Source of the DNA: Bacteroidaceae bacterium
Lineage (GTDB): Bacteria > Bacteroidota > Bacteroidia > Bacteroidales > Bacteroidaceae
Length of the DNA stretch: 46,447 nucleotides
Direction of reading: 5' to 3'
NCBI GenBank assembly: GCA_017940185.1
Contig: JAGAZE010000042.1
Span: forward strand, 1-46,447
The position numbers and the translations under genes were made by a program. This document shows positions 1 through 46,447 of this stretch, in pieces (the stretch's first letter is position 1; each line of letters starts with the position of its first letter). Below the pieces are notes generated by a model. That model saw only the letters and a program-made list of their open reading frames with translations, searched no databases and was not told the origin of the DNA.

Positions 1-2752
1 ACAAGGCACCAAGCTCGGAACCATTTACTTCGACCCGGAAAGTCCCAAGACCATCAGCGTCAGCGGAGACTATAAGCACGTAGGCTTCCGCTCCACCAAC
101 GGTGCACTCTATCTCGACAAAGCCATCATCAGCTGGGAGCCGGGAGAGTTCCTGCTCGACATCACGGAAGACAACTTCCCCGATGCCGAACTGCGACGCT
201 ACCTCACCACCGACACCGTCAACATCAAGAAATACGGTGCCGACGGCGTATTCACACAAGCTGAACTCGACGACATCAACACCATCACTCTCGACTCGGC
301 ACAAAGCAGCGGCAACTACACTGTAGCCAGCCTACAGGGACTGCACCACTTCGCCAAACTCAACACGCTCAACCTCTACGGACAGCAGATACCAGACATC
401 GACCTCACCCAAAATGCGGCCATCACTATGCTGTCTGTGCGCAACAACGGAGTCATCACAGGCATTGAACTGAGCCAAAACCAAAATATCAGCTCGCTCG
501 AGATGATCAACAACGATGCACTCGCAACGCTGGACGTGAGCAACAACGCCAAACTGGCACGCCTGCTCGTACACAACAATGCCGCACTCACTGCACTCAA
601 GGTGAGCGGCAACCCACGCATCGAGACCCTCAGCATCTACGAAAACGCGCTCGCTGATACCCTCGATGCTACCGACATGCCTCGACTCACTGCCATATCG
701 GCCTATCACAACCGACTGAAAGCCGTCAGCATTGACAACTCGCCCAACATAACGGGCATTGCCGTCAACGGCAATGAGATAGAGCACATCGACGTGAGCA
801 ACAATACGGCACTGCGCTCACTCAACGTGTCAGACAACAAGCTGAAGACACTCAACGTGAGCAACAACACGCAACTCACATCGCTCACGGCATCGGGCAA
901 CCGCATAGCAGAGGCAGACCTCACACAACTCACGGCTCTCACTACCCTGCGGCTGGAAAACAACGCACTCACGGCTCTCGACCTCTCAAAGCAAAACAAC
1001 ATCGGCGTACTGTTCAACATGGCCAACGCGTACGCATCTCCGCAAACGGCATACATCGACCCCGTCGACATTGCCAACGGAACGAAAATTGCCATCCCGC
1101 TGAGCAAGGGAGCACAGGCACAACGCATCTCAAATCTCACCATCGACGGAAGAAATGCAACACCGGAGATAACCGTCGAAGACGGTATATCCTACCTCGT
1201 ACTCGGCAATAAAGCCGATGGCGACGACTTTTACAACCAGCGCATCTCCTATTCCTACGACACGCAACTTCCCGTGGGCAACGAGCAAAACAAAATCATG
1301 AAAGTGACCGTCATCACCGCTACCGACCCGGATGCCGGCACACTCTACATCAACCAACAGACTGTGCCCGACAGCGCACTGCGAAACTTCATGCTCAACG
1401 CAGAATGGGGAAAGGACGGCGTTGTATCAACCAACGAAATCTACGACATCTACTCGCTTGACATCGCAAAGAAAGGCATCAAAGACCTGAAAGGAATAGA
1501 ATACTTCAAAAAGTTGGAAATACTCTATGCTCAGGAGAATGAACTGCAGCATGCAGACCTGTCGAAAAACCGACTGCTCTACGAAGTGAGACTCAACGAC
1601 AACCGGCTCACTGAGCTACATCTGCTGCACAACGACTCGCTGCAGCGACTCTACCTCGGTGGCAACCTTTTCGAAAAACTCGACCTCAAAGAAGCACCCA
1701 ACCTGATATGGCTCTTCGCCGAAAACAACCTGCTGACAAGCATCGACCTGAGCGCCAACAACAAACTCACCACACTGCGACTGACAGGCAACCGACTGGC
1801 CTGCATCGACCTCTCGGCACTGCCCGGAGCGGGAACGAACATCGTCATCGGAAACCAACAATGGACTGGAAAACTCGTAGCGCTCAACAACAGACAGCAA
1901 ATAGCCATCAACCTCACCGGCAACGTCAACACTGCCGACATATACAACGTGACGGCCAACGGACAAAACTACAACTCGCCGACTATCCTGGAAAACAACG
2001 GAGGCTACTACTTCCTGCTGGCGGAAGAGAAAAACACCTCACAACCCGACATCGATACCTACAACAAGCCACTCTCCTACGTCTACCGCGCCACAACGGG
2101 CAACGGACAGATTGCCACAATGAATGTGAAGGTGATGTGCAATGACGTGGCACTGCACATTGACGACATATGCCGCGACAACAACTTCTATGCCGGCAGC
2201 TTCTATCACGCACTGCCCACACGCCTGCCGCAAGGCATGGAGGCATACGTGGCAAGCGGACTTACCATAGACAAGAAACGGCTGCAAATGACACAGATTG
2301 ACAACATTCCGGCCTACACCGCTGTCTACGTGCGCACACCGCAGACAGGATTCCACATCATGGAAGCCGTTGACAACAATAACACCGTAGACCAACAGCC
2401 CCTCGACAACCTCTTGCTGGGCACTTTGGCCGACTCCACCATAGCCGACGGCACAGCACTGCAACTCGACCACAACGTGAGGACGGGAGAACTGGGATTC
2501 TGGAATTTCAACCACTATGGCAGCATACCCGCCCACAGAGCATACATCAAGGCATCCTTCCTCAATCAAACCAATGCCACCGACGGACTGCTCATCAATA
2601 TCGGAGAAGATACCACAACGGGCATCGTTGACGTGAACGGAAACGAAAACGCGAACGTAAACTGGTATAGCCTCGACGGACAACGACTCAGCCGACGACC
2701 CACCCAACCCGGAATATACATACACGACGGGCGGCAAATCGTCATACGATAG
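1..2752 (+). CDS. Secreted leucine-rich repeat protein (5' end outside window)
   Basis: The frame is open from base 2 to the TAG at 2752, so about 916 codons are visible and the true start lies upstream. The ATG at 428 is internal. The protein has two copies of a module. Each begins with an EF-hand-like cap (NFPDAELRRYL ... GADGVFTQAEL near the start; PDSALRNFML ... KDGVVSTNEI near residue 460), followed by leucine-rich repeats of about 21 residues with LxxLxVSxNxxL spacing, then a beta-rich segment. It ends with a tail (WYSLDGQRL ... PGIYIHDGRQIVIR) shared with two other secreted proteins here. Such proteins are known as surface or secreted adhesin-like proteins in Bacteroidota; the ligand cannot be read from sequence. 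The upstream 100 residues look beta-sandwich-like. Followed after 64 bp by another secreted protein gene on the same strand, so the two may be co-transcribed. Confidence 0.85.
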   Translation, partial: QGTKLGTIYFDPESPKTISVSGDYKHVGFRSTNGALYLDKAIISWEPGEFLLDITEDNFPDAELRRYLTTDTVNIKKYGADGVFTQAELDDINTITLDSAQSSGNYTVASLQGLHHFAKLNTLNLYGQQIPDIDLTQNAAITMLSVRNNGVITGIELSQNQNISSLEMINNDALATLDVSNNAKLARLLVHNNAALTALKVSGNPRIETLSIYENALADTLDATDMPRLTAISAYHNRLKAVSIDNSPNITGIAVNGNEIEHIDVSNNTALRSLNVSDNKLKTLNVSNNTQLTSLTASGNRIAEADLTQLTALTTLRLENNALTALDLSKQNNIGVLFNMANAYASPQTAYIDPVDIANGTKIAIPLSKGAQAQRISNLTIDGRNATPEITVEDGISYLVLGNKADGDDFYNQRISYSYDTQLPVGNEQNKIMKVTVITATDPDAGTLYINQQTVPDSALRNFMLNAEWGKDGVVSTNEIYDIYSLDIAKKGIKDLKGIEYFKKLEILYAQENELQHADLSKNRLLYEVRLNDNRLTELHLLHNDSLQRLYLGGNLFEKLDLKEAPNLIWLFAENNLLTSIDLSANNKLTTLRLTGNRLACIDLSALPGAGTNIVIGNQQWTGKLVALNNRQQIAINLTGNVNTADIYNVTANGQNYNSPTILENNGGYYFLLAEEKNTSQPDIDTYNKPLSYVYRATTGNGQIATMNVKVMCNDVALHIDDICRDNNFYAGSFYHALPTRLPQGMEAYVASGLTIDKKRLQMTQIDNIPAYTAVYVRTPQTGFHIMEAVDNNNTVDQQPLDNLLLGTLADSTIADGTALQLDHNVRTGELGFWNFNHYGSIPAHRAYIKASFLNQTNATDGLLINIGEDTTTGIVDVNGNENANVNWYSLDGQRLSRRPTQPGIYIHDGRQIVIR

Positions 2753-2816
2753 GCACACACCGTCACACTCCACGTCACGTATGTCGCAGCATCACAGCAA
2801 CTAACTTACCACGCAC

Positions 2817-3602
2817 ATGAAAACAATCCCGCTCTCCGCACTTTTCTTTGCCTTCTCAGTTCTTCTCTCTCCACTCAAGGCACAGACCGTCAACGGATAC
2901 CAATATGTAGACCTCGGACTCGACGTCCTGTGGGCCACACACAACATTGGCAGCACATCGCCAAAGGCTTCGGGCGACTTCTTCGCATGGGGAGAGACAC
3001 AACCGAAGGCCGACTACTCCACCGACACCTACCGCTGGATGAACAGTGAGGGAGAATACACAAAATATGTGCGCATCGACGGACGCAACATCGTGCTCTC
3101 TGCCGACGATGATGCCGCCACACAACAGTGGGGCACACCATGGAGAATGCCTACCATGTACGACATTGAAGACTTGCTCAGCCTGTGCACATGCACCTAC
3201 CAATGGGACAATTCTTACGGATACATCTACACCGTCACAGGGCCCAACGGCAACAGCATTACGCTCAGTTGCACAGGAACTGCCGAAGGCACACAACAGC
3301 CTGCATGGGGGCTTGTGCTGAGCTTTCTCACGGCAACACTCGCCAACGACACACGCAACGCATACATACTGGGAAACGACGTCGTCAGCAACAACCTGAA
3401 AGTGACATTCGCACGACGGCATCTGGGATTCAACATCCGCCCAGTGATAAGCAAGAATGCAACAGCTGTCAACAACGTCAACGGTATCGCGAACGGAAAC
3501 AGAAACGGAGGATGGTACACCCTTAACGGACAGCGTCTCAACACCACTCCCACACAACAAGGCCTCTACATACACAACGGTAAAAAAGCCGTCGTAAAAT
3601 AA
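2817..3602 (+). CDS. Small secreted protein with YVDLGL-WAT / FAWGET motif domain
   Basis: A 261-residue protein with a signal peptide of about 22 residues ending in PLKAQ. The body begins YQYVDLGLDVLWATHNIG and contains GDFFAWGETQPK and WRMPT, a motif order I recognise from a widespread Bacteroidota and Fibrobacter extracellular domain (the FISUMP-like or DUF1566-like group). The fold is probably lectin-like, but no activity is established. The last 30 residues (WYTLNGQRL ... GLYIHNGKKAVVK) match the tail of the preceding gene and of the FN3 protein at 6590-8377, which suggests a shared sorting or anchoring signal. The start was chosen because it gives a clean signal peptide. Transcription ends at the hairpin at 3624-3662. 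Confidence 0.75.
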   Translation: MKTIPLSALFFAFSVLLSPLKAQTVNGYQYVDLGLDVLWATHNIGSTSPKASGDFFAWGETQPKADYSTDTYRWMNSEGEYTKYVRIDGRNIVLSADDDAATQQWGTPWRMPTMYDIEDLLSLCTCTYQWDNSYGYIYTVTGPNGNSITLSCTGTAEGTQQPAWGLVLSFLTATLANDTRNAYILGNDVVSNNLKVTFARRHLGFNIRPVISKNATAVNNVNGIANGNRNGGWYTLNGQRLNTTPTQQGLYIHNGKKAVVK

Positions 3603-3623
3603 CCACGACAACAATAACTCAAA

Positions 3624-3662
3624 AAAAGCATTGGTACTGTTTGCAAAACAGCCCAATGCTTT
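3624..3662. terminator. Bidirectional terminator between convergent genes
   Basis: Arms AAAGCATTGG (3625-3634) and CCAATGCTTT (3653-3662) pair perfectly, and an inner stem CTGTTT/AAACAG extends the hairpin. A T-rich run follows on the plus strand and a run of seven T residues follows on the minus strand, so the hairpin can end both the 2817-3602 gene and the peptidase gene coming from the right. Confidence 0.85.
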
Positions 3663-3681
3663 TCCTTTCTATACTCTTGCA

Positions 3682-6552
3682 CTAAGGCTTCATCACCTTC
3701 TGCGTGGAGATGCCTTCGCTGGTGGTCACTCTCACGACAAGTACGCCGTGGAAGGCGGAGACATCGAGGTCGTGGCTCTGCCGCACAGAGTTCAACAACT
3801 GACCGGACACGTCGAACACATCGATGGCATGCACGCTGACGCCATTCTTGGTTGCCACGCACAGGGTGTGTCCATCAAGGAAGACAACGGCCTTCTGCGC
3901 TTCTTCGTGCAAGTGGCCCACGCCCGTGGTACTATTGACCACGTCGATGAGTTTGTAGACCTTGCTGTAGTTGCCCACGCTGGCAGTCGACGACGCTCCG
4001 AAGTCGTAGACGAGGATATAACGCCCGATGTCGTAGTCGACGTTAGTTGAGATATTAACAGTATGTTGCTGTCCGACAGCAATGGTGGCGTTGCCCATGG
4101 CAAGGATGCCTCCGTTGGTGAGCGTGTATTGTCGCATGCGCACATAGAGAGTTCCACTGAAGGCTGAGGGGGCCTCAAAAGTGACGCTGCCCGTGAGCCG
4201 CGTGCCTTTCACCACTTCGTCGGGCATGTCGACAGCAACACCGTTGAGTCGGATGTTGTCGCCCGTACCGACGGTGATGCGTTCGTCGTAGTGCAGCGAC
4301 ATCGGGTCGTCGGCGATGATGCCGTCGGCAGTGGCATAGCTCACTTGTATGCGATAGATGCCGGGGTCGACGGGCAGGGGGCGATAGAAGGTGAGTGTCT
4401 TCGCCTCGCCCTTGGAAACCTGGGCATCGCTCTGCTGAAAGACATACCGCTTAGTGGCATCGCCCACATCGACAAGGGAGAGGATGACACCCACCTTTCC
4501 TGCTGCACCATAGTTGCGCGCATTCAGAGCAAAGTAGATGGCATCGCCCTGGTTGGCTATGAGCTGTCCGTCGCGACGCTGCCAGGCAACGTTCTGCGTG
4601 AGATGCATCACGGGATGTGTGGCCTCGGGAAGCACGGTGAACACGTCGGAGGCATACTCCTCCACAAAAGGATGGCTCTCAAATCCTTTTTCAAAGAGTA
4701 TAAGGCTGTAGTTGCCAGCGGGCATGGTGTCGCGCAGGTTGATGAGGAAGCGTAGCTGCTCAGTACTACCATTGTAGATGTTAACGGGGTTCTCATAATC
4801 GTATACCTTACCATTGTCGGCTTCCGACTGGAAACGCACGATGATGTTTTGCAGGGTAAGGTGTCGTGAGTCGTTACGCAGCGTGACGGGCAGCAGCAGC
4901 GAACCCTTGGCATGAATTTCTGCAAAAGCCGACTGTAGCTTTTCGGTGACGGTGACATTGGGTACGGGTGTGTCTACACCGTTGATGACAATGTTGCCGT
5001 TGCTGACGCGCACCTTCACACGATCGCTGTAGGGTATGTTTTGCGGGTTGCGCCCTATGGCGTGACGCATCGGCTTCCATTCATCAGCGTCATGCTCCCG
5101 ATACATCAGGCGCACATAAGCATCGCCGTTGGCAATGGTGGCGGACACGCTCTTTTCGATGTCGCGTAGCACGAATCCCATGATGTAGCCCGTGCGGCGG
5201 TTGGCATAGGCTGCGATGTTTTTGGTCTCTTCCTTCAACACCGCAAGCATCTCGCCATCGCGTTCAAGAACGGCAGCTATCTGTCCAGTGAAGGGCGTGA
5301 CATCAAAATTTTCTATCGTACCGCCGATGGAGAACTGTGTGCCGAAATCGTTGCACGTCATCATCGTAGAGAAGTAGAGCGGACGCTCATAAGCACTCGG
5401 CTCGGATGATGGAGGACGGATGCCGGTGATGATTTCCTGGTCGATGTTGTACTGACCCTTGCCACCGCCTTCACCCAACCCTTCGGGTTCGAGATGATTC
5501 ACGCTGAAGTAGCCGTTGTAGTTGCCATACCATCCCCAGTTGATGTGTACAAAGTCTTCGCTGTCATATCCGTCGCACACAAAGGCATGTCCGCCGAGTC
5601 CGTCCTCGCTTGATGCGGCGTAGTACACGGGGCGCTGGGCATCGATTTCCGACTTGATGATGTGCATCCATTCGGAGGTCTCGTAGTAGTTGCGCTTGCG
5701 CATCACCGTGCCGCCATCGTAGCGGAAGAAGTGACGGAAGGCATGGGGCACGATGGGCGACACTGCCCCGCTGCCGCCTACCTTGTATTCCATGTCGACA
5801 GCCACGCCAAAGTGATAGGCGAGGGTGCTAACAGCATCCTTCTGCGTGGCAGTGGCATTCTCCACCGCGCGATAGTCGCTCAGCATCTTGTCCCACGCGT
5901 AGGCAGTGCTCCCGAAGTCGGCACTCAACGTCTGTCCGCATCCCTGCGTGTCGGTGTAGGTCTTGCTGTCATTGCCCTGCGGAGGATAGGCGTAATAGCG
6001 CATGATTTGCGTTGCTGCCGTTGCCACGCAGCCCACATAGTAGTGCTTGATGACACCCGAAGAGGTATAGGTGGGACACTGCAGGTTGTAAGGGTCGTCT
6101 TGTCCCCATTGGATATTGCCCAACAGTGGTACCTGCACGGGCGTTCCGGCACGCAAGGGCATAGTGACGCTGCCTGTGCGCTGCCGGCACTGTTCTACAT
6201 AGCGTGCGTTGAGCATCAACCACTGACGAAAGTTGTCGGGGAGGTGCTCACTGTCGAAGTGGCCGCGCGTGGAGTATCCCAGCACGGGAATAGCGGCATC
6301 GTCGCCCGACACTATCACAAAGCCATCGGCGTCGCCAATATTGAATATATAATATGGTGCATCGCCATCGTCAGTCGTCGCTGGTGCCAGCGTGGGTCCG
6401 GCACTGACAATCTTCAGCGGGGAGGTGCCAGGCACTCCCCTGCTGCTGACAAACTGTCGTGCCGTCTGCTCGGCTTGCCGCAGGTCTATCGGACCTCCAA
6501 AGGCAACACTTGCCGCCAACAAGGCAATGCACAGCAATAGGTTTCTTTTCAT
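3682..6552 (-). CDS. Secreted C10 family cysteine peptidase (streptopain/interpain-like)
   Basis: A 956-residue secreted protease. Residues 1-19 form a signal peptide. Residues 20-130 resemble the inhibitory pro-domain of C10 peptidases (AEQTARQFV ... GFVIVSGDDAAIPVLGYS). The catalytic domain has the nucleophile Cys at about residue 175 in YYVGCVATAATQIMRYY and the catalytic His at about 322 in GGHAFVCDGYD, followed by FVHINWGWYGNYNGYF with the conserved Trp region. Several beta-sandwich-type domains follow. The C-terminus (IDVFDVSGQLLNSV ... VLVVRVTTSEGISTQKVMKP) looks like a type A type-IX-secretion sorting domain. The family includes SpeB, Prevotella interpain A and Porphyromonas PrtT. It lies 37 bp downstream of the FN3 protein gene with no terminator between, so the two are probably one transcript. 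No small inhibitor gene is visible beside it. Confidence 0.92.
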   Translation of the reverse strand: MKRNLLLCIALLAASVAFGGPIDLRQAEQTARQFVSSRGVPGTSPLKIVSAGPTLAPATTDDGDAPYYIFNIGDADGFVIVSGDDAAIPVLGYSTRGHFDSEHLPDNFRQWLMLNARYVEQCRQRTGSVTMPLRAGTPVQVPLLGNIQWGQDDPYNLQCPTYTSSGVIKHYYVGCVATAATQIMRYYAYPPQGNDSKTYTDTQGCGQTLSADFGSTAYAWDKMLSDYRAVENATATQKDAVSTLAYHFGVAVDMEYKVGGSGAVSPIVPHAFRHFFRYDGGTVMRKRNYYETSEWMHIIKSEIDAQRPVYYAASSEDGLGGHAFVCDGYDSEDFVHINWGWYGNYNGYFSVNHLEPEGLGEGGGKGQYNIDQEIITGIRPPSSEPSAYERPLYFSTMMTCNDFGTQFSIGGTIENFDVTPFTGQIAAVLERDGEMLAVLKEETKNIAAYANRRTGYIMGFVLRDIEKSVSATIANGDAYVRLMYREHDADEWKPMRHAIGRNPQNIPYSDRVKVRVSNGNIVINGVDTPVPNVTVTEKLQSAFAEIHAKGSLLLPVTLRNDSRHLTLQNIIVRFQSEADNGKVYDYENPVNIYNGSTEQLRFLINLRDTMPAGNYSLILFEKGFESHPFVEEYASDVFTVLPEATHPVMHLTQNVAWQRRDGQLIANQGDAIYFALNARNYGAAGKVGVILSLVDVGDATKRYVFQQSDAQVSKGEAKTLTFYRPLPVDPGIYRIQVSYATADGIIADDPMSLHYDERITVGTGDNIRLNGVAVDMPDEVVKGTRLTGSVTFEAPSAFSGTLYVRMRQYTLTNGGILAMGNATIAVGQQHTVNISTNVDYDIGRYILVYDFGASSTASVGNYSKVYKLIDVVNSTTGVGHLHEEAQKAVVFLDGHTLCVATKNGVSVHAIDVFDVSGQLLNSVRQSHDLDVSAFHGVLVVRVTTSEGISTQKVMKP

Positions 6553-6589
6553 CTTGGATAAAGGAAGTTAGAATTGTCTTGTGTCAATA

Positions 6590-8377
6590 TCACTTCACCA
6601 GCACTTTCTTGCCGTTGTAGATGTAGATACCCTTTATTGTAGGTTCTCCGTTGAGTCGCATGCCACTCAGGGTGTACCACACATTGTCGCCAGACTTCTC
6701 ACCCGTGATGACGCCGATGCCTGTGGGCTCGCTGTAGCTGACGATGATTTCGTTGGAACTGGAGGAATAGATGTTGTCTACATAATAACCTGTGTACGAC
6801 GACCCTTTCACGGTGGGCGCATAGGCAGCCACGGTATAGGCGTAACCTATCGTGTTGCTCAGCGGAACGTCAAACTTCAGCTCTGTCGCATTGCCAGCGG
6901 GGAAGGTCTCCATTCTCGAAGTGTACACATCGCCTGCCTTGAGTTCTTGCGAAACGGCAAACTCATCCATGTAGAACTTGTTGGTGCCAGCATATTCTAT
7001 ATACACGTAGCTCTCGGCTGCACCCTTGCTGCATTCCACGGTGTAGTCGGAAAAGTCGCCGCTGAGATATATCGTGGCACTATCGGCAGGGGCACTGTCT
7101 CCATCATAGAAGTATATCTTCACGGAGTCGTCTTTGAAGGTGCCGTAGTAGTAGGAGGCGGCTTTCATCGTCACCTTGTATTTACCTTCGTTCTTCGATA
7201 GGTCGAGAGCGGGGGTGCAGATGTATCCGCTGCCGCTGTAGGGACTCATGCCGAAATAGCCACTGGCAGCAGCAAGGGCAACGCTCAGACCGGTCCAGCC
7301 AGGTTGAGAGGTGTAGTTGTCGAGCGCTGAGGCTGAAGGATAGGAGGGACTATTCAGCGTGCCGTCGGTAAAGCCGCCGAAGTCGTCGTACAATACATCT
7401 ACCGTACTGTCGTTCTGCAATACTTGGCGACGATACAGCGTCACCTCGTAACCCTCGGCAATAGCCACTTCGTTCCAATGGGCGGTGAAACCTGTGGCGC
7501 TCACATCAGTGGCATCGGTAGCCACGGGAGCATCGATATTGCTGATGACCTTCACCACTTGTATCTCGTTGGAATAGTCGGACACATACTGATTACGCTT
7601 GGCCCGAACGGTGAAGAAGTATTTCTTGCCTGCCTGCAACCCTGTCACCTGCTTCGATTGGGTGGTGGCATACGACGATGCGGGCTTGTCTACCGACTCA
7701 TCCTTCAACAGATACTCCTTTACATCACCGTTCTTGGTGTAGACATCAAGCAGATAACTGGTGGCTCCCGATACCACCTTCCATGTGGCAGTGAACGCCT
7801 CGTCGCTTACCACGGTGGGCTGTGTGGCTTCGGGGACACCGATAAATGCCTGACTGGTCTCTATCTTCAGGTCGTCGATGAGCATGCCGCTGGCAATGAG
7901 ATAAGGCTTGATGCGCAGATAACCTGTTGCAGTGCCGCCGCCTACCATCACCACCACGTCTGTCCACTCGCCGTTGTCGAGGTAGACGGTAGTGGTCACG
8001 CTGTAGCTGCTGTTGAGCAACAGCTGAATGCCTCCGCCCGTGGCATCAAGCGCCTTGGCGCGGAAACTGATGCGGAGGTTGCCGCCATTCGATGTCATAT
8101 CGGTATTGGCTGTCTGCAGATAGCCGCTGTCGCCAATCTTCAAGCAACCGCCGGCCTCGTATACGCGAGAACCGCTCCAACCGGTCAGCTCTGTGCGCAA
8201 TTTGCCAGTGTAACCGCTGATGTCGGTAGTGGTGGGAGACGACTCCGAACCTTCGGTGAAGGCGGAAAAGTCTTCGTTGAGAACTACAATGGTGTCGCCT
8301 TCGGCAGCTAAAGCTGCAGTGCAAGGAACTAGGAACACCACCGATAACAAACAGAGTAGGTGTCGGAATGTTTTCAT
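6590..8377 (-). CDS. Secreted FN3-domain protein with two lectin-like segments
   Basis: A 595-residue protein with a signal peptide (about residues 1-24). Residues 30-175 form a beta-sandwich-like segment starting VLNEDFSAFTEG, of the kind seen in choice-of-anchor or carbohydrate-binding modules. A fibronectin type III domain follows (about 178-280: PTVVSDEAFTATWKVVSGATSYLLDVY). A second FN3 domain begins near 285 (APVATDATDVSATGFTAHWNEVAIAEGYEVTLY) but is interrupted by a second DDFGGFTDGT segment and resumes near 500 (IGYAYTVAAYAP). The tail WYTLSGMRLNGEP ... GIYIYNGKKVLVK matches two other proteins in the window. Probably exported and surface-bound; binding target unknown. It is the first gene of an apparent two-gene unit with the C10 peptidase, and has a clear promoter about 150 bp upstream. 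Confidence 0.78.
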   Translation of the reverse strand: MKTFRHLLCLLSVVFLVPCTAALAAEGDTIVVLNEDFSAFTEGSESSPTTTDISGYTGKLRTELTGWSGSRVYEAGGCLKIGDSGYLQTANTDMTSNGGNLRISFRAKALDATGGGIQLLLNSSYSVTTTVYLDNGEWTDVVVMVGGGTATGYLRIKPYLIASGMLIDDLKIETSQAFIGVPEATQPTVVSDEAFTATWKVVSGATSYLLDVYTKNGDVKEYLLKDESVDKPASSYATTQSKQVTGLQAGKKYFFTVRAKRNQYVSDYSNEIQVVKVISNIDAPVATDATDVSATGFTAHWNEVAIAEGYEVTLYRRQVLQNDSTVDVLYDDFGGFTDGTLNSPSYPSASALDNYTSQPGWTGLSVALAAASGYFGMSPYSGSGYICTPALDLSKNEGKYKVTMKAASYYYGTFKDDSVKIYFYDGDSAPADSATIYLSGDFSDYTVECSKGAAESYVYIEYAGTNKFYMDEFAVSQELKAGDVYTSRMETFPAGNATELKFDVPLSNTIGYAYTVAAYAPTVKGSSYTGYYVDNIYSSSSNEIIVSYSEPTGIGVITGEKSGDNVWYTLSGMRLNGEPTIKGIYIYNGKKVLVK

Positions 8378-8525
8378 AATCTAATAGTATTTGGATTGTG
8401 ATTAGTAGTTAACGAGTCATCTACTCTCTCCAGCCATCAGTAGGATGCCATTCTTGCTTCACAACAGCTGAACATGCTGCCTTTTCGAGGAGAAACCTAC
8501 TATGATGGGAGAACATTGTCGTGCA

Positions 8526-8553
8526 CAAAGATAGGTATATTTTATAAAAACAA
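8526..8553 (-). promoter_or_regulatory. Promoter of the FN3 protein / C10 peptidase unit
   Basis: On the minus strand TATCTTTG (8526-8533) matches the Bacteroidota -7 box TAnnTTTG. TTG at 8551-8553, 17 bp upstream, fits the -33 element. The predicted leader is about 140 nt. Confidence 0.65.
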
Positions 8554-8570
8554 GAAAAATATTTAATTCT

Positions 8571-8606
8571 TTTATCAATTTCGACCCCAACTTTATCAAT
8601 TTGGAC
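8571..8606 (-). promoter_or_regulatory. 21-bp-period direct repeat upstream of the promoter
   Basis: Two 15-bp copies, TTTATCAATTTCGAC (8571-8585) and TTTATCAATTTGGAC (8592-8606), differ at one base and start exactly 21 bp apart (two helical turns). They sit just upstream of the -33 element of the FN3/peptidase promoter, where an activator dimer would bind. The geometry suits a response regulator such as the LytTR or AraC types; the protein itself is unknown. Confidence 0.5.
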
Positions 8607-8621
8607 ATCATGTGGTTTGCT

Positions 8622-8658
8622 ATAAAAGACTAAGAGGCATCTGCTGATACCTCTAGTC
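8622..8658 (-). terminator. Terminator of the AGCS symporter gene
   Basis: On the minus strand GACTAGAGGTATC (8646-8658) pairs with GATGCCTCTTAGTC (8628-8641) around a 4-nt loop, with one bulge and one G-U pair. TTTTAT follows. It lies 48 bp past the symporter stop codon. Confidence 0.75.
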
Positions 8659-8705
8659 CATAGTCGTGTGCTCGTACTGTACGCCTGTGCCTAAACGGCA
8701 TGCGC

Positions 8706-10079
8706 CTATTGCTCAATGTCGTCGCTCCACTCATCTAGCCGACCTTCCCACAGATACTTGCGCGTCTCCCTGACGAGCACGCCACTGAGCAGCAACAGCG
8801 AAACAAGATTGGGCAATGCCATCAGAGCATTCATGCAGTCGGCAAGATTCCAAACTACGCTCAACCCTACGACACTGCCGACAAACACCATTACAATGTA
8901 GACACAGCGATAGGCATTCACCGCCGTGTGGGGGCGGCGACGCGACAGATACTCCACACAGCGCTCGCCATAGTAGCACCAACCGAGTATGGTGCTGAAG
9001 GCAAAGGTGAACAGTGCTACCGTCAGCAGTGGAGTGCCCACAACAGGTATCTTGCCAAAGGCCATTTTGGTGAGCGTGGCACCATGATGATAGTCGATGT
9101 CGGGATGCATCAGCACACTGCTCACAATCACTATGCCTGTCAGAGCACAGATGACCACAGTGTCCCAGAAGGTGCCCGTAGACGACACCAAAGCCTGACG
9201 CACTGGATTACGCGTCTGCGCAGCAGCAGCCACAATGGGAGCAGAACCCAAACCCGACTCGTTGCTGAACAGACCGCGCGCAATGCCATAGCGCGCAGCC
9301 ATGATGAAGACACCGCCCACAAAACCGCCGCCAGCAGCCTCAGGCGAGAAGGCCGACACCACAATGAGACGAATGGCAGGCCACACATAGGCGCCATTGA
9401 CAAAAAGGATGTACACGCACCCCACCACATAGAACACCGCCATGAAGGGAACAAGCGCGCCACACACGCGAGCGATGCTCTTGATGCCGCCCAACACCAC
9501 CAGCGCTACCAACAGTGTGATGACGGCAGCAGTAATCCAAGGCGAGATGCCAAAGCTCTCATGCGCCATGGTGGAGATGGCATTGGCCTGCACTGTGCAG
9601 CCAATGCCAAAGGAGGCCATAAAGGCAAACACGGCAAACAACACCGCCAACCACTTCCAACCCAAACCGCGCTCCAACGCATACATAGGACCGCCAAGCA
9701 TGGTGCCGTCCTGCGTCTTCACACGATACTTGATGGCCAACAAGCCCTCTCCATACTTTGTAGCGATGCCAAACACGCCCGTTATCCAGCACCAGAACAC
9801 CGCACCGGGGCCACCCAGCGACACGGCTGTGGCAATGCCGATGATGTTGCCTGTGCCGATGGTGGCAGCCAGGGCCGTGGCAAGGGCACCAAACTGCGAC
9901 ACGTCGCCAGTGGCATCCTTATCGCGTGTGAAACTCAGACGGATGGCGGTCAGAAGATTGCGCTGCGGAAAGCGCAGACGAATGGTAAGAAAAATATGGG
10001 TGCCGAGCAACAGGATAATCATCGGCCAACCCCAAAGCACGTCGCTCAATGCAGTAAGAATGTTGTTGAATGATTCCAT
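8706..10079 (-). CDS. Alanine/glycine:sodium symporter, AGCS family
   Basis: A 457-residue inner-membrane protein with about ten hydrophobic segments. It takes up small neutral amino acids (alanine, glycine or similar) coupled to Na+. Family signatures visible: ATIGTGNIIGIATAVSLGGPGAVFW near residue 75, GGPMYALERGLG near 129, and GLFSNESGLGSAPIVAAAAQ near 270, the AGCS hallmark loop. The length is normal for the family (about 450). The first ATG, at 10079, gives a complete N-terminus. The gene stands 34 bp downstream of the broken glycosidase gene on the same strand and may be transcribed with it. Substrate preference cannot be set from sequence. Confidence 0.92.
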   Translation of the reverse strand: MESFNNILTALSDVLWGWPMIILLLGTHIFLTIRLRFPQRNLLTAIRLSFTRDKDATGDVSQFGALATALAATIGTGNIIGIATAVSLGGPGAVFWCWITGVFGIATKYGEGLLAIKYRVKTQDGTMLGGPMYALERGLGWKWLAVLFAVFAFMASFGIGCTVQANAISTMAHESFGISPWITAAVITLLVALVVLGGIKSIARVCGALVPFMAVFYVVGCVYILFVNGAYVWPAIRLIVVSAFSPEAAGGGFVGGVFIMAARYGIARGLFSNESGLGSAPIVAAAAQTRNPVRQALVSSTGTFWDTVVICALTGIVIVSSVLMHPDIDYHHGATLTKMAFGKIPVVGTPLLTVALFTFAFSTILGWCYYGERCVEYLSRRRPHTAVNAYRCVYIVMVFVGSVVGLSVVWNLADCMNALMALPNLVSLLLLSGVLVRETRKYLWEGRLDEWSDDIEQ

Positions 10080-10113
10080 GATATATAGTGGTGGATAATG
10101 CGTTATGAGCAGC

Positions 10114-10646
10114 TTATTTTGCAGGTTTCAGACAATCGCCCGCGTCGATGAGTTCCACTAGTTGTGCTCTTTCAGTTCCTGGAGGAGTGTTGGGACCATG
10201 CAGGGTCAGCATCAGCCGCGCATCAAAAGTGTGGAACAGCATGCCGTGGCTGCCGTGGGCTTCGTAGAGTAGCACATCGCTCTGTCGCCATGGTCCCGCT
10301 ATCTTGCCCGTAGTGGAGATGGCTTGACCGATACAGTAGCGGTTGTTTTTGAAACTGCTCCACAGCATGATGAGTCGGCCAGTGCGCGTGCGGTATATAC
10401 ACGTTGTGGCAGTGTCCAATGCTTGAGGTCGCGGCTGCGATAGACCACTACCCCACCGCGCTCCTTGCCATCGATGACGGTGTCGAGCGAGGCATAGAGA
10501 TAATAGGTGAGCGTGGAAGATTCTGCGTATATATAGGGATCGCGCACATGAATGCTGTCGATGTCGAGGGGATAGGTATCGGATGTCTGCGCAGCCGCGC
10601 TAAGCGCGCTAAGCAGCAGAGAGAGAAGAATCATTGTGTATTTCAT
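10114..10646 (-). pseudogene. Glycoside hydrolase family 43-like gene with internal out-of-frame deletion
   Basis: Two reading frames carry the two ends of one enzyme. The N-terminal part (start 10646) has a signal peptide and HVRDPYIYAES ... YYLYAS ... GVVVYRSRDLKHW, the opening blade of a five-bladed beta-propeller glycosidase with the catalytic-type Asp in the RDPYI motif. The C-terminal part, in another frame and ending at 10114, reads YRTRTGRLIMLWSSF ... GYW-like blade ... HGMLFHTFDARLMLTLHGPN, the last blade of the same family. The central 150 or so residues, including the expected acid/base Glu, are absent. The breakpoint lies near 10390-10405, where the frame also shifts. An intact enzyme would need about 330 residues, so this is a decayed gene, not a sequencing frameshift alone. 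Family assignment is from motif memory; GH43 is the best fit. Confidence 0.75.
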
Positions 10647-10826
10647 GCTTCAAAGGTAGCAAATGTCCGTGGGATAAAGGAATGTTAGGGAGGGGAAAGT
10701 TAGTTTCCAGAAGTGGATTACAACAGAGAGGAATTGACAGAGGGAAGAGACCGCGCCGCACCGTGCCGTGCCACGTCACCATCGGGGGCAGCAAATGGAG
10801 GAATGATAATAATTTGTGCCAATAAT

Positions 10827-10857
10827 TTTGCAGGAGCAGGAAGAAGTCTTACCTTTG
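10827..10857 (+). promoter_or_regulatory. Promoter of tRNA-Ala
   Basis: TTTG (10827-10830), 19 bp, then TACCTTTG (10850-10857): a full match to the Bacteroidota housekeeping promoter, 10 bp before the tRNA 5' end. Confidence 0.8.
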
Positions 10858-10867
10858 CACGGCTAAT

Positions 10868-10941
10868 GGGGCATTAGCTCATCTGGCTAGAGCGTTTGAC
10901 TGGCAGTCAAAAGGTGGCAGGTTCGAGTCCTGTATGCTCCA
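10868..10941 (+). tRNA. tRNA-Ala (anticodon GGC)
   Basis: A full cloverleaf can be drawn. Acceptor GGGGCAT pairs with ATGCTCC with discriminator A. The D arm is AGCTC ... GAGC. The anticodon stem TTTGA/TCAAA encloses loop CTGGCAG (anticodon GGC, reading GCC alanine codons). The T arm GCAGG-TTCGAGT-CCTGT is standard. CCA is not encoded (CTA follows the discriminator). It is a single gene with its own promoter and terminator. Confidence 0.95.
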
Positions 10942-10948
10942 CTAACAG

Positions 10949-10985
10949 AAGCGCATCGTCGTATTATCTTGACGATGCGCTTTTG
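10949..10985 (+). terminator. Terminator after tRNA-Ala
   Basis: AAGCGCATCGTC (10949-10960) and GACGATGCGCTT (10971-10982) form a perfect 12-bp stem with a 10-nt loop, followed by TTGTTG. It begins 8 bp past the tRNA. The reverse strand lacks a clear T run. Confidence 0.85.
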
Positions 10986-11035
10986 TTGTGGCGGTATTTC
11001 GTTGTGAGAACATTGATTCTTACTCTCCCCCACCC

Positions 11036-11866
11036 CTACTGTTGCAATAGTTGGCGAGCCTCGGCAGTGAGCAGGTGTCTCACTTTGTCATAGGACAGGA
11101 AGGCGTAGGGATAGGTTCCGTTTTCTTCGTAGTAGTGTGCCTCCGCCACGCTGTAGTTGCCGTAGTCGAAGCGTATGCCGTCGGCCAGGAAGAGGGGTTC
11201 TTTCGGTGCGGGTATGCCGTTGCCGTAGAGGTCGGCGCCTTCACCATAGCGTTGTTTGAGATTGGCCTGCACAAGGGATACGACGGCATCCTTTGAGGTG
11301 AACATCTCCCATGAGAGACGATGGCCGTCGATACGTGAGAAGGAGGCATCCTGCTTGGTGGCGTTGGAGGTGGCGTTGCCGACGAAGTAGCCAAACCATG
11401 AGAAGCTGTAGCTAACCACCTTGGCAGAGACATACTCCTTCTTATAGGTAAAAGTGGTGAGCCATGTGGGTTCCTCGCTCTCATTCCAGGCTATGGCATC
11501 ACTGCCGGTGCCGCTCTCGGCCACAAGGTGTTGTTCTATCTTCTCACTGCTGTTGTCGGAGCGGAAGTGCTCCATATAGTGTTGGAAAAGCTTGATTGGC
11601 TCTTTCATGTCGCCAGTGTAGAGACCGCGATCCCAATAGTTGGCCGTCTGGTTGATCCATTGACGCACGGCATCGGCAGCAGGCTCGTCATTCATGGGGT
11701 AGTCGCATTTCACACGATAGGCCGACTGGTGATTTTTGAAACTGCCGCACATCTCGTCGATGTCGACTTCACGAAGGCGAAAACCGTCGGAGGCGACAGA
11801 CTGTGCCGACACTGCCGCAGACGAAACGAGCAACAGGGCGGAGAGGAAAAGATGATGTAGTCGCAT
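11036..11866 (-). CDS. Secreted DUF3298 (RsiV-like) domain protein
   Basis: A 276-residue protein with a signal peptide (about residues 1-21, ending VSAQS). The C-terminal half carries a pattern I associate with DUF3298: VSYSFSWFGYFVGNA ... GHRLSWEMFTSKDAVVSLVQANLKQRYG ... PLFLADGIRFDYGNYSVAEAHYYEENGTYPYAFLSYDKV. The N-terminal half (MNDEPAADAVRQWINQ) fits the paired region seen before this domain in other Bacteroidota proteins. Members include the extracellular part of the anti-sigma factor RsiV, but this protein has no transmembrane helix and no sigma gene beside it, so a regulatory role is not supported. Alone in its transcription unit. A -7 box TACCTTTG lies at 11897-11904 on the minus strand, 30 bp before the start; no good -33 match is seen. 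Confidence 0.7.
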   Translation of the reverse strand: MRLHHLFLSALLLVSSAAVSAQSVASDGFRLREVDIDEMCGSFKNHQSAYRVKCDYPMNDEPAADAVRQWINQTANYWDRGLYTGDMKEPIKLFQHYMEHFRSDNSSEKIEQHLVAESGTGSDAIAWNESEEPTWLTTFTYKKEYVSAKVVSYSFSWFGYFVGNATSNATKQDASFSRIDGHRLSWEMFTSKDAVVSLVQANLKQRYGEGADLYGNGIPAPKEPLFLADGIRFDYGNYSVAEAHYYEENGTYPYAFLSYDKVRHLLTAEARQLLQQ

Positions 11867-12004
11867 AGGAGAAAGTAATGTGGGTTATTTACTGCACAAA
11901 GGTAATTGATTGTTGGCGATATTGCGACACTATTCCGACGCAAATATGAAGTGTGTATATTCTGTCTTGCCCCAAAACGGTCAATACAACACTTTGGATT
12001 CAAA

Positions 12005-12039
12005 TAAAAATCCCCCGCAAGCGGTATTGCCTACGGGGA
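12005..12039 (-). terminator. Terminator of the ribosomal protein superoperon
   Basis: On the minus strand CCCCG (12034-12038) pairs with CGGGG (12013-12017), with inner pairs GCAA/TTGC, and ATTTTTATTT follows. It starts 28 bp after the rplQ stop codon and marks the end of the long minus-strand transcript. Confidence 0.75.
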
Positions 12040-12066
12040 ATGTTGTTTGAGGAATGTATGCTGTCG

Positions 12067-12585
12067 TTATTTTTCAGTCTTGTTTTCCTCTTTGTTTTCA
12101 GTGTTCTCCTCTGCGGGAGCTTCGGTCTTTTCTTCAGCCTTTGCCTCTACAGGAGCTTCAGCTTTTGCTGCTGGGCGGCGGCTGCGGCGTGTGCGCTTGG
12201 CTGCCTTCGGAGTCTTAGCCATGTTCTCATCGAAGTCGACAAGCTCAATGAAGCATATCTGTGCAGCATCGCCCAGACGTGTGCCGAGCTTGATGATGCG
12301 AGTGTAGCCACCGGGACGGTCGCCCACCTTCTCAGCCACGGGGCCGAAGAGTTCTTTGATGGCTTCCTTGTTCTGCAGATATGAGAACACTACGCGGCGG
12401 GCGTTGGTGCTATCTTCCTTGCAGCGGGTGATGAGTGGCTCAACGTACTTTTTAAGTGCTTTGGCTTTTGCGAGGGTCGTAGTGATTCTTTTGTGCATAA
12501 TCAGCGACACGGACATGTTTGCGAGCATGGCCTGCCGATGGGATGCAGTACGACCGAGGTGATTGAATTTCTTGTTATGTCTCAT
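12067..12585 (-). CDS. rplQ: Large ribosomal subunit protein bL17
   Basis: A 172-residue 50S protein. Residues 1-115 are the conserved L17 core ([53 protein letters not shown]). The remaining 55 or so residues are a low-complexity tail rich in Ala, Glu and Lys with a basic patch ([12 protein letters not shown]), absent from the 127-residue E. coli protein but common in Bacteroidota. Last gene of the operon, 3 bp after rpoA. Confidence 0.97.
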
Positions 12586-12588
12586 GGG

Positions 12589-13578
12589 TTATTCGTCAAT
12601 ATTATATTTTGAAACATCGGTTCCAAACGACAGATTCATTCTCTTGAGCAAATCATCAAGCTCAGTGAGCGATTTCTTTCCGAAGTTGCGGAACTTGAGC
12701 AGGTCGCTTTTGTTGTACTGCACAAGGTCGCCCAGTGTTTCCACGTTGGCTGCCTTCAAGCAGTTGAGGGCGCGCACGGAGAGGTTCATGTCTACCAGCT
12801 TCTGCTTCAGCAGCTGGCGCATGCGGAGCACATTCTCATCAAACTCCTCGTTGACTTCCACGTCGGGGTCTTCCACAGTGATGGTCTCATCTGAGAAGAG
12901 CGAGAAGTGTTGTATGAGAATGGCGGCCGCCTCGTTGAGTGCGTCCTTCGGGTGGATGGAACCGTCCGTCGTCACTTCGATGATGAGCTTATCGTAGTCG
13001 GTCTTCTGTTCGACACGATAGGGCTCGACAGCAAAGCGTACGTTGCGGATTGGGGTGTAGATAGAATCGATGGGGAGCACATTGATGTCGGTGCAGAAGA
13101 TGCGGTTTTCCTCAGCAGGCACGTAGCCACGGCCCTTGTTGATGGTGAGGTCTATCTGCATCACTGCCTTTGCATCTAAATGGCAAATCACCAAATCGGG
13201 ATTTAACACTTCAAATCCGGTCAGATAATTGCTGATATCACCGGCCTTGAACTCGGTGCAGTTCTCAACCATGATACTGACTTTCTCGTTCTCGAATTCT
13301 TCTACTGTTCGCTTAAATCTCACTTGTTTGAGATTAAGTATGATGTTGGTAACATCTTCCTTCACACCCGGCACCGAGGCAAACTCATGCTCAACGCCGC
13401 TTATTTTGACGGTGTTGATGGCGTAGCCTTGTAAGGATGAGAGGAGGATGCGGCGCAGGGCATTACCAATAGTGATGCCGAAGCCCGGCTCCAACGGACG
13501 GAATTCAAAACGTCCGTAAGTGGAGCTTGCATCCAACATGATGACTTGTTCGGGTTTTTGAAATGCTAATATCGCCAT
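12589..13578 (-). CDS. rpoA: DNA-directed RNA polymerase subunit alpha
   Basis: A 329-residue subunit that nucleates RNA polymerase assembly and contacts upstream DNA and activators. The N-terminal domain begins with [31 protein letters not shown], the dimerisation motif. After a linker rich in acidic residues, the C-terminal domain (about residues 255-320) has [41 protein letters not shown], the helix-hairpin-helix DNA-binding part. Placed between rpsD and rplQ as in most bacteria, which couples polymerase and ribosome synthesis. Confidence 0.98.
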
Positions 13579-13590
13579 TAATTCAATGAT

Positions 13591-14196
13591 TTATTTAGAA
13601 TACAATTCTACGATTAACTGCTCTTTGATATTCTCGGGGATGTCAGCGCGTTCGGGCTTGTGGAGGAACTTGCCGCTCTTGCTGTTGTTGTCCCACTCGA
13701 TCCAAGGGTACTTACTGTGGTTGAAACCTGCGAGCGATGCCTCGATGACTTCGAGAGACTTAGACTTCTCGCGCACGCCGACAATCTGTCCGGGCTTCAC
13801 ACTGTAAGAAGGGATGTTGACCACCTGTCCGTCGACCACGATGTGCTTGTGTCCGACGAGCTGTCGAGCAGCAGCACGCGTGGGGGCAATGCCGAGACGA
13901 TAGACTACATTGTCAAGGCGGCTCTCCAGGTTCTGCAGCAGCACCTCACCGGTGATACCTTCAGACTTGGAAGCGTGCTCAAACATGTTGCGGAACTGAC
14001 GCTCGAGGACGCCGTAGGTGTACTTGGCTTTCTGCTTCTCTGCCAGCATGACAGCGTACTCCGACTGCTTGCGGCGACGGTTGTTGCCATGCTGTCCCGG
14101 GGGGAAGTTGCGCCGGGACAAAACTTTGTCGGCACCGAAGATGGGTTCTCCAAAACGGCGCGCAATCTTTGATTTCGGTCCTATATATCTTGCCAT
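13591..14196 (-). CDS. rpsD: Small ribosomal subunit protein uS4
   Basis: A 201-residue primary 16S rRNA-binding protein. The start at 14196 ([18 protein letters not shown]) is chosen because upstream in-frame residues do not resemble S4. The S4 RNA-binding domain lies at about 92-155 ([41 protein letters not shown]). The N-terminal Cys zinc motif of some S4 forms is absent. An 86-bp gap to rpsK is wider than most in this operon. Confidence 0.97.
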
Positions 14197-14282
14197 AAAT
14201 AATAAAAAATTGTGGTTGCTGATTGATTGTTGCACCCTCGTTGCCGAAGCTGATGCCTGACAACAGGAGTGCTTTGCTGAAA

Positions 14283-14672
14283 CTATACTCTGCGACGCTT
14301 GGGAGGACGGCAACCGTTGTGGGGCAGCGGTGTAACGTCGACAATCTCGGTAACTTCGATACCTGCACCGTGGACGGCACGGATGGCTGACTCGCGACCG
14401 TTGCCGGGACCCTTGACGTAGGCTTTCACCTTGCGCAGACCCAGGTCGAAAGCAACCTTGGCGCAGTCTTCTGCTGCCATCTGAGCAGCGTACGGCGTGT
14501 TCTTCTTCGAACCGCGGAAACCCATCTTGCCGGCCGACGACCAGGAGATGACCTGACCCTCGCTGTTGGCAAGCGATACAATGATGTTGTTGAAAGAGCT
14601 GTGGACATGAAGCTGTCCCATAGCATCAACGCGAACGTTTCTTTTCTTAGATGTGGATTGTTTCTTTGCCAT
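14283..14672 (-). CDS. rpsK: Small ribosomal subunit protein uS11
   Basis: A 129-residue platform protein of the 30S subunit. The core reads [50 protein letters not shown], and the C-terminus ends in the conserved basic [18 protein letters not shown]. Length is normal. It follows rpsM by 15 bp. Confidence 0.97.
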
Positions 14673-14687
14673 GTCTTTACCCTTTCA

Positions 14688-15068
14688 TTACTTAGTTGCT
14701 TTTTTCTTGTTCGCTACAGTCTTCTTACGTCCCTTGCGAGTGCGGGCATTGTTCTTGGTGCTCTGACCACGCACGGGCAGGCCGTTACGATGACGGACGC
14801 CACGATAGCAGCCGATATCCATCAGTCGCTTGATGTTAAGTTGTACCTCGCTCCGGAGATCACCTTCTACTTTATATTCAGCACCGATGATTTCGCGGAT
14901 CTTGGCAGCTTGCTCGTCATTCCACTCGTTGACTTTCAAGTCACGGCTCACGCCGGCCTTATCCAATATCTTTGCTGAACTACTTCGACCTATTCCGTAA
15001 ATGTAGGTCAATGCGATTTCGCCACGCTTGTTCTGGGGCAAATCTACTCCAACAATTCTTATTGCCAT
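14688..15068 (-). CDS. rpsM: Small ribosomal subunit protein uS13
   Basis: A 126-residue 30S head protein that contacts tRNA and the 50S subunit. It has [27 protein letters not shown], the helix-hairpin-helix region, and [22 protein letters not shown] near the C-terminus, followed by a lysine-rich tail. It sits between rpmJ and rpsK, as expected for the alpha operon. Confidence 0.97.
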
Positions 15069-15110
15069 TGTGTTAATTTGATTGTTAATGTGTTTTTCGA
15101 TGTGTAGGGA

Positions 15111-15227
15111 TTATCCCTGACGCATCTTGTACTTGGGATTTTTCTTGTTGATAACGAACAACCGGCCTTCACGACGCACGATCTGGCAGTCGGGTGTGCG
15201 CTTCTTTAATGATGCTCTTGTCTTCAT
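15111..15227 (-). CDS. rpmJ: Large ribosomal subunit protein bL36
   Basis: A 38-residue protein read from ATG at 15225-15227 to TAA at 15111-15113. It begins [19 protein letters not shown] and ends [12 protein letters not shown]. The first zinc Cys pair of canonical L36 is reduced: only one Cys (DCQIVRR) is seen and the usual CxxC is missing, so this is the zinc-free form common in Bacteroidota. A 121-bp gap separates it from infA. Confidence 0.93.
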
Positions 15228-15348
15228 TGCTATAGGGTATTTACTTTGGTTGCTTTCAGGGAATGCTTTTACACGAAACGGCATTGCCACTCACCTTCTC
15301 GGCTAGAGAGAGTGGACGTAGCTACAAGGGTGCGCTTGAGCGAATCGA

Positions 15349-15567
15349 CTACTTGTAACGGAAGACGATACGTCCCTTGGTGAGGTCGTAAGGACTCATC
15401 TCTATCTTCACCTTGTCGCCGGGAAGGATGCGGATGTAGTGCATGCGCATCTTGCCGGAGATGTGAGCGATGATGGGCACACCATTTTCCAACTCTACGC
15501 GAAACATCGCGTTGGAAAGCGACTCAAGGATGGTGCCGTCTTGTTCTATTGCATTCTGTTTAGCCAT
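15349..15567 (-). CDS. infA: Translation initiation factor IF-1
   Basis: A 72-residue OB-fold protein that binds the ribosomal A site during initiation. The start at 15567 ([17 protein letters not shown]) is set by family length; an upstream in-frame extension has no similarity to IF-1. Core motifs: [51 protein letters not shown]. The secY-map-infA-rpmJ order is common in this phylum and in Firmicutes. Confidence 0.97.
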
Positions 15568-15632
15568 ACGGGTATGTTTGATGTGAATGTTTTCGTCTTG
15601 CGTGTTGGTATACCACTTCTGTGACAGCAGTC

Positions 15633-16427
15633 TCAACACTGCTGAGTAGGTGCGATGTAGTCGAAAGTGGTCAGCACTTCGGGCTGTCCCCTTCTTATTG
15701 CTATGGTATGCTCGTAGTGAGCAGCTCGTCGGCCGTCGCGGGTACGCACTGTCCAATAATCGGGCAGGATGCTGATATAGCGTTGTCCTTCGACAATCAT
15801 CGGATCTATAGCGATGCACATGCCCTCCTTGAGCATGATGCCCTGCCCTTGTGCTCCGTAGTTCGGCACGAGTGGCGCTTCGTGCATCTGCCGCCCTATA
15901 CCGTGTCCTGTCAGTTCGCGTACGATACTGTAGCCTTTCGGCTCGCAGCAGTGCTGTATGGCATGACCGATATCGCTCAGATGTCCACCAGCCACTGCTA
16001 CACTGATGCCCTTGTGGAGCGCCTGTAGCGTGGTGGTGAGCAGCTGATGAGTGGCATCCGACACCTCGCCTACGGCGAAGGTGTAGCAGGAGTCGCCGTG
16101 GAACCCATCGAGGCAGGCGCCGCAGTCGATAGAGATGATGTCGCCTTCGTGCAATACATCGTCATCGCTGGGTATGCCGTGTACGATGGTATCGTTCACC
16201 GATGTGCAGATACTTGCCGGGAAGGGCGCTCCCTTCGGGTTGGGATAGTGCTTGAACGATGGCGTGGCGCCATGGTCGCGTATGAAGGTTTCGGCTATCG
16301 TATCGAGTTGCCTTGTGGTGACTCCGGGGCGGATGTGGTGCGAGAGCTCTCCGAGCGTCTGGCCGACAAGGTCGCCGGCGCGACGCATCAGCGCTATCTC
16401 ATCTTCCGTCTTCAGAAACACAGGCAT
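15633..16427 (-). CDS. map: Methionine aminopeptidase, type I
   Basis: A 264-residue dimetal enzyme that removes the initiator methionine from nascent proteins. Ligands expected for the family: Asp101 and Asp112 ([14 protein letters not shown]), His175 ([15 protein letters not shown]) and Glu239 ([10 protein letters not shown]) are present. The fourth-position ligand, normally Glu in an IEPM motif, is Asp208 here (AIDPMIVEG; codon GAT). Substrate-site His84 ([10 protein letters not shown]) is kept. Length is normal. It lies between secY and infA, within the ribosomal operon. The Glu-to-Asp change is conservative and the enzyme is probably active. Confidence 0.95.
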
Positions 16428-16453
16428 GTCGCGTCTACCTACTTTCGCTTACA

Positions 16454-17791
16454 TCAATAGGCGGAAAGCGTGTTGGGGCGTGTGCGGCCAGAATTGAGCA
16501 ATCCGTCGTAGTGACGCATCATCAGGTGACTCTCCACCTGCTGTATGGTGTCGAGCACCACACCCACGAGGATGAGCAATGATGTACCTCCGAAGAACTG
16601 GGCAAAAGCCTGTTGCACGTTGAGCACACCTGCCAGAGCCGGCATGATGGCGATGAAGGCGATGAACAACGAACCCGGCAGGGTGATACGCGACATGATA
16701 GTGTCGATGTATTCAGCCGTGGGCTTGCCTGGCTTAACACCAGGGATGAATCCGTTGTTGCGCTTCATGTCCTCAGCCATCTGTGTGGGGTTGAGGGTGA
16801 TAGCAGTATAGAAGTAGGTAAATGCGATGATGAGCAGTGCAAAGATGATGTTGTAGGTCCAGCTGGTGTGATCCATCAGCGAGCGTGTGAACGCGCTGCC
16901 TCCCTGTGAGGAGTAGTTGAAGATGGCCAGTGGAATGAACATCAGTGCCTGCGCGAAGATGATAGGCATCACGTTGGCAGCAAAGAGCTTGAGGGGGATG
17001 TACTGACGTGCACCGCCATACTGCTTGTTACCCACCACGCGCTTGGCATACTGCACGGGCACCTTGCGCACGCCCTGCACGAGGACGATAGATGCGCAGA
17101 CGACAGCGAAGAGGATGAGTATCTCAATGATGAACATCACCAGGCCGCCACCTGTGATGGCAGTGAAGCGCGATGTCACTTCCTGCACGAAGGCTTGCGG
17201 CAAGCGCGCGATGATACCTATCATGATGATGATAGAGATACCATTGCCCACGCCCTTGTCGGTGATGCGTTCGCCCAGCCAAAGGATGAACATACTGCCG
17301 GCAGCGAGGATGATGGTGGCAGGCACCATGAACACAGTCCAGTCAATGCCTTGTGCCAGAGCGCCGCCCGACTGCATGCGCAGGTTGATGAGGTAGGAGG
17401 GAGCCTGGAAGAGCAGGATGGCAATCGTGAGGATACGAGTGTACCAGCTGATCTTCTTGCGTCCGCTCTCGCCCTCGCGCTGCATCTTCTGGAAGTAGGG
17501 CACAGCCACAGCAAGCAACTGCATGACGATAGAGGCCGAAATATAAGGCATGATTCCCAATGCAAAGATAGATGCATTGGAGAACGCACCGCCCGAGAAC
17601 ATGTCGAGCAGCGACATCAAACCACCTTCCGTCTGTTGTTGTAATTCGCTCAGTCCGGCAGGATCGATGCCGGGCAGCACCACGAAGGAGCCAAAGCGAT
17701 AGATAGCTACAAAGAGGATGGTGATGAGGATGCGTTGTCTTAAATCCTCGACCTTCCAACAGTTTTTCAAAACCTCTATAAACTTCTTCAT
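16454..17791 (-). CDS. secY: Protein translocase subunit SecY
   Basis: A 445-residue inner-membrane channel of the Sec system with ten predicted membrane segments. Recognisable parts: LRQRILITILFVAIYRFGSFVVLPGIDP at the start, GGAFSNASIFALGIMPYISASIVMQLL (plug and TM2 region), and YFYTAITLNPTQMAEDMKRNNGFIPGVKPGKPT before the late helices. It follows rplO by 4 bp, the standard spc operon position. Confidence 0.98.
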   Translation of the reverse strand: MKKFIEVLKNCWKVEDLRQRILITILFVAIYRFGSFVVLPGIDPAGLSELQQQTEGGLMSLLDMFSGGAFSNASIFALGIMPYISASIVMQLLAVAVPYFQKMQREGESGRKKISWYTRILTIAILLFQAPSYLINLRMQSGGALAQGIDWTVFMVPATIILAAGSMFILWLGERITDKGVGNGISIIIMIGIIARLPQAFVQEVTSRFTAITGGGLVMFIIEILILFAVVCASIVLVQGVRKVPVQYAKRVVGNKQYGGARQYIPLKLFAANVMPIIFAQALMFIPLAIFNYSSQGGSAFTRSLMDHTSWTYNIIFALLIIAFTYFYTAITLNPTQMAEDMKRNNGFIPGVKPGKPTAEYIDTIMSRITLPGSLFIAFIAIMPALAGVLNVQQAFAQFFGGTSLLILVGVVLDTIQQVESHLMMRHYDGLLNSGRTRPNTLSAY

Positions 17792-17795
17792 ATCT

Positions 17796-18242
17796 TTAAA
17801 GTAGTGTTATTGTTCCACCTACAGCCTTGATGGCCTCTTCAGCAGTCTTCGACACGGCGTGAGCCTCTACCTGCAGTGCAGCGGTGAGCTTGCCCTGGCC
17901 GAGAATCTTCACTTGCTTCTTTCCGTTCACTAAGCCTGCTTCACGCAACTCGGCCATACCGATCTTCTGATAGCCACGGCGCTCGGAGAGCTTCTGCAAT
18001 GTGGAGAGGTTGACTGCGAAGTATTCCTTGTGGTTGATGTTTTTGAATCCAGCCTTCGGCACACGGCGTTGCAGTGGCATCTGGCCGCCTTCGAAACCAA
18101 TCTTTCTGCTGTAGCCCGAACGCGACTTGGCTCCCTTATGACCGCGGGTAGACGTGCCTCCGAGACCGGAGCCTGTGCCTCTGCCAATGCGACGACGTGA
18201 GTGGGTAGAACCTTCTGCGGGCTTCAAATTATGTAGTTTCAT
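17796..18242 (-). CDS. rplO: Large ribosomal subunit protein uL15
   Basis: A 148-residue late-assembly 50S protein. The glycine- and arginine-rich N-terminus ([27 protein letters not shown]) threads into rRNA; the C-terminal globular domain ends [17 protein letters not shown]. It lies between rpmD (18 bp away) and secY. Confidence 0.97.
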
Positions 18243-18260
18243 CTTATTCTGTTGTTTTGA

Positions 18261-18437
18261 TTATTCAACTATGGTTACCAGGTGGTGTACCTTTCTTATC
18301 ATACCGCGCACTTCGGGTGTGTCTTCGCGCTCCACTACCTGCGATATCTTGCGCAGTCCGAGAGCGGTGAGGGTGCGCTTCTGGTCGATGGGATAACCAA
18401 TCTTACTCTTTATCTGTTTGATCTTTATCGTTGCCAT
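18261..18437 (-). CDS. rpmD: Large ribosomal subunit protein uL30
   Basis: A 58-residue protein from ATG at 18435-18437 to TAA at 18261-18263. It starts MATIKIKQIKSKIGYPIDQ and contains TLTALGLRKISQVVERED and a C-terminal GMIRKVHHLVTIVE, the bacterial L30 pattern. It lies between rpsE and rplO, 11 bp after rpsE. Confidence 0.95.
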   Translation of the reverse strand: MATIKIKQIKSKIGYPIDQKRTLTALGLRKISQVVEREDTPEVRGMIRKVHHLVTIVE

Positions 18438-18448
18438 ACGCTGTTCTC

Positions 18449-18961
18449 CTATCCGTTAAATACTTTTTGCATGCTGATGCCACGGTCGTGAGCGACGGTG
18501 TAGGCATCACGTACTTCACTCAGAGCCAGGATGGTAGCCTTCACCAGGTTGTGAGGGTTGGACGAGCCTTTCGACTTTGCCAGCACGTCGGTCACGCCGG
18601 CGCTCTCCAGCACGGCACGCATAGCGCCACCGGCAACCATTCCGGTACCGGCCGATGCGGGCTTGAGGAATACGCGGGCACCACCGTAGTGTGCTTCCAC
18701 TTCGTGAGGGATGGTGCCCTTGAGCACCGACACCTTCACCAGATTCTTCTTGGCAGCCTCAGTACCTTTGGCAATGGCTGCGGTCACTTCGCCGGCCTTG
18801 CCCAGGCCCCAGCCGATGATGCCTTTGCCATCACCCACCACTACGATAGCGGCGAAAGTGAATGTGCGGCCACCTTTGGTAACCTTGGTCACGCGGTTGA
18901 TAGCAACCAGACGATCCTTTAACTCTATCTCGCTATTGATTTTTACTCTGTTCATTGCCAT
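18449..18961 (-). CDS. rpsE: Small ribosomal subunit protein uS5
   Basis: A 170-residue 30S protein near the mRNA entry site. The double-stranded-RNA-binding domain carries [33 protein letters not shown] and the glycine loop [13 protein letters not shown]. The C-terminal domain follows ([33 protein letters not shown]). The loop that gives spectinomycin resistance when altered looks unmodified (TKGGR). Confidence 0.97.
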
Positions 18962-18966
18962 GATAC

Positions 18967-19311
18967 TTAGAATTTAAGTCCTCCTTTACGTGCGCCATCG
19001 GCCAATTCCTTCACTCTGCCGTGGTAGAGATATCCGTTGCGGTCGAAGACCACCTTCTCAATACCTTTCTCCTGGGCTTTCTGTGCGATGAGTTCGCCTA
19101 CCTTGGCGGCCTGCTCCTTCTTAGGCATGGGCTCAAGGCCTTTGGATGAGGCTACTACGAGGGTTGTACCGGTAAGATCGTTGATAATCTGAACATATAT
19201 CTGCTTGTTGGAGCGAAACACGCTCATACGGGGACGCTCTGCAGTACCGTTCACATTCTTACGAATTCTGTATTTTATCTTAATACGTCTTTCTACTTTC
19301 TTTGTTGTCAT
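18967..19311 (-). CDS. rplR: Large ribosomal subunit protein uL18
   Basis: A 114-residue 5S rRNA-binding protein. It has the basic N-terminus [36 protein letters not shown] and the ending [25 protein letters not shown]. It is 5 bp upstream of rpsE. Confidence 0.97.
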
Positions 19312-19336
19312 AATCTCAGTATAGTATTAATGTGTG

Positions 19337-19903
19337 TTACTTTGCAGCAGCGGTCTTACCCGACTTTCTACGTATCACTTCTCCCTGGAAGAGCACACCC
19401 TTGCCCTTGTAAGGTTCAGGCTTGCGGAAGGAACGTATCTTAGCGCAAATAAGTCCCAGCAGTTGTTTGTCGCACGACTCTAATATGAGGAGCGGGTTCT
19501 GGTTGCGTTCCGACTTTGTTTCCACTTTCACTTCAGCGGGGAGCTGTATGAAGATGGGGTGGGTGTAGCCCAGTGCAAACTCAATGAGGTTGCCTTGGTT
19601 GGACACACGATAGCCGACGCCTACCAGTTCGAGGGTCTTCTTGAAACCTTCACTCACGCCTACCACCATATTGTTTATCAGTGAGCGGTAGAGTCCGTGG
19701 AAAGCTTGCTTCTGTTTGTAGTTGACAGGGCTGTTTTCGTCGATTTCGAATACTATCTGTCCGTCGTCAACCTTCATGATGATGGAGGGGTCGAGGTGCT
19801 GCGAGAGTTCGCCTTTCGGACCTTTCACGGTAACAGTGTGGTCTTTCTGCTCTACTGTTACGCCTGCAGGTATGCTGATGGGTAGTTTTCCTATTCTAGA
19901 CAT
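19337..19903 (-). CDS. rplF: Large ribosomal subunit protein uL6
   Basis: A 188-residue 50S protein near the factor-binding centre. The start at 19903 (MSRIGKLPISIPAGVTV) is the family start; the frame is open further upstream but that part overlaps rpsH and has no L6 similarity. The two duplicated L6 folds are visible, with LELVGVGYRVSNQGNLIEFALGYTHPI at the junction and FRKPEPYKGKGVLFQGEVIRRKSGKTAAAK at the end. Confidence 0.97.
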   Translation of the reverse strand: MSRIGKLPISIPAGVTVEQKDHTVTVKGPKGELSQHLDPSIIMKVDDGQIVFEIDENSPVNYKQKQAFHGLYRSLINNMVVGVSEGFKKTLELVGVGYRVSNQGNLIEFALGYTHPIFIQLPAEVKVETKSERNQNPLLILESCDKQLLGLICAKIRSFRKPEPYKGKGVLFQGEVIRRKSGKTAAAK

Positions 19904-19917
19904 AATGCTTTCCTCCA

Positions 19918-20313
19918 TTAATAAACATAACATAATACTTCGCCGCCAATCTTCAGCTCTTTGGCTTCTTTGTCGGTCATCACACCTTGCGATGTGGAGA
20001 TCACTGCAATGCCCAGGCCGTTGATGACGCGCGGCATGTCTTTGTAGCCGGTGTACTTGCGCAGGCCGGGGGTCGACACGCGCTTCAGGCACTTGATGGC
20101 GCTTTCCTTTGTCACGGGGTCGTACTTCAGTGCGACCTTGATGGTTCCCTGCGGACCATCCTCCATAAACTTGTAGTTGAGGATGTATCCTTTCTCGAAG
20201 AGAATCTTTGTCAATTCTTTCTTCAAGTTTGACGCAGGCACTTCCACTACTCTGTGGCGAGCCTGGATACCGTTGCGTATCCGCGTCAGATAATCTGCTA
20301 TTGGATCTGTCAT
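19918..20313 (-). CDS. rpsH: Small ribosomal subunit protein uS8
   Basis: A 131-residue primary 16S rRNA-binding protein. It begins MTDPIADYLTRIRNGIQARHRVVEVPAS and ends with GLGIAVISTSQGVMTDKEAKELKIGGEVLCYVY, the conserved RNA-binding C-terminus. In E. coli S8 represses the spc operon by binding near the rplE start; no matching structure was established here. Confidence 0.97.
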   Translation of the reverse strand: MTDPIADYLTRIRNGIQARHRVVEVPASNLKKELTKILFEKGYILNYKFMEDGPQGTIKVALKYDPVTKESAIKCLKRVSTPGLRKYTGYKDMPRVINGLGIAVISTSQGVMTDKEAKELKIGGEVLCYVY

Positions 20314-20379
20314 GATGTGTTTTAATTGATCGGGGCTGTCCCGACAATATTAAAAAGGGTTATTAAACTCGTTGTGTTG

Positions 20380-20697
20380 TTACCAGCTGGCCTTGCGCAC
20401 CCCGGGGATGAGTCCTGCCGATGCCATCTCGCGGAACTGTATTCTCGACAGTCCGAACTGGCGCATGTAGCCTTTGGGACGCCCTGTGAGCTTGCAGCGG
20501 TTGTGCAGCCGTATGGGGTTGGCGTTTTTAGGCATGCTCTGCAGTTTGCGGCATGCTTCGTAGGCTTCTGCCACGCCTTCGCCGGTCTGTGCGTTGGCTT
20601 GTGCGACAATCTTCTTGAGCTGGGCACGCTTCTCGGCATAACGCTCTACGAGGTGTGCGCGCTTGACCTCACGGGCCTTCATTGATTCTTTTGCCAT
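20380..20697 (-). CDS. rpsN: Small ribosomal subunit protein uS14
   Basis: A 105-residue long-form S14 without the zinc-binding Cys pairs. It starts [31 protein letters not shown] and ends [43 protein letters not shown]. The middle ([18 protein letters not shown]) is a few residues longer than in Bacteroides S14. Located between rplE and rpsH. Confidence 0.97.
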
Positions 20698-20703
20698 ATG
20701 TGC

Positions 20704-21261
20704 TTACTGATTGTTTTGGTTTCTGAAGGGAAGACCGAATGCCTTGAGCAGTGCGTAGCCTTCTTCGTCGGTCTGTGCGGTGGTGACGAAGGTGATGTTC
20801 ATACCCTGCAGACGGTCGATGTTGTCGATATTGATTTCAGGGAAGATAATCTGCTCTTCGATACCGAGGGTGTAGTTGCCCTTTCCGTCGAGGTTGCTTC
20901 CTATACCTTTGAAGTCGCGTATGCGCGGCAGAGCAATGCGCACGAGCTTCTCCAGGAATTCGTACATGCGGTCGCGGCGCAGGGTCACCATGGCGCCGAT
21001 GGGCATCTTCTTACGCACCTTGAAGTTGGCGATGTCCTTTTTCGAATAGGTAGCCACGGCTTTTTGTCCTGTGATGGTGGTGATTTCGTTGACTGCCACG
21101 TCAACAATCTTGCGATCTTGTGTGGCGGCGCCGAGACCTTGGTTGACCACAATCTTCTTCAACTTGGGCACTTGCATGGCCGACTTGTAGTTGAATTGCT
21201 TCATCAAGGCGGGAGCTATCTGCTCCTTATACACTTGTTTCAGTTGTGCTGTACTACTCAT
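20704..21261 (-). CDS. rplE: Large ribosomal subunit protein uL5
   Basis: A 185-residue 5S rRNA-binding protein that contacts the P-site tRNA. Motifs: [17 protein letters not shown] near the N-terminus, [42 protein letters not shown] in the middle, and [25 protein letters not shown] at the end. Its start overlaps the rplX stop by 4 bp, which suggests translational coupling. Confidence 0.97.
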
Positions 21262-21575
21262 TTTATTTCCTCCCCTGATTTTTTAGCGATACGTATGGGC
21301 TTGCCATCTTCGCGTTTGATGGCGATGCGTGTGGCCTTGCCACTCTTGGGGTCTATCAGGCTCAGGTTCGACAGGTGTATGGGTGCCTCCACGCGTACGA
21401 TGTTTCCTTGCGGGTTTTGTGCCGATGGCTTTGTACTCTTAGAAACGATGTTGACACCTTCTACGATGGCACGCATCTTTTCGGGGTACACTTTGAGCAC
21501 CTTACCGGTCTTGCCTTTGTCTTCTCCGGCCAGAACGATGACGGTATCCCCTTTTTTGATATGTAACTTGATCAT
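21258..21575 (-). CDS. rplX: Large ribosomal subunit protein uL24
   Basis: A 105-residue assembly-initiating 50S protein. The KOW motif is clear at residues 4-40 ([38 protein letters not shown]), followed by [31 protein letters not shown]. It overlaps rplE by 4 bp. Confidence 0.97.
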
Positions 21576-21594
21576 TGCTATTCCTTTTTTAATG

Positions 21595-21960
21595 TTAGAG
21601 CACTTCGGGAGCTAAGGATACCACTTTCATATTGACGGCTCGCAGCTCACGTGCCACGGGGCCGAAGATGCGGCTTCCTCTGAGCTCGCCGGCGTTGTTG
21701 AGCAACACGCAGGCGTTGTCGTCGAAGCGGATGTAGGATCCGTCGGCGCGGCGTATCTCTTTCTTGGTACGTACCACGAGTGCCTTCGACACGGTTCCCT
21801 TCTTCAGTTCGCCTGAGGGGATGACGTTTTTCACTGACACTACGATGATGTCGCCTACGCTGGCGTAGCGTCGGCGTGTGCCGCCGAGCACGCGGATGCA
21901 CAGGGCTTCGCGGGCGCCGCTGTTGTCGCAAACGGTAATTCTCGATTCTGCTTGTATCAT
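21595..21960 (-). CDS. rplN: Large ribosomal subunit protein uL14
   Basis: A 121-residue 50S protein at the subunit interface. It begins [50 protein letters not shown] and ends with [22 protein letters not shown]. Highly conserved length and sequence. It is 2 bp after rpsQ. Confidence 0.98.
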
Positions 21961-21962
21961 GA

Positions 21963-22220
21963 TTACTTAGCCTTTTCTATGATTTGCACTAGACGCCAGC
22001 GCTTGGTCTTACTCAAGGGGCGCGTTTCCATTATCAGAACGGTGTCGCCGATGTTGGCTTCGTTCTTCTCGTCGTGAGCGTGGTATTTCTTTGTCTTCTG
22101 CACAAACTTACCATATATAGGGTGCTTCTCCTTAAACTTGGAGGCAATGACGATGGTTTTGTCCATCTTGTTGCTGATGACGACACCCTGACGCTGTTTT
22201 CTAAGGTTTCTTGCTTCCAT
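21963..22220 (-). CDS. rpsQ: Small ribosomal subunit protein uS17
   Basis: An 85-residue OB-fold 16S rRNA-binding protein. Signatures: [72 protein letters not shown]. It is 2 bp after rpmC and 2 bp before rplN. Confidence 0.97.
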
Positions 22221-22222
22221 CT

Positions 22223-22417
22223 TTACTTGTTTATTTCGCGTTGGCGCAGTTCGGTTTTCATACGGGCGACATTACGACGCATGGCTTTTATCTGAGATGG
22301 ATTCTCCAGAGGGGTCACCGAGTGGTTGATCTTCATGCGCTGCAGCTGCTGTGCTTCGTTTTCCAGACGCTCCACCAAGTCTTGCTGTGACAGTTCTTTT
22401 ATTTCTGAGGTTTTCAT
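22223..22417 (-). CDS. rpmC: Large ribosomal subunit protein uL29
   Basis: A 64-residue helical hairpin protein at the exit tunnel. It reads [61 protein letters not shown], the normal L29 form. It lies between rplP and rpsQ. Confidence 0.96.
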
Positions 22418-22422
22418 ACTTC

Positions 22423-22851
22423 TTAAGCGTTTTTATCGTAATCTCGTCTTACTACAAACTTAGTTTTCACGGGAAGTTTCTGTGCAGCCAGACGCAGTGC
22501 CTCTTTGGCCACATCGAAGCTCACGCCTTCCACTTCAAACAGGATGCGTCCCGGTGTCACGGGTGCTACCCATCCGGCGGGGTCACCTTTACCTTTACCC
22601 ATGCGGACATCGGCAGGCTTGCGGGTGATGGGTTTGTCGGGGAAGATGCGTATCCACACCTGTCCCTCACGGTTCATTCTGCGGTTGACGGCCACACGCG
22701 CAGCTTCTATCTGCCGACTGTCAATCCATTTTGCCTCCAAAGTCTTGATGCCGAAGGAGCCGAAAGCCAATTGGGTGCCGCGATGGGCATTGCCTTTGTT
22801 CCCGCGTCCATCTTGAGGTCTTCTGTATCTTACGCGTTTTGGTTGTAACAT
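22423..22851 (-). CDS. rplP: Large ribosomal subunit protein uL16
   Basis: A 142-residue 50S protein near the A-site tRNA. It begins [25 protein letters not shown] and has [46 protein letters not shown], the conserved core including the loop near the peptidyl-transferase centre. It is 11 bp after rpsC. Confidence 0.97.
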
Positions 22852-22862
22852 GACTCTTGATT

Positions 22863-23591
22863 TTAACGGTTATTGGTTCTTCTGCGGTTGCCTCTTCCGA
22901 AGCGTCCGTTGCCGCGGTCGCGGTTGCTCGGCTTCTCGTTGGCATATTGCGGGGCGAGGTCGACGTCGCCGTATACTTCGCCACGGCAGATCCAAACCTT
23001 AATTCCCAGCAGTCCTACCTTGGTGAGTGCCTCAGCCAGGCAGTAGTCGATGTCAGCGCGGAAGGTGTGCAGGGGTGTGCGTCCTTCCTTGTACATCTCG
23101 CTGCGTGCTATCTCGGCACCGTTGAGGCGTCCGGAGATTTGCACCTTGATGCCTTCAGCACCAGCGCGCATCGAGTTGGCGATGGCGTTCTTTATGGCGC
23201 GGCGATAGGCCATCTTGCCTTCTATCTGGCGAGCAATGTTGGAGGCTACGATGGTGGCATCGAGGTCGGGTCTCTTCACCTCATAGATATTGAGCTGGAT
23301 GTCTTTCTTATAGAGCTTCTTGAGTTCTTCTTTCAGCTTGTCGACGTCTTGTCCGCCTTTGCCTATCACCATGCCGGGGCGTGCGGTGCAGATGGTGATG
23401 GTGATGAGGCGCAGCGTGCGCTCGATGATGATGCGTGAAAGATATGCGTTCTCTAATCGCTTGTTGAGGTATTCACGTATTTTCTGGTCTTCCACCAGGT
23501 TGTCGCCAAAACTCTTGCCGCCAAACCAGTTGGAGTCCCAACCACGGATGATACCCAGACGATTGCTTATCGGATTAACTTTCTGTCCCAT
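22863..23591 (-). CDS. rpsC: Small ribosomal subunit protein uS3
   Basis: A 242-residue 30S head protein at the mRNA entry channel. It has [23 protein letters not shown] at the start, the KH domain with [21 protein letters not shown], and the S3 C-terminal domain ([54 protein letters not shown]). The tail is arginine-, glycine- and asparagine-rich ([16 protein letters not shown]). Confidence 0.97.
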
Positions 23592-23594
23592 ATC

Positions 23595-23999
23595 TTATTC
23601 GTTTTCTTTCGTTAGTGAATCTACAAAGACTGTAACATGATTGCTACGCTTTCTTATTCTGTAACCACGTCCTTGTGGTGCGGGGCGCATACGCTTCATG
23701 GTCACGCCTTCGTCCACGAATATTTTGGACACGTAAAGTTCTCCGTCTTCGGCCTTGCGGTCGTTTTTCTGTTCCCAGTTTGCGATAGCGGAGCGCAACA
23801 GTTTTTCTACGTTGGCGGCGGCGGCTTTCTTGGAGAAGCGCAGCACGCCGAGGGCGCGGTTTACTTCCATGCCACGTATCAGGTCGACTACGTATCGCAT
23901 CTTACGCGGCGAGGAGGGCACGTTGTTGAGCTTGGCGAAGTACATGGTCTTGCGTGCTTCTTTTCTCAGTGCTGCCGCTTTATGTTTTCTTGATCCCAT
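23595..23999 (-). CDS. rplV: Large ribosomal subunit protein uL22
   Basis: A 134-residue exit-tunnel protein. An N-terminal extension ([26 protein letters not shown]) typical of Bacteroidota precedes the core [51 protein letters not shown]. The beta-hairpin that lines the tunnel is [26 protein letters not shown]. It is 3 bp upstream of rpsC. Confidence 0.97.
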
Positions 24000-24030
24000 T
24001 GTTTAATTCTTTTTTCAGTGTGCCTATCTG

Positions 24031-24297
24031 TTACTTCTTGTTACCGGCATGTCCACCAAACTTACGTGTGGGAGCAAATTCTCCAAGTTTGTGGCCTACC
24101 ATATTTTCAGTGATGTAGACAGGTATGAACTTGTTGCCGTTGTGCACTGCTACGGTGTGTCCCACGAAGTCGGGGGAGATCACCGAGGCACGGGCCCAAG
24201 TCTTCACTACATTCTTCTTGCCGCTCTCATTCATCGCCAGCACCTTCTTCTCGAGGGAGACGTTGATGTACGGACCTTTTTTTAATGAACGACTCAT
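24031..24297 (-). CDS. rpsS: Small ribosomal subunit protein uS19
   Basis: An 88-residue 30S head protein. It starts [23 protein letters not shown] and contains [55 protein letters not shown]. Normal length, between rplB and rplV. Confidence 0.97.
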
Positions 24298-24320
24298 ATT
24301 GTATCTGTTCTATTGTTTAC

Positions 24321-25151
24321 TTATTTCTTTTTACCTGCTCTCTCGATGATGTACTTGTTGGAGTGCTTCTTCGGCGAGCGTGTCTTAAGACCCTTTGCAT
24401 ACAGGCCCTTGCGTGAACGCGGGTGTCCGCCGCTCTGACGTCCTTCACCGCCACCCATCGGGTGATCGTGCGGGTTCATCACGACGCCACGGTTGTGTGG
24501 ACGCTTGCCGAGCCAGCGGCTGCGACCGGCCTTACCCGACTGTTCGAGTGCGTGGTCTGAGTTGCCTACGCTGCCCACTGTGGCTTTGCATGCAGAGAGT
24601 ATCTTGCGTGTCTCGCCTGAGGGGAGCTTAACGATACAATAGTTGTCTTCACGAGAGGTCAGCTGGGCGAAGTTGCCTGCTGAGCGGACGAGCAATGCTC
24701 CTTGTCCGGGACGGAGCTCGATGTTGTGGATCACGGTACCTACGGGGATGTTGGCCAGCGGCAGGGCATTGCCGATTTCGGGGGCTGCTTCTGCACCTGA
24801 CATCAGAGTAGTGCCTACTTCCAGTCCGTTGGGAGCTACGATGTAGCGCTTCTCGCCATCGGCATAGAACAGCAGTGCTATGCGGGCGGAGCGGTTGGGA
24901 TCGTATTCTATGGTCTTCACTACTGCGGGTATGCCGTCCTTATCGCGCTTGAAGTCGATGAGGCGGAATTTTCTCTTATGGCCGCCGCCCAAGTAGCGAA
25001 CGGTCATCTTACCCGAATTGTTACGACCACCGGTAGAACGTTTTCCTCTTACGAGGCTCTTCTCTGGCACAGATGCAGTAATATCGTCGAAGGTGCCAAT
25101 AATTTTGTGTCTTTGGCCTGGGGTAACAGGCTTAAATTTACGTACTGCCAT
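24321..25151 (-). CDS. rplB: Large ribosomal subunit protein uL2
   Basis: A 276-residue 50S core protein needed for subunit joining and peptidyl transfer. It has [37 protein letters not shown], the OB-like and SH3-like domains, and the conserved C-terminal loop [33 protein letters not shown]. It is 10 bp upstream of rpsS's preceding gap and follows rplW directly. Confidence 0.98.
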
Positions 25152-25160
25152 TGTGTTATA

Positions 25161-25454
25161 CTAAATATTACTGTAAAAATCAATCGTTTGTCCTTCCTTC
25201 AGCGTCACGTATGCCTTTTTGTAGGCGGGCTTCTGTCCGCGGATGAGTCCGGCACGCGTATAGCGCGAGGAACGCTTGCCTGCATAGCGAGCGGTGTTGA
25301 TATCAACCACTTCCACACTGTACAGGTCTTCTATCTCTTTCTTTATTTGTTGCTTAGTAGCCTCTGGACGTACCACAAAGCCGAAGCGGTTTGCCATTCG
25401 TTCGGTCTGATTGTTCATCTTTTCGGTGAGCAACGGTTTGATAATATATGCCAT
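25161..25454 (-). CDS. rplW: Large ribosomal subunit protein uL23
   Basis: A 97-residue exit-site protein that docks trigger factor and SRP. It begins MAYIIKPLLTEKMNNQTERMANRFGFVVRPEATKQQIKKEIEDLYSVEVVDINTARYAGK and ends KKAYVTLKEGQTIDFYSNI. It lies between rplD and rplB. Confidence 0.97.
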   Translation of the reverse strand: MAYIIKPLLTEKMNNQTERMANRFGFVVRPEATKQQIKKEIEDLYSVEVVDINTARYAGKRSSRYTRAGLIRGQKPAYKKAYVTLKEGQTIDFYSNI

Positions 25455-25465
25455 GATGCGTCCTC

Positions 25466-26098
25466 CTACTTTATGTTAAGCTGACTCTCGATGATACCCA
25501 GCGAACTCTCGGCCATGACGAGCACGTCGGCGTTCAGCACCTTGTAGGTGTTGAGCGTGGCTGCTGTCATCACTTCGGCGCGCTGCAGGTTTCGAGCCGA
25601 CAAATATACGTTTTTATTTACTTCCGGCAAAACAATCAGCAATTTCTTGCCATTCACCTTCAGGTTTTCAGCCATTTTCACCATTTCCTTGGTCTTGGGC
25701 TGTTCGAAAGTGAAGTCTTCCACCACCATGATGGCGTTGTCTTGCGCCTTATAGCTCAGTGCCGAGCGGCGAGCGAGCTGCTTCACCTTCTTGTTGAGCT
25801 TGAAGCGATAGTCTCTGGGACGCGGACCGAACACGCGGCCACCACCCTTGAGCAGCGGAGAGTTGATGTCGCCGTGACGAGCTCCACCGCCACCCTTCTG
25901 ACGGCCGAGCTTGCGTGTGGAACCCATGTGTTCGCTACGCTCCTTGGCCTTGGCGGTGCCTTGGCGTTGGTCGGCGAGGTATTGTTTCACGTCGAGATAG
26001 AGCACGTGGTCGTTAGGCTCGATACCGAATACAGCGTCGCTTAACGTAACCTTGCGTCCAGTCTCCTGACCATTGATGTTTAATACGTTAATTTCCAT
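25466..26098 (-). CDS. rplD: Large ribosomal subunit protein uL4
   Basis: A 210-residue 50S protein whose long loop lines the exit tunnel. Loop region: [56 protein letters not shown]. In E. coli L4 also represses its own operon by binding the leader; the hairpin at 26757-26810 is a candidate target here (inference). Its ATG shares one base with the rplC stop codon (TAATG), so translation is probably coupled. Confidence 0.97.
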
Positions 26099-26712
26099 TA
26101 CTTCTGAATCATTACGGTTGAACCTTTATATCCGGCCACACTTCCCTTCACGAGGATGAGGTTGTGCTCGGGTATCACTTTTAACACTCTGAGGTTTTGC
26201 GTTGTCACACGGTCGGTTCCCATGTGTCCGCCCATGCGCATTCCCTTGAACACCTTGGCGGGATACGAGCAGGCGCCGATGCTACCCGGCTTGCGGGCAC
26301 GGTCGTCCTGGCCATGAGTACTCTGACCTACGCCACCAAAGCCATGACGCTTCATCACACCCTGGAAACCCTTACCCTTGCTGGTTCCGACAACATCGAC
26401 AAAGTCGCTGTCGGCAAAGATGTCCACGGTGATGGTGTCGCCAAGGTTGTACTCCTCGTCGAACTTGAACTCGGCCAAGTGCTTTTTGGGCGTTGTGCCG
26501 GCTTTCTTGAAGATCCCCTGAAGAGCCTTGGTAGTATTCTTTTCCTTAGCCTCTTCGAAACCCAATTGAATAGCCTTGTAACCGTCTTTTTCCAATGTCT
26601 TCACCTGGGTTACAACACAAGGACCGGCTTCGATAACAGTGCACGGCACGTTCTTGCCGTCGGCACTGAAAACGGATGTCATTCCGATTTTCTTTCCTAA
26701 TAATCCTGGCAT
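26098..26712 (-). CDS. rplC: Large ribosomal subunit protein uL3
   Basis: A 204-residue 50S core protein. It begins [39 protein letters not shown] and has the conserved loop [48 protein letters not shown] that reaches the peptidyl-transferase centre. It is the first gene of its transcript here. rpsJ, which normally precedes it directly, lies 3.5 kb upstream beyond an accessory block, and rplC has its own promoter at 26903-26934. Confidence 0.97.
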
Positions 26713-26756
26713 TTCAGTTTTGAAGTTAAATTATTAATCACTTGTTTTCTCTTTTT

Positions 26757-26810
26757 GCTCTTTTTAAGTGCCTCACGCTGCTGCAGCCACAATTCGCACC
26801 TAAAAAGAGC
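26757..26810 (-). promoter_or_regulatory. Stable hairpin in the rplC (S10 operon) leader RNA
   Basis: On the minus strand GCTCTTTTTAGGTGC (26796-26810) pairs with GCACTTAAAAAGAGC (26757-26771) over 15 bp with one G-U pair and a 24-nt loop containing GCTGCAGC. It ends 44 nt before the rplC ATG. A-rich sequence, not a T run, follows, so it is not an intrinsic terminator. A role in autoregulation by a ribosomal protein is inference. Confidence 0.6.
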
Positions 26811-26902
26811 ACACGTCAACTACTTCCAAACTGAAGGCTAAGCTGCTCTTCATCAGTGTATTGATAGCTTTCAAGCCAGCGCAATACGCACTTTAGCGGG
26901 TG

Positions 26903-26934
26903 CAAAGGTACAACTATCATTTACTTCCTGCAAA
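26903..26934 (-). promoter_or_regulatory. Promoter of the rplC-rplQ operon
   Basis: On the minus strand TTTG (26931-26934), 20 bp, then TACCTTTG (26903-26910): a full consensus match. The predicted leader is about 185 nt. It makes the rplC operon independent of rpsJ. Confidence 0.8.
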
Positions 26935-27007
26935 CTTTTTTGTTATTATTTTTGCGTCCACCATTCCATTCTTACCATGTTGCATCATCAGCAAGCCCGA
27001 CCCCCTC

Positions 27008-27052
27008 GAAAATAATAAAACGATGAAGAGGGAATGGCTTCCTTCTTCATCG
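27008..27052 (-). terminator. Terminator of the lipoprotein unit
   Basis: On the minus strand CGATGAAGA (27044-27052) pairs with TCTTCATCG (27021-27029), followed by TTTTATTATTTT. It lies about 100 bp past the lipoprotein stop at 27150 and before the rplC promoter, so the accessory transcript should not run into rplC. Confidence 0.8.
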
Positions 27053-27149
27053 CTCTGCGTAATTCATCTTTGGCCGTTTAGGCCTTTACTCATTGTGCAT
27101 CATGCAGATAGTGTGCATGACACGCCATAATGCCTTGGAGCACTTCGTG

Positions 27150-27809
27150 CTACTTCACCACGCGGAAGTCGATGCGTAGCATCTTCTTTTCATTGGGAGC
27201 GAGGCGTATCTCAAATTCCGTGTAGTATTTGCCGGGGTTCAGAGGTTTGTTTGCTACACCTCGTTTGTAATAATGAAATTTATTGCCAGCCATGAATCCT
27301 TCATACTGCTTGCCCGACCATGTGGCAGTCCAGCGAAGGGGCTTTTCGGGCCAAACGCCGATACAGATCCGAAGTTCCGCAGTCTGATCACCTGTCAGAA
27401 CAGGATCATAAGGATAACCCACAAATTTTCCGTCTTCCGTGTGAATATTGAAAATACCATCTTTTATACCTGACTTTACATAGGGAGTGGGGAATAACGT
27501 GGGGCGTCCGTCGCGTTCGCCCTGGATGTAAACAACATCGTCTGTAAGATTGGCAATGGAAATGTCAAAGATGATGTCGTCGCCATATTTGAATTCCGTG
27601 GTACGCTTGCCGTTCTGATTCCGCAGGCAATACTGTACCACCAATCCGTTTTCGGGCATTACTTCCGGGTTGTACACCACAGGCGGCATCTCTCTGTCGG
27701 GGTCGTCGGGAAGCACCTCTGTTTTTGTAGCGTCATCATCATCGTTGCCACAACCGGCAATCATAAACGCTCCAAGGAACAGACCGAATAAAACAAAATT
27801 CTTTTTCAT
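27150..27809 (-). CDS. Surface lipoprotein, copy A of a tandem pair
   Basis: A 219-residue lipoprotein. The signal peptide ends in a lipobox (FMIAGC) with Cys at about residue 20, followed by GNDDDDATK; an acidic run after Cys is the known Bacteroidota signal for export to the outer surface. The body is predicted beta-rich: EFKYGDDIIFDISIANLTDDVVYIQGERDGRPTLFP in the middle and KYYTEFEIRLAPNEKKMLRIDF at the end, resembling an immunoglobulin-like (BsuPI-type) fold. Function unknown. Residues 1-60 and the last 37 are almost identical to copy B at 28202-28861, but the centre differs strongly. The same-length start was chosen for both copies. Confidence 0.75.
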   Translation of the reverse strand: MKKNFVLFGLFLGAFMIAGCGNDDDDATKTEVLPDDPDREMPPVVYNPEVMPENGLVVQYCLRNQNGKRTTEFKYGDDIIFDISIANLTDDVVYIQGERDGRPTLFPTPYVKSGIKDGIFNIHTEDGKFVGYPYDPVLTGDQTAELRICIGVWPEKPLRWTATWSGKQYEGFMAGNKFHYYKRGVANKPLNPGKYYTEFEIRLAPNEKKMLRIDFRVVK

Positions 27810-27866
27810 AATGGTGTGTTTTTTATGGGTTCGACTTTATGTTTTCAGGATAGTGTTTTCAGCGTA

Positions 27867-28193
27867 TTATGGTATCAGCACGGTGCAGGTGAACACTTCG
27901 CTGCCTGCCAAGCCGCGGAAGACGTAGTAGTAGCCCGACAGGAACGTGCTCAGCGGTATGAGCGCATCTTCTCCTTCCACAAGGGCGTTGTAGGCTATCA
28001 CGCTGGAGCCTATTCGGCATGCTGTGAGCTGCCAGGTGCCAACCTCGGGCAGCGGCACCTGCGGGTCGGTCACCAACGACTCGTAGCCGAAGTGTATGCG
28101 TAGCATGCCACCTTCTATGTAGGGTGTCAGGCCTCCTTCCACCTGCGGTATCTTTGTGAGATTGTCGCGCAACTGAATGTTGAAATCAGGCAT
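27867..28193 (-). CDS. DUF3244-like small protein, 5'-truncated by tandem duplication
   Basis: An open frame of 108 codons (MPDFNIQLRDNLTKIPQ ... YYYVFRGLAGSEVFTCTVLIP). The beta-strand pattern and the ending (ALIPLSTFLSGYYYVF) resemble the short Ig-like DUF3244 proteins of Bacteroidota. It has no signal peptide: its first codon abuts the end of lipoprotein copy B, where the sequence shared by both copies (TAGCACGAAG) stops abruptly, which marks the duplication breakpoint at about 28192. The complete gene would have begun like the remnant at 29102 (MNLFKILFMPLLSG). Its product, if made, would stay in the cytoplasm. Probably non-functional; DUF3244 assignment is tentative. Confidence 0.5.
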   Translation of the reverse strand: MPDFNIQLRDNLTKIPQVEGGLTPYIEGGMLRIHFGYESLVTDPQVPLPEVGTWQLTACRIGSSVIAYNALVEGEDALIPLSTFLSGYYYVFRGLAGSEVFTCTVLIP

Positions 28194-28201
28194 GCTTCGT
28201 G

Positions 28202-28861
28202 CTACTCCACCACGCGGAAGTCGATGCGTAGCATCTTCTTTTCATTGGGAGCGAGGCGTATCTCAAATTCCGTGTAGTATTTGCCGGGGTTCAGAGGTTT
28301 GTTTGCTACACCTCGTCGATCATAGAAGAAATAACCAGTTCCCTCAAAGGAATCATATTGCTTGCCCAACCACGAAGCCGTCCATTTTCTCGGTATCTCT
28401 GGCACTAACATTTGTACACGCAGACATTCATCGGTTTGTTTTCCAGATAATGTGGGGTTGTAGGGATAGCCCACAAAGGTGCCGTTGACATCATGAATGT
28501 TGAAGATACCATGTTCTTCACCCTTTTGTACCAATGGAGTGGGAAATAACGTGGGACGCCCGTCGCGCTCACCTTGTATATAGACAGTGCTAGCGGTAAG
28601 ATTAAAAACAGATAAATCGAATATAATATCGTCACCATATTTGAATTCCGTGGTACGCTTGCCGTCCTGATTCCACAGACGAAATTGTACCGCCAATCCA
28701 TTTTCAGGCATTACTTCCGGGTTGTACACCACAGGCGGCATCTCTCTGTCGGGGTCGTCGGGAAGCACCTCTGTTTTTGTAGCGTCATCATCATCGTTGC
28801 CACAACCGGCAATCATAAACGCTCCCACGAGCAGACCGAATAAAACAAAAATCTTTTTCAT
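28202..28861 (-). CDS. Surface lipoprotein, copy B of a tandem pair
   Basis: A 219-residue paralogue of the gene at 27150-27809 with the same lipobox (MIAGC) and GNDDDD export signal. The start at 28861 (MKKIFVLFGLLVG) is preferred over an in-frame ATG three codons upstream because it matches copy A. Central residues differ (FDLSVFNLTASTVYIQG; TDECLRVQMLVPEIPRKWTASWLGKQYDSFEGTGYFFYD), while the C-terminal RRGVANKPLNPGKYYTEFEIR ... is the same. The bases encoding the last 37 residues show a single difference over about 119 bp between copies. Function unknown; probably exposed on the cell surface. Confidence 0.75.
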   Translation of the reverse strand: MKKIFVLFGLLVGAFMIAGCGNDDDDATKTEVLPDDPDREMPPVVYNPEVMPENGLAVQFRLWNQDGKRTTEFKYGDDIIFDLSVFNLTASTVYIQGERDGRPTLFPTPLVQKGEEHGIFNIHDVNGTFVGYPYNPTLSGKQTDECLRVQMLVPEIPRKWTASWLGKQYDSFEGTGYFFYDRRGVANKPLNPGKYYTEFEIRLAPNEKKMLRIDFRVVE

Positions 28862-28917
28862 AATGCTCAATTGTTAAGGGTTTGACTTTATGTTTTCAAG
28901 ATAGTGCTGTCAGCGTG

Positions 28918-29102
28918 TCATGGTATCAGCACGGTGCAGGTGAACACTTCGCCGCCTGCCAAGCCGCGGAAGACATAGTAGTAGCCCGACAGGAACGTGC
29001 TCAGCGGTATGAGCGCATCTTCTCCTGAGCCGAACAGTACACGCCCGGTCGCAGAAGCAGGCCGGACAGCAAGGGCATGAATAAGATTTTGAATAGGTTC
29101 AT
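28918..29102 (-). pseudogene. DUF3244-like gene remnant with internal out-of-frame deletion
   Basis: From ATG at 29102 the frame reads a signal peptide (MNLFKILFMPLLSGLLL ... VYCSAQ) and stops at 29001. The familiar C-terminal half (GEDALIPLSTFLSGYYYVFRGLAG) follows in another frame to 28918. Comparison with the copy at 27867-28193 shows that about 75 codons are missing, with the junction near 29027 (GGCTCA next to GGAGAAGATG). It retains the promoter and operator of the unit, so its leader still drives the downstream genes. Confidence 0.7.
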
Positions 29103-29151
29103 AATATAGAAATTTTATGTGGTGTGTCATGAAATTACATGTTGTGCGCTG

Positions 29152-29184
29152 TAAAGGTAAAACAAATTTTTGCGTCCATGCAAA
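29152..29184 (-). promoter_or_regulatory. Promoter of the DUF3244-like / lipoprotein unit
   Basis: On the minus strand TTTG (29181-29184), 21 bp, then TACCTTTA (29152-29159). The last base of the -7 box deviates from the TAnnTTTG consensus, as it does in the matching promoter at 46306-46337. The box ends 49 bp before the ATG. Confidence 0.65.
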
Positions 29185-29216
29185 AAAAAGCATTTATTTT
29201 GATTTTATTCTTGTTT

Positions 29217-29236
29217 TTCTTGACATAAATCAAGAA
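29217..29236. promoter_or_regulatory. Fnr/Crp-like palindromic operator
   Basis: TTCTTGACATAAATCAAGAA is a perfect 7-bp inverted repeat around a 6-bp centre. Its core, read on the minus strand as TTGATTTATGTCAA, fits the TTGAT-N4-(A/G)TCAA pattern of Fnr-type regulators. The centre is 71 bp upstream of the centre of the -7 box. The same palindrome, at the same spacing, occurs at 46253-46272. Confidence 0.65.
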
Positions 29237-29672
29237 TTTGCGGCATTTTAAGAAACGAAAGGGCAGAAAGTGCTTTTGTAAATTTACACGAACAGTGTTG
29301 AAACGTTTGACGGAATGTCAGCATTTTTTCGGCGTTTTTCGGTTGCCTGTTGCATAGCGAATGAATCTCTACAGCTTTGCGGTTGGGCGACACTGCAACA
29401 AGCTGACAGCTAAAAACAATTATTGACTGGCAAGCAAACAAATTGACGGGTCTTTGCTGAGCACGGGTGGCGGCAAGTTGTGCCACAGGGTAGCCTGCCA
29501 GTTTTTGGCATCATCATCCAAATTTGCCTGCACGCTTACACCAACGTGTCTAACGACCTGGTGTTAAGGTGGATAGCGGGTGTAGGCAGAATCTGTTGCT
29601 TACACTTGCCTGCACTTGCCTGCACCATCGCCAGACAGAGAAGCGAGGAGAGAAAGAAGAGGAGGACAGTGA

Positions 29673-29782
29673 GTGTTGCCTGATTGCAATGCGAGTGTAG
29701 CCCGATTGCAATGCAAGTGTAGCCCGATTGGTGAGTAAGTGTAGCCCGATTGTATTGCAAGTAGGGCTTGATTGCATCGTGA
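29673..29782. repeat. Five imperfect 22-bp tandem repeats
   Basis: Consensus GTGTAGCCCGATTGCAATGCAA. Units start at 29673, 29695, 29717, 29739 and 29761. The outer units are the most degenerate. A 22-bp period cannot keep a reading frame, which argues against coding. There are no spacers, so it is not a CRISPR array. Confidence 0.8.
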
Positions 29783-30135
29783 TTGGGCAACACTTGCGAA
29801 CCCGCCTGGTCAAGCACCTTACTTCTTGACTTTTCCATTCTCGAACATAACGTAAGCGGTGAAGACGGTGCAAGCAATCTGTTTTGCCTACACCATCGTA
29901 ACGCACTGGCAATAAGAGAAATACGCATAGGTAGTGTAGGCAGTGCAAGCGACGTTTTTTGATTACACCTCTGCAACGAACTGACTATCAACGCGAAATG
30001 CGGGATTGGTGTAAGCAAACGAAAAAAACGGAAAAGTTACTTTGAGCCGAGGGCTGAGCACGTGTACAGATTCAGTATAGGTTTGACAGCCACACCTGAC
30101 GACGCTTCTGCTCTACTCACTCATATTTGCAAAAC

Positions 30136-30168
30136 AACCAGCCGACCAATGATGTTGGTCGGCTGGTT
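30136..30168 (-). terminator. Terminator after rpsJ
   Basis: AACCAGCCGACCAA (30136-30149) and TTGGTCGGCTGGTT (30155-30168) form a perfect 14-bp stem with a 5-nt loop. On the minus strand TTGTTTTG continues past the stem. It lies about 87 bp after the rpsJ stop codon and should end the rpsL-rpsG-fusA-rpsJ transcript. Confidence 0.75.
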
Positions 30169-30254
30169 ATATATGCGCTATGCGTATTTTCCCTATTGCA
30201 ACTTAGGGATACATGGCTTAGCAATCGTCTATTTGGTGTTGTAGTACCTCGTTT

Positions 30255-30560
30255 CTACACCTTGATTTCCACTTCCACTCCGCTGGGAAGTTCGAGTTTC
30301 ATCAGTGCATCGACAGTCTTGGGTGAGGAGCTGTAGATGTCGATCAGGCGCTTGTAGTCGGACAGCTGGAACTGTTCGCGTGCCTTTTTGTTGACGAAGG
30401 TACTTCTGTTTACGGTGAAGATGCGCTTGTGTGTGGGCAGGGGGATGGGACCACTAACGATGGCACCCGTTGCTTTCACGGCCTTGACGATCTTCTCGGC
30501 TGACTTGTCTACGAGTTTGTGATCGTAGCTCTTCAGTTTGATTCTGATTTTCTGACTCAT
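30255..30560 (-). CDS. rpsJ: Small ribosomal subunit protein uS10
   Basis: A 101-residue 30S head protein, also the NusE subunit of transcription antitermination complexes. It begins [64 protein letters not shown]. It follows fusA by 70 bp. Unusually it is separated from rplC, its normal neighbour, by the accessory block and is followed by a strong terminator. Confidence 0.98.
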
Positions 30561-30630
30561 TGTTTGTTGATTGTTAATGTTATGGATGGCTGTCAGTAAA
30601 GAGTCATTCGCTCACTGGCAGCATAGTTTC

Positions 30631-32745
30631 TTATATCAGGTCGGCTCTGCCTCCCACTTCCTCAAGCACTGTCTTGGCAATGTTGGTGGTGAGCGGTGCA
30701 TGATGGTCGTACTCCATAGAGCTTGTTGCACGTCCCGAAGTAATGGTGCGCAGGGCTGTGACATAGCCAAACATTTCTGCCAACGGCACTTTGGCTTTTA
30801 TGATACGTGCTCCGCTGCGTGCATCGTCCATTCCTTCCACTTGTCCGCGGCGCTTGTTGAGGTCTCCGATGACATCGCCCATATTCTCTTCGGGTGTCAC
30901 TACTTCCACCTTCATGATGGGTTCCATGAGCACGGGTTGCGCTTTCACGCAGGCATTACGGTAGGCGGCATGCGCAGCGAGCTCAAACGACAGTTGGTCG
31001 GAGTCGACGGGATGGAATGAGCCGTCGAGCAGGGTCACCTTCAGGCCTGTGAGCGGATAGCCGCCCAACACACCGTTCTTCATGCAGTCGCGGAAGCCTT
31101 TCTCCACGGCGGGGATAAACTCTTTGGGGATATTGCCGCCCTTCACTTCGTTGATGAACTGCAGGTCGTCGTCCTTGAAGTCATCGTCTTTCGGGCCGAT
31201 GTTGACGATGATGTCGGCAAACTTGCCTCGTCCGCCGGTCTGCTTCTTGTACACCTCACGCAGGTTCACCTCGGTGGTGATGGCTTCCTTGTAGTTCACC
31301 TGTGGTTTTCCCTGGTTGCACTCCACCTTAAACTCACGTTTCAGACGGTCGATGATGATGTCGAGATGCAGCTCTCCCATTCCCGAGATGATGGTCTGTC
31401 CGCTCTGTTCGTCGGTGCGCACGGTGAAGGTGGGGTCTTCTTCTGCCAGCTTTGCCAGTCCGTTGTCGAGTTTGGCGATGTCGGCCTGCGACTTCGGCTC
31501 CACAGCGATGGAAATCACTGTGTCGGGGAAAGTCATCGACTCAAGCACGATGGGGTGCTGCTCGTCGCACAAGGTGTCGCCGGTGTGTATATCCTTGAAA
31601 CCTACGCCTGCTCCGATGTCGCCGGCGTCGATGCTCTCCATGGGTATTTCCTTGTTGGAGTTCATCTGGAAGAGGCGGCTGATGCGCTCTTTCTTTCCGG
31701 AACGTGGATTGTACACGTATGATCCTGCTGTGATGCTTCCCGAATAGACGCGGAAGAACACGAGACGTCCCATATAGGGGTCGGTGGCAATCTTGAATGC
31801 CAGCGCCGCTGTGGGCGAGCTCTCGTTGGGGGAGCGGTGTTCTTCCTCCTCGCTGTCGGGGTTGGTGCCGACGATGTCGCCGGTGTCGAGGGGCGAGGGG
31901 AGGAAGGCGCAGGTGTAGTCGAGCAGTGGCTGCACTCCCTTGTTTTTGTAGGACGAGCCGCAGAGCATGGGTGTCACCTCCATGGCCACGGTACCCTTGC
32001 GCAGGGCTGCGATAATCATCTCTTCGGGCACATCGTTGCCCTCCAGGTAGCGCTCCATGAGCTCATCGTCGTAGTTTGCTGCTGTCTCCAGCATCTTCTC
32101 ACGCCACTCGTTGCACTCATCGAGCAGGTCAGCGGGGATGTCTTCCACATCGTACTCGCTGCCATTGGCATCGTCGTGCCACAGTATGGCTTTCATCTTG
32201 ATGAGGTCGACCACGCCTTTGAAGTGCTCTTCGGCACCTATGGGCACCTGTATGGGACAGGGGTTGGCTCCCAGCATGTCACGCATCTGCTGCACGGTGC
32301 CGAAGAAGTCGGCGCCCGAGCGGTCCATCTTGTTGACATAGCCTATGCGCGGCACGTTGTACTTATCTGCCTGCCTCCACACCGTCTCCGACTGTGGCTG
32401 CACGCCGTCGGCTGCGCTGTAGGTGGCGATGGCGCCGTCGAGCACGCGCAACGAGCGTTCCACCTCGGCGGTGAAGTCAACGTGTCCCGGAGTGTCGATG
32501 AGGTTGATTTTGTAGGTGTTGGCGTTCCACTGCCACTGACAGGTGGTGGCTGCCGACGTAATGGTGATGCCACGCTCCTGCTCCTGAGCCATCCAGTCCA
32601 TGGTGGCCGCACCATCGTGCACCTCTCCTATCTTGTGGGTCTTGCCCGTGTAGAAGAGTATGCGCTCCGATGTGGTGGTCTTACCTGCATCGATGTGCGC
32701 CATGATACCGATGTTGCGTGTGAGTCGTAGATCGTGTTTAGCCAT
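30631..32745 (-). CDS. fusA: Elongation factor G
   Basis: A 704-residue GTPase that drives ribosomal translocation and, with RRF, recycling. GTP-binding motifs: [16 protein letters not shown] (G1), [12 protein letters not shown] (G2), DTPGHVDF (G3) and NKMDRSG (G4). Domains II-V follow, including [18 protein letters not shown] and the C-terminal [15 protein letters not shown]. Normal length. It sits between rpsG and rpsJ in the str operon order. Confidence 0.98.
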
Positions 32746-32769
32746 TACGTTGTATGTGTTTAGGTATGT

Positions 32770-33246
32770 TTAGAATCTGAAGTGTGCAAATGCGCGGTTG
32801 GCCTCTGCCATGCGGTGCATGTCTTCCTTGCGCTTGAAGGCACCACCCTGGTTGTTGTAGGCGTCCATGATTTCTGCGGCGAGCTTCTCTGCCATGCTCT
32901 TACCGCTGCGCTTGCGTGCATAGCCGATAAGGTTTTTCATCGACACGCTTTCTTTGCGGTCGGGACGTATCTCAGTGGGCACCTGGAATGTGGCACCGCC
33001 GATACGACGGCTCTTTACCTCCACTTGCGGAGTGATGTTGTCCAAAGCCTGCTTCCAGATATCGAGAGGAGCCTTCTCCTCTTTCGCCATCTTTTCTTTC
33101 ACAATCTCCAGTGAGTCGTAGAAGATTTTGAATGATATAGTCTTTTTGCCATCCAGCATCAGGTGGTTGACAAACTTGGTTACTTTCTTTTCATTGAAAA
33201 CGGGGTCGGGCAGTATGACCCTCTTCTTGGGTTTTGCTTTTCTCAT
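32770..33246 (-). CDS. rpsG: Small ribosomal subunit protein uS7
   Basis: A 158-residue 30S head assembly protein. The start at 33246 ([36 protein letters not shown]) is the usual Bacteroidota start; an upstream in-frame ATG would add 19 residues without S7 similarity. The C-terminus ends [12 protein letters not shown]. About 190 bp separate it from rpsL. Confidence 0.97.
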
Positions 33247-33432
33247 TTCTTTTGTTAAGTTGTTATTGTCTGCTTGGGGCTGTCTCTTTTTTGTCTTCAA
33301 CACCCGCGCCCGGGCATTTACTCAACCATTCAACAATTCTCCAGCAAAACGGTTATTTCTTTCTGTGTATGTCGTCGGGCGCTCATCGCCTTCTCCGGTT
33401 GGGAAGCGTCCGACATCATGTGGTAGCAGTGT

Positions 33433-33813
33433 TTACTTCTTCTGCTTCGGACGCTTGGCTCCGTATTTTGAGCGGCGCTGTGTGCGGTTGGCCACACCGG
33501 CGGTGTCGAGTGTGCCGCGCACGATGTGATAGCGCACACCGGGCAGGTCCTTCACACGTCCGCCGCGCACCAGCACAATGCTGTGCTCTTGCAGGTTGTG
33601 TCCCTCGCCGGGGATGTAGGAGTTGACTTCTTTCTGATTTGTCAGACGTACACGGGCAACCTTACGCATTGCCGAATTAGGCTTCTTAGGTGTGGTGGTA
33701 TAGACGCGGACGCACACGCCACGACGCTGTGGACAGGAGTCCAAAGCGGGCGACTTGCTCTTGTCGGCCAGCACCTTTCTGCCTTTTCTTACCAATTGTG
33801 AAATTGTAGGCAT
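33433..33813 (-). CDS. rpsL: Small ribosomal subunit protein uS12
   Basis: A 126-residue decoding-centre protein. It has [44 protein letters not shown] and [36 protein letters not shown]. The lysines at 43-44 and in RVKDLPG, where streptomycin-resistance changes occur, are of the ordinary type. First gene of the str operon, with its own promoter. Confidence 0.98.
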
Positions 33814-34124
33814 AATGATTTAGATTTTTGTTATATATTATTGTTGTTCTTATCAGAGTATTGCGATGCGGCTGTTTACTACACGCCGCTTTTGGTGTGC
33901 AAAGGTATGTACTATTTTCTTTACCCACAATTATTTTGCGCTTTATTTTTCCTCTCTCCGGAAAATTTATTCTTTTCGCCCCACTGCCTAACAGGCAACA
34001 GACTGGCCGCCGACGGCGCAGAACAGCGCAGAACAGGCTATCTATACTATAAGGAGAGTGGTGCGAACTTAATACATCCACACCACTTAATATATACGCG
34101 CGCGAAAGAACTGTCAGACAACCG
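33814..34124. other. Intergenic region upstream of rpsL
   Basis: 311 bp holding the rpsL promoter and leader. Near the 3' end of the next gene is a short inverted repeat (AGTGGTG 34057-34063, CACCACT 34081-34087) without a T run. Nothing else is seen. Confidence 0.6.
33900..33930 (-). promoter_or_regulatory. Promoter of the rpsL-rpsG-fusA-rpsJ operon
   Basis: On the minus strand TTG (33928-33930), 20 bp, then TACCTTTG (33900-33907). The leader of about 80 nt contains a small GCGGC ... GCCGC hairpin. Confidence 0.75.
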
Positions 34125-34847
34125 CTATGGCGTGTTGGCATGGAGCGACCACTTCACCAATCCTGCCTCACTGAGGAAGAGCAGCACGTGCAATGCCGAG
34201 CAACGATTGGTCTTCTCTACCACTTTCGCAAACTTATCACGGAGTGTCTTGTTGTGCTTATGTAGCAGGAGATACATTTTGTTCTCTCCCATCATGTTTA
34301 TTCTGCGGTGGTTGCCATTCACTACGGCAGCATTTGTCTTATAGAGAAACTCCTGTTCGCTTCTCGGGCTGTAGCTTTCGGTTGTTATCGCGATAGTGAT
34401 CCCCCCCACCATACCGAACAGCGCCCCTACGTCAACATAGAGTGCAGCCTTATTTGCATCGCCTCCGATGCCGGCGAAGATAAGTTTGTCGTCCTCATAG
34501 GGATAAGCCTGCACATAATGCCTGTTGACAGCCTTCAGCATGTATTTCAGTCGGTCGGTGTTGATGAAGAGTGTGTCGTGGTACATCACCGCATACACGT
34601 CCTTCTTCAGCATTTCCGTCTGTTGTGCATCTGCTGTCTGAAACACTCTCGACCACATGTATGTGCTTTTGCTGCGCTTCACGCCATTGACACACTCCAC
34701 ATCGGTCATCGTCTGCCATTTGCCGGCCTTGTATTCGTCAAACGACATGCAATAGCGCAGACTGTCTTTCGACTGTGCACGAACAAGCCCCTGCCCCACG
34801 AATAGCGTAAGGAGTAAAACTCGGAATATCTTTTTTGTGACTGTCAT
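34125..34847 (-). CDS. Secreted protein of unknown function (DUF6563-like)
   Basis: A 240-residue protein with a signal peptide (about residues 1-25, ending LVRAQS). The opening of the mature part, MSFDEYKAGKWQTMTDVECVNGVKRSKSTYMWSRVF, and MLKKDVYAVMYHDTLFINTDRLKYML recall a family of exported Prevotella and Bacteroides proteins I know only as DUF6563. A hydrophobic stretch at about 145-160 (VGALFGMVGGITIAI) could be a membrane segment. No catalytic motif is visible. It follows the cyclophilin gene by 12 bp and is probably co-transcribed with it. Confidence 0.65.
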   Translation of the reverse strand: MTVTKKIFRVLLLTLFVGQGLVRAQSKDSLRYCMSFDEYKAGKWQTMTDVECVNGVKRSKSTYMWSRVFQTADAQQTEMLKKDVYAVMYHDTLFINTDRLKYMLKAVNRHYVQAYPYEDDKLIFAGIGGDANKAALYVDVGALFGMVGGITIAITTESYSPRSEQEFLYKTNAAVVNGNHRRINMMGENKMYLLLHKHNKTLRDKFAKVVEKTNRCSALHVLLFLSEAGLVKWSLHANTP

Positions 34848-34859
34848 TATTGTTGATTT

Positions 34860-35540
34860 TTATTTCACCACTCTCGCCCGCAGTATGCGCACATCCTGCA
34901 AGGGGCGGTCTGTGTTATCGGTCTTCACGAACTCGATGTCCTCCACTGTGCTCATACCCTCCACCACTTCGCCGAACACGGTGTACTGTCCATCGAGATG
35001 CGGTGTGCCGCCGATGGTCTTATACACCTGTCGCTGTTCGGGGGTCAACACGGCTTTGCCGCCTGTAGCCTTGCTAATGCGCTCCTGTGTGGCATCGAGC
35101 TGTGCATCGTTGAAGATGCGTCCGTAGACGATGTAGAACTGGCTCATCGACGATGCCCTCTCCGGGTTGACGTTATCCCCTTCGCGTGCTGCCGCCAAAG
35201 CGCCGCGCTTGTGGTAGAGCTGCGGAAAACGTATCTCCGCCGGCACCTTGTAGGCCTCGGGCAGATCGGGAACGGGCTGTCCTGCCTGCAGATGCCGTGT
35301 GGCACTGTCGCCCGTCTGTATCATGAAACGGTTGATGACACGGTGGAAGAGCACCCCGTCGTAGTAACCCTCGCGCACCAGGCGCAGGAAGTTGTCGCGA
35401 TGCTGCGGCGTCTCATTGTATAGCATCACACGTATCGTACCCTTGGTGGTGACGAACTCTACCTCATGGCGCACCTCCTGGGCGTACACCCACGGAGCGA
35501 CGACGAGTAGAAACAAAAGGGTGAATAGTAGTCGTTTCAT
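34860..35540 (-). CDS. Exported cyclophilin-type peptidyl-prolyl isomerase
   Basis: A 226-residue PPIase with a signal peptide (residues 1-20, ending VYAQ) and no lipobox, so probably periplasmic. The cyclophilin core is intact: VEFVTTKGTIRVMLYNETPQHRDNFLRLVREGYYDGVLFHRVINRFMIQTGD carries the catalytic Arg (FHRV), Phe and Gln; GTPHLDGQYTVFGEVVEGM carries the conserved His. An insertion of about 30 residues (ATQERISKATGGKAVLTPEQRQ) before the GTPHLDG motif is normal for Bacteroidota homologues. It would catalyse proline isomerisation during folding of exported proteins. A -7 box TACCTTTG lies at 35577-35584 on the minus strand. Confidence 0.93.
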   Translation of the reverse strand: MKRLLFTLLFLLVVAPWVYAQEVRHEVEFVTTKGTIRVMLYNETPQHRDNFLRLVREGYYDGVLFHRVINRFMIQTGDSATRHLQAGQPVPDLPEAYKVPAEIRFPQLYHKRGALAAAREGDNVNPERASSMSQFYIVYGRIFNDAQLDATQERISKATGGKAVLTPEQRQVYKTIGGTPHLDGQYTVFGEVVEGMSTVEDIEFVKTDNTDRPLQDVRILRARVVK

Positions 35541-35613
35541 TGTATTTTATTTGTAATGGTTACCATAGTACTCCGACAAAGGTAGCACATCGTGATGAAT
35601 TATTGAAAAACAT

Positions 35614-35644
35614 TTTGTGATTTTTGTATAATTCTATATCTTTG
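35614..35644 (+). promoter_or_regulatory. Promoter of the 35689-36153 gene
   Basis: TTTG (35614-35617), 19 bp, then TATCTTTG (35637-35644). The predicted leader is about 38 nt. It is divergent from the cyclophilin -7 box at 35577-35584. Confidence 0.75.
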
Positions 35645-35688
35645 CCAAGCACATAATGTTACTGTGTAACATCTTAAACTACATCACC

Positions 35689-36153
35689 ATGAAAAAGCTT
35701 CTCTTTCTTCTCGCGCTTACCCTGTTAGTGACAGGCGTTGATGCACAGACCCGCAAATCGCGTAAGCCTGCCGCTCGTCAGCAGACCGTTGAACAACGCG
35801 TCATCGGTCGACACATGCTCAGCCTGCAGTGGATATCGTGGGACTACTTCGGCTACTGCGACATCAAGAAACAAGCCGACGGCACGCTGACCTGCAAGGG
35901 CGAACAGCGCTCGAAGGAAAACGACGACTATCTTACCATCGACGGAACCATAGAGATTGTCGACGCCCTCCACCTGAAGTTCACCGGCACCATCGTCACA
36001 AAAATCTACCACATCGCCAACGGCCAGCCCTGTGTGCGCGAAGGAACCTTCGACTTCCAATCCTACGAGGGACGCCGCTACTGGCGACTGATGCAGAAGA
36101 CAAATCCCTGCGACGAATGCACCGACTACGTCGACATCTATTTTAAGAGGTAG
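35689..36153 (+). CDS. Small secreted protein of unknown function
   Basis: A 154-residue protein. The start at 35689 (MKKLLFLLALTLLVTGVDAQ) gives a clean signal peptide; an in-frame ATG 33 bp upstream would place the hydrophobic core too far in. The mature part is basic at first (TRKSRKPAARQQ), then predicted beta-rich, with WISWDYFGYCDIKKQADGTLTCKG, TIDGTIEIVDALHLKFTGTIVTKIYHI and a Cys pair near the end (NPCDECTDYVDIYF). I do not recognise a family. It has its own promoter and is followed by octamer repeats. Confidence 0.7.
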   Translation: MKKLLFLLALTLLVTGVDAQTRKSRKPAARQQTVEQRVIGRHMLSLQWISWDYFGYCDIKKQADGTLTCKGEQRSKENDDYLTIDGTIEIVDALHLKFTGTIVTKIYHIANGQPCVREGTFDFQSYEGRRYWRLMQKTNPCDECTDYVDIYFKR

Positions 36154-36154
36154 A

Positions 36155-36234
36155 AGTTGACGAGTTGACGAGTTGACGAGCTGACAAACTGACAAACTGA
36201 CAAGTTGACGAGTTGACAAGTTGACGCGTTGTCA
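36155..36234. repeat. Ten 8-bp tandem repeats (AGTTGACG type)
   Basis: Ten contiguous octamers resembling AGTTGACG, with variants AGCTGACA and AACTGACA, begin one base after the stop codon of the preceding gene. The last two units form a small hairpin (GTTGAC 36220-36225, GTCAAC 36231-36236) followed by a T-rich stretch, which may act as a weak terminator. Confidence 0.85.
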
Positions 36235-36381
36235 ACTCGACAATTTCTTTGTGGCATTTAGTATTCCTCAGTGTGCTTTGTGTTTCATACCTTACTCACC
36301 ACTTTTATTTCACACAAAGACCTGCGTTTCTGCAAAAAGGTGTACTTTTGCGGCAAAATATCACTCATATCTACCATCAAC

Positions 36382-37920
36382 ATGGCACAGGAAGACGTTT
36401 TCAAAAAGATAGTGAGCCACTCAAAAGAGTATGGCTTTGTGTTTCCCTCCAGCGACATCTACGACGGCCTCGGCGCCGTGTACGACTACGGACAGCTGGG
36501 CGTGGAACTGAAGAACAATATCAAGGAATACTGGTGGAAGTCGATGGTGTTGCTCCACGAAAACATCGTGGGCATCGACGCTGCCATCTTCATGCACCCC
36601 ACGGTGTGGAAGGCAAGCGGGCATGTGGACGCTTTCAACGACCCGCTCATCGACAACCGCGACTCTAAGAAACGCTACCGTGCCGATGTACTGATAGAAG
36701 ATCAGCTGGCTAAGTACGACGAGAAGATACAGAAAGAGGTGGACAAGGCTCGCAAGCGCTTTGGCGAGAGCTTCGACGAGGCACTCTTCCGCCAGACCAA
36801 CCCCCGCATACTCGCCAACAAGGAGAAACAGGAAGCCCTACACCAACGTTTTGCCAAGGCTATGGAAGCCAACGACTTGGCAGAGCTGAAGCAAATCATC
36901 GTCGACGAGGGCATCGTGTGTCCCATCAGCGGTACGCGCAACTGGACCGACGTACGGCAGTTCAACCTCATGTTTGCCACCGAGATGGGTGCCTCCGCCG
37001 ATGCCGCCATGAAGGTGTATCTGCGTCCGGAGACGGCACAGGGCATCTTCGTCAACTACCTCAATGTGCAGAAGACCGGCCGCATGAAGCTGCCCTTCGG
37101 CATAGCACAGATAGGCAAGGCGTTCCGCAACGAAATCGTCGCACGCCAGTTCATCTTCCGCATGCGCGAGTTCGAACAGATGGAGATGCAATACTTCGTA
37201 AAGCCCGGCACCGAGCTCGATGCTTTCCAACAATGGAAGGAACAGCGCATGAAGTGGCACCAGAACCTGGGCTTCGGTGCCGACAACTACCGCTTCCACG
37301 ACCACGAGAAGCTGGCCCACTACGCCAACGCCGCCACCGACATCGAATTCCGCATGCCCTTCGGCTTCAAGGAAGTGGAAGGCATACACTCGCGCACCGA
37401 CTTCGACCTCACGCAGCACGAGAAATTCTCAGGCAAGAGCATCAAATACTTCGATCCGCAGACCAACGAGAGCTACGTGCCCTACGTGGTGGAGACCTCT
37501 ATCGGCGTCGACCGCATGTTCCTCTCCATCATGTGCCACGCCTACGAGGAAGAACAACTCGACGGCGGCGACATACGCACCGTACTGCGCCTGCCTGCCG
37601 CCCTAGCACCCGTAAAGCTCGCCGTGCTGCCGCTGGTACGCAAGGACGGACTGCCCGAGAAGGCACGCGACATCATCAACGACCTGCGCTTCCACTTCAA
37701 CTGTCAATACGACGAGAAAGACACCATCGGAAAGCGCTACCGCCGACAGGATGCCATAGGTACGCCCTACTGCATCACCGTAGACTACGACACGCTGACC
37801 GACAACGCCGTGACACTGCGCTACCGCGACGACATGCGACAAGAGCGCGTACCTATCAGTCAGCTCAACGCCATCATCGAGGACAAGGTGAGCATAGCAT
37901 CGCTATTGAAGAGGCTGTGA
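36382..37920 (+). CDS. glyS: Glycine--tRNA ligase, alpha2 (eukaryote-like) type
   Basis: A 512-residue class II synthetase that charges tRNA-Gly. The start at 36382 (MAQEDVFKKIVSHSKEYGFVFPSSDIYDGLGAVYDYGQLG) is the family start; the frame is open upstream but encodes nothing similar. Motif 1 region: WWKSMV ... HPTVWKASGHVDAFNDPLIDN. Motif 2: GIAQIGKAFRNEIVARQFIFRMREFEQMEMQYF. Motif 3: VVETSIGVDRMFLSIMCHAY. The C-terminal anticodon-binding domain starts near 410 (LAPVKLAVLPLVRKDGLPEKARDIINDL). Single-polypeptide type, as usual in Bacteroidota. A possible -7 box TACTTTTG lies about 35 bp upstream. Confidence 0.96.
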   Translation: MAQEDVFKKIVSHSKEYGFVFPSSDIYDGLGAVYDYGQLGVELKNNIKEYWWKSMVLLHENIVGIDAAIFMHPTVWKASGHVDAFNDPLIDNRDSKKRYRADVLIEDQLAKYDEKIQKEVDKARKRFGESFDEALFRQTNPRILANKEKQEALHQRFAKAMEANDLAELKQIIVDEGIVCPISGTRNWTDVRQFNLMFATEMGASADAAMKVYLRPETAQGIFVNYLNVQKTGRMKLPFGIAQIGKAFRNEIVARQFIFRMREFEQMEMQYFVKPGTELDAFQQWKEQRMKWHQNLGFGADNYRFHDHEKLAHYANAATDIEFRMPFGFKEVEGIHSRTDFDLTQHEKFSGKSIKYFDPQTNESYVPYVVETSIGVDRMFLSIMCHAYEEEQLDGGDIRTVLRLPAALAPVKLAVLPLVRKDGLPEKARDIINDLRFHFNCQYDEKDTIGKRYRRQDAIGTPYCITVDYDTLTDNAVTLRYRDDMRQERVPISQLNAIIEDKVSIASLLKRL

Positions 37921-37961
37921 ACACCACACCTTCGGCTCATCCCCATGTAAATATCATTGAC

Positions 37962-38594
37962 ATGAAACACACATATCTTTATCTCACAGCACTGCTGCTC
38001 TGCGCTTTTGCCCTGACGTTTACCGCCTGCGGCGACGACGAAGACGACAAGGAGTATCCCAACTGGCGCCAGACCAACGAGGCATACTACAACCAACTCT
38101 TCACAGAAACGCAAGAGCGCATTGCCGGCGGCGACACATCGTGGAAAATCATTCGCAACTACACCTTTGAAGAGCCTGTCGGCACAGCTCCCGAGCGCAA
38201 CATCGTGGTGCACGTGCTCAACGAGGGCACCGGCACGGGCTGTCCGCTCTTCACCGACACAGTGCGCATACACTACCGCGGACGCCTGCTGCCATCCACC
38301 TCATACCCCGACGGACTGGTGTTTGACGAGACATGGCTCACCGACTACGACCTTGAGACGATGTATCCCGTGAAGCTGGGTGTGCCGAGCCTCATCGACG
38401 GTTTTGCCACAGCGCTGCAACACATGCACATCGGCGACCGATGGGAGGTGTACATACCCTACCAGCTGGGCTACGGCACAAAGGGACAGGATGCCATACC
38501 CGGCTACAGCATGTTGAAATTCGACATCACACTGATGGCCTACTACCGCGCCGGACAGGTGGTGCCCGAATGGAAGGCACCACGCAGGAGATAG
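37962..38594 (+). CDS. FKBP-type peptidyl-prolyl isomerase lipoprotein
   Basis: A 210-residue lipoprotein: signal peptide with lipobox FTAC (Cys near residue 23) followed by GDDEDDKEY, the acidic export signal for the outer face of the outer membrane. After a helical linker the FKBP domain spans about 85-200: VRIHYRGRLL ... DGLVFDETW ... KLGVPSLIDGFATALQHMHIGDRWEVYIPYQLGYGTKG ... IPGYSMLKFDITLMAYY. The conserved Tyr, Phe-Asp, Ile/Leu, Trp and Tyr positions of the active site are largely present. It is 41 bp downstream of glyS on the same strand and possibly co-transcribed. The exact client is unknown. Confidence 0.9.
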   Translation: MKHTYLYLTALLLCAFALTFTACGDDEDDKEYPNWRQTNEAYYNQLFTETQERIAGGDTSWKIIRNYTFEEPVGTAPERNIVVHVLNEGTGTGCPLFTDTVRIHYRGRLLPSTSYPDGLVFDETWLTDYDLETMYPVKLGVPSLIDGFATALQHMHIGDRWEVYIPYQLGYGTKGQDAIPGYSMLKFDITLMAYYRAGQVVPEWKAPRRR

Positions 38595-38636
38595 CCGCCA
38601 TCGAGTCCACGCCACAGAAGCACTCCCGCTGCACGA

Positions 38637-40085
38637 ATGCTTTTCTCGAAAGCCAAAAGCGAAGCCCTGCTGAGCCGCATACGCGAGCATCAGCACATGA
38701 CCACAGCCGACAAGCTCAACCTGATAGCCCAGTTGAGCGTGCCGGCTATTCTTGCGCAGGTGACCAACGTAATGATGTTTTTCATCGATCAGGCAATGGT
38801 GGGCAGTCTGGGTGCCGAGGCTTCGGCGTCGATAGGCTTGGTGGAAAGCACTACGTGGCTCTTCGGCGGACTGGCAGGTGCCGTATCGATGGGCTTCTCG
38901 GTGCAGGTGGCCCACTTCATCGGTGCCAACGACTTTGCCCAGGCACGGCAGGTGGTGCGCCACGGCATACGCATAGCCTTCGCCATGGGACTCTGCATCA
39001 TGCTTGTGGCAGCCCTCATAGCCCGCCCCCTACCCTACTGGTTGGGTGGCGGCGACGACATTGCCGGCGATGCCAGCAGCTACTTCCTCATCTTCTCGCT
39101 GGCAGCACCCTTCTTCCAGATGAACAACCTCGCCTCAGCCATGCTGAAGTGTGAGGGCAACATGCGTGTGGCAAGCGTGATGAGCGTGCTGCTATGTGTG
39201 CTCGACGTGGTGTTCAACTTTCTCTTCATCTTTCCCACGCGCCACATCTCCCTATTGGGTCTGTCGCTGACCGTGCCCGGTGCCGGACTGGGCGTGACAG
39301 GCGCCGCCCTCGGCACGGCAACGGCCTTTGTGATGGTGACACTCTTCCAGAGCTGGAAAGCCTTCATACAGTCGCCCATCCTCTCCATACGCAAGCAGCG
39401 CGAACGATTTGTCTATACACCGTCGTATCTCAAGAAGGCGTTCAGCATCAGTGCTCCCATGGCGTTACAATATTTCCTGATGAGTTCGGCACAGGTGGTG
39501 AGCACCATCATCGTGGCACCCCTCGGCAACATCGCCATTGCCGCCAACACCTTCGCCATCACCGCCGAGAGCCTGTGCTACATGCCCGGCTACGGCATCG
39601 GCGACGCTGCCACCACGCTGATAGGCCAGAGCATCGGCGCCGGACGCCTCGACCTGTGCCGCTCCTTTGCCCGCATGACAGTGTTTGCCGGCATGGGCAT
39701 CATGGCACTCATGGGCGTGGTGATGTACATCTTCGCCCCGGAGATGATGGCACTGATGACCCCCGTAGATACCATCCGCGACCTGGGTGCCGAGTGTCTG
39801 CGCATAGAAGCCTTTGCCGAGCCCATGTTTGCCGCCTCGATAGTAGCCTACAGCGTGATGATCGGCGCCGGCGACACCTTCCGCCCGGCACTCATCAACC
39901 TCGGCAGCATGTGGCTCGTGCGACTCACCCTGGCAGCACTGCTCGCCTCCGGCTACGGACTGGCCGGCGTGTGGACAGCCATGGCCATAGAGCTCACCCT
40001 GCGCGGCACACTATTCCTGCTACGACTGTTCAGAGGACGATGGATGAGACCTATGACAACTGGTCCCAAAGCCGCCGCAGCTTAG
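38637..40085 (+). CDS. MATE family efflux transporter
   Basis: A 482-residue membrane protein with about twelve transmembrane segments in two homologous halves. N-terminal half: LIAQLSVPAILAQVTNVMMFFIDQAMVGSLGAEASASIGL, then FSVQVAHFIGANDFAQARQVVRHG. C-terminal half: AFSISAPMALQYFLMSSAQVVSTIIVAPLGNIAIAANTFAI and GDAATTLIGQSIGAGRLDLC. Proteins of this family export cationic drugs or metabolites in exchange for Na+ or H+; the substrate here is not predictable. The start at 38637 has no visible ribosome-binding site, as is usual in this phylum. It is 42 bp after the FKBP lipoprotein gene. Confidence 0.93.
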   Translation: MLFSKAKSEALLSRIREHQHMTTADKLNLIAQLSVPAILAQVTNVMMFFIDQAMVGSLGAEASASIGLVESTTWLFGGLAGAVSMGFSVQVAHFIGANDFAQARQVVRHGIRIAFAMGLCIMLVAALIARPLPYWLGGGDDIAGDASSYFLIFSLAAPFFQMNNLASAMLKCEGNMRVASVMSVLLCVLDVVFNFLFIFPTRHISLLGLSLTVPGAGLGVTGAALGTATAFVMVTLFQSWKAFIQSPILSIRKQRERFVYTPSYLKKAFSISAPMALQYFLMSSAQVVSTIIVAPLGNIAIAANTFAITAESLCYMPGYGIGDAATTLIGQSIGAGRLDLCRSFARMTVFAGMGIMALMGVVMYIFAPEMMALMTPVDTIRDLGAECLRIEAFAEPMFAASIVAYSVMIGAGDTFRPALINLGSMWLVRLTLAALLASGYGLAGVWTAMAIELTLRGTLFLLRLFRGRWMRPMTTGPKAAAA

Positions 40086-40154
40086 ACCCAGAACGCATCC
40101 CGATGAGCAAAAGAGATGGAAAACAACGGCTGACGAAAAAAAAGTGATTTCCGA

Positions 40155-40186
40155 TTTCACTATGAGCGCAGTAAGCCGTAACTTTG
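40155..40186 (+). promoter_or_regulatory. Promoter of the mreB-rodA operon
   Basis: TAACTTTG (40179-40186) matches the -7 box. TTTC (40155-40158), 20 bp upstream, is a one-mismatch -33 element. The leader is about 40 nt. No terminator is evident between the MATE gene and this promoter. Confidence 0.55.
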
Positions 40187-40231
40187 TAGCCCATTATGCA
40201 CATACGATAACACCCTAACACATTACCTGAT

Positions 40232-41254
40232 ATGGGATTTTTCTCTTTTGTACAAGAAATAGCGATGGACCTTGGCACCGCCAACACCATCATCATCAGC
40301 GACGACAAGATAGTGGTTGACGAGCCCTCTGTGGTAGCACTCGACAGCCGCACCGAGAAAATGATAGCCGTGGGCGGCGAGGCCAAACTGATGTATGGCA
40401 AGACCCACCCCAATATTAAGACCATCCGTCCGCTGCGTGACGGCGTGATAGCCGACTTCTCTGCCTGTGAGCAGATGATACGCGGCATGATACGCAAGGT
40501 GCACACCGGGCGCCACATCTTCACGCCGAGCCTGCGCATGGTGATTGGCGTGCCGTCGGGCAGCACCGAGGTGGAACTGCGTGCCGTGCGCGACAGTGCC
40601 GAGCATGCCAACGGACGTGACGTGTACCTCATCTTCGAACCCATGGCTGCCGCCATAGGCGCCGGACTCGATGTGCAGGCACCCGAAGGAAACATGATCG
40701 TAGACATCGGCGGCGGTACCACCGAGATAGCCATCATCTCGCTGGGCGGCATCGTGGCCAACAACTCCATACGCACAGCGGGCGATGAGCTCACCGCCGA
40801 CATACAAGAGTATATGAGCCGGCAACACAACATGAAGATTGGCGAGCGCATGGCCGAGCGCATCAAGATACACGTGGGCTCGGCACTGACCGACCTGGGC
40901 GACGAGGGGCCCGAAGACTACGTAGTGAGCGGACCCAACCGCATCACCTTCCTGCCACTCACCGTGTCGGTATGCTATCAGGAGATAGCCCACTGCCTCG
41001 ACAAGACCATTGCCAAGATAGAAAACGCCATCCTCACTGCACTGGAGCACACACCGCCGGAACTGTATGCCGACATTGTGAAAAACGGCATCTACCTCAC
41101 CGGAGGTGGCGCACTCATACGCGGACTCGACAGACGACTGACCAACAAAATCAACATACAGTTCCACATTGCCGACGACCCGCTCCACAGCGTGGCGAAA
41201 GGAACGGGCATAGCCCTGAAGAACATCGACCGCTTCAACTTCCTGATGCGATAG
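40232..41254 (+). CDS. mreB: Rod shape-determining protein MreB
   Basis: A 340-residue bacterial actin that forms membrane-bound filaments directing lateral wall synthesis. Nucleotide-binding motifs: MDLGTANTIII (phosphate 1), MIVDIGGGTTEIAIISLGG (phosphate 2) and GIYLTGGGALIRGLDRRL (adenosine). The N-terminal MGFFSF could act as a membrane-binding patch. Length is normal. First gene of the elongation operon; its product works with MreC, MreD, PBP2 and RodA encoded downstream. Confidence 0.97.
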   Translation: MGFFSFVQEIAMDLGTANTIIISDDKIVVDEPSVVALDSRTEKMIAVGGEAKLMYGKTHPNIKTIRPLRDGVIADFSACEQMIRGMIRKVHTGRHIFTPSLRMVIGVPSGSTEVELRAVRDSAEHANGRDVYLIFEPMAAAIGAGLDVQAPEGNMIVDIGGGTTEIAIISLGGIVANNSIRTAGDELTADIQEYMSRQHNMKIGERMAERIKIHVGSALTDLGDEGPEDYVVSGPNRITFLPLTVSVCYQEIAHCLDKTIAKIENAILTALEHTPPELYADIVKNGIYLTGGGALIRGLDRRLTNKINIQFHIADDPLHSVAKGTGIALKNIDRFNFLMR

Positions 41255-41256
41255 GC

Positions 41257-41283
41257 TCGTTTTCACACGCTTAATGAAAACGA
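41257..41283 (+). promoter_or_regulatory. Intercistronic hairpin between mreB and mreC
   Basis: TCGTTTTC (41257-41264) pairs perfectly with GAAAACGA (41276-41283) around an 11-nt loop. It starts 2 bp after the mreB stop codon and lacks a T run, so it may protect the mreB 3' end from degradation and raise MreB relative to the rest of the operon. This role is inference. Confidence 0.4.
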
Positions 41284-41307
41284 TACTATAAGACCGACGG
41301 AAGCACG

Positions 41308-42174
41308 ATGAACAACCTATTAGCCTTTCTTTCCAAACACAGCCACTGGCTCATATTCCTCTTTTTGGAAGTGGTCAGTGTGTTGCTGTTGGTGCGCTTC
41401 AACCGCTATCATGCCGGTGTGTGGTTCACCTCGGCCAATGCCATTGCAGGCCAGCTCAACAGTTGGCGTGCACAGATGGATGCCTACTTCCATCTGGAAG
41501 ACGTCAACACGCAGCTCACACAGCGCAATCTGGTGTTGGAACAACAGCTGCGGCGCACCCGCGAGCAACTGCGCGAGGCACGCAAGCAACAACCCGACAC
41601 CGTGCGCGGACTGCCCCTGAGCACTGAGCATATACGGCTGATACGTGCCAAGGTGGTAGACAACTCGGTGAACCGCCCCGACAACCTCATCACTATCGAC
41701 AAGGGACGCGCCGACGGCGTGCAGACCGACATGGGCGTGGCATGCGGCACTGGCGTGGTGGGCATCGTCTACCTCACCTCGCAACACTACAGCGTGGTGG
41801 TGCCCGTGCTCAACATGCGCAGCAACATCAGCTGCTCCATCGCCGGACGAGGCTATTTCGGCTATCTGCACTGGAACGGCGGCGCCAGCGACGTGGCATA
41901 CGTCGACGACATACCGCGTCATGCCACATTCAAAAAAGGCGACGAGATAGTGACGAGCGGCTACTCGGCGGTGTTCCCGCCAGGCATACTCGTAGGCAAA
42001 GTGACGAATATAGAGAACTCGGCCGACGGACTGTCGTACCGCCTGCAGGTGAAGCTGTCGACCGACTTTGCCAACCTGCGCGACGTGTGCGTCATCGACG
42101 ACCGCTCGGCACGCGAGCGACTGCAACTGCTGCGCTCGGCACAAGACTCCATCAAGCTGCAGAAACTGCAATAG
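41308..42174 (+). CDS. mreC: Cell shape-determining protein MreC
   Basis: A 288-residue bitopic inner-membrane protein of the elongasome. One membrane helix lies near the N-terminus (about 15-30, WLIFLFLEVVSVLLLV). It is followed by a coiled coil rich in Gln, Arg and Leu (about 60-95, LTQRNLVLEQQLRRTREQLREAR). The periplasmic beta-barrel pair carries IRAKVVDNSVNRPDNLITIDKGRADGVQTDMGV and GDEIVTSGYSAVFPPGILVGKV. MreC activates PBP2 and RodA by binding PBP2. Confidence 0.95.
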   Translation: MNNLLAFLSKHSHWLIFLFLEVVSVLLLVRFNRYHAGVWFTSANAIAGQLNSWRAQMDAYFHLEDVNTQLTQRNLVLEQQLRRTREQLREARKQQPDTVRGLPLSTEHIRLIRAKVVDNSVNRPDNLITIDKGRADGVQTDMGVACGTGVVGIVYLTSQHYSVVVPVLNMRSNISCSIAGRGYFGYLHWNGGASDVAYVDDIPRHATFKKGDEIVTSGYSAVFPPGILVGKVTNIENSADGLSYRLQVKLSTDFANLRDVCVIDDRSARERLQLLRSAQDSIKLQKLQ

Positions 42175-42222
42175 CCACGCGCCAGGCTCAACAACGAATC
42201 CTCTCTCCCACTCCCCTCTGTA

Positions 42223-42717
42223 ATGCCCAACCTCCGCACCATACTCTCCATCGTCGTCATCAGCCTGGTACAGGCGCTGGTGCTCAACCATGTGCACCTG
42301 CTCCACTATGCCACGCCGATGCTCATCGTCTATCCGCTGCTGTTTCTGCGCAGCGACACGCCGCTATGGGCACTGCCCTGCATAGGTTTCGCCATCGGAC
42401 TGTTCAACGACATGTTTACCAACACGCCTGGCATCGGTGCCTTCTCGCTCACCGCTGTGGCAATGATGCGACCCCGCGCACTGGCACTGTGCACGCAGCG
42501 TGAAGACGAAGAACCCTACAGCCCGTCGCGGAACACACTCGGCAATGTCTCCTACCTGCTCTATGCCACACTGCTCGCCACGGCCTTCTGCCTGATATAC
42601 TACACCATAGAAGCCTTCACACTCTTCCACTGGGGGCTGTGGCTGGTGGGCATCGTGGGCAGCTCACTGTTCACCATCGCACTCATCATGGCCATCGAGA
42701 GCGTAAGAAAGAAGTAA
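42223..42717 (+). CDS. mreD: Rod shape-determining protein MreD
   Basis: A 164-residue integral membrane protein with four or five hydrophobic helices (ILSIVVISLVQALVLNHVHLL; ALPCIGFAIGLFNDMFTNTPGIGAFSLTAVAMM; YLLYATLLATAFCLIYYTIEAF; LVGIVGSSLFTIALIMAIE). Sequence conservation in MreD is weak, but its place between mreC and the PBP2 gene makes the assignment secure. It is 48 bp after mreC and 10 bp before the next gene. Confidence 0.92.
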   Translation: MPNLRTILSIVVISLVQALVLNHVHLLHYATPMLIVYPLLFLRSDTPLWALPCIGFAIGLFNDMFTNTPGIGAFSLTAVAMMRPRALALCTQREDEEPYSPSRNTLGNVSYLLYATLLATAFCLIYYTIEAFTLFHWGLWLVGIVGSSLFTIALIMAIESVRKK

Positions 42718-42727
42718 GGAAGCAAGG

Positions 42728-44581
42728 ATGAAACGCGACTTCGAACTGGAAAAACGCAAATACATCATCGGCGGGGCTGCCATAGTCATTGTGGCAGTCT
42801 ACATCCTGCGTCTGTTCTTTCTCCAGATAGCCAGCAACGACTACAAGAAAAATGCCGACTCCAATGCCTTCTTGCGCAAGGTGGCCTTTCCCTCGCGCGG
42901 TGTCATCACCGACCGCAACGGCAAACTGCTGGTCTACAACCGCCCGTCGTACGACATCATGGTGGTGATGAACGAGCAGAAAGGACACCTCGATACATTG
43001 GAACTGTGCCGCACGCTCGACATCACGCCAGAACAGTTTGAACGACGCATGGCCGACATCAAAGACCATAGCAAAAACCCCGGCTACTCAAAGTACACAC
43101 AGCAGCTGTTCATGAACCAGCTGTCGGAGGAGGAGTTCAGCGTATTTCAGGAAAAGCTGTTCCGCTTTCCCGGCTTCTACATCCAGCGTCGCGCCATCCG
43201 CCAGTATGAATATCCCTATGGCGCGCACGTGCTCGGCGATGTGGCAGAAGTGTCGCCCGAAGACATTGCCGCCGACAGCTACTATCAACCTGGCGACTAC
43301 ATAGGCAAGCAGGGCATAGAGCGCTACTACGAGCAAGCACTGCGCGGCACGAAGGGTATGCAGATATTGCTGCGCGATGCGCGAGGCCGCATACAAGGCC
43401 ACTACAAGAACGGCGCACTCGACACCAAGCCCGTACCTGGGCGCAATCTCACGCTGAGCCTCGACATCAAACTGCAGGCCTTGGGAGAGCGGCTGCTGGA
43501 AGGCAAGATAGGCAGCATCGTGGCCATAGAACCCGCCACGGGCGAAGTGCTGTGCATGGTGTCGTCGCCTACCTACGACCCACGCATAATGGTGGGACGC
43601 AACAGAGGAAAAAACCATGTGGCACTGGCGCAAAACCCCTATAAACCACTGCTCAACCGCGCCATCATGGGACAGTATCCGCCAGGCTCCACCTTCAAGA
43701 CATCGCAGGCGCTGACATTTCTGAGCGAGGGCATCATCACGCCCGAGACGTGCTATCCGTGCGCCGGCGGCTTCCTGCACAAAGGCATGCGCGTGGGCTG
43801 CCACGGGCACCCCTCGCCCATAGCGCTGGTGCCGGCCATCGGCACATCGTGCAACGGATACTTCTGCTGGGGACTGTACTACATGCTCAACAACCGCGAC
43901 AAATACCCCACACAGCAGGCGGCCATGAACACCTGGCGCGACTACATGGTGAGCATGGGCTTCGGCTATAAACTCGGCATCGACCTGCCCGGAGAGAAAC
44001 GCGGACTGATACCCAATGCCGAATACTACGACAATGCCTATAAGAAGGACTGGTCGCCACTGTCTGTCATCAGCATCAGCATCGGCCAGGGCGAGGTGAA
44101 CCTTACTCCGCTGCAGATAGCCAACCTGGGTGCTACGATAGCCAACCGCGGCTGGTATGTGGCTCCGCATGTGGTGAAAAAGATACAGGGCGAGCCGCTC
44201 GACAGCACTTTCACCATACGCCATTACACCAAGGCGTCGCACTCTGCCTACGAAGTAGTGGTGCTGGGCATGCGCCGCGCGGTGCTGGGCGGCACGTGCA
44301 AGGCGCTGGGGCGCAGCAACATTCCCATTTGTGGCAAGACGGGAACAGCGCAAAACCGTGGCCACGACCACAGCATCTTCATGGGCTTTGCCCCCATGGA
44401 TAATCCGAAGATAGCCATCGCCGTCTATGTGGAGAACGGAGGCTTCGGTGCCACCTATGCCGTGCCCATGGCAGGGCTGATGATTGAACAATACCTCAAC
44501 GGCAAGCTGTCGGCCTCGTCGGCAGGGGCAGCCTCGTCGTTCCAACACCGCAGAATAGCTTATGGTGCGTCCAACCGATAA
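42728..44581 (+). CDS. mrdA: Penicillin-binding protein 2 (elongation transpeptidase)
   Basis: A 617-residue class B PBP that crosslinks peptidoglycan during elongation, paired with RodA. It has one N-terminal membrane helix (about 13-32) and the non-catalytic pedestal domain (FPSRGVITDRNGKLLVYNRPSYDIMVV). The transpeptidase domain has the three active-site motifs: S321-T-F-K324 (PPGSTFKT), S374-C-N376 and K537-T-G539 (CGKTGTAQN). Between the first two lies a Cys/His-rich stretch (C342, C345, C358, H359, H361) in the place where E. coli PBP2 binds zinc. The 3' end overlaps rodA by 20 bp, which suggests coupled translation. Confidence 0.96.
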   Translation: MKRDFELEKRKYIIGGAAIVIVAVYILRLFFLQIASNDYKKNADSNAFLRKVAFPSRGVITDRNGKLLVYNRPSYDIMVVMNEQKGHLDTLELCRTLDITPEQFERRMADIKDHSKNPGYSKYTQQLFMNQLSEEEFSVFQEKLFRFPGFYIQRRAIRQYEYPYGAHVLGDVAEVSPEDIAADSYYQPGDYIGKQGIERYYEQALRGTKGMQILLRDARGRIQGHYKNGALDTKPVPGRNLTLSLDIKLQALGERLLEGKIGSIVAIEPATGEVLCMVSSPTYDPRIMVGRNRGKNHVALAQNPYKPLLNRAIMGQYPPGSTFKTSQALTFLSEGIITPETCYPCAGGFLHKGMRVGCHGHPSPIALVPAIGTSCNGYFCWGLYYMLNNRDKYPTQQAAMNTWRDYMVSMGFGYKLGIDLPGEKRGLIPNAEYYDNAYKKDWSPLSVISISIGQGEVNLTPLQIANLGATIANRGWYVAPHVVKKIQGEPLDSTFTIRHYTKASHSAYEVVVLGMRRAVLGGTCKALGRSNIPICGKTGTAQNRGHDHSIFMGFAPMDNPKIAIAVYVENGGFGATYAVPMAGLMIEQYLNGKLSASSAGAASSFQHRRIAYGASNR

Positions 44582-46031
44582 CCAACCAGGAGTGCTGCAG
44601 TCGCTCGACTACTGGACGATAGGCATCTACCTGTGCCTGTTGCTTCTGGGCTGGCTCAGCGTGTGCGGTGCCAGCTACACCATCGGCGACACCAACATCT
44701 TCAGCCTCGACACACGCTCGGGCATGCAGATAGTGTGGATAGGCACGTCGATAGTGCTGGCGCTGGTCATCCTGCTACTCGACGACAGCCTCTACGACAC
44801 GTTTGCCTATGTCATCTATGGCGGATTGCTGCTGTTGCTGTTTTTCACCATCTTCAATCCCCACGAGATCAAGGGTTCGCGCTCGTGGCTGGTGATGGGT
44901 CCGGTGCGCCTGCAGCCTGCCGAGTTTGCCAAGTTTGCCACCGCATTGGCACTGGCACGCACGATGAACATCTACGGCTTCGACCTGCGGCAAGGCAAGC
45001 ACTTTCTGCAGGCATCGGCCATCATCTTGCTGCCCATACTCTTCATCGTGGCGCAGAAGGAGACAGGGTCGGCGTTGGTCTACATATCGTTTCTGCTGAT
45101 GTTCTATCGCGAGGGCATGACAGGCTGTGTGCTCTTCACGGGCATCGCATTGGTGGTCTACTTTGTGGTGGGCATTCGCTTTGCCGATGTGGTGATAGGC
45201 AGCAGCGACACACGTCTGGGCACATTTCTGGTGCTGATGCTCGTGCAGATATTCACCGCGCTGCTCATCCGCAGCTACTGCCACAACAGGCGGCTGTGCT
45301 GGCGTCTGATAGCTGTGAGCGTGGGCGTGCCGTTGGCGGCACTGCTGGTGTCGCTCACCATTGTCACCTTCAACGTCATGTGGGTGCAGCTCTTCATCAG
45401 CGTGGGCACCATTGTCTATATCTTCTATCTGGGTCTGACCTCTCGCTGGCGCAACTACCTGCTCATCACTGCCTTTGCGGCAGGGTCGCTGTTGTTTTTC
45501 TTCTCGGCGTCGCACGTGCTGAACAACGTGATGGGTGCGCATCAGCGTGAGCGCATCAATGTGCTGCTCGGCTTGAAGGACGATCCCACGGGCGCGGGCT
45601 ACAATGTGCATCAGAGCCAGATAGCGATTGGCTCCGGCGGTTTTACGGGTAAAGGGTTTCTGAATGGCACGCAGACAAAGCTGAAGTTTGTTCCCGAGCA
45701 AGACACCGACTTCATCTTCTGCACGGTTGGCGAGGAGGAAGGCTTTGTGGGGGCCTCGCTGGTGCTACTGCTTTTCCTTGCACTGATTCTGCGCCTTATC
45801 AAGATGGCAGAGCGTCAGCCGCTACGCTTTGGGCGTGTGTATGGCTATTGCGTGGTGGGCATCTTTCTGTTCCATGTGTTTGTCAATGTGGGTATGGTGC
45901 TTGGACTGACACCTGTGATAGGCATTCCGTTGCCCTTCTTTTCTTATGGCGGCAGCTCGCTGTGGGGGTTCACAATCCTGCTTTTCATCTTCCTTCGCAT
46001 TGATGCCGGCCGCAATCTGGTGCGGACATAG
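44562..46031 (+). CDS. rodA: Peptidoglycan glycosyltransferase RodA (SEDS family)
   Basis: A 489-residue membrane glycosyltransferase that polymerises lipid II in the elongasome. About ten membrane segments. SEDS motifs: SRSWLVMGPVRLQPAEFAKFA, QKETGSALVYISFLLMFYREG, FVPEQDTDFIFCTVGEEEGFVGA (with the conserved Glu-Gln-Asp-Thr-Asp region) and GIPLPFFSYGGSSLWGF near the C-terminus. The protein is about 100 residues longer than E. coli RodA because of an extra hydrophobic region in the middle (about 190-290), as in other Bacteroidota. The start at 44562 lies inside mrdA. Last gene of the operon. Confidence 0.96.
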   Translation: MVRPTDNQPGVLQSLDYWTIGIYLCLLLLGWLSVCGASYTIGDTNIFSLDTRSGMQIVWIGTSIVLALVILLLDDSLYDTFAYVIYGGLLLLLFFTIFNPHEIKGSRSWLVMGPVRLQPAEFAKFATALALARTMNIYGFDLRQGKHFLQASAIILLPILFIVAQKETGSALVYISFLLMFYREGMTGCVLFTGIALVVYFVVGIRFADVVIGSSDTRLGTFLVLMLVQIFTALLIRSYCHNRRLCWRLIAVSVGVPLAALLVSLTIVTFNVMWVQLFISVGTIVYIFYLGLTSRWRNYLLITAFAAGSLLFFFSASHVLNNVMGAHQRERINVLLGLKDDPTGAGYNVHQSQIAIGSGGFTGKGFLNGTQTKLKFVPEQDTDFIFCTVGEEEGFVGASLVLLLFLALILRLIKMAERQPLRFGRVYGYCVVGIFLFHVFVNVGMVLGLTPVIGIPLPFFSYGGSSLWGFTILLFIFLRIDAGRNLVRT

Positions 46032-46252
46032 GGGGAGGATTGTTTCTGCAAGGTTTCAGGTGCTGTTGCTGGCATGTTTCTGTTGTGGATTCTGCGACCA
46101 AAAAGAGCGATATGAGCGACAGTGAGCAGGGAAGAGTCAACCTCAACGCTGCTCTAGCTTGAGCGGCGAAGAATGAAATTCAATGTTGAAGCCATACACC
46201 GTGTGCGGCAAAAGCCACATTCTGTCATTTTGTGCTTTTAGAATACCGCAAA

Positions 46253-46272
46253 TTCTTGATTTATGTCAAGAA
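46253..46272. promoter_or_regulatory. Fnr/Crp-like palindromic operator, second copy
   Basis: TTCTTGATTTATGTCAAGAA is the reverse complement of the palindrome at 29217-29236, with no differences over 20 bp. The centre-to-centre distance to the -7 box is 71 bp, as at the other site. Surrounding bases (CCGCAAA before, AAAACAAGAAT after) are also conserved. Confidence 0.7.
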
Positions 46273-46305
46273 AACAAGAATATAATCAAATTAATTGCAC
46301 TTTTT

Positions 46306-46337
46306 CTTGCATTAACCGGATTTTGTTAATATCTTTA
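46306..46337 (+). promoter_or_regulatory. Promoter of the right-edge gene
   Basis: CTTG (46306-46309), 20 bp, then TATCTTTA (46330-46337). The box ends 49 bp before the ATG at 46387, the same distance as at the 29102 locus, and its last base deviates from consensus in the same way. Confidence 0.65.
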
Positions 46338-46386
46338 CAACGCAAAAAGTATGTTTTTATGTAAATCATTAAGAAACCTATATGTT

Positions 46387-46447
46387 ATGAAACCGTTCAA
46401 AATCTTACTCAAGTCCTTGCTATTCTGCCAGCTTCTGTTGCCAGGCA
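46387..46447 (+). CDS. Start of a secreted protein, probably DUF3244-like (3' end outside window)
   Basis: Only 20 codons are visible: MKPFKILLKSLLFCQLLLPG, a signal peptide. It resembles the signal peptide of the remnant at 29102 (MNLFKILFMPLLSGLLL; shared FKIL and leucine core) and has the same upstream module. It is therefore likely to encode a protein of the same small DUF3244-like family, but this rests on leader similarity alone. Confidence 0.55.
   Translation, partial: MKPFKILLKSLLFCQLLLPG

What the first reader, a model, noticed from the sequence alone, without database searches (positions are those of the whole stretch)
46253..46447. A palindrome-promoter-leader module with fixed geometry shared by two loci 17 kb apart
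The 20-bp inverted repeat at 46253-46272 is identical (reverse complement) to that at 29217-29236. In both, the palindrome centre is 71 bp from the centre of a TAnCTTTA -7 box, and the box ends 49 bp before the ATG of a gene whose signal peptide contains FKIL. Flanking bases from about 50 bp upstream of the palindrome to the ATG are also similar. The core fits the TTGAT-N4-GTCAA pattern of Fnr/Dnr-type Crp-family sites. Conserved spacing together with an off-consensus -7 box suggests an activated regulon of small secreted DUF3244-like proteins and linked surface lipoproteins, perhaps responding to oxygen, redox or nitrosative signals. The palindrome and spacings are seen; regulator identity and signal are inferred.
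Basis: partly seen in the sequence, partly recalled or inferred. Interest (0 to 1): 0.75.

Follow-up and report, generated by a model that had tools for sequence, protein, structure and literature searches.

The report
Prevotella-wide activator site before promoters
A short DNA palindrome sits at one fixed distance upstream of many unrelated promoters in Prevotella and its relatives, before ribosomal RNA genes, small regulatory RNAs and small secreted proteins, and it looks like the docking site of an activator protein that has yet to be studied.

Summary
In detail: the two 20-bp palindromes (46253-46272, 29217-29236) are exact reverse complements, both 71 bp from a -7 box that ends 49 bp before an ATG. 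Within this genome they are paralogous promoter-leader modules (232 bp at 74.6%), with two more copies that keep the core and one decayed copy. The geometry is much wider, though. In 60 same-genus (Prevotella) genomes, palindrome plus -7 box gives 328 matches against 2 for the reversed pattern. Of 150 matches listed, 94 lie at 71-72 bp and 15 at 81-82 bp; the spacers are little conserved. Targets include FopS sRNAs, a second structured sRNA, rRNA operons, gdh and small secreted proteins. A Crp-type protein with an FNR-like PETLSR helix co-occurs with the sites: 62 of 79 genomes with it have a site, 4 of 42 without. Best reading: a Crp/Fnr-superfamily activator bound at about -80. The proposed signal (oxygen, NO) and the DUF3244-lipoprotein regulon are not supported. 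No binding or expression data exist.

The parts
46253..46272 (+). Operator palindrome, copy A: TTCTTGA-N6-TCAAGAA, core TTGATTTATGTCAA
46307..46309 (+). TTG of a -33-like element, 20 bp before the -7 box (weak, by eye)
   Evidence: weakly conserved tTg at the same place in the genus profile
46330..46337 (+). -7 box TATCTTTA, centre 71 bp from the palindrome centre
46387..46447 (+). Start of a secreted-protein gene (MKPFKILLKSLLFCQLLLPG...), cut by the contig end
   Evidence: contig C40 ends at the same base
46209..46437 (+). Extent of the duplicated promoter-leader module, copy A
29217..29236 (-). Operator palindrome, copy B (reverse complement of copy A)
29181..29183 (-). TTG of a -33-like element of copy B, 21 bp before the -7 box (weak, by eye)
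29152..29159 (-). -7 box TACCTTTA of copy B, centre 71 bp from the palindrome centre
29001..29102 (-). 33-codon ORF MNLFKILF...YCSAQEKMRSYR: signal-peptide remnant running out of frame into sequence shared with a downstream repeat
28202..28861 (-). 219-aa lipoprotein-like ORF, possible transcript partner of promoter B; similar ORF at 27150-27809
   Evidence: no Pfam match
29052..29278 (-). Extent of the duplicated promoter-leader module, copy B

Best explanation
The palindrome is the binding site of a Crp/Fnr-superfamily transcription activator that works from about 80 bp upstream of the start point (class I-like; about one turn further out at rRNA operons and gdh) on sigma-ABfr-type promoters of Prevotella and several related genera. 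The likely protein is the roughly 200-aa Crp-type regulator with a PETLSR recognition helix; in this species it is a diverged orthologue at G000:C14 with PATLSR. Its targets include sRNAs (FopS and a second structured sRNA), rRNA operons, gdh and small secreted proteins. In the window the operator came along with a duplicated promoter-plus-leader of a secreted-protein gene. Shown: the sites, the geometry, the target classes and the co-occurrence. Inferred: binding, activation, the identity of the regulator. Its signal is unknown.
For: 328 matches of palindrome plus -7 box in 60 same-genus genomes against 2 for the reversed pattern; 60 of 60 genomes match (matches, not distinct sites). Distances of the 150 matches listed: 71 bp 60, 72 bp 34, 73-74 bp 17, 81 bp 11, 82 bp 4, every other distance 0-6. 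Of 54 palindromes chosen by palindrome sequence alone, 46 have a box at 70-73 or 80-82 bp (22 other, 15 FopS, 5 second sRNA, 4 contig-end); shifts of 5 bp either way find 0. Outside the two sRNA classes 66 of 117 box pairs lie at 71-72 and 20 at 80-82 (loci partly selected by distance). Palindrome and -7 box are strong in the profile, the spacer carries little apart from a weak -33 TTG; mean pairwise spacer identity 0.38 against 0.28 shuffled. FopS is confirmed by Rfam in 15 of 40 loci scanned, and the palindrome centre is 79-81 bp before its 5' end in the one copy measured per locus. The PETLSR orthologue (E<1e-35) is in 79 of 121 family genomes; sites occur in 62 of 79 with it and 4 of 42 without, Fisher p 8e-14; by genus 11 of 14 against 2 of 8, p 0.026. 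In 60 same-genus genomes it is found in 58: 55 at 64-100% identity, two diverged at 37-39%, one weak at 31%. G010 (99% complete) has three cNMP-domain proteins and, by eye, only this one has an ExxSR helix. ExxSR as the FNR-type reader of TTGAT is recalled.
Against: No binding, footprint or expression data. The window's own genome has a diverged orthologue (39% identity) with Ala for the Glu of ExxSR, although it has two perfect palindromes. Three genera have the orthologue without any site (g130, g133, g146), and four genomes have sites without it, in g136 and g142. Two same-genus genomes with sites lack it; they are 80% and 61% complete. Species are not independent, the E cut-off was set after seeing the list, and the genus-level test is weak. 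Of 54 palindromes 8 have no box at the preferred distances. Part of the geometry signal comes from paralogous sRNA promoters. Pfam found no HTH model in the candidate.
Confidence: 0.67

Rival explanations
1. The shared geometry in the window is only the trace of a duplicated promoter-leader segment; the palindrome has no function of its own.
For: The two window copies align over 232 bp, and three more related copies lie on C15 and C40.
Against: The same palindrome-to-box distance recurs before different transcripts with little-conserved spacers in the genus.
Confidence: 0.08
2. The operator is real but is read by another Crp-type protein, for instance the second one of this genome, which I guess to be HcpR-like, or a Cur-like one, or by a protein outside the Crp family.
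For: Each of the 10 genomes examined has 2-7 cNMP-domain proteins; the window's own orthologue has an altered helix; four genomes have sites without the PETLSR orthologue.
Against: With the second protein of this genome (L120) as query, only 6 other loci of the 30 fetched gave a phmmer match at E<=10, most of them weak (30 of 43 proteins were fetched). Cur's published motif TATGTTnTAnAACATA is different (PMC6989115, PMC3878776; passages). In G010 only the PETLSR protein has an ExxSR helix, by eye.
Confidence: 0.2
3. The regulator is a repressor or a dual regulator rather than an activator.
For: Crp-family proteins can repress from upstream sites (recalled).
Against: The site lies at about -80 and -90, on one face of the helix and clear of the -33 and -7 elements, and stands before rRNA operons and sRNA genes.
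Confidence: 0.15

Closest known systems
FNR/FixK/DNR-type regulons of the Crp/Fnr superfamily
   Same: TTGAT-N4-RTCAA palindrome; ExxSR helix in 32 of 33 helices found; upstream position on one face of the helix
   Different: Fewer cysteines than the four of FNR; closest solved sequence is 3dn7, a 'cyclic nucleotide binding regulatory protein'; acts on sigma-ABfr-type promoters; targets seen are rRNA, gdh, sRNAs and secreted proteins. What classical FNR regulons hold is recalled
Cur (BT4338) of Bacteroides thetaiotaomicron
   Same: Crp-family global regulator in Bacteroidales that also acts on an sRNA, MasB (PMC10994844, passages)
   Different: Published motif wwwTATGTTnTAnAACATAwww (passages), not TTGAT
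FopS sRNA family (RF04319)
   Same: 15 loci have Rfam-confirmed FopS behind an operator promoter
   Different: For B. theta FopS a canonical sigma-ABfr promoter is described; the passages and section 8 of PMC11697453 that I saw name no upstream activator
HcpR
   Same: Crp-family regulator of Bacteroidales (PMC13370916, a preprint, passages)
   Different: Tied there to hcp, nrfA and nitrosative stress; whether L120 of this genome is HcpR is my guess, the NCBIfam scan named no such family

Membership tests
FNR (Fe-S oxygen sensor) | Four conserved cysteines that ligate a [4Fe-4S] cluster (recalled) | tested here: not met
   In the 7 PETLSR orthologues of A1 two cysteines are shared by all 7 and a third by 6; none is invariant once the window's own orthologue is included
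FNR-type DNA recognition, relatives | ExxSR recognition helix and TTGAT half-sites | tested here: met
   PETLSR in 32 of the 33 helices that a text pattern found in 44 regulator loci; the pattern fixed LS[RK], the Glu was free; 11 loci did not fit the pattern and were not counted. Sites:
FNR-type DNA recognition, the window's own orthologue | ExxSR recognition helix | tested here: not met
   L355/L110 reads PATLSR
Crp/Fnr superfamily | cNMP-binding-type sensor domain with C-terminal winged helix | tested here: inconclusive
   PF00027 matches the PETLSR protein (1.3e-13) and the own orthologue (5.6e-11) but no HTH model did; profile match over positions 16-194 of 198 to 3dn7, E 1.1e-19
Cur | Operator TATGTTnTAnAACATA | tested here: not met
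   Window and genus sites are TTGAT-type; published Cur motif
DNR/HcpR (heme, NO) | Heme-dependent response to NO or nitrite | not testable with these tools
   No ligand assay
Bacteroidetes sigma-ABfr promoter | TAnnTTTG -7 box with TTG about 20 bp upstream (recalled) | tested here: met
   Genus profile TAnCTTTGCA with weak TTG 20 bp upstream (the TAnnTTTG was required by the search pattern); window boxes have A for the final G
DUF3244 secreted proteins | Match to the DUF3244 profile | tested here: not met
   No Pfam match at E<=0.001 for window ORFs 28918-29193, 28202-28870, 27867-28193, nor at 0.01 for 27867-28193 and the 219-aa lipoprotein

The most novel reading that the evidence does not exclude
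Prevotella and relatives have a second Crp-type master regulator besides Cur, which couples rRNA synthesis and glutamate dehydrogenase to a battery of sRNAs (FopS and an undescribed structured sRNA) by one rigid promoter architecture, as a growth-state counterpart of the starvation regulator Cur.
Probability: 0.25. Interest if true: 0.82.

Novelty: new member of a known kind. Interest (0 to 1): 0.62.

Why it matters
Prevotella are abundant gut and rumen bacteria, and I found no description of this operator in the paper searches. An operator defined by sequence and spacing, a candidate regulator and a target list make a testable regulon, and it would supply a transcriptional input for FopS sRNAs, for which the passages I saw describe only a canonical promoter.

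Tried and rejected
Rejected: pure duplication; a DUF3244 regulon; an Fe-S FNR. Breadth: at order level 15 of 148 genomes match, 12 of them among the 145 outside the family, with 18 matches against 5 for the reversed pattern, so the signal outside the family is weak at best. Autoregulation: a TTGATnnAnnTCAA palindrome lies in 1 of 41 regulator loci (L209, near the locus end); no further look. Paper searches for a prior description; nothing in the listings looked like one. The Segatella copri RNA-landscape study that PMC11697453 cites was not in the listings and was not read; it may hold start points or an upstream motif. A link of the window leader to Rhs/YD-repeat proteins is only suggested by eye (a G005 fusion, YD-like fragments on C15) and has no Pfam support. 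The second sRNA has weak, sub-threshold matches to Bacteroides sRNA BTnc231 at four of 15 loci (28-31 bits, gathering 80.4, E 0.009-0.053), so it may be a distant relative of a known sRNA.

Selection caveats: the 150 rows are those listed of 328 matches; the 60 loci were chosen for distances 71, 72, 81, 82 (60 of 109 such rows); the 221 promoters mix several selections; FopS and second-sRNA labels there come from short text patterns, not Rfam. Twelve genomes without a match are not named and were counted as lacking the orthologue. In one search shifts by -10, +10, +20 and +30 give 35, 13, 10 and 8: the first two overlap the tested distances, the last two I take for the second TAGATTTAA at 99-101 bp in FopS (seen); the other shifts from -40 to +60 give 0-5.

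Full report
Check of the observation. Window 46253-46272 is TTCTTGATTTATGTCAAGAA; 29217-29236 is its exact reverse complement. Both palindrome centres lie 71 bp from the centre of a TAyCTTTA box, and both boxes end 49 bp before an ATG whose product begins with a leader containing FKIL. The two regions align over 232 bp at 74.6%. So the geometry within the window could be plain inheritance from a duplication, and that had to be tested outside it.

The same genome. The window is the whole contig G000:C37. Two further copies on contig C15 (90224, 92257) keep the core and differ from the full palindrome pattern at one outer base; a related promoter-leader with a decayed palindrome stands at the end of C40. 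Against copy A, the C15 copies are 93% and 92% identical over 166 and 129 query bases, the C40 copy 91% over 127, copy B 81% over 110. The four with a readable downstream region (A, B, C15 twice) lead into different ORFs, A being cut after 20 codons. C37 and C40 end at the same base inside the leader, and a search of the assembly with the last 28 bases (up to 3 mismatches) found only these two ends, so the gene is probably a repeat that broke the assembly. Copy B leads into an out-of-frame remnant of 33 codons. A further palindrome, on C38, lies 72 bp from a -7 box and 81 bp before an Rfam-confirmed FopS sRNA.

Other genomes. Of 60 same-genus genomes, 33 have the 17-bp core with at most one mismatch, the reversed control found none. 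Two contigs of these genomes have the same lengths as records named Prevotella (145,960 and 30,343 bases), so I take the genus as Prevotella. Of the 55 listed sites 54 were read; 46 have a TAnnTTT[AG] box at 70-73 or 80-82 bp on one side, and the test with distances shifted by 5 bp either way finds 0. With a looser palindrome plus a box anywhere in a 31-bp range, 60 of 60 genomes match, 328 matches in all against 2 for the reversed pattern. Of the 150 rows listed, 60 lie at 71 bp, 34 at 72, 11 at 81 and 4 at 82; the two peaks are one turn of DNA apart. A profile of 100 promoters at 71 bp and 76 at 72 bp shows the palindrome (TTGATTTAtgTCAAgAAa), a weak TTG at the -33 place and TAnCTTTGCA, with little between; mean pairwise spacer identity is 0.38 against 0.28 for shuffles. 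At order level 15 of 148 genomes matched, with 18 matches against 5 for the reversed pattern.

Targets. Rfam confirms FopS in 15 of the 40 loci scanned; in the copy measured at each, the palindrome centre is 79-81 bp before the FopS 5' end (a second FopS in L031 was not measured). A second RNA, about 190 nt with hairpins and an intrinsic terminator, follows 47 of 221 promoters by text pattern. In 16 aligned sequences 17 of 52 predicted pairs have changes on both sides that keep the pair. No Rfam family matched at gathering in 8 loci; four of 15 loci had sub-threshold matches to BTnc231. The 80-82 class holds rRNA operons (16S confirmed once, at L054; L027, L052, L074, L099 and L173 share its leader by eye, others are cut by contig ends) and glutamate dehydrogenase (L081, L361-L363), besides other genes. 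Also seen are a DUF2582 protein, LysO and a family of about 125-aa secreted proteins, two members of which, as cut copies, had no Pfam match. In the 75 promoters of the degenerate-pattern set: 8 FopS, 16 second sRNA, 51 other, of which 21 have an ORF starting within 160 nt.

Regulator. This genome has two cNMP-domain proteins: L120 (which I guess to be HcpR-like from its helix) and L110. L110 is the diverged orthologue of a protein found in 58 of 60 same-genus genomes (55 at 64-100% identity), whose helix reads PETLSR in 32 of 33 helices found. In 121 family genomes sites occur in 62 of 79 with the orthologue and in 4 of 42 without; the genus-level table is 11 of 14 against 2 of 8, p 0.026. 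In G010 it is, by eye, the only one of three cNMP-domain proteins with an ExxSR helix. Its orthologues share two or three cysteines, not four, and the closest solved sequence is 3dn7. That ExxSR reads TTGAT is recalled knowledge of FNR.

Against. The window's own orthologue has lost the Glu (PATLSR), while that of G005 keeps PETLSR. Three genera have the protein without sites, and two have sites without the protein. Nothing here shows binding or activation, and the signal is unknown.

Verdict. The regulon differs from the guess and the signal is open. I read it as a new regulon of a known kind, a Crp/Fnr-type activator, with an unusual target set; no prior description appeared in the paper searches, but one relevant study, on Segatella copri, was not available.

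Noticed in passing
L057:2739-2934, L241:2125-2320 and 14 more (alignment A2): Candidate sRNA of about 190 nt with covarying hairpins and a terminator, driven by the same operator promoters; no Rfam match at gathering, weak sub-threshold matches to BTnc231 at some loci.
   Followed up: partly
window 46447 and L354 (G000:C40) end: Two contigs end at the same base inside the same leader sequence; a multicopy gene probably broke the assembly.
   Followed up: partly
G204, G245, G311 and some g137 matches: Some operator promoters of genus g2 and g137 also carry ATGTTATAAAACAT or similar near the -33 place, like the published Cur motif; seen by eye only.
   Followed up: no
L133, L138, L153, L172, L186, L229, L247: Recurrent family of about 125-aa secreted proteins behind 71-72 bp operator promoters; two members tested had no Pfam match.
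   Followed up: partly
L013 (G000:C15:84000-94661) and L353 (G005:C30): Arrays of small orphan genes with YD-like fragments beside the operator modules, perhaps debris of Rhs-type loci; no Pfam support for the proteins tested.
   Followed up: partly
G010:C2:158516-158664, G023:C2, G031:C147, G054:C31: One palindrome shared by two divergent promoters, with box distances that often fall at 73-74 bp on one side.
   Followed up: no
window 27143-27975 and 28195-29026: Duplicated lipoprotein-containing segment, 81.6% identical.
   Followed up: no
window 42728-44581 and 44562-46031: Penicillin-binding protein and FtsW/RodA genes; the latter ends 221 bp upstream of palindrome A.
   Followed up: no
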